A stretch of DNA of 64,000 nucleotides, from NCBI RefSeq assembly GCF_018406645.1, contig NZ_AP024546.1, forward strand, positions 1,674,001 to 1,738,000. The letters are read 5' to 3'. The notes below the pieces were generated by a model. It was given only the letters and a program-made list of their open reading frames with translations, was not told where the DNA came from and did no database searches. Positions 1 to 64,000 of this stretch are shown here, piece after piece. A program made the translations under genes and the position numbers. The first letter of the stretch is position 1; every line of letters begins with the position of its first letter. The stretch comes from Lysobacter helvus. Its GTDB lineage: Bacteria; Pseudomonadota; Gammaproteobacteria; Xanthomonadales; Xanthomonadaceae.

Positions 1-701
1 GCGATGGTCACTTCGGAAATGTTGCGCACCTGCGCGGTGAGGTTGGAGGCCATCTGGTTCACCGAGTCGGTGAGGTCCTTCCACACGCCCGACACGCCTT
101 TCACCTTCGCCTGGCCACCGAGGCGGCCGGCCGTACCCACTTCGATCGCCACGCGCGTCACTTCCGAGCTGAACTCGCTCATCTGCTCGAGCATGCGGTT
201 CACGATCTGCGCGGCGCGCAGGAACTCGCCCTGCAGCGGCCGGCCGTCGCTGTCGAGCGGCACGGTCTTGGTGAGGTCGCCCTTCGCCACGGCCGCCATC
301 GCTTCGGTCATCGTTTCGATCGGGCGCGCCATGTCGCGGATCAGCCCGTTGACCGAGGCTTCCATCTCGGCCCATTGCCCCTGCCGGTTGGCGGCGGGCA
401 TGCGCTGGCGCGTGCGGCCTTCGCCGCCGACCTTGCGCGCCACGCCGGCCATGTCGTTCGCCAGCCGCCGGTTCTGCGCCACGATGTCGTTGAACGCATC
501 GGCGAGCTTGCCCTCGATGCCTTCCCAGTGGACGGGAAGCTGCACGGAGAAATCGCCGTCGCGCACCTGCGTCATCGCGGCAAGCAACTGCTGCAATGGA
601 TCCAGGCCGGTCGGTTCGAGCACCGCGACCTGGCTTTCTGTGACAGGCGTCGAAGAAACGCCGCGGCGTGTGCGCCGGGCGGGCTGGCTTTCGTTGTTCA
701 C
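1..701 (-). CDS. HAMP-repeat sensor histidine kinase, N-terminal part (cut by window edge)
   Basis: Only the first ~233 residues are in the window. The protein shows repeated HAMP-like units with the cycle seen in Nik1-type (group III) hybrid kinases: phrases such as [40 protein letters not shown] and [20 protein letters not shown]. No membrane segment is visible, so it is probably a soluble or peripheral sensor; kinase and receiver domains would lie beyond base 1. I chose the GTG at 701 because GGAGA sits 7 bases upstream; ATG codons at 722 and 728 in the same frame are alternatives without a clear ribosome-binding site. The family assignment is firm, the ligand unknown. Confidence 0.85.
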
Positions 702-977
702 GGGTGGGTCTCCGTTGCCCATCCCCATGGGCAAATTGCTGGGAACGCTAGCTTCAGGAAAGTTGAATTCATGTGAGGACGGCGCACGCGCACGGTTCGT
801 CGGGCGAGGCGGCCGCCGAGGAAGACGTACTTTCGGGGATGCCGCGTTTGCCACGCGTGAGGCGGAATGCGTTTCCGGGACGCATGCGCACGCGTGTTCT
901 GGCATGCCGATTGCGTGGTTGCAGGTGCGGGATTTCCGCATTGGCAGTGCTTGCAACCAGGACCAGGAGCGCAACGC

Positions 978-1724
978 ATGAAGCATCGAGAACCATGGGG
1001 CAGGGGTGAACGGGAGCGCGGCGAAGGCCAGCGCGGGGAAGGACTGCGCGGCGCGCAGAATCCGGATACGTGGAATTCCGAACCGCAGTGGCTGCGCAAC
1101 GAACGCGAACAACGCGCGGGCCCGGATGCGGACCGCCAGGCCCAGCGCGGTGGACCGGCGCGTTACGACGACGCCTACCGCACCGATGAACGCGGCCGCG
1201 CGCCGTACGCCGGCGCACGCGATGAGCGCGACGAACGCGAACTGCGGCGACGCGCCGGCACGTGGGAAGAACACAGTCGTGGCTACGAGGCCAGCGGCTG
1301 GGACGACGATCTCGACCTCGGTGGCGGCCAGCGCTACCAGCCCTTCCACGTCGGCACCGGCATGGGCCTGGGCACGGGCTCGCCGGGTTACGGGTACGGA
1401 AGCCGCGGCGGCTGGGACCTCGGCACGCACCAGCGCGACATCGGGCGTTCGTTCCGCGGCATGGGGCCGCAGGACTACACGCGTCCGGACGAACGCATCC
1501 GCGAAGACATCCACGAGCGGCTCACCCAGAGCCACGACATCGATGCACGCAAGATCCAGGTCGACGTGAACGCAGGCAACGTCACGCTGACCGGCACGGT
1601 GATCGAGCGCCGCATGCGGTATCTCGCGGAAGACCTCGTCGAAGGCGTGACGGGCGTGGCCAACATCGACAACCAGCTGCAGGTGCAGAACGGGCTGGCG
1701 TCCAGGCCGGACGACCCGCACTGA
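978..1724 (+). CDS. BON-domain protein with long charged N-terminus
   Basis: A 248-residue protein. Residues ~1-110 are rich in Arg, Glu, Asp and Gly, ~115-165 are Gly/Tyr-rich, and ~171-236 form a BON domain ([39 protein letters not shown]). BON domains bind phospholipid or other envelope surfaces and occur in osmotic-stress proteins such as OsmY. No signal peptide is visible at the chosen ATG, which has AGGAG about 11 bases upstream; an in-frame ATG at 867 would add an Arg/Cys-rich extension without support. It stands alone between two minus-strand regulators. The low-complexity N-terminus is probably disordered; its role is unknown. Confidence 0.85.
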
Positions 1725-1763
1725 AGGCGTACCGCGGGCGTGGCGATCGCCGCGCCCGCGAGG

Positions 1764-3137
1764 TCAGCTGTCGTCGTCTTCGTTGGCGGCGCAGTCGCGC
1801 TCGCGTGCCAGGCGATTGCGGATGGTGCGCGCGGTGATGCCCAGCGCCGCCGCGGCGCGACGGCGGTTGTTGCCGAAGTGCTGCAGCGTCTTGCGCAGGA
1901 TGCGGCGCTCCATTTCCTCGAACGTGGTGCCGACCGCGAAAGTGATCGTGTCGGAGGATTCGCCCACCGCGCGCTGCGGCATCGGTTGGGGTGCCGGCAT
2001 GCGCACTTGTCCGTCCTCGGCGAGGATGTAGGCGCGCTGCACGGCGTTGCGCAACTCGCGCACGTTGCCGGGCCAGGGCGCGTCGCGGATCAGCGTGCGC
2101 GATTCGGGCGTGAACGCGAATTGCGTGTTGCCGCGCGCGTTGAGGTCGGCGAGGAAGGCATCGGCGAGCAGGCGTGCGTCGTCGCCGCGTTCGCGCAACG
2201 GCGCCACCGGGATCGCGAAGCCGCACAGGCGGTAATAGAGGTCTTCGCGCAGGCGGCCACTGGCGACGGCCTGGAGCGGATCGCGATTGGTGGCGGAGAC
2301 GATGCGCACTTCGACCGGGAGATCGACGTGCCCGCCGAGCCGGCGATAACAGCCGAAGTCGAGCACGCGCAGCAAGTGCGTCTGCAACGCCGGTGCCATC
2401 TCCGAGATTTCGTCGAGGAACAACGTGCCGTGCGCGGCCTGTTCGAGGAAACCGCCGTGGCGCGACACCGCGCCGGTGAAGCTGCCTTTCTCGTGGCCGA
2501 ACAACTGGCTCGCCAGAAGGTCGCCGGACACCGCGCCGCAATTCACCGCGACGAAGGGGCCCGTGCGTCCGCTCGCCGCATGGATGGCGCGCGCGATGAG
2601 TTCCTTGCCGCACCCGCTTTCGCCGTGCACGAGCACGGAGACATCGCTCGGCGCGACTTTCTCGATCATGCGGCGCGTGGCGACGAAGGCATCGGACGCG
2701 CCGACCATGTCGTGCCAGGCGCGCGCCGGGGCGGGCGGTTCCGCGCGACGGCGCGTGGCGCAGTCTTCGAAGAGTTCGCGCAGGCGGTCCGGCGCAATCG
2801 GCTTGACCAGGTAATCGACGACCGAATTGCGGAACGAATCCACCGCGGTCGCGACACTCGGGCTGCCGGTCACCACCACCGCATCGGTGCGCAGCATGTC
2901 GACGTCGCGCAGCAACGACAGGCCGCAGCCGTCGGGGAGGTCGAGGTCGACCAGCGCCATGTCGAAGTCGCGCTGCTTCACGCGGTTCACCGCTTGCGCG
3001 AGTTCGCCGGCCACCGTGATCTCGTAGCCCTGCAGGCGCGCGATCTCCGCCGCGGCGTGCACGAAGCCGACGTCGTCGTCGACGATCAGCAGCGACGGCG
3101 AGCGAAGCGGCGGCGCGGGGGTGAACTCGGAAGGCAT
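1764..3137 (-). CDS. Sigma-54-dependent response regulator (NtrC/AlgB type)
   Basis: 457 residues with the three NtrC-family domains in order. The receiver covers ~15-128 with acidic residues near 20-22 and phosphoacceptor Asp64 in ALVDLDLPDG. The AAA+ domain covers ~143-375: Walker A GESGCGKE 172-179, sigma-54 contact loop GSFTGA 218-223 (Ser replaces the usual first Ala) and Walker B LFLDE 239-243. A C-terminal Fis-type helix-turn-helix contains AAAALGITARTIRNRL. It should activate sigma-54 promoters after phosphorylation by a kinase not next to it. The open frame extends to 3341, but the extension overlaps the divergent lipoprotein gene and lacks family similarity, so I start at MPSEF. Targets cannot be told. 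Confidence 0.93.
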   Translation of the reverse strand: MPSEFTPAPPLRSPSLLIVDDDVGFVHAAAEIARLQGYEITVAGELAQAVNRVKQRDFDMALVDLDLPDGCGLSLLRDVDMLRTDAVVVTGSPSVATAVDSFRNSVVDYLVKPIAPDRLRELFEDCATRRRAEPPAPARAWHDMVGASDAFVATRRMIEKVAPSDVSVLVHGESGCGKELIARAIHAASGRTGPFVAVNCGAVSGDLLASQLFGHEKGSFTGAVSRHGGFLEQAAHGTLFLDEISEMAPALQTHLLRVLDFGCYRRLGGHVDLPVEVRIVSATNRDPLQAVASGRLREDLYYRLCGFAIPVAPLRERGDDARLLADAFLADLNARGNTQFAFTPESRTLIRDAPWPGNVRELRNAVQRAYILAEDGQVRMPAPQPMPQRAVGESSDTITFAVGTTFEEMERRILRKTLQHFGNNRRRAAAALGITARTIRNRLARERDCAANEDDDS

Positions 3138-3305
3138 TGGGGGATGGCTCTGCGGTGCGGCCACGCGGGATGTACTCCGCAGTAAGCAAAGCGGTAGTGA
3201 AGGCGGTTCATGTTTCCCGCCTGGGAAACCCATTCCGGCGATGGACGGTCGCGGCACGGCAATTGCATCGATAGGTCGGATGCATCCATCAAAGGAGGAT
3301 TTCGC

Positions 3306-3980
3306 ATGGACAGGAACCACACCGGTCTTCACATCACGCAAGCCGCGCTCGCCGTCGCCCTCGGGCTCGCACTAGGCGGCTGCAACCGCACCACGCCCGA
3401 AGACACGGGCGTCGCCGCCACCAGCACCGCGCTGCCGCCCGCCGTGGCGACACCGCCCCCGATGGAAACCACCACCGCGATGCCACCGGCCGTGACGACC
3501 ACGATGCCGCCGGCCACGACCGCGATCATGCCGCCGGCCACCACCACCGGCATGCCGCCCGCCGCGGGCGCGATGCTCACCGATGCGGACAAGGCCTTCC
3601 TGGCCGACGTCGTGCGTTCGAACGAAGAAGAGATCGCAACCACGGAGCTGGCGATGGCGCAGGGCGGCACGAAGGCGAAGGCGGTATCGCAGATGTTGAA
3701 TGCGGACCACATGGGCTTGCGTACCGAAATCGCCACGCTCGCGCCTGCGATCCCTGCGCCGCCGGGCAAGGCACCCGCGTCGTTGGCCGGCATGAAGGCC
3801 GGTGCGTTCGACGGACGCTTGTTCGCCACGTACATCGACCAGCACCAGAAGGCGATCGCCGCGTTCACGGCGGCGAGCAAGAACACCGCGCTCAGCGAAC
3901 CGGTGCGTTCGCTCGCCACGAACACGCTACCGAAACTGCAGCAGCACCTGCAGGCCGTGAAGGACGCGCAACGCACGTAA
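3306..3980 (+). CDS. DUF4142-family putative lipoprotein with Met-Pro-Pro repeats
   Basis: 224 residues, start fixed by AGGAGG 10 bases upstream. The N-terminus is a lipoprotein-type signal ending in a lipobox-like LGGC (Cys ~27). Residues ~45-95 are a low-complexity Thr/Pro/Met tract built from degenerate copies of MPPATT-like units, probably a flexible tether. Residues ~97-224 match the DUF4142 pattern (TDADKAFLADVVRSNEEEI, DHMGLRTEI, IDQHQKAIAAFT), a mostly helical, four-helix-bundle-like domain of exported proteins. Function is unknown. It is followed 47 bases later by the KGG stress protein on the same strand, so both may respond to stress. Confidence 0.85.
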   Translation: MDRNHTGLHITQAALAVALGLALGGCNRTTPEDTGVAATSTALPPAVATPPPMETTTAMPPAVTTTMPPATTAIMPPATTTGMPPAAGAMLTDADKAFLADVVRSNEEEIATTELAMAQGGTKAKAVSQMLNADHMGLRTEIATLAPAIPAPPGKAPASLAGMKAGAFDGRLFATYIDQHQKAIAAFTAASKNTALSEPVRSLATNTLPKLQQHLQAVKDAQRT

Positions 3981-4027
3981 CAACCGCAGTGGACGACCCC
4001 GTTCCAATCCCCCAAGGAGAGACACAC

Positions 4028-4345
4028 ATGGCACAGCGCAACCAGGGTGGTGGCACCAGCAATCGCGGCTTCGCTTCGATGGATCCGGCCAGGCAGCGGG
4101 CGATCGCGGCCGAAGGCGGGCGTGCGGCGCACGCGCAGGGCGTGGCGCACGAATTCGATTCCGAGGAAGCGCGCGAAGCGGGCCGCAAGGGTGGCCAGGC
4201 GCGCAGCCAGCGCAGTGCGGCCAACATGCAGGCCAGCGATCGCGACGTGCAGGGCGCCGACATCGCGCATGGCGATGGCATGGGCGGGATGCGCACGCCG
4301 TCGGGTCCGATGTCGCCGGATCGCAGCGGGCCGAACAATTCCTGA
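4028..4345 (+). CDS. KGG-repeat stress protein
   Basis: 105 residues, Gly/Ala/Arg-rich and hydrophilic. It has the KGG-motif pattern of general stress proteins such as GsiB and con-10: RGFASMDPARQRAIAAEGGR followed by a second unit ending in EAGRKGGQARS. These proteins accumulate under starvation, desiccation or osmotic stress; their biochemical role is unresolved. The ATG is preceded by AAGGAGAG, so the start is good. The C-terminus (~70-105) is Met/Asp/Gly-rich and not part of the motif. It lies between the DUF4142 lipoprotein and a convergent CorA-like gene, with a GC-rich hairpin just after the stop. Confidence 0.88.
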   Translation: MAQRNQGGGTSNRGFASMDPARQRAIAAEGGRAAHAQGVAHEFDSEEAREAGRKGGQARSQRSAANMQASDRDVQGADIAHGDGMGGMRTPSGPMSPDRSGPNNS

Positions 4346-4352
4346 GTCGAAC

Positions 4353-4379
4353 GCGGGCGGTGCTTCGTGCGCCGCCCGC
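4353..4379. terminator. GC-rich hairpin between convergent genes
   Basis: Eight-base perfect arms GCGGGCGG (4353-4360) and CCGCCCGC (4372-4379) flank an 11-base loop, in the 54-base gap between the KGG gene and the convergent CorA-like gene. There is no clear T-run on either side, so it may be a weak bidirectional terminator or only a transcript-end stabiliser. Confidence 0.4.
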
Positions 4380-4399
4380 GCTGCATCAGGGCGCGGGGA

Positions 4400-5413
4400 T
4401 CACTTCCACCAGCCGCGCCAGCGCGCGATCAGCAGCGCCACCAGCACCAGCAACGCCATCAGTCCCGCCGCGGTCCAGAAGCCTTCGCTGCCGGTGTCGA
4501 AGATGCCTGCGCGGAAGTTCATGCCCAGCATGCCGGCGATCACCGCCAGGCTGCCGAGCAGCACGGTGACGAACGTGAGCAGGCGCATCGTTTCGTTCGT
4601 GCGCTGCGACAGGCGCGTGGAGAGGAGTTCGTAACTGCCGACCACCAGGTCGCGCGCGTTCTCCACCGCATCCACCGCGCGCTCGTAGCGCAGGCTCACC
4701 GAGCGGAATTGCTTCTCGACCTTGTCGTCCTGGTCGGGCTGGAAGTCCGGGCGCGAGAACGTGTCGAAGACTTCGCGATGCGCGCTGAGCTGGCGGCGCA
4801 GGATCGACACCGCGCGGCGCAGGCGCCGCAGCGAAGGCAGGTGGGTGTAGCGCAGCGTCGGTTCGAGGATCTCGACTTCCAGGCGATCCACGCGTTCTTC
4901 GAACGCATCGACCGCGTCGAAATATGTCGTCAGCAACCGGTCGAGCAAGGCGGCGGCGAAGCTGTCGGCGCTGATCTTGCCGACGCGCGAGTCGGGGTCT
5001 TCGTTCGCGAACACATCCTCGAGGAACGCGATGCGCCTGCGATGCACGGTGACGACGACGTTCGGCCCGACGGCCAGCAGCCACGCGGCGCCGGAAAAGG
5101 TTTCGTGCGTGGCATCCCACGTCGGCGCGATGGCGCGCGCGCCGAACCAGTCGCGCTGCGTGAACCACGCGCCGTTTTGATGGTCCATCAGCGACGCGAG
5201 CGGCAGGCCTTCGATGCCGAACTGGCACAGCGCTTCGGCGATCTGCGAGGCGTCGTGCACGCGGATGTCGATCCAGGCCAGTTCGTTCTGCGAGACGCGC
5301 GCCAGGTCGAGCTCGCCGGGCTTGATCTCGCGGTCTTCGCCTTCGGCGTCGAACAGCAGGATCCGCGTCTGCGGAGATTCGGGGACGTCGGCGGGGAGCT
5401 TTTCGTGCTTCAT
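4400..5413 (-). CDS. CorA-family divalent cation transporter (ZntB-like)
   Basis: 337 residues. The long N-terminal cytosolic part (~1-265) includes the DHQNGAWF region and a helical stalk rich in Arg/Glu. Two C-terminal membrane helices follow (~272-295 and ~310-330); the first ends in the family signature GMN (IAGMLGMNF). Such pentameric channels move Mg2+, Co2+ or, for ZntB, Zn2+ across the inner membrane. Start at MKHEKL: the open frame continues upstream to 5812, but that part overlaps the divergent RES gene and has no family similarity. The metal cannot be decided from sequence. A short loop follows the GMN, whereas classic CorA has an acidic MPEL loop. Confidence 0.88.
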   Translation of the reverse strand: MKHEKLPADVPESPQTRILLFDAEGEDREIKPGELDLARVSQNELAWIDIRVHDASQIAEALCQFGIEGLPLASLMDHQNGAWFTQRDWFGARAIAPTWDATHETFSGAAWLLAVGPNVVVTVHRRRIAFLEDVFANEDPDSRVGKISADSFAAALLDRLLTTYFDAVDAFEERVDRLEVEILEPTLRYTHLPSLRRLRRAVSILRRQLSAHREVFDTFSRPDFQPDQDDKVEKQFRSVSLRYERAVDAVENARDLVVGSYELLSTRLSQRTNETMRLLTFVTVLLGSLAVIAGMLGMNFRAGIFDTGSEGFWTAAGLMALLVLVALLIARWRGWWK

Positions 5414-5567
5414 AGGCCGCTTGTAGCAGTGGGGCGTGTAGGTCCCATCAAGGCCGGCGGGTGGCGGAAAAAGTTTCCGGGTCGGTCGCGTTTTTCCGTG
5501 CACGACGGTGTTCACGCGTGCGCAACGGGCGCGGATCGACGCTCTGCCCTCAGCAGGAGCGCACCCC

Positions 5568-6164
5568 ATGGTCGACGACAAAGAAGAAGCCCGCCTCGAC
5601 GAGGCCATCGCCGAGAGCTTCCCCGCGAGCGATCCGCCTTCGCAGACCAGCCCGATCACGGCGACATCCACCCAGCCCCAGGTGCCGGCCAGCCACGCCG
5701 GGCATGCGGGGGACGAATTGCGCGTGTACCGGGTGATCGAACCGCGGCAGGCGTCGACGCCGTTTTCCGGCGCCGGCAGCGATCGCGGCGGGCGCTGGAC
5801 GTCGCCGCGCACGATGGGCGTCTACGTGTCGCTGTCGCCGGCCGCCGCGCTGCTCGAATACCTCGTGCACCTGGAGGGTGAAACGCCGGGCCAGCTGTTG
5901 CTGGCGAGCGCGTCGGTGCCGATCGATACGGTGCTGGCGCAACTGGAGTTGCCGAGCGAGTGGCGGGATCGTCCGTATCGCGACACGGTGCGGCAGATCG
6001 GCGATGCGTGGTCGCGTTCGAAGAAGTCGATGGCGCTGCGCGTGCCGAGCGCGGTGTGCGAGGGCGAGTGCAACGTGCTGCTCAACCCGGACCACGCGGA
6101 CTTCGCGAAGCTGCGGATCGACCAGTTGTGCCCGATGAAGATCGACCCGCGCCTGCGGCTGTGA
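5568..6164 (+). CDS. RES-domain protein with N-terminal SFPASDPP segment
   Basis: 198 residues. Residues ~6-30 carry a short acidic motif (DEAIAESFPASDPPSQ) that also occurs as a stand-alone tiny protein in many proteobacteria. After a Thr/Pro/Ala linker, residues ~50-190 form a RES domain: RVYRVIEPR, then GGRWTSP, then YVSLSPAAALLEYLVHLE, which hold the conserved Arg, Glu and Ser. RES toxins (Mbc, Res) degrade or phosphorolyse NAD+ and are normally paired with an Xre/DUF2384-type antitoxin encoded just upstream. No such gene is adjacent here; neighbours are CorA-like (divergent) and queD (convergent, 4-base gap). Start supported by AGGAG 8 bases upstream. Toxic activity is not certain. Confidence 0.8.
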   Translation: MVDDKEEARLDEAIAESFPASDPPSQTSPITATSTQPQVPASHAGHAGDELRVYRVIEPRQASTPFSGAGSDRGGRWTSPRTMGVYVSLSPAAALLEYLVHLEGETPGQLLLASASVPIDTVLAQLELPSEWRDRPYRDTVRQIGDAWSRSKKSMALRVPSAVCEGECNVLLNPDHADFAKLRIDQLCPMKIDPRLRL

Positions 6165-6168
6165 CGCG

Positions 6169-6522
6169 TCAGCCGCGGTAGCGGCAGCCCGAGGTGCAGG
6201 TTTCGTGCACGACCACTTCCGACAATTGCGGCAACGACGGCTTCAGGCGCTGCCAGATCCACTGCGCCAGGCGTTCGCTGGTGGGGTTGTCGAGGCCGTC
6301 GATGTCGTTGAGGTAGTGGTGGTCCAGCTGGTCGTACAGCGGGCGGAACGCGGCCTTGATGTCCGCGAAATCCATCACCCAGCCGGTGTGCTCGCCGGGT
6401 TCGCCCGACACGTGGAGCTCCACGCGGAAGGAATGCCCGTGCAGGCGCGCGCACTTGTGGCCGGGCGGCACGTTGGGCAACCGGTGCGCGGCTTCCAGGG
6501 TGAAGGTCTTGAAGATATCCAT
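6169..6522 (-). CDS. queD: 6-carboxy-5,6,7,8-tetrahydropterin synthase QueD
   Basis: 117 residues, the usual bacterial QueD length. It converts 7,8-dihydroneopterin triphosphate to 6-carboxytetrahydropterin, the first committed step toward queuosine and other 7-deazapurines. Visible features: zinc ligands His13, His28 and His30 (EAAHRLP, RLHGHSF), catalytic Cys24 in [10 protein letters not shown], the substrate-site stretch DHHYLND, and a C-terminal VHETCTSGC where the Glu binds the pterin. It is monocistronic as far as visible, convergent with the RES gene. No other queuosine gene is in the window. Confidence 0.94.
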
Positions 6523-6603
6523 GGGCGTCAGGGGCGTGGGCTGGCGATGGCTGGGGCCCCGTGCGATGCTCCCGCGCGTCGATCAACCAGCGAGGACACG
6601 GCA

Positions 6604-6720
6604 ATGAGCAAGGGCCTGGACAAGAAGAAAGAGACGAAGAAGAAACCGACGAAGACGATCAAGGAAAAGCGCGCGGAGAAGAACGAAAAGAAGGCCAACA
6701 AGGGCTTCGCGCCGACTTGA
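6604..6720 (+). CDS. Small lysine-rich protein
   Basis: A 38-residue protein, about 40% Lys, starting MSKGLDKKKETKKKP and ending KGFAPT. GAGG lies about 10 bases upstream of the ATG and a good intrinsic terminator follows the stop, so the unit has promoter-to-terminator logic even though it is very short. It resembles small basic proteins seen in Xanthomonadaceae and other proteobacteria; no function is established. The charge suggests nucleic-acid binding, which is only inference. No acidic or hydrophobic segment is present. Confidence 0.7.
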   Translation: MSKGLDKKKETKKKPTKTIKEKRAEKNEKKANKGFAPT

Positions 6721-6728
6721 TCGCTGGC

Positions 6729-6758
6729 GCCCGCGCCCAGGTTGGGGGCGGGCCTTTC
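6729..6758 (+). terminator. Intrinsic terminator after the lysine-rich gene
   Basis: Arms GCCCGCGCCC (6729-6738) and GGGGGCGGGC (6744-6753) pair at nine of ten positions around a 5-base loop and are followed by CTTTCG. It lies 8 bases after the stop and also sits downstream of the minus-strand tRNA, so it may serve both strands. Confidence 0.65.
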
Positions 6759-6771
6759 GATGTATCGGTAG

Positions 6772-6848
6772 TGGTGGCTATGGGTGGACTCGAACCACCG
6801 ACCCCAGCATTATGAGTGCTGTGCTCTAACCGGCTGAGCTACATAGCC
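6772..6848 (-). tRNA. tRNA-Met (elongator), anticodon CAT
   Basis: A full 77-base cloverleaf on the minus strand: acceptor GGCTATG/CATAGCC, D arm GCTC...GAGC, anticodon arm CAGCA-CTCATAA-TGCTG with anticodon CAT, T arm GGTGG-TTCGAGT-CCACC, discriminator A and an encoded CCA. The arrangement and the perfect first acceptor pair match elongator tRNA-Met, not initiator tRNA. tRNA-Ile2 (lysidine-modified CAT) is the main alternative and is less likely given the close similarity to the E. coli elongator sequence. Confidence 0.93.
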
Positions 6849-7001
6849 ACGCGGAGAGCCGCGAATTATTCCCGTCCGGCACCCGCGGCGTCAATGCCGC
6901 CGTCCGTGTCCGTCGACATCCCCCTCTGCACGATCGCCACGCTTGTGGCTCCGCTTGCCCCGTGGCAGAGTCGGTCGCAGTGCATTTCTGGAGTCCGCAT
7001 C

Positions 7002-7610
7002 GTGATCGATCCGGACGGTTATCGGCCCAATGTCGGGATCGTGCTCATGCACCCCGACGGCAGGGTGTTCTGGGCGCGACGCATCCATCGCGACGGTTGG
7101 CAGTTCCCGCAGGGCGGGATGAACACCGACGAGACGCCGCTGGAGGCGATGTATCGCGAGCTGCGCGAAGAGACCGGCCTGCTCCCCGAGCACGTGGCCG
7201 TCCTCGGCGTGACCCCCGGCTGGCTTCGTTATCGGTTGCCGCAGCGCGCGGTGCGCCGCAACGACCGGCTGGTCTGCATCGGGCAGAAGCAGGTCTGGTA
7301 CCTGCTGCAGTTCACGGGCGAGGAAGCCGACCTCAAGCTGGACCTCACCGAGAAGCCGGAATTCGACCTCTGGCGCTGGGTGGACTTCTGGTACCCGGTG
7401 GACCACGTGGTGAACTTCAAGCGCAGCGTCTACGCCAGCGCCCTAGGGCACCTGGCGCCGTTCGCGCGCCAGATCGCGGGCGCCGCCGCGGTGCCCCAGC
7501 CTGCCAAGGATCCGCGCCTGGAACCCGTCGCCCCCCGCAGCCGCCTGCGGCCGCGCCGGCGGACCCCGACGGTTGAACGGAGCGGGGGCTCCGAACCCGG
7601 CGCCAATTGA
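7002..7610 (+). CDS. rppH: RNA pyrophosphohydrolase RppH
   Basis: 202 residues. RppH removes pyrophosphate from 5'-triphosphorylated RNA and so triggers mRNA decay. The start [15 protein letters not shown] matches the family's conserved N-terminus; it begins with GTG at 7002, with GGAG 10 bases upstream, although the frame is open to 6816. The Nudix box is at ~38-60 ([17 protein letters not shown] followed by REETGL). Conserved KQVWYLLQF and [20 protein letters not shown] follow. The last ~40 residues are Pro/Arg-rich and longer than in E. coli (176 aa). It lies between tRNA-Met and bfd. Confidence 0.95.
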
Positions 7611-7635
7611 CAATCATTCGCATCTGGGGACAATA
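7605..7635 (+). promoter_or_regulatory. Promoter with overlapping Fur-box-like site upstream of bfd
   Basis: TTGACA at 7607-7612 and GACAAT at 7629-7634 (16-base spacing) form a sigma-70-type promoter. Overlapping the -35 is TTGACAATCATTCGC (7607-7621), which matches the Fur half-site core GAtAATCATT in nine of ten positions. A Fur repressor bound here would block RNA polymerase. It overlaps the last codons of rppH. Function is inferred from position and from the known iron control of bfd. Confidence 0.6.
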
Positions 7636-7668
7636 GGCCACGTCTTCCGGCTCCAGGTTCGAACCCGC

Positions 7669-7872
7669 ATGTACGTGTGCATCTGCAACGGCGTCACCGA
7701 CCGCGACATCCGCCAAGCGGCGGAAGCGGGCGTGCGGACGATCACCGAACTCACGATGCGCACCGGCTGCGGCGCCACCTGCGGCACGTGCCTGGACTTC
7801 GCGTCCGAACTGCTGGCTTCCGCGCGTCCGCACGACGACGCCCGCGAACTGCCGATCCTGCAAGCGGCCTGA
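7669..7872 (+). CDS. bfd: Bacterioferritin-associated ferredoxin Bfd
   Basis: 67 residues, the normal Bfd length. Bfd is a [2Fe-2S] protein that docks on bacterioferritin and delivers electrons to release stored iron. The four cluster ligands are visible as CxC (Cys4, Cys6 in YVCICNGVTDRDI) and CxxC (Cys39, Cys42 in GCGATCGTC). The family hallmark 'cysteine pairs ~31 residues apart' is met. The Fur-like site upstream and bfr 115 bases downstream on the same strand fit an iron-storage module: bfd is expected to rise when iron is low. Confidence 0.93.
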   Translation: MYVCICNGVTDRDIRQAAEAGVRTITELTMRTGCGATCGTCLDFASELLASARPHDDARELPILQAA

Positions 7873-7987
7873 TCTTCCGCGGCCTCGGCCGCATCCCTCG
7901 TTGCCGACACCGATGCGAACGCATCGCGTTTCGTCGCGCCCGCATCGTCGGCGCTAGCATCCGCGCATTCCCGCACGGAGCACTGGC

Positions 7988-8458
7988 ATGAAGGGCGACC
8001 CCAAGGTCATCGAACATCTCAACCGGGCGCTCTTCAACGAGCTCACCGCGATCAACCAGTATTTCCTGCACAGCAAGATGCTGAAGAACTGGGGCCTGAA
8101 GGAACTGGCCGAGCACGAGTACAAGGAGTCGATCGACGAGATGAAGCATGCCGATCGCCTCGCCGATCGCATCCTCTTCCTCGAAGGCCTGCCGAACTTC
8201 CAGGCGCTCGGCAAGCTGCGCATCGGCGAGAACCCGAAGGAATTGCTGGAAGCCGACCTCGCGCTGGAACTGGAAGCGCTGCCTACCCTGCGCGAAGCCA
8301 TCGCCTACTGCGAGAGCATCCGCGACTCGGTGAGCCGCCGTCTGTTCACCGACATCCTGGATTCGGAAGAAGAGCACATCGACTGGATCGAGACGCAGCT
8401 CGACCTCATCGCGCGCCTGGGCGAGCAGAACTACCTGCTCACCAAGATCGAGGAATGA
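7988..8458 (+). CDS. bfr: Bacterioferritin Bfr
   Basis: 156 residues, standard length for this 24-mer heme-containing iron store. The diiron ferroxidase ligands Glu18, Glu51 and His54 are visible, with Glu and His of the second helix pair in DSEEEHIDW (~127-130). Met52 in DEMKHAD is the heme ligand shared between subunits. The C-terminus is the typical [12 protein letters not shown]. It follows bfd by 115 bases; no terminator is obvious in between, so partial cotranscription is possible. Confidence 0.96.
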
Positions 8459-8476
8459 TCCCCGACGCGCGCCGGC

Positions 8477-10978
8477 TCAGGCTTCGGCCGTCCGGCGCGT
8501 CCCGCGCAGCCGCGCCTGCAATGCGGCGCGCGCTTTCTCGAATTCATCCGTCACGATCGCCACCGCCACCGCGGGGCGGTCCAGCGTTTCCATGCGCGCG
8601 CCGAGTTCGACGCGCTTTGCCGCGGCGGACAATGCCATCGCGCCGAGGTTGGCACTCGAGGACTTCAGCGAATGCGAGGCTTCGCGCAACGCGCTGAAGT
8701 CCGGCGCCAGCGCCGCGCGTTCGAGCTGCGCCAGCAACTGCGGCGCGTCCTCCAGGAACACGTTGACGATGCGCGTGGCGTCGGCGCCGATGACCGCGTA
8801 GAGCTCGTCGAGCGCGCTGTCGTCGAGGACCGGATCGGCTTTGCTGGCGGACGGCATCGACATGGCGGGCGCTCCGGCGGCGGGCGAGGGCATCGAAGGC
8901 GGCATCGCATCCGGCATCGACGCGGCGGGCGCACTCGTCGCGCGCGTCGGCATGCTGTTCACGAGCATGCTGTCGATCGGATCCACCGGCGCGCTGATCT
9001 GCGAGGGACGCATCGCGGGCGTGTCGTGCGTCGGCGCACCGCGCAATGCATCGCCCATCGCGTTCGCACGTTCGAACGCGGCCGCCGACGGCGCGCGCGT
9101 CTTCCCGGCGTCCTGCAGCCAGCGGCGCAGGCAATGTTCGAGTTGTCCGCGCGTGACCGGCTTGGCGAGGTAGTCGTCCATGCCTGCGTCGAGGCAGCGC
9201 TGGCGATCGCCGGCCATCGCGTTGGCCGTCATCGCGACGATCGGCAAGTGCGGGCCCATCGGATCCGCGCTTTCGATCTCGCGCCAGCGGCGCGCGGCGC
9301 TGTAACCATCCAGCACCGGCATCTGGCAATCCATCAGCACCAGGTCGTAGTGGCCATCGCGCATGCGCATGAGCGCGGCTTCGCCGTTGGTCGCGGTATC
9401 GCAATCCAGGCCGAGCACGCTGAGCAGGCGTTGCGCGACGAGCAGGTTGACCGGGTTGTCCTCGACCAGCAGCACGCGCGCCTGGAAATGCTTCTGCGAC
9501 GACGGGGCATCCGAGCGCGCAGCGGTTTCCTGCGTGATCTCCGCGCCGCGCGAGGCGGGACGCGACAGCGCGGCGCGCAATTCGGCGTCGGGCGCCTGGC
9601 GCGGCAGCAGCGTTGCGCCGGTGCGCAGTTCCTGCGGCACTTCTTCGTCGCCGGCCAGGTACACCATGCGCACGTCGCCGAAGCTCGCGGTGCGCGCCAC
9701 GTTGCGATGCAATGCGATCGCGGTGGTGCGCATGCTCGACAGGTCCGCCAGCACCACGCCGTAGGTCCACGGCGGGCCTTGCGTCGCGGCGGCGCGCAGG
9801 CGGTCCAGCGCTTCCTGCGTCGTCTCCACCGTGGTCACGCGCAGGCCCCAGTTCGGCAACAGCATGCTCAGGCGGCTGCGCAGGCGCGCATCGGTGGACA
9901 GCAACAACAGGCGCTGCCCGCTGAGGTCCGCTTCGCGCGTGGGCATGTCGCCCAGGACTTTCAGCAGCGGCACTTCGAAATGGAACGTGGCGCCGTGGCC
10001 GGATTCGGATTGCACGCCGATGCGGCCGCCCATCAGGTCGACGATGCGCTGGCAGATCGCAAGGCCCAGGCCCGTGCCGCCGTACAGGCGCGTGGTGGAC
10101 GCGTCGGCCTGCGTGAATGCATGGAACAACCGCCCCTGTGCATCGGCCGGGATGCCGATCCCGGTGTCGCGCACTTCGAAGCGCAACTGGTGCTGCGCAG
10201 TGGATTCGCCCACGCGGCGCACGGTGATGGAAATCGAACCGCGCTCGGTGAACTTCACCGCATTGCTGATCAGGTTGGTCAGCACCTGGCGCAGGCGGAC
10301 CGGATCGCCGCGCACCGGCAGGCGCACGCCGGGATCCAGGTGCAGGTGCAAGCGCAGGCCCTTCGCTTCGGCGGGGCGTTCCATCAGCTGCATGACCGCT
10401 TCGAGCAGGTCGCGCAGGTTGAAGTTGGTGGTTTCCAGTTCGAGCTTGTTCGCTTCGAGCTTGGAGTAGTCGAGGATGTCGTCGACGATGCGCAGCAACT
10501 GCTGCGACGAGGTATACGCGGTGCGCACCAGTTCGTGCTGGTCGGGCAGCAGGCGCGCGTGCAGCAGCAGGTCGAGCATCGGCACGATGCCGTTGAGCGG
10601 CGTGCGGATTTCGTGGCTCATCGTGGCGAGGAATTCGCCCTTCGCCAGGACCGCCGACTCCGCGGCCTGCTTGGCCTTGGTGAGCTGGAGCTCGAGTTCG
10701 TGGTGGCGCTGGATCTCGCGCTGCAGCGCGTTGACCTCGACCTGCCCGCGCTGCGCGCGCTGCGCGATCAATTCCATCTGCGCTTCGCGGCGGTGCATCA
10801 CCCACACCACGACGACCAGCGCCACGAGCGCGGTGATCACGAACAGCAACGCGGCGTTCTGCCAGGGCCCCTGGATGCCGGAGGCGTCCATGCCGAGCGA
10901 GAACGCGGCGCCGGCGGCCGCACCGAGGGCGAGCCAGCGGACGGTCAGCCAGCGACTGGGCGTTTCACGATCTGGCAT
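8477..10978 (-). CDS. Hybrid sensor histidine kinase with pseudo-receiver, receiver and Hpt
   Basis: 833 residues. Two membrane helices (~15-33 and ~42-62) with almost no periplasmic loop; coiled linker; HisKA with His122 in MSHEIRTPLNG; HATPase with NLISNAVKF, DTGIGIP and GTGLGLAI (~230-340). A first receiver-like domain (~353-475) has STD where the acidic pair should be and is probably degenerate. A second receiver (~500-622) is intact with ED506-507, Asp550 (LVLMDCQMP) and Lys606. A Met/Pro/Ala-rich linker leads to an Hpt domain with His769 (EASHSLKSSS). This is a BarA-type phosphorelay. Its ATG overlaps the stop of the upstream REC-GGDEF-EAL gene (TGATG), so both are translated together and probably signal together. 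The frame is open far upstream, but that part lies inside the other gene. Confidence 0.93.
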   Translation of the reverse strand: MPDRETPSRWLTVRWLALGAAAGAAFSLGMDASGIQGPWQNAALLFVITALVALVVVVWVMHRREAQMELIAQRAQRGQVEVNALQREIQRHHELELQLTKAKQAAESAVLAKGEFLATMSHEIRTPLNGIVPMLDLLLHARLLPDQHELVRTAYTSSQQLLRIVDDILDYSKLEANKLELETTNFNLRDLLEAVMQLMERPAEAKGLRLHLHLDPGVRLPVRGDPVRLRQVLTNLISNAVKFTERGSISITVRRVGESTAQHQLRFEVRDTGIGIPADAQGRLFHAFTQADASTTRLYGGTGLGLAICQRIVDLMGGRIGVQSESGHGATFHFEVPLLKVLGDMPTREADLSGQRLLLLSTDARLRSRLSMLLPNWGLRVTTVETTQEALDRLRAAATQGPPWTYGVVLADLSSMRTTAIALHRNVARTASFGDVRMVYLAGDEEVPQELRTGATLLPRQAPDAELRAALSRPASRGAEITQETAARSDAPSSQKHFQARVLLVEDNPVNLLVAQRLLSVLGLDCDTATNGEAALMRMRDGHYDLVLMDCQMPVLDGYSAARRWREIESADPMGPHLPIVAMTANAMAGDRQRCLDAGMDDYLAKPVTRGQLEHCLRRWLQDAGKTRAPSAAAFERANAMGDALRGAPTHDTPAMRPSQISAPVDPIDSMLVNSMPTRATSAPAASMPDAMPPSMPSPAAGAPAMSMPSASKADPVLDDSALDELYAVIGADATRIVNVFLEDAPQLLAQLERAALAPDFSALREASHSLKSSSANLGAMALSAAAKRVELGARMETLDRPAVAVAIVTDEFEKARAALQARLRGTRRTAEA

Positions 10979-13125
10979 CAGAGCACCGCGTTCTTGAAGT
11001 CGAAATCGAGTTCGCTCGCCGCTTGCTGCACGAGGTTCCCCTGGATGAAGTCGATGCCGCTCATCCACAGCGTCGCCGCCGCCTGCGGATCCTCGACGCT
11101 GTGCCCGATCACCTGCAGGCCCTGGCGATGCGCGCGGTCGATGGAGGTGCGCATCGCATCGCGCATCGCGCCCGCTTCCTGGCCCAGCGCGTAGCGCGAG
11201 GACAGGCGCAGGTAGCCGAGCGGCAACTGCGAGAGCAGCGAATCGGCGTCGGGGCTGTGTTCGTACTGGCTCAGGCAGAACTGCACGCCGGCCGGCACCA
11301 TCGCTTCGCAGAACTGGCGCAGCGTGACCGAATGGATCAAGGCATCGCCCAGGCGCACGTCGATGACGAGCGAGGGGCCTTCGAGCCCGCGCACGGCGAT
11401 CGCCGAGGCCAGCCAGTCCGCGTAGGCATCCCGCGCCAGCGTGCGCGGCGATTGCGGCACGAACAGGCGCACCGGGCGTCCTTGGGCGCGGCGTTGCTGC
11501 AGCACGTCGAGCGCGCGCTCGAGCACCCAGCGGTCGATGTCGTGGATGGTGCCGGAGGCTTCGGCGGCCGGCACGATTTCCGCGGCGTTGTGCAGCGTGC
11601 CGTCCGGGGCATGCATGCGCAGCAACGTCTGGTATTGCGCTTCGTCGCCGCCGGCGACCGCGACGATCGGCTGGTAGATGAGTTCGAAACGATCGTCGGC
11701 GAGCGCATCGCGCAGGAAATCCGACAGATCGCTGGTGGCCGCGATGTCCGGCGGATCGAACGCGGCGATGCCGATCGGCGTCGAACGCGCCTGGCGCGCG
11801 GCGAGTTCCGCCGCTTCCAGCGCGGTGCCCGCATCGGTGAAGCCGTGGCGCATGGCGGCGTAACCCACCGTCGCACGCAGGCGCAGCGGGTGGCCGTCGA
11901 CGTCGAAGGTGTGTTGCGCGATGCCGTCGCGCCACACGCGGGCCTGCGATTCCAGGCGCGTGTCGTCCACGTCCGGCGTGAACACGAGGAATGCGTTGTC
12001 GTTGAGGCGCGTCGCGAGGCTGGCGCCGGCGAGGTCGCCGATGCGGCGGCCTGCGTCCGTCATCAGGCGTTCGAGGTTGGCGTAACCGTAGCGGTCGCGC
12101 AGCGTGGCGGAACCTTCGATCTCGATGAAGTACACGCCACCGCCCAGCGGCGAAGGCAGGCTGGCGCCGAGGCGCTGCAGCAGGTGGGAACGCGCCATCA
12201 GGCCGGTCGCCGGGTGGCGGCTGGCTTCGGTCATGCGCGACTTGCCGAGCGCGCGCGCGCGCTTGACGCGGCTTTCGATCGCGGCCACCAGGTGGCGCGG
12301 GCGGATGGGCTTCTGCAGGAAGTCGTCCGCGCCGCATTCCAGCACTTCGTACTGCTTTTCCGGATCGGTGTCGCCGGTGAGGAACACGATCGGCGTGTGC
12401 AGGAAGATTTCGTGTTCGCGGATGAGCGCGGTGAGTTCGGTGCCGCTCAGGCCCGGCATGTGCAGGTCCATCAGCACGAGGTCCGGGCGCGTGCGCATCA
12501 TCGTTTCGATGACGTCGCGCGGTTCGGAGGCCACCAGCGCTTCGATGCCGGCGCCGTTGAGCACGCCTTCGGCGAACAGCGCCTGGGCGCGGTCGTCTTC
12601 CACGATCAGCACGCGGTAGGGCGGTTCGTCGCCGGTGCCGAGCGGAGGCAACGCCACGGCAGGCGACGAGGATTCCATGGTCGACGGCGCGGCAGCGGGC
12701 ACGTCGGGGGCATCGGCGGGCGGTGCATCCCCGCTCCAGCGGCGCCAGTAATTGGCCGGCGGCGTTTCGCTGCGCGCGGGATGCGCATCGTCGTGCTTGG
12801 CGCCGTGCGCGGTCATCTTCAGCAACAGGCCTTCGACGGTGGCGATCAGCGACGCGGTGGCGCTGGCATCCGGGAAGTGTTGCGCGTTGCGCGCGGCCGT
12901 CATCGGCCCGCGCAGTTGTGACAGCGTGCTCGCCCACTGCGGATCCACCTGCGTGGCGAGGCCCTGCAGGCGGTCGATCTCGTGCGCGATCTGTTCGAAG
13001 CTGGTCGCGTCCCAGCCCTGGCCACGACGATTGCGCAGGTTCAGTGCGAGTCCGTCGATGCCATTGCGGAACGTCGTGCCCGGATCGTTGGGCGCGCTGG
13101 TGCGTTTGGATCTGGTGGCGGGCAT
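10978..13125 (-). CDS. Response regulator with degenerate GGDEF and EAL domains
   Basis: 715 residues. Residues ~1-110 form a helical region of unknown type, then a Pro/Ala linker. The receiver (~170-290) is intact with ED176-177 and Asp220 (LVLMDLHMP). A GGDEF-like domain follows (~300-430) whose signature loop reads RLNDNAFLVF, so GGDEF is lost and cyclase activity is unlikely. The EAL-like domain (~440-700) begins with FELIYQPIV, but the EAL triad position reads QTLLRM and later metal-site acids are missing (VIDVRLGD), so phosphodiesterase activity is unlikely too. This pattern recalls c-di-GMP receptor or scaffold proteins such as FimX. ATG preceded by GGGGGA. It is coupled to the downstream hybrid kinase by TGATG. 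Confidence 0.9.
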   Translation of the reverse strand: MPATRSKRTSAPNDPGTTFRNGIDGLALNLRNRRGQGWDATSFEQIAHEIDRLQGLATQVDPQWASTLSQLRGPMTAARNAQHFPDASATASLIATVEGLLLKMTAHGAKHDDAHPARSETPPANYWRRWSGDAPPADAPDVPAAAPSTMESSSPAVALPPLGTGDEPPYRVLIVEDDRAQALFAEGVLNGAGIEALVASEPRDVIETMMRTRPDLVLMDLHMPGLSGTELTALIREHEIFLHTPIVFLTGDTDPEKQYEVLECGADDFLQKPIRPRHLVAAIESRVKRARALGKSRMTEASRHPATGLMARSHLLQRLGASLPSPLGGGVYFIEIEGSATLRDRYGYANLERLMTDAGRRIGDLAGASLATRLNDNAFLVFTPDVDDTRLESQARVWRDGIAQHTFDVDGHPLRLRATVGYAAMRHGFTDAGTALEAAELAARQARSTPIGIAAFDPPDIAATSDLSDFLRDALADDRFELIYQPIVAVAGGDEAQYQTLLRMHAPDGTLHNAAEIVPAAEASGTIHDIDRWVLERALDVLQQRRAQGRPVRLFVPQSPRTLARDAYADWLASAIAVRGLEGPSLVIDVRLGDALIHSVTLRQFCEAMVPAGVQFCLSQYEHSPDADSLLSQLPLGYLRLSSRYALGQEAGAMRDAMRTSIDRAHRQGLQVIGHSVEDPQAAATLWMSGIDFIQGNLVQQAASELDFDFKNAVL

Positions 13126-13230
13126 TCGTTCCCCCGGCGTAAGGCCGCCATTATTGCGTTCTCCCCATCAACGTTTCGCACGTAATACGGCCGCTTGGGC
13201 GGCCAGATGCGGATTAACGTGACGCGGGCC

Positions 13231-13836
13231 TCAATGGCGAAGTTCGGTCGCCGGCGCCGGCGGGCGCGGCGCGAACAGCGCGCGTCGCACGCGCCGCCAC
13301 ACCCACCACACCGCCATCGCCAGCAGGGCGCTCACGGCCACGACGATTGCGAGCGCGAGGAAAGGATGCGCGAACGCGAGCGCAAGTCCGCCCACGACCG
13401 CGACGTCTTCGGTCACCGAGGCGGTCCAGTTGCTGACCGGTTCGGGCGAGGTGTTCAGCAGGGCGCGGGTGCCGGCCTTCAGCAGGTGGCTGGACAACGC
13501 CACGCCGGCGCCGGTAGCCAGCATGCCGGCGCCCAGGTCGCCGTTGGGGGACAGCGTCGCCGCGGCGAGGAACGCCCCGACGGGGACGCGCAGCAGCGTG
13601 TGCAGGAAATCCCAGCCCGAGTCCACGCCCGGGATCTTGTCCGCGAAGAATTCGACGGTCGCGAGCAGCCCGGACACGCCGAGCACCCACGGCGAGGTGG
13701 CCACGTCCAGCGCCGGGGGCAGGTCCAGCCAGCCCATCACGCCGGCCAGGCCGAGGCCGAAGACCGTCAGGTACACCCGGATCCCCGCCATCCACGCCAG
13801 CAGGATTCCGATAGCGAAAAGGTGGGCCTGCGACAT
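13231..13836 (-). CDS. DUF4126 family membrane protein
   Basis: 201 residues with about five hydrophobic segments (LFAIGILLAWMAGIRVYLTV at the start; others near 45, 80, 105 and 150-175). The order of a glycine-rich N-terminal segment, the FFADKIPGVDSGWDFLHTLL motif and a C-terminal helix with a basic tail is typical of DUF4126 proteins of unknown function in the inner membrane. It is separated from the regulator pair by 105 bases and divergent from the next gene. Whether it transports anything is not known. Confidence 0.85.
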   Translation of the reverse strand: MSQAHLFAIGILLAWMAGIRVYLTVFGLGLAGVMGWLDLPPALDVATSPWVLGVSGLLATVEFFADKIPGVDSGWDFLHTLLRVPVGAFLAAATLSPNGDLGAGMLATGAGVALSSHLLKAGTRALLNTSPEPVSNWTASVTEDVAVVGGLALAFAHPFLALAIVVAVSALLAMAVWWVWRRVRRALFAPRPPAPATELRH

Positions 13837-13934
13837 GGGGCAATTCCTCCGTTCCGCGCGCTGTGATGGCTTTACACTCGCCGCCCGACTATACGCGCCG
13901 CCCCGCGACCGTCCCGTGGAGTTCGCCGCCGACC

Positions 13935-14660
13935 ATGGCCACGCCCCCGCCCAGATTCGAGATCGTCCCCCGCGCCGCCAGCCGTGTTCCCGGTTGGGCG
14001 ATGGCCGTGGGTGGCCTCGTGCTGGGGCTGGCGCTCGGCGCCGGGCTGGCCTGGTGGCTGCACGCCCCGGCGGCGGGTTCGCCCGAAGCGAAGATGGCCG
14101 ACGCCGAGCGTCGCCTCGCCGCCCAGCAGCAGGTCATCGGCGAACTCCAGCAGCGGGTCGCCACGCTGGGCCGGTCCGACCAGATCAGCCGCGATGCCAA
14201 CCGCGACGTCCAGGACACGCTGGCCGAGAAGGACGAACAGATCGCCAGCCTGCGCGCCGACGTGGCCTTCTACGAACGCTTCGTGGGCGGGGGCGGCGAA
14301 CGCCGCGGCCTGTCGGTGCATTCGGCCGAATTCGCGAAGGAAGCCGGCGGCAGCTGGCGCTACCAGGTCGTCCTCACCCAGAGCCTCAACCGCGGCGCGG
14401 TGAGCCAGGGCGACATGCGCTTCGACGTGGAAGGCATGCGGGACGGGAAGCTTGCGACGGTGAAGTGGGACGCGTTGCAAACAAAGCCGGGCGCGCCGGC
14501 GCAACACTACGACTTCCGTTATTTCCAGCGTTTGGGCGGCAGCATCGTGCTCCCGCCCGGCTTCACCCCGCAGCGCGTCAAGGTCGCGCTGCGCGGCAAT
14601 GGCGCCAACGTCGACCAGGCGTTCGCGTGGACATTGATGTCGACCCCCGGGGAATCCTGA
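13935..14660 (+). CDS. Single-pass membrane protein with coiled coil (DUF6776-like)
   Basis: 241 residues. A short basic N-terminus, one membrane helix (~20-45, [19 protein letters not shown]), a coiled coil (~55-110, many Gln/Glu/Leu) and a beta-rich C-terminal domain with [21 protein letters not shown] believe this matches a small uncharacterised family (DUF6776) found near bactofilin genes, but the name is from memory. The stop overlaps the bactofilin start (TGATG), which suggests a shared role in cell-shape or envelope organisation. The start is the first ATG with a plausible upstream GGAG; an in-frame ATG at 13866 is possible. Confidence 0.7.
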
Positions 14661-15088
14661 TGTTCAAGCAACAGAGCAAGCCTTCTTCGCGCGACGGCCA
14701 GGCCGTCGACACCCTCATCGGCGCGCAGGTCACCTTCCGCGGCGATATCGAATTCAGCGGCGGCCTGTACGTCGAGGGCCGCATCATCGGCAGCGTCACG
14801 GCCACGCCGGGTGGGCGCGCCGTGCTGATGCTGGCCGAATCGGGCGTCATCGAAGGCGAAGTCCACGCCCCGGTCGTGATGATCGACGGGCGCCTGGAAG
14901 GCGACGTCCACGCCACCGATCGCGTCGAACTGGCCGCCAAGGCCCGCGTGCAGGGCAATGTCCATTACCGCGTGGTGGAAATGCACGCCGGTGCCCAGGT
15001 GACGGGTCGCCTCGTTCACATGGAATCCCCGGCCGGCGACAACGTCCTCGACGCAATGCCTGCCCTCGCCGCAGCAAACGCCGCTTGA
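14660..15088 (+). CDS. Bactofilin (polymer-forming cytoskeletal protein)
   Basis: 142 residues. A central DUF583/bactofilin beta-helix (~20-120) with periodic hydrophobic repeats: [46 protein letters not shown], then [20 protein letters not shown]. Bactofilins polymerise without nucleotide and organise cell-wall synthesis or polar structures, often attached to the membrane through a hydrophobic N-terminus; here the N-terminus is polar, so attachment may come from the upstream coupled membrane protein. The ATG shares its A with the TGA of that gene. It ends 32 bases before erpA. Confidence 0.92.
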
Positions 15089-15120
15089 TCGGGGCGGGCC
15101 CCGCCCGCATCTTGTCGCGC

Positions 15121-15483
15121 ATGACCACGCTCCTCCCGACCTACCAGACCCTCGATACCCCCGTGCAGTTCTCGCCCTCGGCCGCGGCCAAGGTGCGTGA
15201 ACTGATCGCGGGGGAGGGCAATGCCGACCTCAAGCTGCGCGTCTACATCCAGGGCGGCGGGTGCTCGGGCTTCCAGTACGGCTTCGAATTCGACGAGACG
15301 CGGGGCGAAGACGACGTGGCCGTGGAAACCGACGGCGTCACGTTGCTCGTCGATCCGCTGAGCCTCCAGTACCTGATGGGCGCCGAGGTCGACTACAGCG
15401 AATCCCTGCAGGGCGCGCAGTTCGTCATCCGCAACCCCAACGCGAAGACCACCTGCGGGTGCGGCAGCAGCTTCACCGTCTGA
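15121..15483 (+). CDS. erpA: Iron-sulfur cluster insertion protein ErpA
   Basis: 120 residues. A-type carrier that passes [Fe-S] clusters to apoproteins such as IspG. The three conserved cysteines are present: Cys48 ([11 protein letters not shown]), and Cys112 and Cys114 in TTCGCGSSF near the C-terminus. Also LMGAEVDY and FVIRNPNAK are typical of ErpA. I chose the ATG at 15121; an upstream TTG at 15085 in the same frame would add residues without family support. It is followed 57 bases later by nudC on the same strand. Confidence 0.94.
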
Positions 15484-15540
15484 CCGAAGTTTCATCGACT
15501 GACCGATAATCGCCGCCGGCTTCCCCGTCGACGGCGGTCC

Positions 15541-16449
15541 ATGTCTCCGAATTCGCCCTTCGCCTTCGTCGACGACGCGCTCGATCGCGCCGACGCCCTC
15601 CGCGACGATCCCGACGCGCTCGCGCAACGGTGGCCCGGCGCACGCGTGTTGCTGCTCGATGACGACGCACGCGCCGTCGCCGACGATCGCGGCGCGCTGC
15701 TCGCGCCCGAAGGCGCCACGCTCGGTGGCGGCCCCGGCACCGCAACCTTCCTTGGATTGCGCAACGACGGCACCGCGTGGTTTTCGCAACGCCTCGCCAC
15801 GACCGCGTTCGACGCCCCCGGACGCCTCGACCTGCGCAGCGCCGCGGCGCAATGGCCCGCCTTCGACAGCACCGTGTTCGCGCAGGCACGCGCGATGCAG
15901 CACTGGCACGACCGCCACAAGTTCTGCGGCGCATGCGGTGGCGAGATCGCGTTCGTGCGCGCCGGCTGGCTTGGCCGCTGCGCGCGCTGCGGCAGCGAAC
16001 ATTACCCGCGCACCGACCAGGCCATCATCGTCGCGGTGAGCGACGGGCAACGGTTGTTGCTCGGTCGCCAGCGCGCCTGGCCCGCGCGACGGTGGTCGGT
16101 GATCGCCGGCTTCGTCGAACCGGGCGAATCGCTCGAGCAGACGGTCGCGCGCGAAGTGATGGAAGAAACCGGCGTGCGCGTGCGCGCGAGCCGTTACGTG
16201 GCCTCGCAACCGTGGGCCTTTCCCGGATCGCTGATGCTGGGCTTCCTCGCCGATGGCGAGCCCGACGTCCCGCAGGCGGGCGACGAACTCGAGGACGTGC
16301 GCTGGTTCGACGCCGCGACCATCCGGGCCGGCCTTGCGCGCGACTGGATGGTGCCGCCCGGTGAAGACGAAGAAGGCATCGGCCTGTCCCCACCCATTTC
16401 CATTGCGCGCTGGTTGATCGAGACCTGGTTGGCCACCGTCACATCCTGA
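15541..16449 (+). CDS. nudC: NAD(+) diphosphatase / RNA decapping enzyme NudC
   Basis: 302 residues. NudC hydrolyses NADH or NAD+ to NMN(H) and AMP and removes NAD caps from RNA. Seen here: four-cysteine zinc site Cys129, Cys132, Cys147, Cys150 (FCGACGGE and CARCGSEHYPR), the Nudix box at ~190-212 (GFVEPGESLEQTV, REVMEETGV), and the SQPWAFPGS motif that binds NAD; the usual sequence is SQPWPFPxS, so one Pro is Ala. The ~100-residue N-terminal domain is weakly conserved, as usual. Second Nudix decapping-type enzyme in the window besides rppH. Confidence 0.94.
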   Translation: MSPNSPFAFVDDALDRADALRDDPDALAQRWPGARVLLLDDDARAVADDRGALLAPEGATLGGGPGTATFLGLRNDGTAWFSQRLATTAFDAPGRLDLRSAAAQWPAFDSTVFAQARAMQHWHDRHKFCGACGGEIAFVRAGWLGRCARCGSEHYPRTDQAIIVAVSDGQRLLLGRQRAWPARRWSVIAGFVEPGESLEQTVAREVMEETGVRVRASRYVASQPWAFPGSLMLGFLADGEPDVPQAGDELEDVRWFDAATIRAGLARDWMVPPGEDEEGIGLSPPISIARWLIETWLATVTS

Positions 16450-16511
16450 TTGCCGGGCGGATGATTCCGTAGAATGCAGGCGACGCCCGGGAAGGCGCCG
16501 CGGAGTGCCCG

Positions 16512-17426
16512 ATGTCCGTCACCTTGATTGCCGTAGTCATCGCCCTCGTCGTGGGCCACACGATGCCCGCGCTCGTCGCGTTGCGGCGCTACGACTGGTT
16601 CATCCGCTGGCTCGAATGGCTGGGCGCGCAGCTCGGCGAGAACACCGGCTGGCGCGGTGGCCTTGGCCTGGTGTTCGCGATCGCGCCGCCGCTGGTGCTG
16701 GTCGCGCTCCTGCAGGCGGCGCTGCACCACGAACCGCTGGGCTTGCTGTCGTTCCTGTTCTCGCTGGCGATCCTGTTCTACGCGTGGGGTCCGCGCGATC
16801 TCGACCATGACGTCGAAGCCGTCGTCGAAGCCGCCGATCCCGACGCGCGCCGCGCCGCCGCCGGCCGCCTGTTCCCGGAACGCGACGCGCCGTCGATGGA
16901 TGGCGGCTCCCTCGTCGAGGCCGTGTTCCGCTGCGCGCTATGGCGCTGGTTCGGCGTGTTGTTCTGGTTCCTGCTGCTCGGCCCGTTCGGCGCGTTGCTG
17001 TATCGCCTCGTCTCGCTGTGCGCGCAGGGCGAAGCCCGCAAGCGCATGCCCGAAGGGGCATCGCAGACCGCGCGCGCGACGCTTGCGATCCTCGACTGGC
17101 CCGTGGCGCAACTGATGACGCTCTCGCTCGCGCTGGTCGGCAACTTCGACAGCGTGTTTTCCGCGTGGAAGGAATCCGGCGGCGCAGGCTGGACGGGCGA
17201 CACGCGGTTCCTCGCCGCCGCCGCGCGCGCGAGCGTGCGCAGCGAACTGGCGGACGAAGCCCTCGACGACGTGGATGCCGAATACACCGCCGATGGCGGC
17301 AGCACCGTCGCGCGCGTGATCCCCGGCCTGCCGGAACTGCGCGATGCGATGAGCCTGGTGTGGCGCATCCTGCTGTTGTGGCTGGCGGTGCTGGCGTTGT
17401 TCGTGATCGCGGGTTGGGTGGCGTGA
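16512..17426 (+). CDS. ampE: AmpE-like regulatory inner-membrane protein
   Basis: 304 residues with about four membrane segments (~3-17, ~52-92 in two, ~150-172, ~278-302). The family pattern is visible: HDVEAVVEAADP, LFWFLLLGPFGALLYRL, then a cytosolic middle part and a C-terminal helix. AmpE proteins (CobD/AmpE superfamily) are membrane signalling proteins tied to beta-lactamase induction through AmpD; no ampD is adjacent here, so the regulatory role is inferred from family only. Not part of a clear operon. Confidence 0.8.
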   Translation: MSVTLIAVVIALVVGHTMPALVALRRYDWFIRWLEWLGAQLGENTGWRGGLGLVFAIAPPLVLVALLQAALHHEPLGLLSFLFSLAILFYAWGPRDLDHDVEAVVEAADPDARRAAAGRLFPERDAPSMDGGSLVEAVFRCALWRWFGVLFWFLLLGPFGALLYRLVSLCAQGEARKRMPEGASQTARATLAILDWPVAQLMTLSLALVGNFDSVFSAWKESGGAGWTGDTRFLAAAARASVRSELADEALDDVDAEYTADGGSTVARVIPGLPELRDAMSLVWRILLLWLAVLALFVIAGWVA

Positions 17427-17448
17427 GTCTGCGCACCCGCGGCTTGCG

Positions 17449-17838
17449 TCAGCGCTTCTTCTCGTAATCCGAGAGCAACTCGATCAATTCGCGCACCAGC
17501 TTGCGCTTGCGCACATGCAACGCGAAGAACGCATCCATCGCGTGCTGGTCCTGCGCGGCGATGCGAAAGACGCCTTGCGGTTCTCGCACGCGCGTTGATT
17601 TGTCTGCGCCGTACTGCAGAACGTTGGGATCAATGCGCAGCAAACTCGCCAAAGCCAACAGATTCCGGTGCCTCGGCATGCTTTTTCCATGCAACCAGCT
17701 GGAGATGGCCTGCGGTGTCGGCGAGTCCCCACCGAAGCGCGGAAGCAGCCTGGCAAGCTCCGAAGGGCTCTCTGCATAGCCTGCTTGCTTGAGGCATGCA
17801 CGCAGTCGCTCACCGAACAACGTCTGTTCACTTTTCAT
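17449..17838 (-). CDS. Xre-family DNA-binding regulator
   Basis: 129 residues. An N-terminal helix-turn-helix (~8-60) with the Xre layout: FGERLRACLKQAGYAESPSE, then PTPQAISSWLHG as the recognition helix and KSMPRHRNLLALASLL after it. The C-terminal part (~85-129) is a basic/acidic helix ending in LLSDYEKKR. It is visibly lower in GC than its neighbours, a sign of recent acquisition. It is divergent from the unknown protein at 17928, with an AT-rich 89-base gap between them; the likely targets are its own promoter and that of this neighbour. Confidence 0.88.
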   Translation of the reverse strand: MKSEQTLFGERLRACLKQAGYAESPSELARLLPRFGGDSPTPQAISSWLHGKSMPRHRNLLALASLLRIDPNVLQYGADKSTRVREPQGVFRIAAQDQHAMDAFFALHVRKRKLVRELIELLSDYEKKR

Positions 17839-17927
17839 GGCCGGAAGGTAGGCGGGGGCCTGCGAACGCCATGCAAATATTCTTTTATGCTCGTCGCCTG
17901 AACCACTTTCAGCGGAGGCGGGACGAC
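17839..17927. promoter_or_regulatory. AT-rich divergent control region
   Basis: The gap between the Xre gene and the unknown gene contains an AT-rich core around 17871-17888 (TGCAAATATTCTTTTATGC), unusual in this GC-rich sequence, and the ribosome-binding site GGAGG (17914-17918) for the plus-strand gene. It probably holds divergent promoters and the regulator's operator. I could not find a clean inverted repeat. Confidence 0.45.
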
Positions 17928-19379
17928 ATGCCAGCCGAGTTCCTCGAACAGCTCCCCAAGCTCATCCAACCCGGCCGCCGCGTTGCGCAGCGGTTGTTCG
18001 ATGCCCGCAAGGGCAGGAATCGCGAACGCGCCGTGCTGAAAGAGTTGATCCGGCCCGTTGAATCTTCCGTTTCAACGCCCGAGGGCGAATGTTCTCGAAT
18101 GTTGTGCGGAGATCCCGCCAGCGCCCTCGCGGCGCTCCTCGCGGAACAGGCGAGCGACGCGCCGGTGGACATCGTTGCCGCGGTGATCGACGTCCCGCCC
18201 GTCGACGTCGGCGACACCGGCCAGGACGATGCCGCCCGGCGCCTGTCCGCGAGCATCCCCGTGTTCGAACTCATCCGCAAACTGATGGGCGACACGCAAC
18301 CGTTGTTCGCGCGCTTCATCGATGGCGAATCCCCGACGATGCGCCTCGTGTTCGAAGCGTTCTGGAGCGCGATCCCGCTGGCGGCCGACGCGGTCGCACC
18401 GAAACTCTCCGCCACGTCCCCGCGCAGCGCGGTCGTCTTCTGTTCCGACGACGCCGATTGGCTCGCCAATGCCGTGGGCGCGTGCGAAGGCCGCTGGATT
18501 GCATGCATCGCGTCCGCTGCGCAGGCCGCGCGTTTCCGCCGCCTGTTGATCGCGCGCAACGCGCCCGCGTTCTCGCACGAAGCGGTGGGCGCCGCGCCGA
18601 TCGAATGGGCGCGCCGCCACGTCGGCGCGGGGCATCTCGTCGCCATGCATGCCGCACTGTGGGCGTTCGGTGCCACGCCGGACGTCGCCGCGCCCGAAGA
18701 CAGATCGACGCGCGGACGCGCGCGCGCCCCCGATCACGCCATCGGTTTCATGGACCACGCGCGTGGCCGCACGCTGGTGTGGGTCGACAGCCCGGATCGC
18801 TGCACCACCGAAGCGAGCCTGTGCCGCGTGTTGTCCCGGCACGCCCGCACGGAAGGCTGCGACCGCATCGTGCTGCTGGCGTGGCACGTCGCCCCGACGC
18901 TGCCGCAAGCGATCGCATCGCGCCATGCACCGGCGATCTCCCTGCACACCATCCGCGTACTCCCGCGCGTGAACGGCGGACTGGTGCGCATCGACCCCGC
19001 GGGATTCAAGCACGTGGCGGCCATGCCGGAGGCCACCGTGACCCGGCATCCCGCCGGTGCGAAGGACCACGAGTGGCTCGACGTCGAATGGGCGCGCGGC
19101 GACGAGGCGCCGCTGGATTGGTCGATCGATCCCGACTTCACCGACGACATCTTCCGCGGTGCCTGGCACGCCGCACGCGAGGGCGCGGCCCTCCCGGTGC
19201 GCAGCGTGCGCCTGCGCGTGCCCTGGCGGAACGGCGCGCGCCGCGTGTGCCTGCGAATCACGGACGCTTCGGGTCGCATCGCGGACATCGTGCACGTCGT
19301 GCGCCACGCCCCGGACGTCCACGTGCATGCCCCTCGGGCCCGCCGCCCGGAGCCGCCGCGACACGAAGCGCTCTGCTAG
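17928..19379 (+). CDS. Protein of unknown function (483 aa)
   Basis: I do not recognise this protein with certainty. It has 483 residues, no signal peptide, no clear membrane helix, and is Ala/Arg/Asp-rich. Segments: a helical N-terminus (~1-60); a block ~163-250 with SAVVFCSDDADWLANAVGAC; a block ~283-345 with TLVWVDSPDRC and DRIVLLAWHVAP that looks like an alpha/beta fold; a block with LDWSIDPDFTDDIFRGAWHA (~397-416); and a C-terminal beta domain (~423-462). The last three resemble in layout the C-terminal part of some type III/adenine DNA methylases, but the DPPY-type catalytic motif is absent. That resemblance is from memory and weak. GGAGG lies 9 bases before the ATG. It is divergent from a lower-GC Xre regulator. 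Confidence 0.6.
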   Translation: MPAEFLEQLPKLIQPGRRVAQRLFDARKGRNRERAVLKELIRPVESSVSTPEGECSRMLCGDPASALAALLAEQASDAPVDIVAAVIDVPPVDVGDTGQDDAARRLSASIPVFELIRKLMGDTQPLFARFIDGESPTMRLVFEAFWSAIPLAADAVAPKLSATSPRSAVVFCSDDADWLANAVGACEGRWIACIASAAQAARFRRLLIARNAPAFSHEAVGAAPIEWARRHVGAGHLVAMHAALWAFGATPDVAAPEDRSTRGRARAPDHAIGFMDHARGRTLVWVDSPDRCTTEASLCRVLSRHARTEGCDRIVLLAWHVAPTLPQAIASRHAPAISLHTIRVLPRVNGGLVRIDPAGFKHVAAMPEATVTRHPAGAKDHEWLDVEWARGDEAPLDWSIDPDFTDDIFRGAWHAAREGAALPVRSVRLRVPWRNGARRVCLRITDASGRIADIVHVVRHAPDVHVHAPRARRPEPPRHEALC

Positions 19380-19407
19380 TCTGCCGCCGCATCCGAAGGG
19401 GAGCGGC

Positions 19408-21246
19408 ATGGCGCACAACCAGTTCGAACTGTTGCGGCAACGGCGCTTCCTGCCGTTCTTCCTCACGCAATCGCTCGGCGCGTTCAACGACAACGTGTAC
19501 CGCCAGGCCATCATCGGCCTGCTCGGGTGGCTGGCCGTCGCCGATGCGCAGCGCACGCTCTACACCAACCTCGCGCCCGCGATCTTCATCCTGCCGTACT
19601 TCCTGTTCTCCGCGCCCGCCGGGCAGATCGCGGAGAAGCTGGAGAAGTCGAAGCTGATCCGCATCACCACGATGATGGAGATCGTGATCATGTCGATCGC
19701 CGCCATCGGCTTCATGTTGCAGGACATGGTCGTGTTGCTGGTCGCGCTGTTCTGCACCGGCGTGCAGTCCACGCTGTTCGGGCCCGTGAAGTATTCGATC
19801 CTGCCCTCGGTGCTCAAGCCGGAGGAACTCACGGGCGGCAACGGCCTGGTCGAAATGGGCACGTCGGTGTTCATCCTCGCCGGCATGTTGCTGGGCGGGT
19901 TGCTGTTCAAGCTGGGGGGCGCGCACGGGCCGCTCATCGCGGGCGGCACGATCATCGCACTCGCGATCCTCGGCAACCTGGTGAGCCGCGCGATCCCGCC
20001 GGTGCCCGCCGCGGCGCCGGACCTGAAGATCCGCTGGAACCCCATCCCCGAGTCGATCCACATCCTGCGCATGCTGCGCAAGCAACCCGCGGTGCGGAAT
20101 TCGGTGCTGGGCGTGTCGTGGTTCTGGTTCGTCGGCACGGTGCTGACCGCGCAATTCCCCACCTATGCGCAGGTGCAGCTGGGCGGCGATGAAACCGCGT
20201 ACCTGCAGTTGCTTGCGGTGTTCTCGGTGGCGACGGGCGTGGGCTCGCTGCTGTGCGAAAAACTGTCTGCGCGCACGGTGGAAATCGGCCTCGTGCCGCT
20301 GGGTGCGTTCGGGATGAGCGTGTTCCTGTTCGTGCTGTCCTTCGCGCCGGTCGGCTCGCGCACGCACGTGCTGGTGGCGCTGTCGGGCATCGGCGTGTTC
20401 GCGGGCTTCTTCGTGGTGCCGCTGTTCGCGCTGATCCAGAGCCGCACGCCGAAGGCCGAACTGTCGCGCGTGATCGCCGGCATGAACATCCAGAACGCGG
20501 CCTTCATCGTGGGCGCCGCGATCGCGGGCATCGCCACGCAGCGCTGGCTCGGCTGGACGATCCCGCAGGTGTTCCTCGCGCTGGCGATCGTCCACACGCT
20601 GGTCGCGCTGTGGATCTTCACGATCGTCCCCGAATTCCTGATGCGCTTCCTGAGCTGGGTGTTCGTGCGCACGCTGTACCGGTTGCGCGTGCAAGGCGTG
20701 GAGGAATTCGTGCCGGACGAAGGCCCCGCGCTGATCGTGTGCAACCACGTCAGCTACATGGACGCGCTGATCCTGGCCGCCAGCATCCCGCGCCCGGTGC
20801 GCTTCGTCATGTACTACAAGATCTTCGACATCCCGGTGATGCGCTGGATCTTCCGCACCGCGAAGGCGATCCCGATCGCGGGCGCGCGCGAGAATCCGGA
20901 GCTGATGCAACGCGCGTTCGACGAGATCGATGCAGCCCTGGCCGAAGGCGAGCTCGTCGGCATCTTCCCCGAAGGCGCGCTGACGAAGGACGGCGACATC
21001 GCCCCGTTCAAGTCGGGCATCGAGCGCGTGCTGGTGCGCCGCAGCGTGCCGGTGGTGCCGATGGCGCTGCGTGGCATGTGGTCGAGCATGTGGAGCCGTC
21101 GCGACGGCAAGCTCAAGCGCATGCGCGTGCCGCGGCGCTTCCGCGCGCACGTCGAAGTGGTGGCGGCCGCGCCGGTGGACGGACACGTGGTGACGGCGGA
21201 ACTGATGGAAGCGAAGGTGCGGGAATTGCGCGGCGACGCCGCGTAA
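19408..21246 (+). CDS. Fused MFS lysophospholipid transporter / 1-acylglycerol-3-phosphate acyltransferase
   Basis: 612 residues combining two enzymes that are separate or fused in other bacteria. Residues ~1-420 are an LplT-like MFS flippase with about 11-12 helices (start FLTQSLGAFNDNVYRQAIIG; then STLFGPVKYSILP). Residues ~425-612 are a PlsC-type acyltransferase with the catalytic HX4D motif NHVSYMD and the FPEGALT motif. Such proteins flip lyso-phosphatidylethanolamine inward and re-acylate it, repairing the membrane. The usual third domain (acyl-ACP synthetase) of the E. coli-like three-domain version is missing. ATG preceded by GGGGAG. It starts 28 bases after the unknown gene. Confidence 0.92.
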   Translation: MAHNQFELLRQRRFLPFFLTQSLGAFNDNVYRQAIIGLLGWLAVADAQRTLYTNLAPAIFILPYFLFSAPAGQIAEKLEKSKLIRITTMMEIVIMSIAAIGFMLQDMVVLLVALFCTGVQSTLFGPVKYSILPSVLKPEELTGGNGLVEMGTSVFILAGMLLGGLLFKLGGAHGPLIAGGTIIALAILGNLVSRAIPPVPAAAPDLKIRWNPIPESIHILRMLRKQPAVRNSVLGVSWFWFVGTVLTAQFPTYAQVQLGGDETAYLQLLAVFSVATGVGSLLCEKLSARTVEIGLVPLGAFGMSVFLFVLSFAPVGSRTHVLVALSGIGVFAGFFVVPLFALIQSRTPKAELSRVIAGMNIQNAAFIVGAAIAGIATQRWLGWTIPQVFLALAIVHTLVALWIFTIVPEFLMRFLSWVFVRTLYRLRVQGVEEFVPDEGPALIVCNHVSYMDALILAASIPRPVRFVMYYKIFDIPVMRWIFRTAKAIPIAGARENPELMQRAFDEIDAALAEGELVGIFPEGALTKDGDIAPFKSGIERVLVRRSVPVVPMALRGMWSSMWSRRDGKLKRMRVPRRFRAHVEVVAAAPVDGHVVTAELMEAKVRELRGDAA

Positions 21247-21255
21247 GCAATCGCG

Positions 21256-21459
21256 CTAGCGTCGGAAGAAGAACGCGCACGCGATCCTGGCCGCGTAGAA
21301 CAGCACGCCGCCGACAAGAAACAGTTGCCACCAATGCTGCACGGCGAAGTTCCAGAAGCCGGTGCCGTGGAGGGACGGCACGAACACCGCGCCCAGGCAG
21401 GCGATCCCGGGGAGCAGGAAGACACTCGCCAGCGCGCCACACGCGTTTCGTCGATGCAT
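21256..21459 (-). CDS. Small two-helix membrane protein
   Basis: 67 residues with two hydrophobic stretches (~8-27 and ~42-62) and a basic ending FFFRR. It is a plausible small membrane protein, convergent with the PlsC fusion gene. The ATG at 21459 is the one that gives a compact two-helix protein; the frame is open upstream. No family recognised. It is small and unsupported by motifs, so it may be a chance frame, although hydrophobic patterning is clear. Confidence 0.5.
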   Translation of the reverse strand: MHRRNACGALASVFLLPGIACLGAVFVPSLHGTGFWNFAVQHWWQLFLVGGVLFYAARIACAFFFRR

Positions 21460-21670
21460 GGCGCGTCCGGTGACAGGGCGAGGGCCCCATGGTGCCGCAT
21501 GCGATGCGGCCCGCGAACCGGGACAAATTCGCAGCCGCGCGCGTGCCGGCTTCGCGCGGCGCCCGCCGTCGTTTCGCGCGCGCCGCGCTTCCCGACCGAC
21601 GTCGCATCCACCCCCGTGCGCCATCCGGAAGCTGCCGACGGCGGCCGCGCCCCCGTGCGCCGTCCTACCC

Positions 21671-21703
21671 AACCACTTGCATAAAAAATACAACCACATG
21701 CAT
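21671..21703 (+). promoter_or_regulatory. Direct repeats and promoter of higBA-type operon
   Basis: AACCACTTGCAT (21671-21682) and AACCACATGCAT (21692-21703) are direct repeats differing at one base, spaced 21 bases start to start, i.e. two helical turns on one face of DNA. An A-rich stretch ATAAAAAATA lies between them as a possible -10. The second copy overlaps the toxin start codon. This arrangement fits autorepression by the antitoxin or toxin-antitoxin complex. Confidence 0.5.
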
Positions 21704-22030
21704 ACTCCCGCCACCCTGAAGCGCTTGTTCTGGATGGGTTCCGCGCTCGAGGACCTCCGTGCATTTACGCCCCTGGCGCGGGCGGAAGCCGGGATCGACC
21801 TCGGGCTGGTGCAGCACGGCGTCGAGCCGCGCGACTGGAAGCCGATGCCGGTCGTGGGGCGCGGTGTCCGCGAGATCCGCGTCCGCACCGCCGGCGGCAC
21901 GTGGCGCGTGTTCTACGTCGTCGAAAACGAGACCGCGGTCTACGTGCTGCACGCCTTCCGGAAGACAACGCAGAAGACCTCGCAGGCCGACATCACCCGC
22001 GGTCGCGCCCGTTACCGTTCGATCCAATGA
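21698..22030 (+). CDS. RelE/HigB-type toxin (Gp49-like)
   Basis: 110 residues of the phage-derived Gp49-like (DUF891) branch of RelE/HigB toxins, which cleave mRNA on the ribosome. Typical layout: KRLFWMGSALEDLRAFTPLA, then GVREIRVRTAGGTWRVFY and VYVLHAFRKTTQKT near the C-terminus, whose basic residues contact RNA. The toxin precedes the antitoxin, which is the higBA order. The ATG overlaps the second operator repeat, leaving a very short leader and no strong ribosome-binding site; this would keep toxin translation low. Confidence 0.9.
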   Translation: MHTPATLKRLFWMGSALEDLRAFTPLARAEAGIDLGLVQHGVEPRDWKPMPVVGRGVREIRVRTAGGTWRVFYVVENETAVYVLHAFRKTTQKTSQADITRGRARYRSIQ

Positions 22031-22044
22031 CGCAGGAGACTCCC

Positions 22045-22359
22045 ATGCGCAAACCCGCCACCGACCACGCGATCGATGACGCCACCATCCGCCCCTCCAG
22101 CGGCAACGTCTTCATCGACCTCGGCTTCGTCGAAGCCGAAGCGCAGGTGCTCGCCCTGCGCGTCGAGCTCATGGCCGCGCTCGAAAAACACATCAAGGCC
22201 AACCGCATGACGCAGGTCGCGGCGTCGAAGATCCTCGGCGTCAGCCAGGGGCGCGTGTCGGACCTGTCGCGCGGGAAGGTCGAGAAGTTCAGCCTCGACA
22301 CGCTGGTGCTGTTCGCCGCGAAGCTGGGCAAGCCCGCGCGGCTGGAGTTCGCCTGGTAG
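22045..22359 (+). CDS. HigA-type antitoxin (Xre family)
   Basis: 104 residues. N-terminal ~40 residues are polar and likely flexible; an Xre-type helix-turn-helix follows (~44-95: AALEKHIKANRMTQVAASKI, then LGVSQGRVSDLSRGKVEKFS). It belongs to the HigA antitoxins paired with Gp49-like toxins and should neutralise the upstream toxin and repress the pair. AGGAG 8 bases before the ATG at 22045 decides the start; an in-frame ATG at 22027 overlapping the toxin stop (ATGA) is an alternative. The gene ends 7 bases before the convergent purD stop. Confidence 0.9.
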   Translation: MRKPATDHAIDDATIRPSSGNVFIDLGFVEAEAQVLALRVELMAALEKHIKANRMTQVAASKILGVSQGRVSDLSRGKVEKFSLDTLVLFAAKLGKPARLEFAW

Positions 22360-22365
22360 GCGCCG

Positions 22366-23670
22366 TCAGCGCGCCGGGCCGGCGTGTTCGCGCTCGCGCT
22401 CGATCGCGCGCCAGCCGATGTCGTGGCGGTGGAACTCCCCGCGCCACGAAATCCCCGCGATCTCTGCGTACGCGCGCTTCTGCGCCGCCTCCACCGTCTC
22501 GCCCAGCGCGCACACGCACAACACGCGGCCGCCGCTGGTGACCACGTGGTCGCCCTCCACGCGCGTGCCGGCATGGAACACCTTCGTGCCGCGCACATCG
22601 GGCACATCCCACCCGCCGATGATGTCGCCCAGCGTCGGCGTGCCCGGGTAGTGCTCCGCCGCCATCACCACGCCGAGGGACGGGCGCTGGTCCCACTCCA
22701 CGTGCGCGCGGTCCAGCGTGCCGTCGATCGCGGCTTCCACCAGGACCACCAGGTCGGAACGCAACCGCATCATCACCGGCTGCGTTTCCGGATCGCCGAA
22801 GCGCACGTTGAATTCGATCACCTTCGGCGCGCCCGCCTTGTCGATCATCAGCCCCGCGTAGAGGAAGCCGGTGAACGGCACGCCGTCGGCGATCATGCCG
22901 CGCACGGTGGGCTCGACCACCTCGCGCATCACGCGCGCATGCACTTCTGGCGTCACGACGGGCGCGGGCGAATACGCACCCATGCCGCCGGTGTTGGGCC
23001 CGGTGTCGCCGTCGTGCGCGCGCTTGTGGTCCTGCGACGTCGCCATCGGCAGCGCATGCGTGCCGTCGACCATCGAGATGAAGCTCGCCTCTTCGCCGTC
23101 GAGGAACTCCTCGATCACCACGCGCGCGCCCGCCGCGCCGAACGCGTTGCCGGCGAGCATGTCGGTGATCGCGGCTTCGGCCTCGGGCAGCGTCATCGCC
23201 ACGATCACGCCCTTGCCCGCGGCGAGGCCATCGGCCTTGACGACGATCGGTGCGCCCTGCGCGCGCACGTACGCGAGCGCTTCGTCCACGTCCGTGTGCA
23301 CGGCGTAGTGCGCCGTCGGGATCCCGTGGCGCGCGAGGAATTCCTTCGCGAACGCCTTGCTGCCTTCCAGTTGCGCCGCCGCGGCCGTGGGGCCGAACAC
23401 GCGCAACCCCGCGGCGCGAAAACGATCCACGACGCCCGCGACCAGCGGCTGCTCCGGCCCCACCACCGTCAACGCGATGCCTTCGCGCTCCACCAGCGCG
23501 AGCAGGCCGTCGATGTCCGTCGCGCTCACGCCCGCGTTGCGGCACTTGGTTTCGCTGGCCGTGCCCGCGTTGCCCGGGGCGACGATGACGGCCTCGACGC
23601 GCTTGGACTGCGCGAGCTTCCAGGCCAGCGCATGTTCGCGACCGCCGGAACCGAGGACCAGGACCTTCAT
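22366..23670 (-). CDS. purD: Phosphoribosylamine-glycine ligase PurD
   Basis: 434 residues, standard length. It joins 5-phosphoribosylamine and glycine using ATP, step 2 of purine synthesis. The N-terminal [19 protein letters not shown] is the family signature; an ATP-grasp domain follows, with [15 protein letters not shown] and a conserved [15 protein letters not shown] stretch that binds metal and ADP. It lies 28 bases after purH on the same strand, so the two probably share a transcript, starting further upstream near fis. Confidence 0.97.
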
Positions 23671-23698
23671 GCGCGACTCCTTGCGAATGGAACGAACG

Positions 23699-25270
23699 TC
23701 AGTGGCGGAAATGGCGGATGCCGGTGAACACCATCGCGATGCCGTGTTCGTCGGCCGCCGCGATCGTCTCGTTGTCGCGCATCGAACCGCCCGGCTGGAT
23801 CACCGCGCGGATCCCCGCGGCCGCCGCGGCATCGATGCCGTCGCGGAACGGGAAGAACGCATCGCTCGCCATCGCCGAGCCCGGCACCGCGATGCCCGCT
23901 TCCTCGGCCTTCAGCGCCGCGATCTTCGCCGACACCACGCGGCTCATCTGGCCCGCGCCGATGCCCACGGTGCGGCCGTCGCGCGCATAGACGATGGCGT
24001 TGGACTTCACGTACTTCGCCACGCGCCAGGCGAACAGCATGTCGGCGAGTTCGGCCGGCGTCGGCGCGCGCTGCGTGACCACCTTGAGTTCGTCGCGCGT
24101 CACTTCGCGGATGTCGCTCGTCTGCATCAGCAGGCCCGAGCCCACGCGCTTGACGTCGAAATTGTTGCGGCCTTCGCCGTGCGGGATGCGCAGCACGCGC
24201 ACGTTGGCCTTCTTCTTCGCGTAATCGAGCGCACCGGACTCGTAGTCCGGCGCGATCAGCACTTCGACGAACTGCCGGTCCAGGATCGTCTTCGCCGTGG
24301 CCGCATCCAGCGTGCGGTTGAACGCGATGATGCCGCCGAAGGCCGACGTCGGATCCGTCGAATACGCCGCTTCGTAGGCCGCCGCGTTGTCCGCGGCCTC
24401 GGCTACGCCGCAGGGATTGGCGTGCTTGACGATCACGCACGCGGTGCCTTCGAACTGGCGCACGCATTCCCACGCCGCATCGGCGTCGGCGAGGTTGTTG
24501 AACGACAGTTCCTTGCCCTGCAGCTGCGTGAACGTGGCGAGCGTGCCGGGCACCGGGTACAGATCGCGGTAGAACGCGCCGTGCTGGTGCGGGTTCTCGC
24601 CGTAGCGCAGGTCCATCACCTTCACGAAGTTGCTGTTCTGCTGCGCGGGGAACAAGCCACGCGCGCCGTCGTCGCCGATGGACGACAGGTAATCGCTGAT
24701 GCACGCGTCGTACTGCGCGACGCGATTGAACGCCGCCACCGACAACGCGAAGCGCGTGCGCGCCGACAGCGTGCCGGCGTTGCCCTGCAATTCGTCGAGC
24801 AGCGCGGCGTACTGCGCCGGATCGGTGGCCACCGCGACGCGCGCGAAATTCTTCGCCGCCGACCGCAGCATGGCCGGACCGCCGATGTCGATGTTCTCGA
24901 CGATCTCGTCCATCGTGCTCGCAGGATCGGCGGACACCTTCTCGAACGGATACAGGTTGAGCACCAGCAGGTCGATCGCGCCGATGCCGTGCTGCGCCAT
25001 CACTGCGTCATCCGTGCCGCTGCGGCCCAGCAGGCCGCCGTGCACCATCGGATGCAGCGTCTTGACGCGGCCGTCCATCATTTCGGGGAAACCCGTGAGG
25101 TCGCTGACGTCCTTCGCCGGCAAACCCGCGTCGCGCAAGGCTTTGGCGGTGCCGCCGGTGGACACCAGCTCGACGCCCAGCGCCGACAGCGCGCGCGCGA
25201 AATCCACGAGGCCGGTCTTGTCGGAAACGGACAGCAAGGCCCGGCGCACGGGCAGTCGGTCGGCGGTCAT
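23699..25270 (-). CDS. purH: Bifunctional AICAR formyltransferase / IMP cyclohydrolase PurH
   Basis: 523 residues. The N-terminal ~200 residues are IMP cyclohydrolase ([33 protein letters not shown]), the rest AICAR transformylase with the signature KHANPCGVA (conserved Lys and His) and a C-terminal domain ending in [10 protein letters not shown]. Together they complete the last two steps to IMP. Start [15 protein letters not shown] matches homologues. fis ends 82 bases upstream and purD follows; both on the same strand, a conserved order in Xanthomonadaceae. Confidence 0.97.
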
Positions 25271-25352
25271 GCGGGCATCGCAGCGGGGGGAGGCCGCGAA
25301 TTATAGCGGGGCGGACGGAACCGGCCGGTGGCGCGGTGCCGCCGGGCAGGGA

Positions 25353-25643
25353 TCAACCGAGCCCGTAGTCCCGCAGCTTCTTGCGCAGCGTGGCGCGATG
25401 GATACCGAGCATCGTGGCGGCGCGGCTCTGGTTGCCGTCGCAATACTTCAGCACTTCGGCGAACAGCGGGATCTCGAGTTCGCGCAGCGCGATGTTGTAC
25501 AGCTCCTGCGTTTCGCAACCGTCGAGGTCGCGCAGGTAGCGACGCACCGAATTCGCGACGTGGTCGCGCAACGGCGGACGCTGGCCGGTACGGGGGCTGT
25601 CTTGTCGATCGGCGGCGGCGTTCAGAACAGCATCCCCTGGCAC
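25353..25643 (-). CDS. fis: DNA-binding protein Fis
   Basis: 96 residues, close to the 98 residues of E. coli Fis. The C-terminal helix-turn-helix is clearly conserved ([20 protein letters not shown], then [11 protein letters not shown]). Fis is a growth-phase nucleoid protein that bends DNA. No ATG is available at the expected place; the frame starts with GTG at 25643, preceding [11 protein letters not shown]. It sits between the DUF3426 gene and purH, a synteny seen in relatives, where dusB-fis in enterobacteria is replaced by a prmA-DUF3426-fis order. Confidence 0.93.
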
Positions 25644-25722
25644 GTGTGGCGCACCGCCCTGGCGGACGGGACGGCGAGTCTAGCGCGCCGATCCCCGCCG
25701 TGCACGGCTTGCAATGCGCCGC

Positions 25723-27360
25723 TCAGCGGAATTCGAAACCGAATGACACCACGCCGGGCGCGGGCTCGACCACCGACAGGGAAATGGCCGCGGTCTGGCC
25801 GGGGGCGAGGGTGTTTTGCGTAGGCGGCGCGCCCAGGTATTCGCGCGCGGTGAATGCCCGCGCGCCCACCACGCGCCCGTCCACGTCGGACAACGTCAGC
25901 ACCAGGCGCGGCCATGCCTGCGCCCAGCGCGCATCGTTGCGGAAACTCGCAGCGATCTGCAGCGTGCCCGGCGCGATGGGATGCGGGCGCACGTCGCGCG
26001 CGAGCATCGTGAACGCAGCAGGATCGCGCCACGGCGGCAACGTGCAACGCAAAGCGCGACACGCAAGGTCGACGGTGGGACGCCAGCGCGCATCGCGCGC
26101 GAGCACGTCGCGTTGTGCCAGCAGCAGTTGCAATGCGAGCAGCAGCGCGAGCGCGGCGAGGATCGCGATGCGCGGCCAGCTGGCCGGAAGCGCGGTGTGC
26201 GCGGCGCGGGCTTCATCGCGCAGGAAACTGGGAGCCTGCGCAGCGGAACGGCGGCGCGGCACGGCGGTCGTGGGGGCTTTTGCGGGTTTCGGTGCAACGG
26301 GTGCGTCGACGCGGTGGGAAACGTCGGGGCGTTCGGGGGAGATGGGTGCAGGTTCGATTCCTGCGAATTGGATCGGAGCAGGTTCGATTGGCGCAGCCTT
26401 GATCGGCGCAGCTTCGTTCGGTGCAGATTCGATCGCTGCAGCTTCGATTGGCGCAGCTTCGATCCGCGCAACCTCGACTGGTGCAGTTTCGATCGCCTCG
26501 ACCGGCGGTGCTTCGTCGATCTCCCGTTCGATCGTGGCAACGTCGGCGACGACGTCCTCGATCGGTGCGTCTTCCACGATGTCGACTTCCGCCGGCGCCA
26601 GGTCCATCGGCACGAGTTCGAGGTGCGGTGTTTCGAGCGGGGCGACTTCGCTCGGCGCCAGGGCGACGGGCGTTTCGACCGCCGGCGCCTCCACCGGCGG
26701 CGACGCGGGCGCCGGCGCTTCGCTCTCGACCGCTGCGGCGGCGACCTCCGCGTCGGCCTTCGCCTTCGCGCGTGCCCGCAATGACGGGATGGGTTTCACC
26801 GATGCCTTCGTGCGCGTGGGCGCCGGCGGCGTTTCCGCTGCGGGGGACGGCGGCGTGGCTTCGACGGGTTTGGGCACGGCCGGCTTCGACCGCAGTCCGC
26901 CCACCGCACCACGCATCCATTCGACCAATCCCGGCCTTTGCGGCTTGCGCACGGGCGGCGCCGGTGCGGGCGCTTCCGGTGCCGGGGTGTCCGTCGTCGA
27001 CTTGCGCGTCGTGCGACGCGGCTTCGCGGGCTCGGCGTCGCTGCGCGGTTTCGCGCGCGGGCGACGATCGGGTTTCGCGGACATCGCCGCGATCATCGCG
27101 TCGGCGCTGAAGGATTCGCTGTCCGTCGCAGCCAGTGCCTCCTGCGCGGCTTCCTGCGGCGCCGCGATGTCCTGCGGCGTTGCCTCGACCGGCGCCGGAT
27201 CAGGTGCGGGCGCCGGGCTTGCATCCGGTCCCGGGGGCGCGGCCGCTTCCTCCGCGACATCGCCCATCGCGCCGCCACATTTCGGGCACGCCGCGGGCGG
27301 CGCGCCGGTGCGCGGGTCCAGGGCGACCAGGAACTGGCAATGGGGACACAGGACGAACAT
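25723..27360 (-). CDS. Zinc-ribbon, DUF3426 membrane protein with Ala-Pro-Ile-Glu repeats
   Basis: 545 residues. It starts with a MJ0042-type zinc ribbon (MFVLCPHCQF ... ACPKCGGAM; Cys5, Cys8, Cys25, Cys28). The long middle (~35-370) is low complexity, rich in Pro, Ala, Glu, with a basic patch (~90-120) and, at ~285-340, degenerate copies of APIEA. A single membrane helix (~390-412, RIAILAALALLLALQLLLAQ) precedes a C-terminal DUF3426 domain (~415-545). Function unknown. The zinc ribbon and gene order (prmA upstream, fis downstream) are typical of the family; the expanded repeat tract is this strain's feature. Position suggests one transcript with prmA. Confidence 0.85.
   Translation of the reverse strand: MFVLCPHCQFLVALDPRTGAPPAACPKCGGAMGDVAEEAAAPPGPDASPAPAPDPAPVEATPQDIAAPQEAAQEALAATDSESFSADAMIAAMSAKPDRRPRAKPRSDAEPAKPRRTTRKSTTDTPAPEAPAPAPPVRKPQRPGLVEWMRGAVGGLRSKPAVPKPVEATPPSPAAETPPAPTRTKASVKPIPSLRARAKAKADAEVAAAAVESEAPAPASPPVEAPAVETPVALAPSEVAPLETPHLELVPMDLAPAEVDIVEDAPIEDVVADVATIEREIDEAPPVEAIETAPVEVARIEAAPIEAAAIESAPNEAAPIKAAPIEPAPIQFAGIEPAPISPERPDVSHRVDAPVAPKPAKAPTTAVPRRRSAAQAPSFLRDEARAAHTALPASWPRIAILAALALLLALQLLLAQRDVLARDARWRPTVDLACRALRCTLPPWRDPAAFTMLARDVRPHPIAPGTLQIAASFRNDARWAQAWPRLVLTLSDVDGRVVGARAFTAREYLGAPPTQNTLAPGQTAAISLSVVEPAPGVVSFGFEFR
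26344..26500. repeat. Degenerate 15-base tandem repeat inside the DUF3426 gene
   Basis: Plus-strand units near GATCGGCGCAGCTTC recur with substitutions about ten times through this stretch. On the coding strand each gives a five-residue unit close to APIEA. The units keep the reading frame, so copy number could change between strains without truncating the protein. Confidence 0.7.
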
Positions 27361-27395
27361 GGCGGCTATTCAACCACGCCGCCGCGGTCCGGCAA

Positions 27396-28316
27396 TCAGG
27401 CGCTGCGCACGCCGTCGATGCGAATCCAGTCACCTTCCTGCTGCACGGCCAGGGCGTCGAACCATGTGCCGTAGCGATCCAGCAGCGCGTCTTCCTGCCC
27501 CGCGAGGATGCCCGACAGCGCGATCCGGCCGCCGGGCGCGACGCGCGCGGCCAGCGTGTCGGCCAGCGCATCGAGCGCGGACGCGAGGATGTTGGCGACG
27601 ACGATCGGGTATTGCGAGACGGGTTCGTCCGCCGGCAGGAACACGGACAGCCGCTCCCCTACGCCGTTGCGCTCCGCGTTGTCGTGCGTGGCCAGCAGCG
27701 CCTGCGGATCGTTGTCCACGCCCACCGCGCGCTGCGCACCGAGCTTCAGCGCGGCGAGCGCGAGGATCCCGGAGCCGCACCCGAAATCGAGCACCGCGCG
27801 CCCCTGCAGTTCACCGGCTTCGGCGAGCGCATCGAGCCATTGCAGGCACAACGACGTGGTCGGATGCGTGCCGGAACCGAAGGCCAGGCCGGGATCGAGC
27901 CGCACGATCGCGGCATCGTGCACGTCCGCGCCGTCGGGCAGGTCGCGATTCCAAGGCACGATCCACGTGCGCGCGCCGAACGAGAGCGGCACGTACTGGT
28001 CCATCCACGCGCGTTCCCAATCCTGGTCTTCGACGTTGCGGAAGTGCGCCTGCGTCCAGTCCAGGCCGGGGTCGAAGGATTCGAGCGCGGCCAGCAGCAC
28101 CAGCGCGTCGGTTTCGTGCGCGAACAACGCCGACAACGCGATCTCGCCCCACAACGGCGTTTCGCCGACGCCGGGTTCGAGGATCGCGTGTTCGTTGGGC
28201 GTGTCCACGTCCGCATCGAGCAACGTGACGGCGAGCGCGCCGACGTCTTCGAGCGCATTTTCGTAGCGCGGCTGGTCCGCTTCGCGGCAGCGCAGCGTGA
28301 GTTCGAGGTAAGGCAT
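27396..28316 (-). CDS. prmA: Ribosomal protein L11 methyltransferase PrmA
   Basis: 306 residues. PrmA trimethylates several amino groups of ribosomal protein L11 using S-adenosylmethionine. The N-terminal ~60-residue substrate domain ([20 protein letters not shown]) joins a class I methyltransferase fold with motif [30 protein letters not shown] and the post-[14 protein letters not shown] (NxLxxxL stretch). Start agrees with homologues. It lies downstream of two unknown envelope genes and upstream of the DUF3426 gene on the minus strand. Confidence 0.96.
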
Positions 28317-28358
28317 GCGCCGGAGTTTAAACCGGCGCGCTTCGGATCACGTCACGCC

Positions 28359-29660
28359 TCAATGGCCGAGCAAGCCGCGCAGCAGGCGCTTGGTCTTGCT
28401 TTCTTCCGGCTTGGCAGGCTGGTCGGCCTGCTGATCGGCTTGCGCCGCATCCACCGACATCCCGAGCATCGCCGTGGTCGTGGACTTGTTGCGCACGCGG
28501 ACGTTCCATTCCGGATTCCACGCCGCCTTCGGGTCGGCGGGCTTCGGCGGATACGTGATGTTGGATTCGGGGCCGAACGCGATCATCTGCATCACGCCGC
28601 CGCCGGCCTGGCCACCCGTGGCCGCGAAGATGCCCTTCGGCATCGCGCACTGGCTCACGCTCGGCGCCAGCAACACTTTTTCCTTGATCCACTTGTCGAC
28701 GGTGGTGGGCGGCAGGTAATCGAAGATGCCCATGCCCGCGTCGGCCACTTCCGAACTGCTCCAGAACACCATCGCATCGCCCTGCATGCCCATCGCGTGC
28801 AGGAAGTAGCCGGTGGCGCGATCGACGGGACGCCAGTTCCAGGTCTGCCCGGTTTCCAGCGAACCGGTGCTGCTGAGTGCGATCTGCGGCATGAAGTCCT
28901 GCTTCTGCGTCAGGTCGAACTGCAGCGACTCGGGCACCTTCGCGCCCGCGATCTTGTGGTTGCCGACGAGCGACGCACCCTTCGGCACGAGCTTGTGCAT
29001 CTTGTCGTTCGGCCACAGCGCGAACTTCGGATCGACGTTGACGGTGCGATCCGGCGCGTAGCGGCCCTGCATCGCGCTGCCCCATTGCGACGCGTTGCCG
29101 GTGACCTTGCCGTCCTTCATCTCGAACTTGATCTCGCGCGGCTGGCCCGGGCGGATCGCGGTGCCGCAGCCCCAGTAGATGAGGATGCGCGCCTTCGCAT
29201 TGCCGTCGGCCATGCCGGGCTTGTACTTGCCGCTCGGTTCGCTCGGCACGATGGCTTTCGGCGGCACGAGCGGCAACACCTTGCCGAGCTGCAGGCCGGC
29301 GGGAATCTGGTCTTCGGCTTCGACGCCGGGATTGAGCTGGTTGAGCAGCGCGACATCCAGGTACTGCCCCGGCATGCCGCCGAAGCGCGTGTTGCCGTAA
29401 TGGTTCTGCGCGGCGTCGCCGCCGAACATGCGCATCGCCATGCCGCCCATGCCGCTGCTCATGTCGGGCATGCCCGCCATCGAATGCGTCGACACATCCA
29501 TCCACAGCTGCGTCTTCGGCGACTTCGCCTGCTGGCTGGCCACGGGCAGCGCGAGCGCGAGCAGGGCTGCGACGACGAGCACCGCGATCACCGCACGCTT
29601 GGCGTTGCGGAAGCGGGCCACGTTGCGGGTCTGGGCGCGGAAGAGCGGGCGGTGCGACAT
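28359..29660 (-). CDS. Secreted Met/Gly-rich protein of unknown function
   Basis: 433 residues. A signal-like N-terminus (~17-42, AVIAVLVVAALLALALPVAS) predicts export. Right after it lies a Met/Gly/Ser-rich stretch (~50-75: HSMAGMPDMSSGMGGMAM) that could bind copper, an inference only. Further on are Trp/Pro/Asn-rich segments such as GCGTAIRPGQPREIKFEMKD and LQFDLTQKQDFMP, then a polar C-terminus ending KTKRLLRGLLGH. No family recognised. Start: ATG at 29660 gives the signal peptide; the frame is open much further upstream into accC antisense, which cannot be real. 43 bases upstream of prmA on the same strand. Confidence 0.75.
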   Translation of the reverse strand: MSHRPLFRAQTRNVARFRNAKRAVIAVLVVAALLALALPVASQQAKSPKTQLWMDVSTHSMAGMPDMSSGMGGMAMRMFGGDAAQNHYGNTRFGGMPGQYLDVALLNQLNPGVEAEDQIPAGLQLGKVLPLVPPKAIVPSEPSGKYKPGMADGNAKARILIYWGCGTAIRPGQPREIKFEMKDGKVTGNASQWGSAMQGRYAPDRTVNVDPKFALWPNDKMHKLVPKGASLVGNHKIAGAKVPESLQFDLTQKQDFMPQIALSSTGSLETGQTWNWRPVDRATGYFLHAMGMQGDAMVFWSSSEVADAGMGIFDYLPPTTVDKWIKEKVLLAPSVSQCAMPKGIFAATGGQAGGGVMQMIAFGPESNITYPPKPADPKAAWNPEWNVRVRNKSTTTAMLGMSVDAAQADQQADQPAKPEESKTKRLLRGLLGH

Positions 29661-29779
29661 GACGACCTCGACGAAATCAGCGGGAACGAAAACACCCGCA
29701 GATCGGCGGGTGCAGTCCAAGGAACGCGGGCTCCGCGGGCAACCGGCCACGTCGCGCGGGCGCCGGTGTCGGACTTCGT

Positions 29780-30481
29780 TCAGGCTTCGGTGCGTTCCTG
29801 CGCCTGGCGCGCGAGGATCCAGTCCCTGCGGCGCCGCAGCACGCGCACGCCCTGGTGGAGGTAGTTGAGGTTGAAGAGCACTGTGAGCCCGATCAGCACC
29901 AGGTGCCAGCGCTGGCCCAGCATCGCGCCGGGATAGTGGCGCACCAGCCACCACGACACGCCCTGGAACGCGACCGCCAGCGGCATCAGCACGAAGATGT
30001 TCTCGCGCTGGTCGCGCACGATGTCGGCGTGCAGCAAGCGCTCTTCGTCGGTGGTGAAGTCGCCCGCCTGGCGTTGCACCACGCGCAGGTCCCACGCGTA
30101 CAGGCCCCACACCGCCAGCGCGTAGCACGCGTTGAGCGCGAACCACGCCTGCGGATCGGCGACTTCGGTCAGCGCCGCGGCTTCGATCAGCGTGGCGCCG
30201 AAATACCCGAACGTGTGCCCGAACTCGAGCGGCCACCCGATGAAGCTCAACGTATGGATGAGCGAGCGCGACCAGAAGATCAGGATCACCAGCAGCCCGG
30301 TGAAGATGTAGGGCCAGGTTTCCCATTGCAGCTTGAGCATCGGCTGCACGGCCGCGGTGGCCAGCATCGCCAGGGCGAGGCCCTGGATGATGGAGATCAG
30401 TGTGAGCTCGATGCCGACGACGGTCTTGTCGAGCTCGGTTTTCGCTTCGCGGCGGAGGCGTGTGGCGGTGGGTTCCGACAT
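29780..30481 (-). CDS. Integral membrane protein of unknown function
   Basis: 233 residues with at least five hydrophobic segments: ~26-48 (LISIIQGLALAMLATAAVQ), ~58-77, ~92-105, ~115-133, ~160-178 and ~190-208. N- and C-termini are basic, so both ends probably face the cytoplasm. No catalytic motif seen. Family not recognised. The start ATG lies 18 bases after the accC stop, so it may be read through from the accBC transcript; this placement is reminiscent of membrane genes tagging along housekeeping operons and does not tell a function. Confidence 0.75.
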   Translation of the reverse strand: MSEPTATRLRREAKTELDKTVVGIELTLISIIQGLALAMLATAAVQPMLKLQWETWPYIFTGLLVILIFWSRSLIHTLSFIGWPLEFGHTFGYFGATLIEAAALTEVADPQAWFALNACYALAVWGLYAWDLRVVQRQAGDFTTDEERLLHADIVRDQRENIFVLMPLAVAFQGVSWWLVRHYPGAMLGQRWHLVLIGLTVLFNLNYLHQGVRVLRRRRDWILARQAQERTEA

Positions 30482-30499
30482 TGACGCCTCCGCTGCGGA

Positions 30500-31867
30500 T
30501 TACACGATCGAGAGCGACTTCTCTTTGCGTTCGGCGAGCCGCTTTTCCAGGTAGTGGATGTTCTGCCCACCCTGCTGGAACCCGCCGTCGGCGAGGATCC
30601 GCTGCTGCAACGGGATGTTCGTCTTGATGCCGTCCACGACCATTTCGCTCAGCGCCACGCGCATGCGCGCGATCGCGGTCGCGCGATCGGGGCCGTGCAC
30701 GATCAACTTGCCGATCATCGAGTCGTAGTTGGCGGGGACGCGATAGCTCTCGTAGATGTGGCTGTCCACGCGCACGCCCGGGCCGCCCGGTGCATGGAAA
30801 TGCTGGATCAGGCCGGGGCAGGGCATGAACGTGTCCGGGTCTTCCGCGTTGATGCGGCACTCGATCGCATGGCCTTCCAGCACGATGTCGCTCTGCTTGA
30901 GCGACAGCTTGTGGCCGGCGGCGATCATCAACTGCTCGCGCACCAGGTCGATGCCGGTGACCATCTCGGTGACCGGATGCTCCACCTGGATGCGGGTGTT
31001 CATTTCGATGAAATAGAACCGCCCGTTTTCGTACAGGAACTCGAACGTGCCCGCGCCGCGATAGCCGATGCGGATGCACGCTTCGACGCACACCTTGCCG
31101 ATCTCCGCGCGCTGCTCCGGCGTGATGCCCGGGGCCGGCGCTTCTTCCACGACCTTCTGGTGGCGGCGCTGCATGGAGCAATCGCGCTCGCCGAGGTGGA
31201 TCGCGTTGCCCTGGCCGTCGGCCAGCACCTGGATCTCCACGTGGCGCGGGTTCTCCAGGAATTTCTCCATGTAGACCATGTCGTTGGAGAACGCGGCCTT
31301 CGCCTCGGTCTTCGTGGTCTGGATGGCGTTATGCAGGTGCGCTTCGGTGTGCACCACGCGCATGCCGCGACCGCCGCCGCCACCGGCGGCCTTCACGATC
31401 ACCGGATAGCCGATCTCGCGCGCGATCTTGACGTTGGTGGCCGCGTCGTCGCCGAGCGGTCCACCGCTGCCGGGCACGCACGGCACGCCGGCGGCCTTCA
31501 TCGCGCGGATCGCTTCGACCTTGTCGCCCATCAGGCGGATCGTGTCGGCCTTCGGGCCGATGAAGATGAAGCCGGATTGCTCCACGCGTTCGGCGAAGTC
31601 CGCGTTCTCGCTGAGGAAGCCGTAGCCCGGGTGGATCGCCTGCGCGTCGGTGACTTCGGCCGCGGCGATGATCGAGGCCATGTTCAAGTAACTGTCGGTG
31701 GACGGCGCGGGGCCGATGCACACCGATTCGTCGGCCATGGCGACGTGCTTGAGGTTGCGGTCGACGGTGGAATGCACCGCGACCGTGCGGATGCCGAGCG
31801 CGTGGCACGCGCGCAGGATGCGCAGCGCGATTTCCCCGCGATTGGCGATGACGACTTTATCGAGCAT
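30500..31867 (-). CDS. accC: Acetyl-CoA carboxylase biotin carboxylase AccC
   Basis: 455 residues, the usual size. AccC carboxylates the biotin on AccB using ATP and bicarbonate, the first half of malonyl-CoA formation. Seen: [20 protein letters not shown] start, [14 protein letters not shown], the ATP-grasp glycine loop [13 protein letters not shown], and [20 protein letters not shown] near the active site. It starts 10 bases after accB, forming the classic accBC pair. Confidence 0.98.
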
Positions 31868-31877
31868 CTGCGCCGCC

Positions 31878-32351
31878 TCAGCCGATCACGAACAAGGGTT
31901 CGTCGAATTCGATCGGCTGGCCGCTCTCGCACAGCACCTTGAGCACGGTGCCGGACACGTCGGCTTCGATCGGATTGAACATCTTCATCGCCTCGATGAT
32001 GCCCAGCGTCTCGCCGGCCTTCACCGCCTGGCCGACGCTGACGAACGCCGGCTTGTCCGGCGAGGGCGAGGCATAGAACGTCCCGACCATCGGTGCGCGG
32101 ACGATGTGGCCTTCCGGCAGGTCGGACATCGGCTTGGGCTGGCCGCCGCTGGCGGCGTCGGTCGGGCCCGCCATGGGCATGACCGGCGACGGGCGTTGTT
32201 CGACCTGCATCGGGGCCATCTGCTGGACCTGCATCGCGCCGCGCGGCACGCGGGCCAGGCGAACGGATTCCTCGCCTTCCTTGATTTCGATCTCGGCGAG
32301 GTTCGACTCTTCCAGCAGATCGATCAGCTTCTTGATTTTGCGCAGGTCCAT
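31878..32351 (-). CDS. accB: Biotin carboxyl carrier protein AccB
   Basis: 157 residues, typical for BCCP. A short N-terminal helix ([20 protein letters not shown]), a Pro/Met/Gln-rich flexible linker (~38-80), and the biotinyl domain (~83-157) with the biotinylation lysine Lys123 in the motif EAMKMFN. It carries CO2 from AccC to the carboxyltransferase. It is 10 bases upstream of accC and 58 bases downstream of aroQ on the same strand. Confidence 0.98.
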
Positions 32352-32409
32352 GGCGGGCCTCTGGTCGGAGCCTCCGGCAACGGAGGCGGTGGGAACGGAA
32401 TGGGTGGGA

Positions 32410-32850
32410 TCAGGCGCCGAGGCGCTGGAGGGCGGCGTCGAGCGCGAGCGAATAGCTCGCGGCGCCGAAGCCCGCGACCACGCCGACGGCGAGGTCGCTG
32501 AAATAACTGGTGCGGCGGAACGGTTCCCGCGCATGCGGGTTGGACAGGTGCACTTCGATGAAGGGCAACGCGACCGCGGCCAGCGCATCGCGCAGCGCGA
32601 CCGAGGTGTGGGTGAAGCCCGCGGGGTTCACCAGGAGGAAGTCGGTGCCATCGGTGCGCGCGGCCTGCACGCGGTCGATCAGCGCGGCTTCGGCGTTGGA
32701 TTGCAGGGAGGTCAGGTCGTGGCCGGCCTCGCGGGCGCGGCGCCCGAGTTCGGCGTCGATCTCGGCGAGGGTCGTGCGGCCATAGACCTCCGGCTCGCGC
32801 GTACCGAGCAGGTTGAGGTTCGGGCCATGCAGGACCAGCAGCTTCGCCAT
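32410..32850 (-). CDS. aroQ: Type II 3-dehydroquinate dehydratase AroQ
   Basis: 146 residues, right size for the small type II enzyme, which converts 3-dehydroquinate to 3-dehydroshikimate. Conserved [20 protein letters not shown] with the active-site Arg and Tyr, then [16 protein letters not shown], then FIEVHLSN with the catalytic His. It is upstream of accB on the same strand, the conserved aroQ-accB-accC arrangement. Confidence 0.97.
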
Positions 32851-32968
32851 CGCGCGCGTCGGGGGACCTAAGGACGCGCAGTCTGGCCCAAGCGCTCCGG
32901 GGTGTCCAGACGATCACATCACGATCGCGGAAGTTCTCGGGACTTATGCAGAGGTTGGAGTTGCGCCT

Positions 32969-33565
32969 CTAATCCCTTGCCCAGCCTGCGATTTCCCCGT
33001 GTTCGAACGGGCCGATGCGTTGTTTCAGCAGCCGCCCGTCGGCGGAGACCAGGATCGAATAGGGCAGCACGCCCTTCGGATTGCCCAGGCGGACGCCCGC
33101 ATCGGCCGGGCCGGGGGTTTCGATCAGGATTGGATAGTCCACGCCCGTTTTCGCCACGAAGGCGCGCACGGCCTCGACGTCATCCAGAGCGATGCCGACG
33201 ACTTGCACGCCGTTGGCACCCTGTTCGGTGGCGAAGGCCTGCAGCGCGGGCATCTCGGTGACGCAGGGCCCGCACCAGCTGGCCCAGAGGTTGATGAGGA
33301 CGGGGCGGCCGGCGTACTTCTCGGGAAGTTCGATGCGCTGGCCCGCCAGGTCCGGCAACGTGATCGCCGGGAGTTTCTCCCCGCGGCGCGCCACCGCTAC
33401 GCCGGCCGGCACCGGGGGCGCGCTGGCGTCCATCGCTTCGCCCAGCACGCGCTGGCCCAGTTCGGTCCGCAGCAGCGGGCCGGGGCCCGTCGTCAGCAGG
33501 GCCGCAACGACCCCGAGCGCACCAGCCACCAACGCAACCAGCACCACTTTCGTGCCCGATCCCAT
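32969..33565 (-). CDS. TlpA-family periplasmic thioredoxin-like protein
   Basis: 198 residues. A single N-terminal membrane anchor (~6-25, VVLVALVAGALGVVAALL) and a thioredoxin fold (~62-195) with the redox motif WCGPC (Cys98, Cys101 in LWASWCGPCVTEMP). TlpA/ResA-type proteins reduce disulfides of secreted or cytochrome-maturation proteins. The start codon overlaps the dsbD stop (TGATG), so it is translated with dsbD, which would supply the electrons. Substrate unknown. Confidence 0.93.
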   Translation of the reverse strand: MGSGTKVVLVALVAGALGVVAALLTTGPGPLLRTELGQRVLGEAMDASAPPVPAGVAVARRGEKLPAITLPDLAGQRIELPEKYAGRPVLINLWASWCGPCVTEMPALQAFATEQGANGVQVVGIALDDVEAVRAFVAKTGVDYPILIETPGPADAGVRLGNPKGVLPYSILVSADGRLLKQRIGPFEHGEIAGWARD

Positions 33566-35769
33566 CACTCCGCTCCGCGATGCGCGCGTTGCACGAACTT
33601 TGCCGCGTCTTCGAAGCCCGTCAGGCGCAGGCCGCGACGTTCCTGCCCGTCCTTGAAGAACAGCGACATCGGCGGGCCGATGATCCCGAAGCGCTGCATC
33701 AGCGCCTGGTCGGTCGCGTCGTTGGCGGTGACGTCGGCCTGCAGCAACACGTAATCGGACAGCGCGGCATGCACGTCCGGCCGGGTGAAGACGTACTTCT
33801 CCATCTCCTTGCAGCTCACGCACCAGTCCGCATAGAAGTCGAGCATCACCGGCTTGTTCGCGCTGCGCGCGGCGGCGATCTCGCGATCCAGGTCCTCGAC
33901 CGACTTGATGCGCTTGAACGCGATCGCTTCCGACCGCGCGCCCGTGACGCCGGCAAGGGGTTGCAGCGGATCGTGTCCGCCGGCGAATGCACCAAGCAAT
34001 TCCGCCGCACCGACGACGCCGAGCACGAGCGCCGCGAAGCGCGCCGCCAGCCGTGCACGCGATGTCGTGCCCTGCGAAAACACCCACGCCGCCGCCCCGA
34101 GCGCCAGCAATCCCCACAACGCGAGCGTCGCCGCCCCCGGCAACACGCGCGACAGCATCCAGATCGCAAGCCCGAGGAACACGAAACCGAACACGCGTTG
34201 CACCGCGATCATCCACGGCCCGCTCGTCGGCATCCCGCGGCCCGCGGCCATGCCGAACGCGATCAACGGCGCGCCCATGCCCAGCGCCAGCAGGAACAAT
34301 GCCGCGCCACCGAGCACCGGATCGCGCGCCTGCGCGATGTAGAGCACTGCGCCCATCAACGGCGGCGCGACGCACGGCCCGACGATCAGCGCCGACAACG
34401 CGCCCATCGCCGCCACCCCCACCCACGAGCCACCGCGCTGGCGATCGCTCACCGCGCCCAGGCGCGCGCGCAATCCCGCGGGCAATTGCAGTTCGTACAA
34501 ACCGAACATCGACAACGACAGGATCACGAACAAGGCCGCGAAGGCGCCGAGCACCCACGCGTTCTGCATCCACGCCTGCAGGTTGGCCGCCGCGCCGAGC
34601 AATCCCGCGAGCACGCCGGCAATCGTGAACACCACCGCGCTCGCAAGTACGTACACCAGCGACAGCGAGAACGCGCGCGTCGCACCGATGCGTTCGCCGC
34701 GGCCGGCGATGAGGCCCGACAGGATCGGCACCATCGGCAACACGCAGGGCGTGAACGCGAGGCCGAGCCCGTAGGCGAAGAACAGCAGCAACGTCCACGC
34801 GCGCTGCTTGCCGCCCAGGTCGCGCGCGAGGCGCTGGTCGGCGGCGAGGTTGTCGGCAGGCGTTGCAGCGGTCGCACCCGACACGGTGCCAGCGGGCAGC
34901 GACACCTGGATCGAACGCGTCATCACCGGATAGCAGATGCCTCCGGTCTGGCAGCCCTGGAACGACACGCGCAACGTGCCGTCCACGGCATTCACGTGCG
35001 TGCGCTGCACGGCCACCGGCACTTCCACCTGGTCGAAGTACACGACCACGTCGCCGAAATGTTCGTCGCGATGCTGCGTGCCCTGCGGCCAGCGCGGCGC
35101 GCCGAGCGACAGGCCCTGGCCATCGAGCTTCAGCGTGGTCTTGTCGCGATAGAGGTAATACCCGCGCGCCGGCGTGAAGCGCAGCAGCAGCGCGTTGCCG
35201 CCGTCGGCGATCGCTTCCACCTTGAACGCCTGCTCGGGCGGAAGCGGTGCGGCATCGACCTGCGCGCCGCCCGCATCGCCGAACAACGCGGAGGAGGCCG
35301 GCGCGCGCGCGCCGAGCAACGGTTCGACCGACGCCGAAGGCAATGCGACCTTGATCGTGCGCACCTGCGGTGGATAGCAGATGCCCGCGTCCGCGCAGCC
35401 CTGGTACTTCACCTTCAGCTCGACGCCTTGCGCCTCCGGCGCGATCGTGCCGCCATACGTCGCGATCAGCGCATCGCGGTAGATCTCCACGTCGCCGAAG
35501 AACTCGTCGTGCTTCGGATGCCCCTTCGGCATCGCGAGCGTTCCGCCATCGATGCCCTGCACGCCGATGCGCTGGCGATACAGGTAATAGCCGGGCGCAA
35601 TCTTCCACGTCAGCTCGATGCGGTCGCGCGCGGGCGCGTCCACCGACAGCGCGAAGGCCTGGTCGACGGGCAGCAGGTCCTTTTCATCGATCGCCCGCGC
35701 ATCGCGCGCCACGCCCGACAACGCCAGGGCGCACAACGCGAGCAATGCGTTTCGAAGGTATTGCGTCAT
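33565..35769 (-). CDS. dsbD: Thiol:disulfide interchange protein DsbD with duplicated N-terminal domain
   Basis: 734 residues, larger than the ~565 of E. coli DsbD. After a signal peptide there are two DsbD-alpha domains in tandem: ~28-145 with Cys125 and Cys131 (YQGCADAGICYPP), and ~175-292 with Cys273 and Cys279 (FQGCQTGGICYPV). Then eight or so membrane helices (~325-575) with Cys342 (FTPCVLPM) and a second cysteine in VGPCVAPPL, and a C-terminal thioredoxin domain with WCVSC (Cys650, Cys653). Electrons pass from cytosolic thioredoxin through the membrane domain to the alpha domain. ATG overlaps the cutA stop (ATGA); stop overlaps the TlpA-like start (TGATG). Confidence 0.94.
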   Translation of the reverse strand: MTQYLRNALLALCALALSGVARDARAIDEKDLLPVDQAFALSVDAPARDRIELTWKIAPGYYLYRQRIGVQGIDGGTLAMPKGHPKHDEFFGDVEIYRDALIATYGGTIAPEAQGVELKVKYQGCADAGICYPPQVRTIKVALPSASVEPLLGARAPASSALFGDAGGAQVDAAPLPPEQAFKVEAIADGGNALLLRFTPARGYYLYRDKTTLKLDGQGLSLGAPRWPQGTQHRDEHFGDVVVYFDQVEVPVAVQRTHVNAVDGTLRVSFQGCQTGGICYPVMTRSIQVSLPAGTVSGATAATPADNLAADQRLARDLGGKQRAWTLLLFFAYGLGLAFTPCVLPMVPILSGLIAGRGERIGATRAFSLSLVYVLASAVVFTIAGVLAGLLGAAANLQAWMQNAWVLGAFAALFVILSLSMFGLYELQLPAGLRARLGAVSDRQRGGSWVGVAAMGALSALIVGPCVAPPLMGAVLYIAQARDPVLGGAALFLLALGMGAPLIAFGMAAGRGMPTSGPWMIAVQRVFGFVFLGLAIWMLSRVLPGAATLALWGLLALGAAAWVFSQGTTSRARLAARFAALVLGVVGAAELLGAFAGGHDPLQPLAGVTGARSEAIAFKRIKSVEDLDREIAAARSANKPVMLDFYADWCVSCKEMEKYVFTRPDVHAALSDYVLLQADVTANDATDQALMQRFGIIGPPMSLFFKDGQERRGLRLTGFEDAAKFVQRAHRGAE

Positions 35770-36077
35770 TGCACTTCCCCGGCGATCCACTGGAGGTAGG
35801 CCGGCAGGCCGGCGGCTTCGACCGCGATCAGCTCGGGCAGTTCGTAGGGATGCAGCGCCACTAGCCGGGCCTGCAGGTCCGGCAATCGTTCGCGCGTGGT
35901 CTTGACCAGCAGCAGCACTTCATCGGCGCGCTCGACCCGGCCTTGCCAGCGATATGTCGAACGCAACCCCGGCAACACGTTGACGCAGGCGGCCAGGCGT
36001 TCGCCCACCAGCGCATCGGCGATGCGTTGCGCGGTGTCGGCATCGGGGCAGGTGCTGAGGCAGAGCAGGGCGGTCAC
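35766..36077 (-). CDS. cutA: Divalent-cation tolerance protein CutA
   Basis: 103 residues from a GTG start. CutA forms a PII-like trimer linked to copper tolerance; the mechanism is not settled. Conserved parts: LLCLSTCPDADTAQRIADAL, ACVNVLPGLRSTYRWQGRVE, and LHPYELPELIAV. The frame is open to 36122, but residues before ALLCLSTCP lack conservation, so I use GTG at 36077 (usual start M/V-TALL). The stop overlaps the dsbD start, linking the two. Confidence 0.95.
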   Translation of the reverse strand: MTALLCLSTCPDADTAQRIADALVGERLAACVNVLPGLRSTYRWQGRVERADEVLLLVKTTRERLPDLQARLVALHPYELPELIAVEAAGLPAYLQWIAGEVQ

Positions 36078-36156
36078 GGGGCGGCCACGGATGGGGGCCG
36101 CATAGGGTAACCGCGCGGGCACGGCGGCCCGCGGGACGCAGCGGTCTGCGCAGTCG

Positions 36157-36585
36157 TCAGTCCAGCGTTTCGTAATACGCGTCGCTGGTCATCAGCGAAC
36201 GCGTACGCGGGCGGCCGGTGCGCTGGCTCGCCAGTTCTTCCATCAGCTCGACCAGGGCGAGGCGCGCGCGCACTGGCGCTTCGCGGAAGGCCATGAGTAA
36301 TCGCTGCTCGAGCGAATCGTCGACCAGCAGCGCGTCCACCGCCGACACCGAATCCAGCACCGTGTCCCGCGATGGCGCCATCTGCCCGCGTCCGGTGGCG
36401 AGCCATTCGAACTGCACGCCGGTCACCATCGCGATTTCGCGCAGGTGCTTGACGCTCGGGTTCTTGCCTTGCGGCGCTTCCCAATGGCTCACCGCGCTGC
36501 GTTGCACGCCCACGGCCTGCGCAAGCTGCGTCTGGGACATGGCGGCATGGCGGCGAGCCAGGCGGATGCGTTGTTGGGACGTCAT
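36157..36585 (-). CDS. Xre-family transcriptional regulator
   Basis: 142 residues. An N-terminal helix-turn-helix (~3-60) with the Xre pattern: IRLARRHAAMSQTQLAQAVG, then VQRSAVSHWE as recognition helix and NPSVKHLREIAMVTGV. The rest (~62-142) is helical, with no peptidase motif. The start at 36585 is the ATG; an upstream TTG at 36600 is in frame. It opens the minus-strand run leading to cutA-dsbD (80-base gap) and is divergent from the gap ahead of groES, so it could regulate in that gap. Target unknown. Confidence 0.88.
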   Translation of the reverse strand: MTSQQRIRLARRHAAMSQTQLAQAVGVQRSAVSHWEAPQGKNPSVKHLREIAMVTGVQFEWLATGRGQMAPSRDTVLDSVSAVDALLVDDSLEQRLLMAFREAPVRARLALVELMEELASQRTGRPRTRSLMTSDAYYETLD

Positions 36586-36695
36586 TGGGTGGGTCGACAA
36601 CTCTGTGCGATGTAACGGTGGAAGGAAGTTTCAGCGGCTGTGAAGGCGTTATCGGCACGTTAAACCCGGGAACAGTCGTGGGGATAGCGAAGAAG

Positions 36696-36724
36696 CCAAC
36701 AATAGTCACCCCGTGAATGATAAT
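36696..36724 (+). promoter_or_regulatory. Weak sigma-70-like promoter in the groES upstream gap
   Basis: CCAACA (36696-36701, half of -35 consensus) and GATAAT (36719-36724, five of six of -10) are 17 bases apart. It could start a transcript that ends at the terminator at 36957-36991. It is low-confidence because only the -10 is good. Confidence 0.3.
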
Positions 36725-36730
36725 GGCCGC

Positions 36731-36991
36731 ATCCTGTCTACTTTTGGTAGCGGGCACGGTCACCACCGGGGCGGGCGCGAGGCGGGGCGCGGCTCTGGCT
36801 ACCATCCGACAGCGCTTTTTGCCTGCCACCAGTCTTCACAACCTGCGACGGCGTCCGCAAGCTGCGCCCTCGTCGAACGGAATTTCGGCAGCAAGGGACT
36901 GGGAGCGGGGGAGCGGCGAAGGAACGCCAGCCACGGATCGGCACCCGTCACTCCGGGGGCGCGCACGGCATCGTGTGCGCCCTTTCTTTTT
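36731..36991 (+). ncRNA. Possible small RNA or untranslated transcript upstream of groES
   Basis: The 556-base gap between the Xre gene and groES (36586-37141) has no convincing gene: all open frames in it are short and without family signature. Yet it contains a strong terminator at 36957-36991 that follows no coding sequence, and a sigma-70-like -10 at 36719. Together these suggest a non-coding RNA of about 260 bases. I compared it by eye with 6S RNA, SRP RNA, tmRNA, RNase P and common riboswitches and could not assign it. Ends are rough. An alternative is read-through protection of the groES heat-shock promoter. Confidence 0.3.
36957..36991 (+). terminator. Strong orphan intrinsic terminator upstream of groES
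   Basis: Arms GGGCGCGCAC (36957-36966) and GTGTGCGCCC (36973-36982) pair completely (one G-T) around a 6-base loop and are followed by TTTCTTTTT. It lies just 5 bases before the heat-shock promoter, so it shields that promoter or ends an upstream RNA. Confidence 0.85.
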
Positions 36992-36995
36992 GCCT

Positions 36996-37024
36996 CTTGA
37001 AAGCACCAGGGGCTTTCCCCAACT
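36996..37024 (+). promoter_or_regulatory. Sigma-32 (heat-shock) promoter of groES-groEL
   Basis: CTTGAAA (36996-37002), a 14-base spacer and CCCCAACT (37017-37024) match the RpoH consensus CTTGAAA-N11-16-CCCCATNT at nearly all positions. Transcription would start near 37031, giving a ~110-base leader before groES. I looked for a CIRCE inverted repeat (HrcA site) in the leader and did not find one. Confidence 0.8.
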
Positions 37025-37141
37025 CCCTCCCCGTCCCGGCGCGCCGGGCCTTTTCGTGTCGCGGTTTTGGCAGTCGGGTCCCCGGACTGCTAAGCTTCGC
37101 GCCCTTTCCCCAATCGACTCAACGACTTGCGAGGGTTGTCA

Positions 37142-37429
37142 ATGAACATCAAGCCGCTCTACGACCGCGTTGTCATCAAGCGCATGGAAGAAGAAAAAAT
37201 CTCCGCCGGCGGCATCGTCATCCCCGACTCCGCCACCGAAAAGCCGATCAAGGGCGAAGTCGTCGCCGTCGGCGACGGCAAGGTCCTCGACAACGGCTCC
37301 GTCCGCGCGCCGAAGGTCAAGGCCGGCGACAAGGTCCTGTTCGGCAAGTACAGCGGCACGGAAGTGAAGCTGGATGGCACCGAGTACCTGGTCGTGAAGG
37401 AAGACGACATCCTCGCCGTCCTCGGCTGA
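37142..37429 (+). CDS. groES: Co-chaperonin GroES
   Basis: 95 residues, standard length. The ring cap of the GroEL chaperonin. Conserved: [19 protein letters not shown], the mobile loop with [30 protein letters not shown], and [28 protein letters not shown] upstream of the ATG serves as a ribosome-binding site. groEL follows after 56 bases; transcription is from the heat-shock promoter 117 bases upstream. Confidence 0.99.
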
Positions 37430-37479
37430 GCGTCGTTTCCGCACAACAAGCAATCACAAGAATTCTTCTACTGAGGTAA

Positions 37480-39123
<1,644 letters not shown>

Positions 39124-39166
39124 GAGCGCAAAGCGCATCCAGATCCAGGCAGTCCAGGTAACGCAG

Positions 39167-39193
39167 AAAGGCCCGCGCAAGCGGGCCTTTCTC
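39167..39193. terminator. Intrinsic terminator after groEL
   Basis: AAAGGCCCGC (39167-39176) and GCGGGCCTTT (39181-39190) are a perfect 10-base inverted repeat around GCAA, ending in a T-run on the plus strand and an A-run before it, so it works in both directions. It separates groEL from the convergent TIGR03118 gene. Confidence 0.9.
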
Positions 39194-39200
39194 GTTGTCC

Positions 39201-39223
39201 CCCTCCCCGCCCCGCGGGGAGGG
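39201..39223. repeat. Palindromic CCCTCCCCG/CGGGGAGGG element
   Basis: CCCTCCCCG (39201-39209) and CGGGGAGGG (39215-39223) with a 5-base loop, inside a C-rich then G-rich stretch to 39236. The element at 57195-57218 has a similar CCCC-TCTCCC / GGGAGAGGGG build. Both are between genes. This looks like a dispersed intergenic repeat of this genome. Confidence 0.55.
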
Positions 39224-39258
39224 CAGGGGAGGGGACGCTCCGATCGCCGTAACCTCAC

Positions 39259-40356
39259 TCAAGGCGCATGCGTAAAGTCGATGCGCCCATACAACCCGTG
39301 CTCCTCGTCGTTCGGCCCCGACGCAAAGAACAACGTATCCACCGGCTGGTCGCTCAGCCCGTTGCCGAACTGCATGCCCCACAACCCGTCGACGTAGATC
39401 GACGAACCGTCGCGATGCCGCAGGTTGCCCAGCAACGTGCCCGACGACGCCCCGTACGCATTGATCTTCCCGTCGCCGAAATTCCCGACGAGCAGCGCGT
39501 TGTGGAACGTCCCGAACGCCGCCGGCGCGAGCGCGAGGCCCCACGGCGCATTGAGCGCACCGCGCGTGGCGATGCGTCGCGCGAACTTCCCGTTCGGCTT
39601 GAACACGCTCACGAAGCCGCACCCGGCGCAGCGCACTTCGTCGGACATCGTCGCGTCCTGCTTGGCATAGGTGACGTAGATGTCGCCGTTGATCGCCTGG
39701 ATGCCGAACGGCGCATAGCCCTTCGGGATGCCCGGATCCTTGAACGCGCCGGTGGCCAGCGTCACCGGTTTGAAGTTGCTGTCGAACACATCCACGCGCG
39801 CGTGGAAGAAGTCGGTGGCGTAGATCAACTGCGTCAGGCCGTCGCCGCTCAACGCCAGGCCCTTGTAGTTCGTGCCGTCGGCCGAGTGGTTGATCATGCG
39901 GATCGCATGCGTGACATCCACCGCGGGCGACCAGGCGGCGATCACGCCCTGTTCGGTGGCGAACAGGAAGCGCGCGGGCCCGCTCAATGCCCCCTGCGTC
40001 ACCACGAACGCATTCGAACCGTTGAACACGATGCCGGTGGGATTGCCGCCGGTCGTCATCGTGGGCGAAGGAATCGCGACGACGAGCGACTGCACGACCC
40101 CGTCGCCGTCGTACAGCGTGGACACCATCCCGTCGGCGGCGGACACCCACACGAAGCCGAACGGATTGAACGCAACCCCCCACCCGTTCACCAGGTTGGG
40201 ATCGACGTGCGCGGCGGGGATGGTGCCGTCGGACACGAGGTTGCGGACCTTGTAGTAACCATCCACGGCCAGCGCGGAAGGCGCGGCCGCTGCAAGCACC
40301 AGGGCGAGGCCGACGGCGCATGCGGCGCGCCGGCGATGTCGGAAGAGCAGGGACAT
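39259..40356 (-). CDS. TIGR03118 family exported protein
   Basis: 365 residues. A signal peptide (~10-30, AACAVGLALVLAAAAPSALA) and a beta-propeller-like body with repeated Gly/Asn-rich strands: NLVNGWGVAFNPFGFVWVS, GGNPTGIVFNGSN, APWGLALAPAAFGTFHNALL, then VDGLWGMQFGNG. These phrases define the uncharacterised TIGR03118 family. Two Cys (CAGC) near 265. Function unknown. It is divergent from an ECF sigma gene, and the two have similar promoter-like pairs, so it may belong to that regulon. Confidence 0.88.
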   Translation of the reverse strand: MSLLFRHRRRAACAVGLALVLAAAAPSALAVDGYYKVRNLVSDGTIPAAHVDPNLVNGWGVAFNPFGFVWVSAADGMVSTLYDGDGVVQSLVVAIPSPTMTTGGNPTGIVFNGSNAFVVTQGALSGPARFLFATEQGVIAAWSPAVDVTHAIRMINHSADGTNYKGLALSGDGLTQLIYATDFFHARVDVFDSNFKPVTLATGAFKDPGIPKGYAPFGIQAINGDIYVTYAKQDATMSDEVRCAGCGFVSVFKPNGKFARRIATRGALNAPWGLALAPAAFGTFHNALLVGNFGDGKINAYGASSGTLLGNLRHRDGSSIYVDGLWGMQFGNGLSDQPVDTLFFASGPNDEEHGLYGRIDFTHAP

Positions 40357-40430
40357 GGCAGGACTCCTGCGGAAGTGGGGGATTGGGAATGGCTGCGGCG
40401 CCGGGGCGTGGCCCGTGTTTCGCCGCGCGC

Positions 40431-40461
40431 ATGCATCCCGTCGCGGCGCCGCTTGGTTCAA
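40431..40461 (-). promoter_or_regulatory. Candidate ECF-type promoter for the TIGR03118 gene
   Basis: On the minus strand TTGAACC (40461-40455) is followed by 18 bases and ATGCAT (40436-40431). The same pair, with spacer 19, occurs on the plus strand upstream of the sigma gene. Shared elements on both sides of a sigma gene suggest autoregulation; this is inference. Confidence 0.4.
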
Positions 40462-40518
40462 CCCAACGACACCCTCACGCCCGCGCAACGCGCCGGGGCC
40501 TGCAATCGCCGCCGTCGA

Positions 40519-40550
40519 TTGAACCGACCGACCCGCGCGCAGGCATGCAC
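40519..40550 (+). promoter_or_regulatory. Candidate autoregulated promoter of the ECF sigma gene
   Basis: TTGAACC (40519-40525), 19 bases, then ATGCAC (40545-40550). It resembles the minus-strand element at 40431-40461. The ribosome-binding site GGAGG starts at 40561, giving a very short leader, which is common for ECF operons. Confidence 0.4.
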
Positions 40551-40572
40551 TGCGCATCCCGGAGGTCTGCCC

Positions 40573-41157
40573 ATGCCGCGTCCCGTGCCCGAAGGCGAAA
40601 CCCACCGCATCGCGATGGACGATGTCGACCTGCTCGGCCTCGTGGCGATGGAGGACATGCACGCGTTCGAAGCGCTCTATCGCGCCTACGCGCCGCGCCT
40701 GCGCCGCTTCCTGCGCGGCGTGCTGCGCCAGCACGCGCTGGTGGACGAAGTGCTCGACGACACGATGCTGGTCGCATGGCGCAAGGCGCACACGTTCGAC
40801 GCGAGTTCGCAGGTGTCGACGTGGCTGTTCGCGATCGCGTACCGCCAGGCGATGAAGGCCGTGCGGCGCAGCGACATGCCGCTGCCCGATCCGCGCGACG
40901 AACCACGCGCGCCGAGCGACACCGAACCCGACGGCACGATGCAACGCCACCAGTTGCGCGCGCGCCTGGACGCGACGATCGCGCAACTCACGCCGGAACA
41001 TCGCGCGGTGATCGAGCTGACCTACTTCCACGGGCATGGCTGCAAGGAGATCGCCGAGATCGTCGGGTGCCCCGTGGCCACGGTGAAGACGCGCATGTTC
41101 TACGCGCGCCGCCGCATGAAGACCTTGCTCGGCGATGCCGGGGCGGAGGCACTGTGA
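40573..41157 (+). CDS. ECF-type RNA polymerase sigma factor
   Basis: 194 residues. Region sigma2 (~25-95: EDMHAFEALYRAYAPRLRRF, then VDEVLDDTMLVAWRKA) and region sigma4 (~135-190: LTPEHRAVIELTYFHGHGCK, then EIAEIVGCPVATVKTR). No sigma3, as in ECF factors. GGAGG 8 bases upstream of the ATG supports the start; GTG of the anti-sigma gene overlaps the stop (GTGA), so both are coupled. The linker between sigma2 and sigma4 is rich in Pro/Asp (PLPDPRDEPRAPSDTEPDG). Signal unknown. Confidence 0.93.
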   Translation: MPRPVPEGETHRIAMDDVDLLGLVAMEDMHAFEALYRAYAPRLRRFLRGVLRQHALVDEVLDDTMLVAWRKAHTFDASSQVSTWLFAIAYRQAMKAVRRSDMPLPDPRDEPRAPSDTEPDGTMQRHQLRARLDATIAQLTPEHRAVIELTYFHGHGCKEIAEIVGCPVATVKTRMFYARRRMKTLLGDAGAEAL

Positions 41158-41825
41158 ACGGTCGCGTGCTCTCCTTCGAAGGGCGCGGGCATCGCGCCAT
41201 CGCCTTGCTGCTGCCGTGGTACGCCAACGGCACGTTGTCGCAGGACGAACACCTGCGCGTGCAAGCGCACCTCGCCGAATGCGCCGCATGCCGGCAGGAC
41301 GTGGAGGCGATGCGCACGCTGATCGACGACGGTCCGGCGCACGTCGAGGCCCCCGATGTCGATCGCGACTGGCAGCGCCTGCGCGGTCGCCTGCATGCCA
41401 CGCAACGCGCGCCGGTCTTGCGCGCTCGCTGGCCGCGCCTGCGCACGGCCTGGCGCGGGACCTTGCCGTGGACGCGCATCGCGTTGGGCGCGCAGGCGGC
41501 GATGCTAGTCCTGCTGGGCGTGTTCGCGTTCCGGCGGGAAACCGCGCCGGACGCGCCGTTCGCCTATCGCACGCTGTCCGCGCCCACGGTGGCGGCGAAC
41601 AAGGCCGACCGCGTGCTGGTCGTCTTCGATTCGCGCCTGACGGAAGCGCAGTTGCGCGCATTGCTGGCGCAGGTGCACGGCCGCATCGTCGACGGCCCGA
41701 ACGAAGCCGGCGCTTTCCTCATCGCGACCGACCCCGGCCAGTCGCAGAGCGTGCGTGATGCGTTGCGTGCTTCGCCCGGCGTGGAAATCGCCGAGCTGCT
41801 GGCGCCGGCGGAGACACGCGAGTGA
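41154..41825 (+). CDS. Zinc-binding anti-sigma factor with propeptide-like periplasmic domain
   Basis: 223 residues. N-terminal ZAS-type motif HLAECAAC (His39, Cys43, Cys46) for sigma binding, one membrane helix (~107-126, ALGAQAAMLVLLGVFAF) and a periplasmic C-terminal domain (~150-220): VLVVFDSRLTEAQLRALLA, then AGAFLIATDPGQSQ and a VEIAEL ending. The alternating pattern resembles inhibitor I9/subtilase-propeptide folds. The following gene encodes a subtilase, so the domain may bind it. Overlaps: GTGA with sigma, and stop TGA sharing bases with the subtilase start. Confidence 0.8.
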   Translation: MNGRVLSFEGRGHRAIALLLPWYANGTLSQDEHLRVQAHLAECAACRQDVEAMRTLIDDGPAHVEAPDVDRDWQRLRGRLHATQRAPVLRARWPRLRTAWRGTLPWTRIALGAQAAMLVLLGVFAFRRETAPDAPFAYRTLSAPTVAANKADRVLVVFDSRLTEAQLRALLAQVHGRIVDGPNEAGAFLIATDPGQSQSVRDALRASPGVEIAELLAPAETRE

Positions 41826-43087
41826 TGCGCGCGCTTGCCGCCTTGCTGCTCGGTCTCGCGTTCGCGCTGTGCAGCGTCGCGCGTGCGGGTCCACCCGACG
41901 TGGAAGCGCGGCAACTCCTCGTGATGCTGCGCGCGCCCGCCGTCCACGATCGTCCGGACACCGCGTACGCAGGCGATTACCGGAACGCGCCGGGCCACGC
42001 CGCGCGCGCCCGCATCGCGCAACGCCTCGCCACCGCGCATGGCCTCACGATGCGTACCGACTGGCCGATGCCGGCGCTCGGTCTGGATTGCTTCGTGCTC
42101 GAAGCGCCGGATGCCGCGTCCGTGGCCGCGGCCGTCGCGGCACTCGCGCAGGACCCGCGGGTGGAATCGGTGCAGGCGATGCAACGCTTCGAAGTGCTGG
42201 GTGCGAAGGCGCCCGGTGATCCACTCTCGCCCGCGCAACCGGTGATCGCCCAATGGCGCCTGCAGGAACTGCATGCGTTCACGACGGGCAAGGGCGTGTC
42301 GGTTGCCGTGATCGATACGGGCGTCGCTTCGACGCATCCCGATCTGAAGGGCCAGGTCGTCGTGTCCCGGGATTTCATCAACGACAAGCCCACGAACACC
42401 ATCGCGGAAGCGCACGGCACCGAAGTCGCCGGCCTCATCGCCGCCCGCGCCGACAATCGCCTCGGCATCGCAGGCGTGGCACCCGGCGCGCGCCTGTATG
42501 CGTTGCGCGCCTGTCGCGAAGACGGACCGCGGGGCGTGGCGCACTGCAGCAGCTTCACGCTCGCCAAGGCGTTGCAGTTCTCGATCGAGCAGCGCGTGCG
42601 CGTCCTCAACCTCAGCCTGTCGGGGCCGCCCGACGTGTTGCTCGCGCGCCTGATCGACGTGGCGCTGCGCAACGGCGCCAACGTGGTCGCGGCGGTGGAT
42701 GCGCGCGCGGCCGACGGCGGGTTTCCTGCTTCCCATCGGGATGTGCTGGCGGTCGCTGGCGATGCGCGACAGGAGGTCGCCTTCGCCGCCGTCGTGGCCC
42801 CGGCCACCGCGCTGCCGACGACGACGGCGGACGGCGGCTGGGGCCTCGTCGACGGCGCATCGTTCGCCGCGGCCCAGGTCAGCGGCCTGGTGGCGCTGCT
42901 GCGCCAGCGTGCGCCCCGCGCCGGCAGCGCCTTCCTGCGTGACGCGGTCGCACCGCCGGCTGCGCTAGGCTCCGGGCCGGCGCGTCCCCACCCGGTCGAC
43001 GCCTGTGCCGCCGTCGCGCGCGCGCAACGCGCCTGCGCCTGCGGTTGCGGGTCCCGTGCGATCGCGGAGGAGTCGTCGCGCCACTGA
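41825..43087 (+). CDS. Exported S8 subtilase-like protein
   Basis: 420 residues. A signal peptide (~1-22), a propeptide-like region (~28-122 with LLVMLRAP and PRVESVQAMQRFEVL), and an S8 domain (~135-365) whose triad is visible: Asp164 (VIDTG), His197 (AHGTEVAG) and Ser346 (DGASFAAAQVSG; the usual GTS is GAS). The oxyanion-hole Asn, normally in an AAAGN segment, seems absent: the segment reads VVAAVDARAADGG (~287-299). Activity may therefore be reduced or altered. C-terminus is Cys-rich (ACACGCGSR). The start overlaps the anti-sigma stop; ATG at 41825 or GTG at 41822. Confidence 0.88.
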   Translation: MRALAALLLGLAFALCSVARAGPPDVEARQLLVMLRAPAVHDRPDTAYAGDYRNAPGHAARARIAQRLATAHGLTMRTDWPMPALGLDCFVLEAPDAASVAAAVAALAQDPRVESVQAMQRFEVLGAKAPGDPLSPAQPVIAQWRLQELHAFTTGKGVSVAVIDTGVASTHPDLKGQVVVSRDFINDKPTNTIAEAHGTEVAGLIAARADNRLGIAGVAPGARLYALRACREDGPRGVAHCSSFTLAKALQFSIEQRVRVLNLSLSGPPDVLLARLIDVALRNGANVVAAVDARAADGGFPASHRDVLAVAGDARQEVAFAAVVAPATALPTTTADGGWGLVDGASFAAAQVSGLVALLRQRAPRAGSAFLRDAVAPPAALGSGPARPHPVDACAAVARAQRACACGCGSRAIAEESSRH

Positions 43088-43096
43088 GAGCGCGCG

Positions 43097-43816
43097 GTGC
43101 GACATGGCACCACTGCAACTCCACGCCCGGTTGGCGCGCGCTGCGCTGCGCTGGGGATCTGCGCGTGCCTGTTCGTGTTCGTCGCGCCTGCCTGGGCGCA
43201 GGTGTCGGGCAGCGTCGGCGTGGTGTCGGACTATCGCTATCGCGGGTACTCGCTCAGCGACGACAGGCCGGCGGTGCAGGGCGACATCGAGTGGAACGCG
43301 AACGGCGGCTTCTACGCAGGCCTGTTCGCGTCCACCGTGCGCCCGGCATACCAGTCCAGCGGCGCGTTGTGGATCCCGTATGCAGGCTTCGCGAAGCGTG
43401 ACGGGCACGGGCGCAGCTGGGATGTCGGCATCCGCTGGTCGCATTTCGATTCGGCGTCGGCGTACGACTATCCGGAAGTGCACGTGGGCGTGGCGTTCCG
43501 CCGCGTGACGATCCGCGCGCACTACGCGCAGGACTACTTCGGCGATGCACCGGGCGTGTACGTCGAAGTCGATGGCGGCGTGCCGTTCGCCGAACGCTGG
43601 CAGTTGCTGCTGCACGCGGGCGCGGCGCACGACGTGGAGACCGGTGGCGCAGGCACGCGTTTCGACGTGCGCGCCGGTGTGTCGCTGGCCACGCGCGTGT
43701 GCGATGTCTCGCTGTCCTGGCAGGGCACGCGCGGGGAAACCGAGTATCCGTACTACCCGCCGTGGGATCCCTACGATCGCGGCGGCTGGGTGCTGGGCTG
43801 CGTGCACCGCTGGTGA
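43097..43816 (+). CDS. TorF family putative porin
   Basis: 239 residues. Signal peptide ending VAPAWA-Q (~34), then a beta-barrel pattern: VGVVSDYRYRGYSLSDDRPA, GDIEWNANGGFYAGLFAS, GVYVEVDGGVPFAERWQLLL, ending VLGCVHRW. The opening SVGVVSDYRYRGYSLSDDRP is the signature of the TorF family (TIGR02001) outer-membrane proteins. It starts with GTG at 43097, 9 bases after the S8 gene; the start is uncertain. It may be in the same operon as the sigma module, suggesting that the module controls envelope permeability. Confidence 0.8.
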   Translation: MRHGTTATPRPVGARCAALGICACLFVFVAPAWAQVSGSVGVVSDYRYRGYSLSDDRPAVQGDIEWNANGGFYAGLFASTVRPAYQSSGALWIPYAGFAKRDGHGRSWDVGIRWSHFDSASAYDYPEVHVGVAFRRVTIRAHYAQDYFGDAPGVYVEVDGGVPFAERWQLLLHAGAAHDVETGGAGTRFDVRAGVSLATRVCDVSLSWQGTRGETEYPYYPPWDPYDRGGWVLGCVHRW

Positions 43817-43882
43817 ACTGTCCCGCGCGGGGCGCGTCTTGCGTTGCCTTGGGCATCGACGCCGCGCACGCGAAGGATCCGC

Positions 43883-45500
43883 ATGGGACGCACCCCGTTG
43901 TTCACGCTGCTGCAGCGCGCCGCCCGCATCGCGCGCGCCACGGCCCGCAGCGATGCACCCTTCGACGCGTTCTACGATCGCGGCCGCGCCATGCGCGTGG
44001 ATCCCGCACGACGCCGCTTGTTGCAGGGCGCGGCGGCGGGGCTCGCGTTGACGGCCTGCGCCCCCGCGACGCAGCTCGCGCGCGATTCGGGTTCGCCCGT
44101 CGTGATCGTGGGCGCGGGCATCGCGGGGCTCACCGCGGCGTGGCGCCTGCGCCAGGCGGGCGTGCCGGTGCGCGTGTACGAAGCGCAGTCGCGCGTCGGC
44201 GGACGCATGTTCAGCCTGCGCGATCATTTCGGGCCGGGACAGGTGATCGAGCTCGGCGGCGAACTGATCGACAGCGGGCACGTGCGCATCCGCGCGCTGG
44301 CCAAGGAAAATGGGGCTCGAGCTCGACGACCTGTTGGCGCACGACACCGACATCGACACCTGGTGGTTCGACGGCCGCCGCATCAGCGAACGCGAGATCG
44401 TTGCGGCCTTCGTCCCCGTTGCGGCGGCGATCGTGCGCGATGTCGCGTCGCTCGGCGACGGCGCGCTCGACTACACCGATGCCAACCCCGCGTTCCGGGC
44501 GCTCGATGCGATGAACATCGCACAGTGGCTCGATCGGGAACACGTGTCCGGCTGGCTGCGCAAGCTGATCGCGGTGGCCTACACCACCGAAATGGGGCTG
44601 GAGATCGACCGGCAGTCCGCGTTGAACCTGCTCACCTTCATCGGCACCGACGATCCCGATGTGTTCCGCGTGTTCGGCGCCAGCGACGAACGCTTCCACG
44701 TGCGCGGCGGCAACGACCGAATCCCGCACGCCGTTGCGGACAGACTCGACGACGCGATCGAACCCGGTGCGGTGCTCGAAGCGATCCGCGCGCGCGGCGA
44801 CGATCTCGTGCTGACGTTCCGCCGCAACGGCGCGACGCAGGACGTGCACGCCGCGCAGGCGATCCTCGCATTGCCGTTCACGCTGCTGCGCAAGGTCGCC
44901 ATCGACGTGCCGATGCCTGCGCACAAGCGCAACGCCATCGACCGCCTGCCGTACGGCACCAACGCGAAGCTGATGATCGGGTACGACCGCCGCGTGTGGC
45001 GCGCGCAGGGGGCCAACGGTGCGTCGATGAGCGACCTGTCCTACCAGACGACGTGGGACACCACGCGCGAACAACCCGGCGCGCAGGGCGTGCTGACCAA
45101 CTTCACCGGCGGTGCGCACGGCGTGGCGCTCGGGCAGGGCACGCCGCGCATGCAGGCCGATGCGGCGACCGCGGACCTGGATCGCGTGTTCCCCGGCCTG
45201 GCCGCGGCCCGCACCCAACCGCGCGAAGCACGCTTCCACTGGCCCAGCCATCCGTGGACCCTCGGCAGCTATGCGTGCTTCGGGCCGGGCGACTGGTCGG
45301 CCCTGCGCGGCGCGGTCGGGGAGTCCGTTGGTCGGCTATTTTTTGCCGGTGAGCACTGCGCACTGGAGACGCAAGGCTTCATGGAGGGCGGTTGCGAGTC
45401 GGGCGAGCTCGCCGCGGAGGCCGTGCAACGGGCACGCGGAATGCGTGTTGGCGCGGGGATTTATCGCATTCACGAACGACGATTCGGCACCCTTGAATGA
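43883..45500 (+). pseudogene. Tat-exported flavin monoamine oxidase, broken by a +1 insertion
   Basis: Two overlapping frames give one protein of ~538 residues if a single base is removed. The first half (43883 to ~44306) holds a Tat-type signal (RRRLLQGAAAGLALTAC), the FAD dinucleotide fold VVIVGAGIAGLTAAWRLRQAG and SRVGGRMFSL. The second half (from ~44310 in the other frame) reads MGLELDDLLAHDTDIDTWWF and ends with the flavin-binding FFAGEHCALETQGFMEGG. The join is an A4 run (44307-44310) in AAGGAAAATGGGG; family proteins read KEMGL there, so one A is extra. Either a true frameshift, a slippage site or a sequencing error. Intact homologues deaminate amines. Confidence 0.85.
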
Positions 45501-45600
45501 GCCTTTCTGTACTGCCCGGTATCGTTTTGCAGTGCAGCGTGCAAACCCAATAACGATTCCTTCACGATCGCCCCGCATCCCGACGTGGGGGAGGGAGCAG

Positions 45601-45635
45601 GCCCGCAACCGGTTCGTCCGGGGCGGGCTTTTTAT
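45601..45635 (+). terminator. Intrinsic terminator before glnE
   Basis: GCCCGC (45601-45606) pairs with GCGGGC (45623-45628), with internal CCGG pairs, followed by TTTTTATT. It lies 100 bases after the amine-oxidase frame and just before the glnE start, so it closes the upstream unit. Confidence 0.8.
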
Positions 45636-45649
45636 TTGCCGATGCCATC

Positions 45650-48427
45650 ATGGGCGCGATGACGGACCCCACCGACACCCACGTCGCACGCCAGCTCGAT
45701 CGCCTGCGCGCGATCGCCTCCGACGATTGGACCCCTGCGCTCGCGGAGCGCCTGGCCGCATTGGCCCTGGCGAGCGACTTCGCGATCGACACGCTCGTGC
45801 GCCTGCCGGCGCTGCTCGACTCGTTCGCGCGCGATGACGCGTTCGGAACGCCGCCCGAGCTCGGGCCGGATGCGCGGACCGACTGGCAATCCCGCCTGCG
45901 CCGCTATCGCACCGCCGAATCCGCGCGCCTGGTCTGGCGCGACGTGTCGGGCCTGGACGACGTGGACGCCACGCTCGCCGGCAGCACGCAACTCGCCGAC
46001 CGCTGCCTGCGCCTCGGCCTGTCGGCGCTCGAAGGCGAATTCGCCCAACGCTACGGCCAGGTGCGCGCGGCAGATGGCAGCGTGCAGCGCCTGGTGGTGT
46101 TCGGCCTCGGCAAGCTGGGCGGTGGCGAACTGAATTTCTCGTCCGACGTCGACCTCGTCTACGCGTATCCGCAGGAAGGCGACAGCGACGGCGCGCGTTC
46201 GCTCGCGGCCGAGGATTACTTCGCGCGCCTGGGGCAGCAACTGGCGAAGCTGCTCGACGAAGCGACGGCGGAGGGCTTCTCGCATCGCGTCGACCTGCGC
46301 CTGCGTCCGTTCGGCAACGCGGGCCGCGTGGCCTTGCCGTTCGCCGCGATGGAGTCGTACTTCCAGCGCGAAGGACGCGACTGGGAACGCTATGCGTGGC
46401 AGAAGGCGCGGCCCGTTGCGGGCGATGCAGATGCGGGACTGCGCTTCCTCGATGCGTTGCGGCCGTTCGTCTATCGGCGATATCTCGATTACGGCGCGCT
46501 GGATGGCTTGCGCGAAATGAAGGCTGCGATCGCCGCGGAAGTCGCGCGCAAGGAACTGGCCGACGACATCAAGCGCGGTCCCGGTGGCATTCGCGAAATC
46601 GAATTCCTCGTCCAGGCGCTGCAGTTGATCCGCGGCGGTCGCGAACCGACGTTGCGCGAACGACGCTTGCTGCCAGCGCTTGCGGCGTTGGTGGAAGCGG
46701 GCCACGTCGCACCCGCCGCTGGCGAGGCGCTCGCGGAGGCGTATCGCTTCCTGCGTCGATTGGAAAACCGCCTGCAGATGTTGCGCGATGCGCAGACGCA
46801 CGCGCTGCCGGAAAGCCAGGTCGATCGCGCCCGCATCGCACGTGGCCTCGGGTACGACGATTGGGACGCCTTGCGCGCCGCGCTTGATGTGCAGCGGACG
46901 CGGGTTTCGACCGAGTTCGAAGCGTTGCTCGCGCCACGCGGCCGTTCCGCGGCGCCGAGCGACCTCGCGACGTACTGGCGCGCGTTGCCCGATGCAGGTG
47001 AAGCGCAGGCCTTGTCCGATGCCGGCTTCGGCGACATCGAAACGCTGGACGGCAGCCTGCGCGACTTCGCGCGCGCGCCCGGCGTGCGCACGTTGTCCGA
47101 CGCCACGCGGGCGCGCCTGGATCGCGTGCTGCCTGCGTTGCTCACCTCGGCGGCGCGTTCCTCGCAACCGGATGCCGCGCTGCGCCGCTTGCTGCCGCTG
47201 TTGCATACGTTGCTGCGGCGCGCGAGCTACCTCGCGCTCCTCGACGAACAACCGGCGGCCCTCGCGCGCCTGGTCGACGTCGTGGCCGGCAGTGCCTTGC
47301 TCGCCGAACGCATCGCCGCGCATCCGCTCCTGCTCGACGAATTGCTGGACCGCCGCAGCGCCGGCGCGTTGCCCGATCGTGCTTCGCTGATCGAAGCGTG
47401 CGACGAAACCCTGCACGACGACGACGCGGAAGCCGCGTTGATGGCGCTCAACGAAGTGCGCCAGGCGCTGAGCTTCCGCATCGCGCTGGCGACGCTGGAT
47501 GCGCGCCAGACCGCGTACGAAAGCGCGCGCCAGCTGGCCTGGCTCGCCGACGGCGTGATCGATGCAGTCCTCGTGCTCGCGCAGCGGGAAGTCGAACGTC
47601 CGCATGGCCGCGTGCCCGGAGCGCGCTTCGCCGTGCTCGGTTACGGCAGCCTCGGCGGCGAGGAGCTTGGCTTCGGGTCCGACCTCGACCTCGTGTTCCT
47701 GTACGACGCCGCACCCGACGCACAATCCGACGGCGCGCGTCCGCTGGATGCCACGCGCTGGTTCGCACGCCTCGCGCAGAAGATCGTTGCGCTGCTGGGC
47801 ACCGTCACCGGCGCCGGCCGTCTGTACGACGTGGATGTGCGCCTGCGTCCCGATGGGGCGAAGGGCTTGCTGGTCTCGAGCCTCGCCAGCTTCTCCGACT
47901 ACCAGCGCGAACGCGCGTGGACGTGGGAGCACCAGGCGCTGGTGCGCGCACGGGGGGTCGCGGGCGAGCCTTCGTTGCTCAAGGATTTCGAACGCGTGCG
48001 TGCCGAAACGCTGGGCCGTGCACGCGACCCGGACACGCTGCGCACCGACGTCGTGCAGATGCGCCAGCGCATGCGCGCAGAACTGGATCGCGGCGACGCG
48101 GCGCGCTTCGACCTCAAGCAGGGCGAAGGCGGGCTGGTGGACCTGGAGTTCCTGCTGCAATGGTGCGTGCTCGCGCGTTCGGCGACGCAGCCGCAATGGC
48201 TCGGTCCGCGCGACACGCCCGGCCTGCTGCGCCTGGCCTGCGCGGACGACGTGCTCGATCGCGCCGCATGCGACGCCCTCGGCGCGGCACACGTCACGTT
48301 GCTGGAGGCCGGCTTGCGCTGCACGCTCGATCGTCGTCCGCGCATCACCGCCGAAACCGATGCGATCGCGCAGGCGCGCGCCGCGATCCGCGCGGCCACG
48401 CACGCGGCGGGCCTCGCGTTCGACTAG
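45650..48427 (+). CDS. glnE: Glutamine-synthetase adenylyltransferase/adenylyl-removing enzyme GlnE
   Basis: 925 residues, near the E. coli 946. It adds AMP to, or removes it from, glutamine synthetase in response to PII. The two nucleotidyltransferase halves are visible: [20 protein letters not shown] near residue 155-174, and [19 protein letters not shown] near 664-683, each with the GGxELxxxSDxDL motif. Start ATG at 45650 or 45659 (MTDPTD). It converges on the ELM1-like gene with a 4-base overlap of stops (CTAG). Confidence 0.97.
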
Positions 48428-49407
48428 CGCAACTGGAGGCGGGCGAGGACTTCGGCCGCGACGCGACCGGTTTCGCGCAGCGGTTCGATGGCGTCGTCGG
48501 GCAGGTCGTATTCCGCCAGGGTGCGCACGCGCCCGCGTGCCTGCAAGGCCGCATGGAACTGCTGCAGGCGTCCGCGCACGCGTTCGCCCCCGAGCACGTA
48601 CACCGGCACGCGGGTGGCGCACGCTTCGCTCAGCATGTTGACCGAATCGGCCGTGCACACGATGCGGTCGGCCCAGGCGAGCAGGCCGGCGTACGGATTC
48701 TCGCTGTCGTCGAGGCTCGCGTGCGCGGGCGCGAACCAGCGCAGGCCGGGGATGTCGCGCGATTGCGCACGCAACGCATCGCACCACGCGGGCGGCGTGC
48801 GGCGCGACGTGGTGGCGAGCAACGTGCCGCCGTCGCGCCGGATCACGTCGGCGAGGCGATGCAGGTCGCGTGCGAGCACCGGGCCGTCGTAGCCCGGCAC
48901 ATAGTCGCTTTCGCCACCGACCAGCAACGCGACGCGCGGTTGCGCGAGCGGCGAGAGGATCGAGAACGCGGCATGCGCGTCGGCGAGCCACGCATCGTCG
49001 ACGGGATTGAGGCTGCCGACGAGCGTGACGATGTTGTCGCCCTGCAAGGCATCGTGTTCGGGTGCGACCACGACATCCCAGTGCGTGGTGGGCATGCGCG
49101 GGTCGAGGATCTGCACGACGCGCGATCCGCGCGCGCGCAATTGCCGGGTGGCCAGCGCCGCTTGCCGGCCGCAGCCGATCGCCAGCGCCGGCGGCGACGC
49201 GAGGGCGTGCGCGAAGTCGCGGCCGTACGCCATCGCGCTGCCCGGCGCCATGCGCGGGGCGATCCAGCGCCACGGCCGGTGCGGGACCAGCGCCAGGTGC
49301 GGTGCATCGTCGAAGCCCATGGCCGCCGCGAGCGCCCGCGCCTGCCGCACGTTGCCGGCGCGGTTGTCGGTGATCAGCAGGCACGTTTCGGTGGCGGGGC
49401 GTTCCAT
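48424..49407 (-). CDS. ELM1/GtrOC1-family protein (mitochondrial-fission-like)
   Basis: 327 residues. The family combines an N-terminal [19 protein letters not shown] segment with [19 protein letters not shown] and a C-terminal half [20 protein letters not shown], a glycosyltransferase-B-like fold. In bacteria such genes lie near LPS genes; the eukaryotic homologue ELM1 acts in mitochondrial fission. Here it flanks the LPS block, so a role in nucleotide-sugar or LPS biology is plausible but unproven. I start at MERPAT because the upstream 17 residues lack conservation; GTG at 49458 is an alternative. Confidence 0.85.
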
Positions 49408-49499
49408 CCGTGCGGAGGTCCGTTGCGGCTGCGGTCTCGGCCGCTTGACGCGCGACACTCTACACTGCGCGCCTTCGCCCGGATTGCAACCGCAGCCCC

Positions 49500-50102
49500 A
49501 TGACAGATTCGTTCAAGCCCACGCTGCCCGACGCATCGCTGGACCAGCTCTTCCGCCAGGCTCGCACCTACAACCGGTTCACCGGTGAGGTCGACGACGC
49601 CACGCTGCACGCCCTCTACGACTTGCTGAAGTGGGGCCCCACCACGTCCAACAGCTGCCCCGCGCGTTTCGTGTTCGTGCGCTCGGCCGAAGCGAAGGCC
49701 AAGCTCGGCCCTGCGCTGGACGAAGGCAACTACAAGAAAACGATGGCCGCGCCGTGCACGGCGATCGTCGCGTACGACATGGCGTTCTACGAAAAGGTGC
49801 CGGTGCTGTTCCCGCACACGGATGCGCGCGGCTGGTTCGATACCAAGCCCGAGCCCGACCTGCGCACGATCGGCCTGCGCAACGGCAGCCTGCAGGGCGC
49901 GTACCTGCTGCTTGCCGCGCGTGCGCTCGGCCTGGATTGCGGGCCGATGTCGGGCTTCGACAACGCGAAGGTCGATGCCGCGTTCTTCCCGGGCACGTCC
50001 TGGCGTTCCAACTTCCTCGTCAACCTGGGCAAGGGCGACCCCGCGTCGATCTTCCCGCGTTCGCCGCGGCTGGGCTTCGACGAAGCCTGCCGCATCGATT
50101 GA
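49500..50102 (+). CDS. Malonic semialdehyde reductase / nitroreductase RutE-like
   Basis: 200 residues of the FMN-dependent nitroreductase family, RutE/HadB branch. Conserved: [38 protein letters not shown], and [17 protein letters not shown]. In E. coli RutE reduces malonic semialdehyde in pyrimidine breakdown; no other rut genes are here, so a general aldehyde or nitro-compound reductase is as likely. It starts the plus-strand run leading to pirin. No signal peptide. Confidence 0.9.
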
Positions 50103-50125
50103 TCCCCACCACAGGACTGAACCGC

Positions 50126-50719
50126 ATGATGATCCGCACGCGCATTGCCCTTGCCTCGCTGCTGCTGGTGGCCGGTTTCGCACAGGCCAAGCAAGCCACG
50201 TACAAGCTCGATCCCAACCACACGATGGTCGTGGCCTCGTGGGATCACTTCGGCTACTCGCATCCCGTGGCCAACTTCCTCAACGTGGACGGCACGCTGG
50301 TGTACGACGCCGACAACGTGGCCAACTCCAGCGTCACCGTGACGCTGCCGCTGTCGGGCCTGGACGCGATGGTGCCCAAGCTCACCGCGCACCTGCAGAG
50401 CCCGGATTTCTTCGACATGGCGAAGTACCCGACCGCCACGTTCAAGAGCACCAAGGTGGAATCGCTGGGCGGCAACAAGCTCAAGGTCACCGGTGACCTG
50501 ACCATCCGCGACAAGACCAACCCGGTCGTGCTCGAAGTCACGCTCAACAAGGCCGGCGAGAGCCGCGGCCAGCCGAAGATCGGCTTCGATGCGACGGGCA
50601 CGATCCAGCGCAGCGCGTTCGGCGTGGACGCCATGCTGCCGAACATCGCCGATGCCGTGCAGCTGCGCATCACCACCGAAGCGTCGGTGCCGAAGCCCGA
50701 GGGCGCGGAGGCCAAGTGA
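50126..50719 (+). CDS. YceI family periplasmic lipid-binding-like protein
   Basis: 197 residues. A signal peptide (~1-22, LASLLLVAGFAQA-K), then the YceI fold: ATYKLDPNHTMVVASWDHFG, then LDAMVPKLTAHLQSPDFFDM, KVTGDLTIRDKTNPV and FGVDAMLPNIADAVQL. YceI proteins bind isoprenoid-like lipids and are stress- or base-induced. Start with ATG at 50126 (two ATGs in a row). Its stop overlaps the pirin GTG start, so the two are coupled. Confidence 0.93.
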   Translation: MMIRTRIALASLLLVAGFAQAKQATYKLDPNHTMVVASWDHFGYSHPVANFLNVDGTLVYDADNVANSSVTVTLPLSGLDAMVPKLTAHLQSPDFFDMAKYPTATFKSTKVESLGGNKLKVTGDLTIRDKTNPVVLEVTLNKAGESRGQPKIGFDATGTIQRSAFGVDAMLPNIADAVQLRITTEASVPKPEGAEAK

Positions 50720-51426
50720 TCGTCCAACGTGCTTCGAGTGCGCGCGGTGACGTGTCCGCCGGTTGGCTGAAGAGCCAGCACACGTTTTCGTTCGGGCACT
50801 ACTACGACCCCGAATGGATGGGCTTCGGCCCGCTGCGCGTGATCAACGAGGATCGCGTGGCGCCGCGCGGCGGCTTCCCGCCGCATCGCCACGCGAACAT
50901 GGAAATCCTCAGCTACGTGTTGTCCGGTGCGCTCGCGCACCGCGACGACACCGGCAGCGAGGGCGTGCTGCGCCCGGGCGAGCTGCAGTGGATGAGCGCG
51001 GGGCACGGCATCGAACACAGCGAGTTCAATGCGTCCGAATCCGAGCCGGTGCATTTCCTGCAGATCTGGATCCAGCCGGACCGGCTCAACGCCGCGCCGG
51101 GCTATGAACAGCGCGCGTTCGACCCGGAAGCCCGGCGCGGACGCTGGGCCACGCTGGCCTCGCCCGATGGCGCGGACGGCAGCCTGGCGATCCGGCAGCA
51201 GGCGTTCCTGCGCGGGGTGCGGCTGGGCGATGGCGAATCGGTGGACCTCGTGCTCGATCCCGCGCGCCGCTACTGGCTGCACGTGGCGCAGGGCGGCGCG
51301 GTGCTCGATGGCCGCGCGCTGTCGGCCGGCGATGCGCTGGGCCTGGTGGACGAGGGCGGCACGCGATCGTTGTCGGGCCGCGGTGCGGAAATCGCCGACG
51401 TCCTGCTCTTCGACCTGCCGGCCTGA
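50716..51426 (+). CDS. Pirin family protein
   Basis: 236 residues from GTG 50716 (overlapping the yceI stop as GTGA). It is a bicupin: N-terminal cupin with the metal-binding pattern FPPHRHANMEILSYVLSGAL (two His, Glu) and GHGIEHSEF, then a C-terminal cupin with degenerate metal sites. Some pirins act as quercetin dioxygenases. YhhW-like length. No cofactor partner gene nearby; the substrate is unknown. Confidence 0.94.
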   Translation: MIVQRASSARGDVSAGWLKSQHTFSFGHYYDPEWMGFGPLRVINEDRVAPRGGFPPHRHANMEILSYVLSGALAHRDDTGSEGVLRPGELQWMSAGHGIEHSEFNASESEPVHFLQIWIQPDRLNAAPGYEQRAFDPEARRGRWATLASPDGADGSLAIRQQAFLRGVRLGDGESVDLVLDPARRYWLHVAQGGAVLDGRALSAGDALGLVDEGGTRSLSGRGAEIADVLLFDLPA

Positions 51427-51474
51427 CGGCGGCTGCTAAACTCGCGGCCCGCGCATCGCCGAACCCCCGTGCCC

Positions 51475-51693
51475 ATGGCCCCGCAGTCGCCCAGCAATCC
51501 CCAGCCCACCGCCACCGCGCCCGCCAACGCGCAGCAACGCTACGACGTGCGCCGGGCCGATCTGCCGCTCAGCTGCCCGCTGCCGTCGATGGCGCTGTGG
51601 AATTCGCATCCGCGCGTGTACCTGCCGATCGAAGCCGACGGGAGCGAATGCCAGTGCCCCTACTGCGGTTCGCACTTCGTGCTGATCGACTGA
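51475..51693 (+). CDS. CHCC zinc-finger protein
   Basis: 72 residues. The C-terminal ~40 residues carry Cys-His-Cys-Cys (LSCPLPSMALWNSHPRVYLP then CQCPYCGSHF), as in the CHCC zinc-finger family related to a mitochondrial complex I subunit. N-terminus is Pro/Gln/Thr-rich and variable. ATG at 51475 is used; a GTG at 51469 is in frame. It is followed by the GT4 gene at 51710, so it begins the LPS set. Confidence 0.88.
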   Translation: MAPQSPSNPQPTATAPANAQQRYDVRRADLPLSCPLPSMALWNSHPRVYLPIEADGSECQCPYCGSHFVLID

Positions 51694-51709
51694 CCAGCCG
51701 CACGCGACC

Positions 51710-52828
51710 GTGACGCGGCCGCTCACCATCGTCCAAGTGCTTCCCGCCCTCGAATCGGGCGGGGTCGAACGTTCCACCCTCGAGATCGCCGACGCCCTCG
51801 TGCGCGCGGGCCATCGCGCGCTGGTCGTGTCGGCGGGCGGACGGCTCGTGCCGCGGCTGGAAGCGCTCGGCGCCGAACACATCACGCTCGACATCGGGCG
51901 CAAGTCGCTCTTCACGTTGCAGCACGTGCCGCCGTTGCGTCGCCTGTTCGAACGCCGCGGTGCCGACATCGTGCACGCGCGTTCGCGGATGCCGGCGTGG
52001 ATCGCGTGGCGCGCGCTGCAAGGCATGCGAGCCGCGCGACCGCGTTTCGTCACGACGATGCACGGGCTCAATTCGCCGTCGCCTTACAGCGCGATCATGG
52101 CGCGCGGCGAACGCGTGATCTGCGTGTCGGAGACGGTGCGCGCGTACTTGCTTGCGCACTATCCGAAGACCGATCCGGCGCGCCTGCGCGTGATCCCGCG
52201 CGGCATCGATCCGCAGGCCTTCCCGCGCATGCCTGCGCCCGATCGCGAAGCACGCGCGCGCGCCGCCGCGCTGCATCCCGCGCTCGGGGGTGAAGGTCCG
52301 TTGCTCCTGTTGCCCGGGCGCGGCACGCGGTTGAAAGGCCACGTCGACGCCCTCGACCTGCTGCATGCGCTGCGCCGCGACGGCGTGGATGCGCGCCTGT
52401 GGTTGCCGGGCAGTCGCGAACATGGACGCGATCGTTACCTGTCCGAACTGCAAGCGCACGCCACCGTGCTCGGCATCGACGCGGCCGTCGCGTTCGCGCC
52501 GCCCACCGATGCGATCGCCGATGCCTACGCGGCGAGCGACCTCGTGCTGCAGGTCTCGCGCAAGCCCGAAGCCTTCGGCCGCACGGTGCTCGAAGCGCTC
52601 AGCGTCGGCCGGCCCGTCGTCGGCTGGGACCACGGCGGCGTCGGCGAACTGTTGCGCGCCTGGCAACCCGCGGGCGCGGTGCCCCCGTTCGACGGCGACG
52701 CCCTGGTGCGGGCCGCGCGCGAAACATTGGCGCATCCGCCGACGCCTCCGGTTACGATGCCGCACACCTTGCGCGCCATGCAGGATCAGACGCTTGCGGT
52801 CTATGCAGAACTCGTCGACCACCGCTGA
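51710..52828 (+). CDS. Glycosyltransferase family 4
   Basis: 372 residues, GTG start. Typical GT-B retaining transferase: N-terminal domain starts IVQVLPALESGGVERSTLEI (Gly-rich donor-loop type), the C-terminal domain has LLPGRGTRLKGHVDALDLL, and the EX7E pattern is near KPEAFGRTVLEALSVGRPVV. It probably adds a hexose to the LPS core or O-antigen. The O-antigen ligase start overlaps its end by 26 bases, so both are coupled. Confidence 0.92.
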   Translation: MTRPLTIVQVLPALESGGVERSTLEIADALVRAGHRALVVSAGGRLVPRLEALGAEHITLDIGRKSLFTLQHVPPLRRLFERRGADIVHARSRMPAWIAWRALQGMRAARPRFVTTMHGLNSPSPYSAIMARGERVICVSETVRAYLLAHYPKTDPARLRVIPRGIDPQAFPRMPAPDREARARAAALHPALGGEGPLLLLPGRGTRLKGHVDALDLLHALRRDGVDARLWLPGSREHGRDRYLSELQAHATVLGIDAAVAFAPPTDAIADAYAASDLVLQVSRKPEAFGRTVLEALSVGRPVVGWDHGGVGELLRAWQPAGAVPPFDGDALVRAARETLAHPPTPPVTMPHTLRAMQDQTLAVYAELVDHR

Positions 52829-54152
52829 CACACACGCCCCCGGCCCGCCGGCCGGCTGGCGCTGGGCGCCCGCCTGGGTGCTCGCCTTCGTCGCGTTGTG
52901 GCCCGCGCCCGGCTATGCCGAAGGCGTGATGTCGCTCGGTGCGATCGCGGCGATCGTGGTCCTGCTGGCCTCGCGTTTCCGCGGCGGCGCCGCGTTGCTC
53001 TCCGGTCCGGCGTGGGCGCTCACGAGCGTGTTGTTCTTCGCCTACTGGTTGCCCGAGGCGTTCTCGTCGATCGATGCGGTGGATCGCGCCCTCGCGTTGC
53101 GTGAATCCGCGTTCGACCTGCGCTACCTGCCGTTCCTGTGGCTCGTCGCCTCGGCGGTGGCGGATGCGCGCGGACGCCGCATCACGTTCGGCGGGCTCGC
53201 CATCATCGTCGCCATCTGGACGATCGACGCCGTGCTGCAGGCCGTCTCTGGCACGAGTCCGCTGTTCTTCGGCATCGACACCATCAAGCACGCGATCAGC
53301 GGGCACGGCATGTGCACCGATGCGGAAGCGCTGGCGGTGGATCGCCTGAGCGGCATCCTCGGGCCGTGCAACCTCAAGTTCGGACAGATGCTGGCGAGCA
53401 TGTCGCCCTTCGCGCTGTATGCGGCCGCGCGTCGCTGGGGCGTGCCGGGGTGGTGCGTCGCCTCGGCGGTGGTCGGCGCGATCGTGTTGCTCGGTGGTGC
53501 GCGCGCGGCGTGGATTTCGTATGCGCTGGTGCTGCTGTGGTCGGGTTGGCGCCTGTTGGGTTGGAAGCGACTGCTCGCGGTGTTCGCGTTCGGCGCGATC
53601 GCGCTCGCGGCGCTCGGCTTGTTCGTGCCGCAGGTGGAAACGCGCTTGCAGCGCACGACGCAGCTGCTGGCCGCCGATGCGGGCGGCGTGGACAACGCCT
53701 TGTCCGGCCGCGGCCGCATCTGGTCCGCGGCGATGTGCATGTATCGCACGCACCCCATCAACGGCGTGGGGGCGCGCGGCTTCCGCGATGCGTTCAACGG
53801 CTGCGATGCAGAGGCGGGCAAGCTCGCGGCCTGGGGTGAAGGACCGGCATTGCACGCGCACCACTGGGTACTGGAAGTCGCCAGCGAAACCGGCACGATC
53901 GGCCTGGTGTTGTGGCTGGCCGGCATCGCGCTGGGATGGCGCGCGTGGCGCTATGCGAGCGAAACGGCGCGCGATCGCGCACGGCCGGCGATGCTCGCGC
54001 TCGTCGTCACGTTGTTCCCGTTCAACACGCACCTGGCGTTCTATTCGACGTTCTGGGGCGGGCTGGCGCTGATGCTGGCCGCGCTGTACGCGGGCAGCCT
54101 GCTGTCGCGCGACCCCGAACCCGCGGCGGCCCCCGCGGCTGCGGCTGCATGA
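52803..54152 (+). CDS. O-antigen ligase (WaaL-like)
   Basis: 449 residues with about 10-12 membrane helices. The Wzy_C-type pattern includes a large periplasmic loop with NALSGRGRIWSAAMCMYRTH, GVGARGFRDAF and HAHHWVLEVASETGTIGL, whose His residues are in the catalytic region. It joins O-antigen chains to lipid A-core at the periplasmic side. Start overlaps the GT4 stop region; the stop overlaps the GT2 start (ATGA). WaaL and Wzy cannot be told apart by sequence alone; the location among core genes favours WaaL. Confidence 0.85.
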   Translation: MQNSSTTADTHAPGPPAGWRWAPAWVLAFVALWPAPGYAEGVMSLGAIAAIVVLLASRFRGGAALLSGPAWALTSVLFFAYWLPEAFSSIDAVDRALALRESAFDLRYLPFLWLVASAVADARGRRITFGGLAIIVAIWTIDAVLQAVSGTSPLFFGIDTIKHAISGHGMCTDAEALAVDRLSGILGPCNLKFGQMLASMSPFALYAAARRWGVPGWCVASAVVGAIVLLGGARAAWISYALVLLWSGWRLLGWKRLLAVFAFGAIALAALGLFVPQVETRLQRTTQLLAADAGGVDNALSGRGRIWSAAMCMYRTHPINGVGARGFRDAFNGCDAEAGKLAAWGEGPALHAHHWVLEVASETGTIGLVLWLAGIALGWRAWRYASETARDRARPAMLALVVTLFPFNTHLAFYSTFWGGLALMLAALYAGSLLSRDPEPAAAPAAAAA

Positions 54153-54916
54153 GCACGCGGGCGCCGATCAGCGGCGTCGTCACCACGTTCGACAACGCGG
54201 CGACGCTGGAAGCGTGCCTGGCGAGCCTGGCGTTCTGCGACGAACGCGTGGTGCTCGATTCCGGCTCCACCGATGCGACGCGCGACATCGCCGAACGCTA
54301 CGGCGCGCGCGTCTCCGTGCGCCCGTTCGAAGGCTATGGCCCGCAGAAACAACACGCGATCGACCTGGCCACGCACGATTGGGTGTTGCTGCTCGACGCG
54401 GACGAATCGCTGACCGACGCAGGCCGCGCGATGATCGAACGCACGCTGCAGGCGCCGCGCGCGGACGGCTATCGCCTGCCGCGCCAGGAATGGTTGTTCT
54501 GGCGCTGGTCGCACGCCGGCGCGCGGGCGAACTGGCAGTTGCGCCTGTTCCGCAAGTCGCGCGCGCGCATGAATACCGTGCCGGTGCACGCCGCGCCGAC
54601 GCTCGACACGGGCGCGCCGCAGGACCTGGACGCCCCGTTCCGCCATTACGGCGAACCGCACCTGGCCGATCGCGTCGAGAAGGTGAACCGCTATTCCAGC
54701 GGCATGGTGGTGAACAAGCGCCGCAAGCCGATCCGCGGACTCGGGTTGCGCATCGTGCTGCAGCCCTACGTCGCCTTCCTCAAGCTGTACATCGGCAAGC
54801 GGTATTTCCTCAACGGCTGGGCGGGCTTCTTCGCCGCGCGCACGCATGCGTTCTACACCTTCCTCAAGTACGCGAAGGTGCTGGAAGCGCAACGCGAACG
54901 CGATCAATCGCCGTAG
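54149..54916 (+). CDS. Glycosyltransferase family 2 (LPS core type)
   Basis: 255 residues. GT-A fold with VVLDSGSTDATRDIAERYGA, the DXD-like LLLDADESL and RLFRKSRARMNTVPVHA; C-terminal LRIVLQPYVAFLKLYIGKRY with a basic/aromatic membrane-attaching patch. This pattern is that of core transferases such as LgtF/WaaE, which add glucose to heptose. Coupled to the O-antigen ligase by ATGA. It converges on the lpxL-like gene with a 13-base overlap of ends. Confidence 0.9.
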   Translation: MSTRAPISGVVTTFDNAATLEACLASLAFCDERVVLDSGSTDATRDIAERYGARVSVRPFEGYGPQKQHAIDLATHDWVLLLDADESLTDAGRAMIERTLQAPRADGYRLPRQEWLFWRWSHAGARANWQLRLFRKSRARMNTVPVHAAPTLDTGAPQDLDAPFRHYGEPHLADRVEKVNRYSSGMVVNKRRKPIRGLGLRIVLQPYVAFLKLYIGKRYFLNGWAGFFAARTHAFYTFLKYAKVLEAQRERDQSP

Positions 54917-55830
54917 GGCGAAGTGCCATCCGGCTGCCGCTTGAAGCGGCGATGGATCCACAGGTACTGGTCGGGCGCGACGCGCGCCATTGCTTCGATC
55001 GCCGCCATCACCGCGGCGGTATCCGCGACCGCGTCCTTCGACGGAATGCTTTCCAGTCCCGGCACGAGCCGCAACGTGTAACCGCCATCGGCGCGTCGCG
55101 CGTGCTGGAACGCCACGACCAACGCCCCCGACAGGCGCGCGAGCTGGTGCGTCGACGACAGGCTGTTCGCAGGCCGGCCGAAGAAGGGCACGTATACGCT
55201 TTCGCCGCGGCTCGGGTCCTGGTCCGGCGCGTACCACAGCACGCCGCCCTGCTTGAGGTGTTTCACCGCAGGGCGCAATTCCTGCTTGGTGAACATCGCG
55301 GCGGCGTAGCGCAGGCGGCCGCGCTTGACGGCCCATTCCATCGCCGGCTCGGCGTGTGGGCGATACATGCCGGCGAGCGGCACGTGGTCGCACATCAGGC
55401 GGCCGCAGATTTCCAGCGTGGTGAAGTGGCCCGACACGACGATGATGCCGCGGCCGCTCGCACGCGCGGCCGCGATCAGGTCGAGGCCTTCGACGACCAG
55501 GCCGTGGCGCATCGGATCCACCGAGCCCCACCACGCGCGCGCGAATTCGAACAGGCCGATGCCGAGCGCGGCGAAGTGTTCGCGCAACAGCGCTTCGCGC
55601 GCGGCGGCGTCGAGTTCGGGGAAACATAGTTCAAGGTTCCGCGCAGCGATGCGGCGGCGCGCGGGCATCGCGACGCGGAGCAAGGCACCGAGGCCGCGGC
55701 CGAGCGCGCGCTGCAACGACCAGGGCAGGCGCGCGAGCGCGGCCATCGCACCGATGCCCAGCCACGTCGGCCAATGGCGCGAGCCCAGGGGCGGGCGATC
55801 GTGGTCCGTCGGGGCAGGCGCGGGCGTCAT
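54904..55830 (-). CDS. Lipid A late acyltransferase (LpxL/HtrB family)
   Basis: 308 residues. N-terminal hydrophobic region (~20-45) and the acyltransferase motif HX4E as GHFTTLE (~ residue 130), with QDPSRGESVYVPFFGRPA as the family second motif. It transfers lauroyl or similar acyl chains from acyl-ACP to Kdo2-lipid IVA. Start MTPAPAPTDHD: the open frame begins 39 residues earlier inside the divergent waaA start area, which is unlikely. It is divergent from waaA by 43 bases, so they could share control. Confidence 0.93.
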   Translation of the reverse strand: MTPAPAPTDHDRPPLGSRHWPTWLGIGAMAALARLPWSLQRALGRGLGALLRVAMPARRRIAARNLELCFPELDAAAREALLREHFAALGIGLFEFARAWWGSVDPMRHGLVVEGLDLIAAARASGRGIIVVSGHFTTLEICGRLMCDHVPLAGMYRPHAEPAMEWAVKRGRLRYAAAMFTKQELRPAVKHLKQGGVLWYAPDQDPSRGESVYVPFFGRPANSLSSTHQLARLSGALVVAFQHARRADGGYTLRLVPGLESIPSKDAVADTAAVMAAIEAMARVAPDQYLWIHRRFKRQPDGTSPYGD

Positions 55831-55873
55831 CGTCGCGATTCTACGGGGGTCCGCTGACAGGTATCCTCCCGTG

Positions 55874-57178
55874 ATGCGGACGGACCCCTTCGAGCGCGTG
55901 CTGCGCGGCCTGTATTCGGCCGCGCTGTACCTGCTCCTTCCCATCACGGTGTACCACTTGATCTGGCGCGGCTTCCGCCAGGCCGAATACTTCCGCCGCT
56001 GGCCGGAGCGCTACGGGATGTACGGCAGCCCGGTCGACGACGATGCGCCGCGCGAAACGCTGTGGGTGCACGCGGTCTCGGTGGGCGAAGTGAATGCCGC
56101 CGCACCGCTGGTGAACGCGCTGCGCCGGTTGCACCCGGACCTGCCGTTGCTGGTCACCACGATCACGCCCACCGGCTCGGCGCGCGTGCGCGCGCTGTGG
56201 GGCGAGGACGTGCAGCACGTGTATCTGCCGTACGACCTGCCGGGCGCGGTGCGCCGCTTCTTCACGCATTTCCGCCCGCGCGCGGGCCTGGTGCTCGAAA
56301 CCGAGTTGTGGCCCAACCTGCTGTTCGGCGCGCGCGAGCAAGGCGTGCCGACCTACATCCTCAATGCGCGGTTGTCGGAACGTTCGCTGCGCGGCTATCG
56401 CCTGCTCGCGCCGCTGGTGGGACGCGCGTTGCGCACGGTGCGGCGCGTGGGCGCGCAGTCGAAGGCGGATGCGGAACGCTTCGTGCAACTCGGCGCGCGC
56501 GAAGAGCAGGTGCAGGATCTCGGCAACCTCAAGTTCGATACGCCGGTGCCGGACAACCTCGCGGCCTTCGTCGCGCAGTTCCGCGAACGCCTGGGCACGC
56601 GCAATGCGTGGATCGCGGCGAGCACGCACGATGGCGAAGAAGCCGCGGTCGTCGCGATGCACCGCGCGCTGCGCGCGACGCACCCGGAGTTGTTGCTGGT
56701 GTGGGCGCCGCGGCATCCCGAACGGTTCCGCGCGGCGGTGGACCACGCGCATGCGGCGGGCTGGCGCGTCGCGACGCGGCGGCTCACGCGCTGGCCGGGC
56801 GCGGACGACGATGTGTTCGTCGTCGATACGCTCGGGGAATTGATGGCGTTCTATGCGTGCGCGCAGGTGGCTTTCGTCGGCGGAAGCCTGCAGCCGATCG
56901 GCGGGCACAACCTGCTGGAGCCGGCGGCGGTGGGCACCGCGATGGTGACCGGGCCGCACCTGCACAACTTCACGGAGATCGCGCATCGGCTCGAACAGGC
57001 GGGCGCCGTGCGGATCGTGCCGGATGCGGGTGCAGCGACCGTCGCGATCGGTGAATTGCTGGACGACGAAGCGGCGCGCGCGCGGATGGTGGCGGCGGGC
57101 TATCGGCTGGTCGAAGAAGGGCGCGGTGCGCTGGCGCGGACGTTGGGGTTGATTGCGCCGGTGTTGCCGGCGGGGTGA
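55874..57178 (+). CDS. waaA: 3-deoxy-D-manno-octulosonic acid transferase WaaA
   Basis: 434 residues. WaaA adds Kdo to lipid IVA before late acylation, in the inner membrane facing the cytosol. Features: N-terminal single helix (~14-32), LWVHAVSVGEVNAAAPLVNA, LETELWPNLLFGAREQGV, and GGSLQPIGGHNLLEPAAVG (Kdo-transferase signature near 340). GTG at 55871 precedes the ATG used. It is followed by a strong palindrome and the convergent tolC. Confidence 0.96.
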   Translation: MRTDPFERVLRGLYSAALYLLLPITVYHLIWRGFRQAEYFRRWPERYGMYGSPVDDDAPRETLWVHAVSVGEVNAAAPLVNALRRLHPDLPLLVTTITPTGSARVRALWGEDVQHVYLPYDLPGAVRRFFTHFRPRAGLVLETELWPNLLFGAREQGVPTYILNARLSERSLRGYRLLAPLVGRALRTVRRVGAQSKADAERFVQLGAREEQVQDLGNLKFDTPVPDNLAAFVAQFRERLGTRNAWIAASTHDGEEAAVVAMHRALRATHPELLLVWAPRHPERFRAAVDHAHAAGWRVATRRLTRWPGADDDVFVVDTLGELMAFYACAQVAFVGGSLQPIGGHNLLEPAAVGTAMVTGPHLHNFTEIAHRLEQAGAVRIVPDAGAATVAIGELLDDEAARARMVAAGYRLVEEGRGALARTLGLIAPVLPAG

Positions 57179-57194
57179 AGCGTCCTTACCCCAA

Positions 57195-57218
57195 CCCCTC
57201 TCCCTGGCGGGAGAGGGG
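57195..57218. repeat. Perfect 10-base palindrome (terminator-like) between waaA and tolC
   Basis: CCCCTCTCCC (57195-57204), loop TGGC, GGGAGAGGGG (57209-57218). It lies between two convergent genes and could terminate either, though a T-run is lacking. It is similar to the element at 39201-39223. I class it as a dispersed palindromic repeat. Confidence 0.6.
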
Positions 57219-57235
57219 CTCGAAGCAAAAGCGGG

Positions 57236-58636
57236 TTACTGCGCGCCGTTGGTCGGTGCGATCGCCGCGATGTCGACCGTCAGCAGGCGATTGATGTCCT
57301 GCACGTCATCGACGTCGAGCGTGCCGGCGGCCTGCTCGAGGTTGAGGCGGCTCTGCAGGAAGTTGTAGCGCGACAGCGCGTAGGCCTGCTGCGCCTGGAA
57401 CAGGTTGCGCTGGTTGATCAGCACGTCGAGCACGGTGCGCGTGCCCACTTCCAGGCCGACCTGCGAGGCTTCGTACGCGGCGCGGGCCGAGACCAGCGCG
57501 AGGCGGCGTGCTTCGACTTCGCTCACGCCCGCCACGACCACCTGGTAGGCATTGCGCGTGTTGCGCTCGAGCGCGCGGCGCTGCTGTTCCAGTTCGTCCT
57601 GGCGCACGTCGCGCGTGTACAGCGCCTGGCGCACGCCGGACTGCGTCGCGCCGCCGGCGAAGATCGGCACGCGCAAGGTCAGGCCGAGGCTGCGCGAGTC
57701 GTTGCGGTTCTCGAAATCGGTGGTGAGGTTGGTCAGCGTGTCGGACGAGGAACCATCCGTGCGGCTGCTGCCGTAATTGCCCGACAGGTACAGCGTGGGG
57801 TAGTGGCCCGCGCGCGCCGTGCTGATGTCTTCCTCGGCCGACTTGACCTGGTATTCCTTGGCCTTCAGTGCGGGATTGTTGTCCATTGCCATCTGCACCC
57901 ACTGGTCGGCGCCGGTGGAGGCGGGCAGCTGCGGCTGGAAGTCTTCCGGCAGGCCCTTCACGCGTTCGATCGGCTTGCCGGTGATTTCGGCGAGCGCCTG
58001 GTAGGCGTCTTCGACCTGGTTGCGCACGGTGATCGTGTTGGCGCGCGCCGAGTCGTACTGCGCGCGCGCTTCGTGCACGTCGGTGATGGGCGCCAGGCCC
58101 ACTTCCAGGCGCTTGCTGGCGAAGTCGAACTGCTTCTTCAGCGCGGTTTCCGAGGCTTCCGCCGCGGCCAGGGTCTCGACCTGCACGAGTACGTTGAAGT
58201 ACGCGGCCGAGGTGCGCGTGACGAGCGAGTCGCCCGCCGATTCCACCTGGTAGTCGCTGGCTTCGCTGAGCAGGTTGGCGCTGCGCAGGCGCGTGATGTT
58301 GCTGTGGTCGTAGACCATCTGCGACAGGTTCACGCCGTACTGCTTGTTGGTGTTGTCGTTGGTGCCTTCGCTCGGCACGATCGCGCTGCCGAACGCCTGC
58401 GAACCGGAACTGTCGTTCTTGGTGCGGGTGATCGAGGCGCTGCCGTTCAACTGCGGGAGCAGCGCGGCGCGTGCCTGCACCGAGCCTTCCTTGGTGACGA
58501 GGCGGCTGGATTCGGCGGCGGAGAACTGCGGGTCGCCGGCGCGTGCCAGCTCGTAGGTCTGCAGCAGGTCTTCGGCGTGCGCCGCCATGGGCGCGATGGC
58601 GAAGGCGAGGGCCAGGACGAGGGGACGGCGGCTCAT
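57236..58636 (-). CDS. tolC: TolC family outer-membrane efflux channel
   Basis: 466 residues. A signal peptide (~1-21, LALAFAIAPMAAHA-E), then two repeated TolC halves with long helices (DLLQTYELARAGDPQFSAAE, LEVGLAPITDVHEARAQYDS and VGTRTVLDVLINQRNLFQAQ). The trimer forms a tunnel through the outer membrane used by drug-efflux and protein-secretion pumps. AAGGAA before the ATG supports the start. pcm lies 39 bases upstream on the same strand, an order shared with Xanthomonas. Confidence 0.95.
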   Translation of the reverse strand: MSRRPLVLALAFAIAPMAAHAEDLLQTYELARAGDPQFSAAESSRLVTKEGSVQARAALLPQLNGSASITRTKNDSSGSQAFGSAIVPSEGTNDNTNKQYGVNLSQMVYDHSNITRLRSANLLSEASDYQVESAGDSLVTRTSAAYFNVLVQVETLAAAEASETALKKQFDFASKRLEVGLAPITDVHEARAQYDSARANTITVRNQVEDAYQALAEITGKPIERVKGLPEDFQPQLPASTGADQWVQMAMDNNPALKAKEYQVKSAEEDISTARAGHYPTLYLSGNYGSSRTDGSSSDTLTNLTTDFENRNDSRSLGLTLRVPIFAGGATQSGVRQALYTRDVRQDELEQQRRALERNTRNAYQVVVAGVSEVEARRLALVSARAAYEASQVGLEVGTRTVLDVLINQRNLFQAQQAYALSRYNFLQSRLNLEQAAGTLDVDDVQDINRLLTVDIAAIAPTNGAQ

Positions 58637-58675
58637 GCAGGTTCCTTCCGGATTCAAATGGGGACGAGGGGGAGT

Positions 58676-59332
58676 TTAGAAATCGAACTTGGCGACGGGC
58701 GCAGCGCCCGCCAGGTAATTCAGGTCGGTCTCGAACAACGATTCGATACCGGGACCGTTGACATCGTTGCGCACCAGCACCGCTTCCATCGCGGGTGCGA
58801 CGCCGCGCACGACGAACAGGCGGCCGCCGGGGCGGAGCCATTGCAGGAAACGCGGCGGGATCGCCTCGACGGCGCCGGTGACGCAGATCGCGTCGTAGCG
58901 GCGGTCGGTGTCCCACGAGAACGCATCGGCGGCCTCGATCCGGACGTTGCCGCCCAGGCCCATGGTGTCCAGGCGCGCGCGGGCGGCGTCGGCGAATTCG
59001 GCGTGCAGCTCGATGCTGTGCACTTCGCGCGCGAGGCGGCCGAGGCATGCCGTGAGGAATCCGCTGCCCGTGCCGATCTCCAGCACGTCTTCCCCGGCCT
59101 GCACGTCGAGCGCCTGCAGCACGCGGCCTTCGACGACGGGCTTCATCATCGATTCGCCGTGGCCGAGCGGGAGCGCGGCATCGGCATAGGCCAGCGCGCG
59201 ATGCGCGGACGGCACGAACGCATCGCGCGGCACCATCACCAACGCATCGAGCACGCGCGCATCGAGGACGTCCCACGGGCGAACCTGTTGTTCGACCATG
59301 GTCTCGCGGGCTTTGGCGTAATCGATCGTCAT
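58676..59332 (-). CDS. pcm: Protein-L-isoaspartate O-methyltransferase
   Basis: 218 residues. It repairs isoaspartyl damage in proteins using S-adenosylmethionine. Seen: MVEQQVRPWDVLDARVLDAL, ALPLGHGESMMKPVVEGRVL, motif I VLEIGTGSGFLTACLGRLA, and a Val/Asp-rich motif II. The bacterial Pcm pattern with a ~40-residue N-terminal helical cap is present. It is 39 bases upstream of tolC and may be cotranscribed. Start matches the MTIDYAKARETMVEQQ N-terminus of homologues. Confidence 0.93.
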   Translation of the reverse strand: MTIDYAKARETMVEQQVRPWDVLDARVLDALVMVPRDAFVPSAHRALAYADAALPLGHGESMMKPVVEGRVLQALDVQAGEDVLEIGTGSGFLTACLGRLAREVHSIELHAEFADAARARLDTMGLGGNVRIEAADAFSWDTDRRYDAICVTGAVEAIPPRFLQWLRPGGRLFVVRGVAPAMEAVLVRNDVNGPGIESLFETDLNYLAGAAPVAKFDF

Positions 59333-59450
59333 GATTGGGGTCTCGCGCGGAAAACCGGGAATTCTACGCCCAGGCGGGTCGCGTTCCGGAGGGACAGCAT
59401 CGCTGTGGTAGCACACCCGTACTGAGTGCCGGAAGTCAGGGCGACCATCG

Positions 59451-60134
59451 TCAGCGCCCCGTGCCGTAGCCGCGGAGGAACAGATCCACGGCGGCTTCGA
59501 GCTGGGCTTCCACCTCGTGCGCGCGGACTTCCGTGCAGCAACCGAAGACCAGTTGCGCATGCAGTTCGCCCTTGGCCAGGCACAGGAACTGCGAGGCGGC
59601 GCGCGCCACGTCGTCGATGGCCAGCTCGCCGGTGGCGACATGGTGTTGCAGCACCACCGCCACGGCGTCCTGGATGCGTTGCGGGCCGGCTTCCCAGAAC
59701 AGGCGCGGCATCGGCGTATCCAGGACCTGCGGGGTGCACAGGGTGCGGTGGCCCGCGAGCGCTTCGGGGCCGCAGATCATCCCGAAGAAGGCGCGCGCGA
59801 TCTGCAGCAGGCCTTCGCGCAGGGGTGCGGCGTCGGCGGCGGCGAACAGGGAATCGGGCAACTGCTGTTCGCAGTGCGCCTGCACGGCCGCGGCGAACAG
59901 CGCTTCCTTGTCGCCGAAGTGGCTGTAGACGGTGAGCTTGGAGACGCCGGCCTCGGCCGCGATCTGGTCCATCGACACGCCCGTGAAGCCCAGCGTGGTG
60001 AACAAGCGCTTGGCCGTTTCGAGGATCGCCGCGCGCTTGCCGAGGTCCTTGGGCCGGCCCGGACCCGTGGGCCGCGGCTTTGTCGCGGCTTCGGCAGGGG
60101 TAACGGCTGGCGTTGGCGCGGAACGATCTGGCAT
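59451..60134 (-). CDS. TetR/AcrR-family repressor
   Basis: 227 residues. N-terminal DNA-binding domain (~30-85): KRAAILETAKRLFTTLGFTG, VSMDQIAAEAGVSKLTVYSH and FGDKEALFAAAVQ, then a variable ligand domain with several Cys in the C-terminus (FGCCTEV). A basic Pro-rich 28-residue N-terminal extension precedes it. It is divergent from the RND efflux genes with a 92-base gap, so it is likely their repressor. Ligand unknown. Confidence 0.95.
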   Translation of the reverse strand: MPDRSAPTPAVTPAEAATKPRPTGPGRPKDLGKRAAILETAKRLFTTLGFTGVSMDQIAAEAGVSKLTVYSHFGDKEALFAAAVQAHCEQQLPDSLFAAADAAPLREGLLQIARAFFGMICGPEALAGHRTLCTPQVLDTPMPRLFWEAGPQRIQDAVAVVLQHHVATGELAIDDVARAASQFLCLAKGELHAQLVFGCCTEVRAHEVEAQLEAAVDLFLRGYGTGR

Positions 60135-60188
60135 GGCGGCGGACTATAAAGGAAATACTGGACTGCGGGGTTTGCTATTTCTTACTCT

Positions 60189-60198
60189 ACCGGCCGGT
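60189..60198. promoter_or_regulatory. Candidate TetR operator
   Basis: ACCGGCCGGT is a perfect 10-base palindrome in the gap between the tetR gene and the adaptor gene, 29 bases before the ATG. TetR-type repressors bind such short palindromes; no longer inverted repeat was found around it. Confidence 0.4.
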
Positions 60199-60226
60199 CC
60201 ACTAATTGCCGTCGAGAGAGTCCCCC

Positions 60227-61399
60227 ATGGAGACGCAGCGCAGGATGCCGCAGGCCCCCCCCACGGATCGCCTATTTTTGCGCCGCGCGCGCCATGCGGG
60301 GGTCGTCGCGGTGCTGGTCCTGCTGGCCGCGTGCGGGAAGGACGAGGCGGCCACCGAGGTCCCGCGCCCGGTCCTCGTGGTCCATCCGGGGCATGACGCC
60401 GCGCCGTCGCTGTCGGCCTTCGCCGGCGAAGTGCGGGCACGCGAAGAAAGCACCTTGTCGTTCCGCGTGGGCGGGCAACTGGTGAAGCGCTTCGTCGATG
60501 CGGGCGACAGCGTGCGTCGCGGGCAGGTCCTCGCCGAACTCGATCCGGGCGACCTGCGCTTGCAGGTGCAATCGGCGCAGGCGCAACTGGCCGCGGCCAA
60601 TGCCGAACTCGCGCGCACGGCCTCCGATCGCAAGCGCTACGCCACGCTCGCCGACCAGCAACTCGTCAGCCGCTCCACGCTGGATGCACAGAACGCCGCC
60701 TATGCCGCCGCCGAAGGGCAGGCGCGTGCAGCGCGCGCGCAACTCGACGTGGCGCGCAACCAGGCCGACTACACGCAACTGCGCGCGCCGCGCGACGGCG
60801 TGATCGCGACGCGCAGCGCGGAAGCGGGGCAGACGGTGACGTCGGGCCAGGTTGTCTACACGCTGGCGGGCGATGCGGGGCGCGAAGTCGCGATCGCGTT
60901 GCCGGAATCGCGCATCCGCGATTTCGCGGTCGGCCAACCCGTGCTCGTCGAATTGTGGAGCGCGCCGGGCGAACGCTTGCCGGGCCGCATCCGCGAGATT
61001 TCCGCCGCCGCCGATCCGCAGGCGCGCACGTATGCCGCGCGCATCGCGCTCGATGCCGCTGCGGCGAAGGCCGTCGACCTCGGGCAGAGCGCGCGCGTCT
61101 ACGTGCCCGGTGCAGCGAAGGCCGGGGACTCGACGTTGCGCCTGCCGTTGTCGGCCTTGCAGCGCGGCGCGAACGGCACGGCTTCGGTCTGGGTGGTGAA
61201 GCCCGACACGCACACGCTGGCGCTGGTGCCCGTGCGCGCGGGTGCGTACGGCGAAGACACGGTGCCGGTGCTGTCGGGCGTGCGCGCAACCGATTGGGTC
61301 GTCGCCGCGGGAGGACACCTGTTGCGCGAAGGGCAGAAGGTCGCGCCCGTCGACCGCGACAACCGCCCCGTCGCGCTCGCGCCTGCCGCGGCCCGCTGA
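60227..61399 (+). CDS. RND efflux periplasmic adaptor (membrane-fusion lipoprotein)
   Basis: 390 residues. A lipoprotein-type signal (LVLLAACGKDEAAT, Cys ~35), a barrel-sandwich/lipoyl half (SFRVGGQLVKRFVDAGDSVR), a coiled hairpin (~100-165, LAAANAELARTASDRKRYAT) and a second lipoyl half (APRDGVIATRSAEAGQTVTS), then the beta-barrel and MP domains. This is the HlyD/AcrA-type adaptor that bridges an inner-membrane pump to TolC. GAGAG upstream of the ATG. The RND gene starts 2 bases later, so they form a unit. Confidence 0.95.
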   Translation: METQRRMPQAPPTDRLFLRRARHAGVVAVLVLLAACGKDEAATEVPRPVLVVHPGHDAAPSLSAFAGEVRAREESTLSFRVGGQLVKRFVDAGDSVRRGQVLAELDPGDLRLQVQSAQAQLAAANAELARTASDRKRYATLADQQLVSRSTLDAQNAAYAAAEGQARAARAQLDVARNQADYTQLRAPRDGVIATRSAEAGQTVTSGQVVYTLAGDAGREVAIALPESRIRDFAVGQPVLVELWSAPGERLPGRIREISAAADPQARTYAARIALDAAAAKAVDLGQSARVYVPGAAKAGDSTLRLPLSALQRGANGTASVWVVKPDTHTLALVPVRAGAYGEDTVPVLSGVRATDWVVAAGGHLLREGQKVAPVDRDNRPVALAPAAAR

Positions 61400-61400
61400 C

Positions 61401-64000
61401 ATGTCCTTCAACCTCTCGGAATGGGCGCTGCGCAACCGCACGCTCGTCCTCTACGCGATGGTCGTGCTCGCGCTGCTCGGTGCGATGAGCTGGCGCAACC
61501 TCGGGCAATCGGAAGATCCGCCCTTCACCTTCAAGGCGATGGTGGTGCGCACGTTGTGGCCGGGCGCCACCGCGGAGGAGGTCGCGCGCCAGGTGACCGA
61601 GCGCGTCGAGAAGAGCCTGATGACGACCGGCAAGTACGAGTTCATCCGCTCGTATTCGCGCGCCGGCGAATCGCAGGTGATCTTCATGGCGCGCGATTCG
61701 CTGCCGTCGAAGGACGTGCCCGAGCTGTGGTACCAGGTGCGCAAGAAGATCGGCGACATCAAGCCCACGTTGCCGGAAGGCACGGTCGGGCCGTTCTTCA
61801 ACGATGAATTCGGCGACACGTTCGGCAACATCTACGCGCTGACGGGGCAGGGCTTCGACTACGCGGTGCTGAAGGACTACGCCGAGCGCATCGAGCTCGA
61901 ACTGCAGCGCCTGCCGGACGTCGGCAAGGTGGAACTGGTCGGCCTGCAGGACGAGAAAGTCTGGATCGAGCTGTCGAACACCAAGCTCGCCACGATGGGC
62001 ATCCCGCTGGCGGCGGTGCAGACCGCGCTGTCGGAACAGAACGCCGTCGTGCCGTCCGGCTTCTTCGAAACGAACACCGACCGCGTGCAGATCCGCGTGA
62101 CCGGCGCGTTCCAGTCGGTCGATGCCTTGCGCGATTTCCCGATCCGTTCGGGCGATCGCACGGTGCGGCTCGGCGACCTTGCGACGGTGAAGCGCGGCTT
62201 CGCCGATCCCGCCGCGCCGCGGATGCGCTTCATGGGCCAGGACGCGATCGGCATCGCGGTGGCGATGAAGGACGGCGGCGACATCCTGCGGCTCGGTGAC
62301 AAGCTGGAGTCCGAATTCGCGCGCCTGCAGCGTTCGCTGCCCGCCGGCATGGAATTGCGCAAGGTCTCCGACCAGCCGCACGCGGTGCGCGAATCGGTGG
62401 GCGAGTTCATGAAGGTACTCACCGAAGCGGTGGCGATCGTGCTGCTGGTGAGTTTCTTCTCGCTGGGGTTCCGCACGGGGCTGGTGGTGGCGGTGACGAT
62501 CCCGCTGGTGCTGGCGATGACGTTCGCGGTGATGGATTACTTCGGCATCGGCCTGCACAAGATCTCGCTCGGTGCGCTCGTGCTCGCACTGGGCTTGCTC
62601 GTCGACGACGCGATCATCGCGGTCGAGATGATGGCCATCAAGATGGAGCAGGGCTTCTCGCGGTTGAAGGCGGCCAGCTTCGCGTGGGAGACCACGGCGT
62701 TCCCGATGCTCACCGGCACGCTGGTGACGGCGGCGGGCTTCCTGCCGATCGCGACCGCGGCCTCGTCGACCGGCGAGTACACGCGGTCGCTGTTCCAGGT
62801 GGTCACCATCGCGCTGGTGGTGTCGTGGATCGCGGCGGTGCTGTTCATCCCGTACCTCGGCGACAAGATGTTGCCGGACATGAACAAGAAGCATGCCGAA
62901 GCGCACGACCCGCACGCGACGAAGTTCTACCAGCGCTTCCGCGGCTTGCTCGACTGGTGCCTGGGTCATCGCAAGCTCGTCATCACGCTGACCGTCGCGG
63001 CGTTCATCGCGTCGATCGCGCTGTTCCGGTTCGTGCCGCAGCAGTTCTTCCCGGATTCGACGCGGCCGGAGCTGATGGTGGACATGGAACTCGCCGAAGG
63101 CTCGTCGTTGAAGGCGACCGAAGCGCAGGCGAAGCAACTGGAGGCGATGCTGCAGAAGCGCGCGGGCGTCGACAACTACGTCGCCTACGTCGGCACCGGT
63201 TCGCCGCGCTTCTACCTGCCGCTCGACCAGCAGCTGCCCGCCGCCAACTTCGCGCAGTTCGTCGTGCGCGCCAGCGATACCGAAGCGCGCGAAACGGTGC
63301 GCACGTGGCTGATCGACGAGGTCGCGCCGCGCTTCCCGTCGTTGCAATTGCGCGTGACGCGACTGGAGAACGGCCCGCCGGTCGGCTACCCGCTGCAGTT
63401 CCGCGTCTCCGGCGAACATATCGACCGCGTGCGCGCCATCGCCAAGCAAGTGCAGGCGAAGGTGCTCGCGAACCCGAACGTCTCCAACGTGAACCTGGAC
63501 TGGGACGAACCCAGCAAGGTCGTGCGCCTGGAGATCGACCAGGACCGTGCGCGCGTGCTCGGCATCACTTCGTCCCAGTTGTCGAAGTTCCTGTCGGGCT
63601 CGCTGTCGGGCCTGCACGTCAGCACGTACCGCGAGGGCAACGAACTCGTCGAGATCCTGTTGCGCGGCACGGGCGACGAACGCACGCGGCTCGACCTGCT
63701 CGGCAGCCTGGCGGTGCCGACGCAGAGCGGCACGCCGGTGCCGCTGTCGCAGATCGCCACGCTGCGCGACGTGTTCGAGGACGGCATCGTGTGGCATCGC
63801 GACCGCCTGCCCACCGTCACGGTGCGCGCCGACATCCGCAACAAGCTCACGCCGCCGACGGTGGTGGCGCAGATCCTGCCGACGCTCGACGGCATCCGCG
63901 CCGCGTTGCCGGAAGGCTACCTGCTCGAAACCGGCGGCACGGTGGAGGACTCCGGGCGCGGGCAGAACTCGATCAAGGCCGGCCTGCCGCTGTTCCTGTT
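61401..64000 (+). CDS. RND efflux permease, partial (cut by right edge)
   Basis: The first 866 residues of an RND inner-membrane pump (typical ~1,020-1,050). N-terminal helix (~10-28), the porter domains, then the central transmembrane bundle with LGALVLALGLLVDDAIIAVE, whose Asp pair is the proton-relay site, and GSLSGLHVSTYREGNELVEI. Start ATG 2 bases after the adaptor stop. It belongs to the HAE-1-like group; substrate unknown. The C-terminal bundle is beyond the window. Confidence 0.95.
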   Translation, partial: MSFNLSEWALRNRTLVLYAMVVLALLGAMSWRNLGQSEDPPFTFKAMVVRTLWPGATAEEVARQVTERVEKSLMTTGKYEFIRSYSRAGESQVIFMARDSLPSKDVPELWYQVRKKIGDIKPTLPEGTVGPFFNDEFGDTFGNIYALTGQGFDYAVLKDYAERIELELQRLPDVGKVELVGLQDEKVWIELSNTKLATMGIPLAAVQTALSEQNAVVPSGFFETNTDRVQIRVTGAFQSVDALRDFPIRSGDRTVRLGDLATVKRGFADPAAPRMRFMGQDAIGIAVAMKDGGDILRLGDKLESEFARLQRSLPAGMELRKVSDQPHAVRESVGEFMKVLTEAVAIVLLVSFFSLGFRTGLVVAVTIPLVLAMTFAVMDYFGIGLHKISLGALVLALGLLVDDAIIAVEMMAIKMEQGFSRLKAASFAWETTAFPMLTGTLVTAAGFLPIATAASSTGEYTRSLFQVVTIALVVSWIAAVLFIPYLGDKMLPDMNKKHAEAHDPHATKFYQRFRGLLDWCLGHRKLVITLTVAAFIASIALFRFVPQQFFPDSTRPELMVDMELAEGSSLKATEAQAKQLEAMLQKRAGVDNYVAYVGTGSPRFYLPLDQQLPAANFAQFVVRASDTEARETVRTWLIDEVAPRFPSLQLRVTRLENGPPVGYPLQFRVSGEHIDRVRAIAKQVQAKVLANPNVSNVNLDWDEPSKVVRLEIDQDRARVLGITSSQLSKFLSGSLSGLHVSTYREGNELVEILLRGTGDERTRLDLLGSLAVPTQSGTPVPLSQIATLRDVFEDGIVWHRDRLPTVTVRADIRNKLTPPTVVAQILPTLDGIRAALPEGYLLETGGTVEDSGRGQNSIKAGLPLFL

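Follow-up and report, generated by a model that had tools for sequence, protein, structure and literature searches.

A subtilase prodomain homologue on an ECF anti-sigma factor marks a widespread candidate signalling operon in Proteobacteria

Introduction

In the sigma E envelope stress system (RpoE-RseA-RseB), an ECF sigma factor and a single-pass anti-sigma factor work with a periplasmic partner encoded in the same operon, and the locus analysed here shares this arrangement. Prodomains of subtilases have established roles as inhibitors and in assisting folding; at this locus, such a domain seems to have been co-opted as the sensor in a sigma switch. The prodomain fold can also act in trans against a subtilase, as in the stand-alone I9 subtilisin propeptide-like inhibitors (POIA1; complex 1v5i), which the anti-sigma tail described below resembles. 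Proprotein convertase 2, which carries Asp in place of the oxyanion Asn and keeps its catalytic triad, resembles the S8 protein of this locus in both respects. In the SigV-RsiV system the anti-sigma factor RsiV is a receptor for lysozyme (PMC5014341); there the outer domain of an anti-sigma factor binds an enzyme to control sigma, and the tail described here is a candidate for binding of the same kind. Subtilase genes also lie near the sigma factors of group ECF54, which has subtilase and CHAT neighbours and for which a mechanism lacking an anti-sigma factor has been proposed (PMC8999054). Our literature search found no paper describing the present system, and an S8 gene may have been noticed earlier in the context of an ECF group.

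Results

Organisation of the operon

The window, meaning the whole stretch of 64,000 nucleotides of Lysobacter helvus DNA that was analysed, contains the locus just downstream of groES-groEL (37127-39123). Positions below are those of the window.

40455-40461, - strand: TTGAACC box facing the divergent TIGR03118 gene (divergent sites with a -10 element in relatives)
40519-40546, + strand: putative autoregulatory promoter of ECF type, TTGAACC-N16-GGCAT (dyad conserved in relatives)
40573-41157, + strand: ECF sigma factor (Pfam Sigma70_r2, 46 bits; r4_2, 50 bits; relatives have orthologues at this position)
41154-41825, + strand: anti-sigma factor with one predicted membrane helix (zf-HC2, 39.3 bits)
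41196-41294, + strand: zinc-binding, sigma-binding domain, anti-sigma residues 15-47 (PF13490)
41478-41531, + strand: predicted membrane helix, anti-sigma residues 109-126 (read from the sequence)
41607-41822, + strand: predicted periplasmic tail, anti-sigma residues 152-223, subtilase prodomain homologue (PF22148, hhalign, AF2, Foldseek)
41825-43087, + strand: S8 (subtilase) protein (PF00082, 94 bits; PDB subtilisins to 2.7e-25)
41909-42199, + strand: the S8 protein's own prodomain, residues 29-125 (homology to the tail; conservation)
42287-42952, + strand: S8 catalytic domain (D164, H197 and S346 conserved; alignment of 101 relatives)
43097-43816, + strand: TorF/Gcw_chp outer-membrane porin-like gene (PF09694, 83.6 bits; TIGR02001, 89 bits; conserved beside S8)

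The anti-sigma gene, which starts with GTG, overlaps the sigma gene at GTGA, the S8 gene overlaps the anti-sigma gene at TGATG, and the porin gene starts 9 bases after the S8 gene. Gene coordinates and Pfam matches confirm the three coupled genes of a preliminary description of this DNA (ECF sigma, ZAS anti-sigma and S8). The extent given there, 40519-43087, is correct for these three, but the operon is larger: the conserved unit consists of four genes, encoding the ECF sigma factor, the zf-HC2 anti-sigma factor, the exported S8 protein and the TorF/Gcw_chp porin, and extends to 43816. The anti-sigma factor has the ZAS motif HxxxCxxC, with H39, C43 and C46 invariant in a 16-member alignment. 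This domain and the gene order suggest that it binds and inhibits the cognate sigma factor. Export of the S8 protein is predicted from an N-terminal signal sequence read directly.

Linkage of the anti-sigma tail and S8

We surveyed 297 genomes of the family in separate searches with the anti-sigma factor, found in 47, and with the S8 protein, found independently in 43. All 43 S8-bearing genomes also encode the anti-sigma factor, with the two genes adjacent and in the same order in 42 and split over contigs in the last one (Fisher p 1e-47 for co-occurrence, a value that ignores the relatedness of the genomes). Among the best 80 S8 relatives in GTDB genomes, 76 have a tail-bearing anti-sigma gene upstream; of the exceptions, L116, L121 and L122 lack one, and L060 is ended by its contig. 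The conserved pair is present in Alpha-, Beta- and Gammaproteobacteria and in single loci labelled Nitrospira and Verrucomicrobia. Whether sigma factor, tail and S8 occur together in other Xanthomonadaceae had been raised in the preliminary description; the trio is conserved there, and the pairing reaches far beyond the family. In L116 and L121 the TorF and S8 genes are adjacent without a sigma or anti-sigma gene, and S8 looks like a lipoprotein.

Because the 80 loci were chosen by their S8 gene, the converse search was run across the class with an anti-sigma profile. It placed S8 next door in 16 of 21 evaluable tail-bearing loci and in none of 7 tail-less loci. The linkage between tail and S8 is strong yet not absolute, since five tail-bearing loci (L189, L190, L191, L192 and L193) have no neighbouring S8 gene; in L191 a caspase-like gene (2611-3975) follows the anti-sigma gene in place of S8. 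Within the family, two apparent cases without S8 (L051, after 7223, and L195:3900-5261) encode a different anti-sigma factor with a prodomain tail, followed by a divergent S8-like protein, which in L051 keeps both the oxyanion Asn and the triad. In L049, the anti-sigma gene is followed by a prodomain-like start only, and then a stop.

Some loci have exchanged parts of the system. Sphingomonad-type loci (among them L083, L085, L090, L094, L104, L107, L111 and L113) carry a different anti-sigma-like domain in place of the zinc domain, and their sigma factor is divergent, yet they retain the tail, S8 and usually the porin. We compared distances for eight such swapped loci that have all parts (L097 included, L111 not). 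Sigma and the sigma-binding domain lie at mean distances of 0.84 and 0.93 from the other loci (0.52 and 0.74 among those others), the tail and the S8 catalytic domain at 0.73 and 0.49 (0.64 and 0.45). The distances of tail and S8 are near normal where sigma and its binding domain have been replaced: the tail travels with S8. Mirror-tree partial correlations over all loci did not separate the couplings (tail-S8 0.39, tail-sigma 0.46).

The anti-sigma tail is a subtilase prodomain homologue

The preliminary description had likened the tail to a subtilase propeptide of the I9 type. The likeness to a propeptide stands; the family is the fervidolysin type (PF22148, Fervidolysin_NPro-like), and Inhibitor_I9 itself (PF05922) is absent among the Pfam matches listed for the tail. 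Residues 152-214 match PF22148 with 24.9 bits, or 27.9 bits when searched alone, above the Pfam cut-off of 21, and this is the one match to PF22148 in the genome. At E <=0.1, 64 of 93 family tails match PF22148 and 4 match the next family. Aligned by hhalign, the tail profile matches the S8 protein's own prodomain with 94% probability (E 1.1e-7, score 43.4), compared with scores of at most 14.7 for three other S8 segments and 14.5 for 30 column-shuffled profiles, all at a probability of about 1% or less.

An AF2 model of the tail (pLDDT 78.5, pTM 0.64) has the prodomain topology, beta-alpha-beta-beta-alpha-beta; the alignment behind it left out two rows from plasmid records and some longer divergent tails. 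Foldseek matched this model to the subtilisin prosegments 1spb, 1scj, 3cnq and 3whi at about 2.5 A, with no match reaching E 0.001; the fold is a common, ferredoxin-like one. A sequence search of the tail profile against the PDB found no chain.

The end of the tail is also conserved. Of 95 tails, 90 keep a Glu or Gln at the position equivalent to Glu69 of BPN', and in 93 the C-terminus follows 5-10 residues past this position, most often after 8 (44 tails). In the prodomain of subtilisin BPN', 8 residues separate Glu69 from the scissile bond. Where the S8 protein's own prodomain has its aromatic residue, the tails mostly have Gly, Ala or Pro. Because of the spacing of the C-terminal end and the missing aromatic, we read the tail as built like a cleaved prodomain of weaker binding. 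Both the fold and the point at which the chain ends are as expected for a prodomain, which falls short of proving binding.

The S8 protein

A propeptide region at about residues 28-122 of the S8 protein had also been proposed, and residues 29-125 are indeed homologous to the tail (hhalign), with a weak match of the N-terminal region to PF22148 (14.1 bits). This prodomain has Gln or Glu at the Glu69-equivalent position in 100 of 101 relatives and, five positions on, an aromatic (residue 122) in all 101, which would be P4 in the BPN' register. The catalytic triad is kept throughout (Asp 101/101, His 101/101 and Ser in 100/100 readable sequences; D164, H197 and S346). The oxyanion Asn of AAxGN is missing in 101/101 relatives, which mostly have a DP or PP loop instead (42686-42721). 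Residues 240-250 correspond by homology to the first prodomain-binding helix of subtilisin, and this stretch ranks in the top four of the catalytic domain for conservation. Cysteines 89, 230 and 241 (42089-42091, 42512-42514 and 42545-42547) are invariant in the 101 relatives, and one of the three falls within the prodomain. We considered and rejected a type VII secretion mycosin as the identity of the protein (TIGR03921, 131 bits against a cut-off of 278.75).

Promoter and putative regulon

The region of the preliminary description begins at 40519 with the first base of a TTGAACC -35 box, and GGCAT lies 16 bases on. Relatives from three proteobacterial classes carry this dyad upstream of sigma as well, with a spacing of about 15 nt between TTGAACC and GGYAT. 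It is the best dyad and was present in 21 of 93 upstream regions, whereas in the shuffles no dyad exceeded 5. Across the 3.27 Mb genome there are 3 exact matches to TTGAACC-N16-GGCAT and 0 to its reversed control. Given that the dyad is conserved ahead of sigma, the sigma factor is probably autoregulated and would control its own operon.

The divergent TTGAACC box, whose count within the window alone is without significance, faces a gene for a TIGR03118 (PEPCTERM_chp_1) exported protein (39259-40356, - strand) and has counterparts in L036 and L040. In relatives the same promoter type, divergent or downstream, precedes genes whose products are exported or surface-sorted. These include TIGR03118 genes (the one in the window and L066, with L036 and L040 by sequence), intramembrane protease genes of the MrtJ type (L061, L073 and L084), genes for PEPxxWA-CTERM proteins (L108:1957-2598 and L078:1116-1805), and genes for plastocyanin-like and calcium-repeat proteins. 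In Oxalobacteraceae-type loci (L061, L073, L084, L117 and L092) the divergent promoter precedes MrtJ genes or reading frames that end in JDVT-CTERM; MrtJ together with its JDVT-CTERM target has been described as a sorting pair (PMC11980579). These neighbouring promoters are circumstantial evidence that would fit a role around exported proteins. Elsewhere in the same genome as the window, an exact TTGAACC/GGCAT lies upstream of a gene for a Mep72-related metzincin protease that scores below the Mep72 cut-off (L168:963-3431, - strand).

Discussion

Proposed mechanism

Most likely, the extracytoplasmic sensor of this system is a second prodomain, paralogous to that of S8, which is tethered to the membrane, works in trans and docks on mature S8, with the occupancy of S8 as the signal. 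In the cytoplasm, the anti-sigma factor would hold sigma through its zinc domain. The S8 protein would be exported, fold with its own prodomain and mature, and its vacated prodomain-binding face and active-site cleft would then be free to receive the anti-sigma tail. The C-terminus of the tail would sit in the cleft in the manner of a cleaved prodomain. Binding of the tail is expected to be weaker and displaceable, because the aromatic that is constant in the S8 protein's own prodomain is missing from it. In the homeostatic direction, which we favour, free mature S8 on the tail would protect the anti-sigma factor and keep sigma off. When S8 is scarce, or when exported clients compete for and occupy it, the bare tail would lead to inactivation of the anti-sigma factor, and the freed sigma would raise expression of its own operon and of nearby genes for exported, surface-sorted proteins. 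That docking of the tail on S8 controls sigma in this direction seems to us an evenly balanced proposition. The broader claim, that this is a widespread class of signalling that lets a bacterium monitor whether an exported subtilase is mature or occupied, by means of a tethered trans-prodomain on an anti-sigma factor, and so control genes for exported and surface-sorted proteins, we hold a little more tentatively, at just short of an even chance.

We also folded a single read-through fusion (stop codon of the same-genus relative L036), which gave a pTM of 0.71 and tail blocks mostly at about 90-95 pLDDT. The Foldseek alignment of this model with pro-subtilisin spans 400 columns; because a tail in the docking site would have given a longer alignment, this length implies that the S8 protein's own prodomain, not the tail, occupies that site in the model. 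The preliminary description had proposed that the tail binds the neighbouring subtilase as a pseudo-substrate and that its cleavage or displacement would release sigma. Of the points it named as decisive, the fold of the tail and its co-occurrence with S8 favour that proposal, and the fused model offers no tail-S8 interface. A larger fusion alignment, in which tails were aligned onto the S8 prodomain, was set aside.

Alternative readings

The S8 protein could instead be a site-1 protease that the tail inhibits or recruits: upon a signal it would cut the anti-sigma factor, intramembrane proteolysis would finish the job and sigma would be released, which implies positive feedback, S8 being in the operon. 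The fully kept triad, which indicates that catalysis is under selection, and a prodomain-type ligand displayed at the membrane both speak for this. Against it, the canonical oxyanion Asn is missing in every relative, and its loss in subtilisin greatly slows catalysis; the C-terminal residues of the tail are small or Pro-rich, and the chain stops there; and ECF operons more often encode partners that act as negative modulators, such as RseB. On balance we regard this protease role as rather unlikely. The same loss of the oxyanion Asn across the subfamily might indicate that S8 is an essentially non-proteolytic receptor whose prodomain-binding face is only a docking site. Pseudoproteases of the CspC kind, however, lose triad residues, and the full conservation of the triad over three proteobacterial classes disfavours such a role, as does the divergent but equivalent L051 system, with both triad and Asn intact; we consider a pseudoprotease very improbable.

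It is also conceivable that the tail has turned from a prodomain into a periplasmic sensor for a signal other than S8, with S8 merely a co-regulated target. Some tail-bearing anti-sigma factors do occur away from an S8 gene, the ferredoxin-like fold is common, and the tail varies with sigma about as much as with S8. This sits poorly with the near-absolute linkage in the S8-bearing genomes of the family and the absence of S8 beside any of the 7 tail-less anti-sigma factors, with the retention of the tail alongside S8 where the sigma-binding domain is replaced, and with a tail C-terminus conserved at prodomain length. We judge another ligand decidedly unlikely, and return to docking of the tail on mature S8 as the preferred reading. 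A copy of a prodomain displayed outside the cell suggests that the cell senses the state of the protease directly.

Comparison with known systems

This is apparently a widespread and so far undescribed signalling operon, common to many proteobacterial species, and it offers a concrete input for an uncharacterised ECF system. It is also relevant to an unusual subtilase family that has the full triad without the canonical oxyanion Asn. We regard the system as a new variant of ECF/anti-sigma signalling with a plausible mechanism. The RseA model matches the anti-sigma factor with 14.2 bits against a cut-off of 165, and no RseB model is among the matches listed for the operon proteins; in contrast to RpoE-RseA-RseB, the periplasmic part of the anti-sigma factor is a subtilase prodomain and the partner is an S8 protein. 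The sequence relation of S8 to proprotein convertase 2 is remote, and the Asn is replaced here mostly within a DP or PP loop. Whereas ECF54 is proposed to dispense with an anti-sigma factor, one is present here. Inhibitors of the POIA1 type are free, whereas a membrane helix connects this tail to a sigma-binding domain. Finally, the lysozyme bound by RsiV comes from outside, whereas the candidate enzyme here is the product of the neighbouring gene, and the sensor domain is of the same kind as that enzyme's own prodomain.
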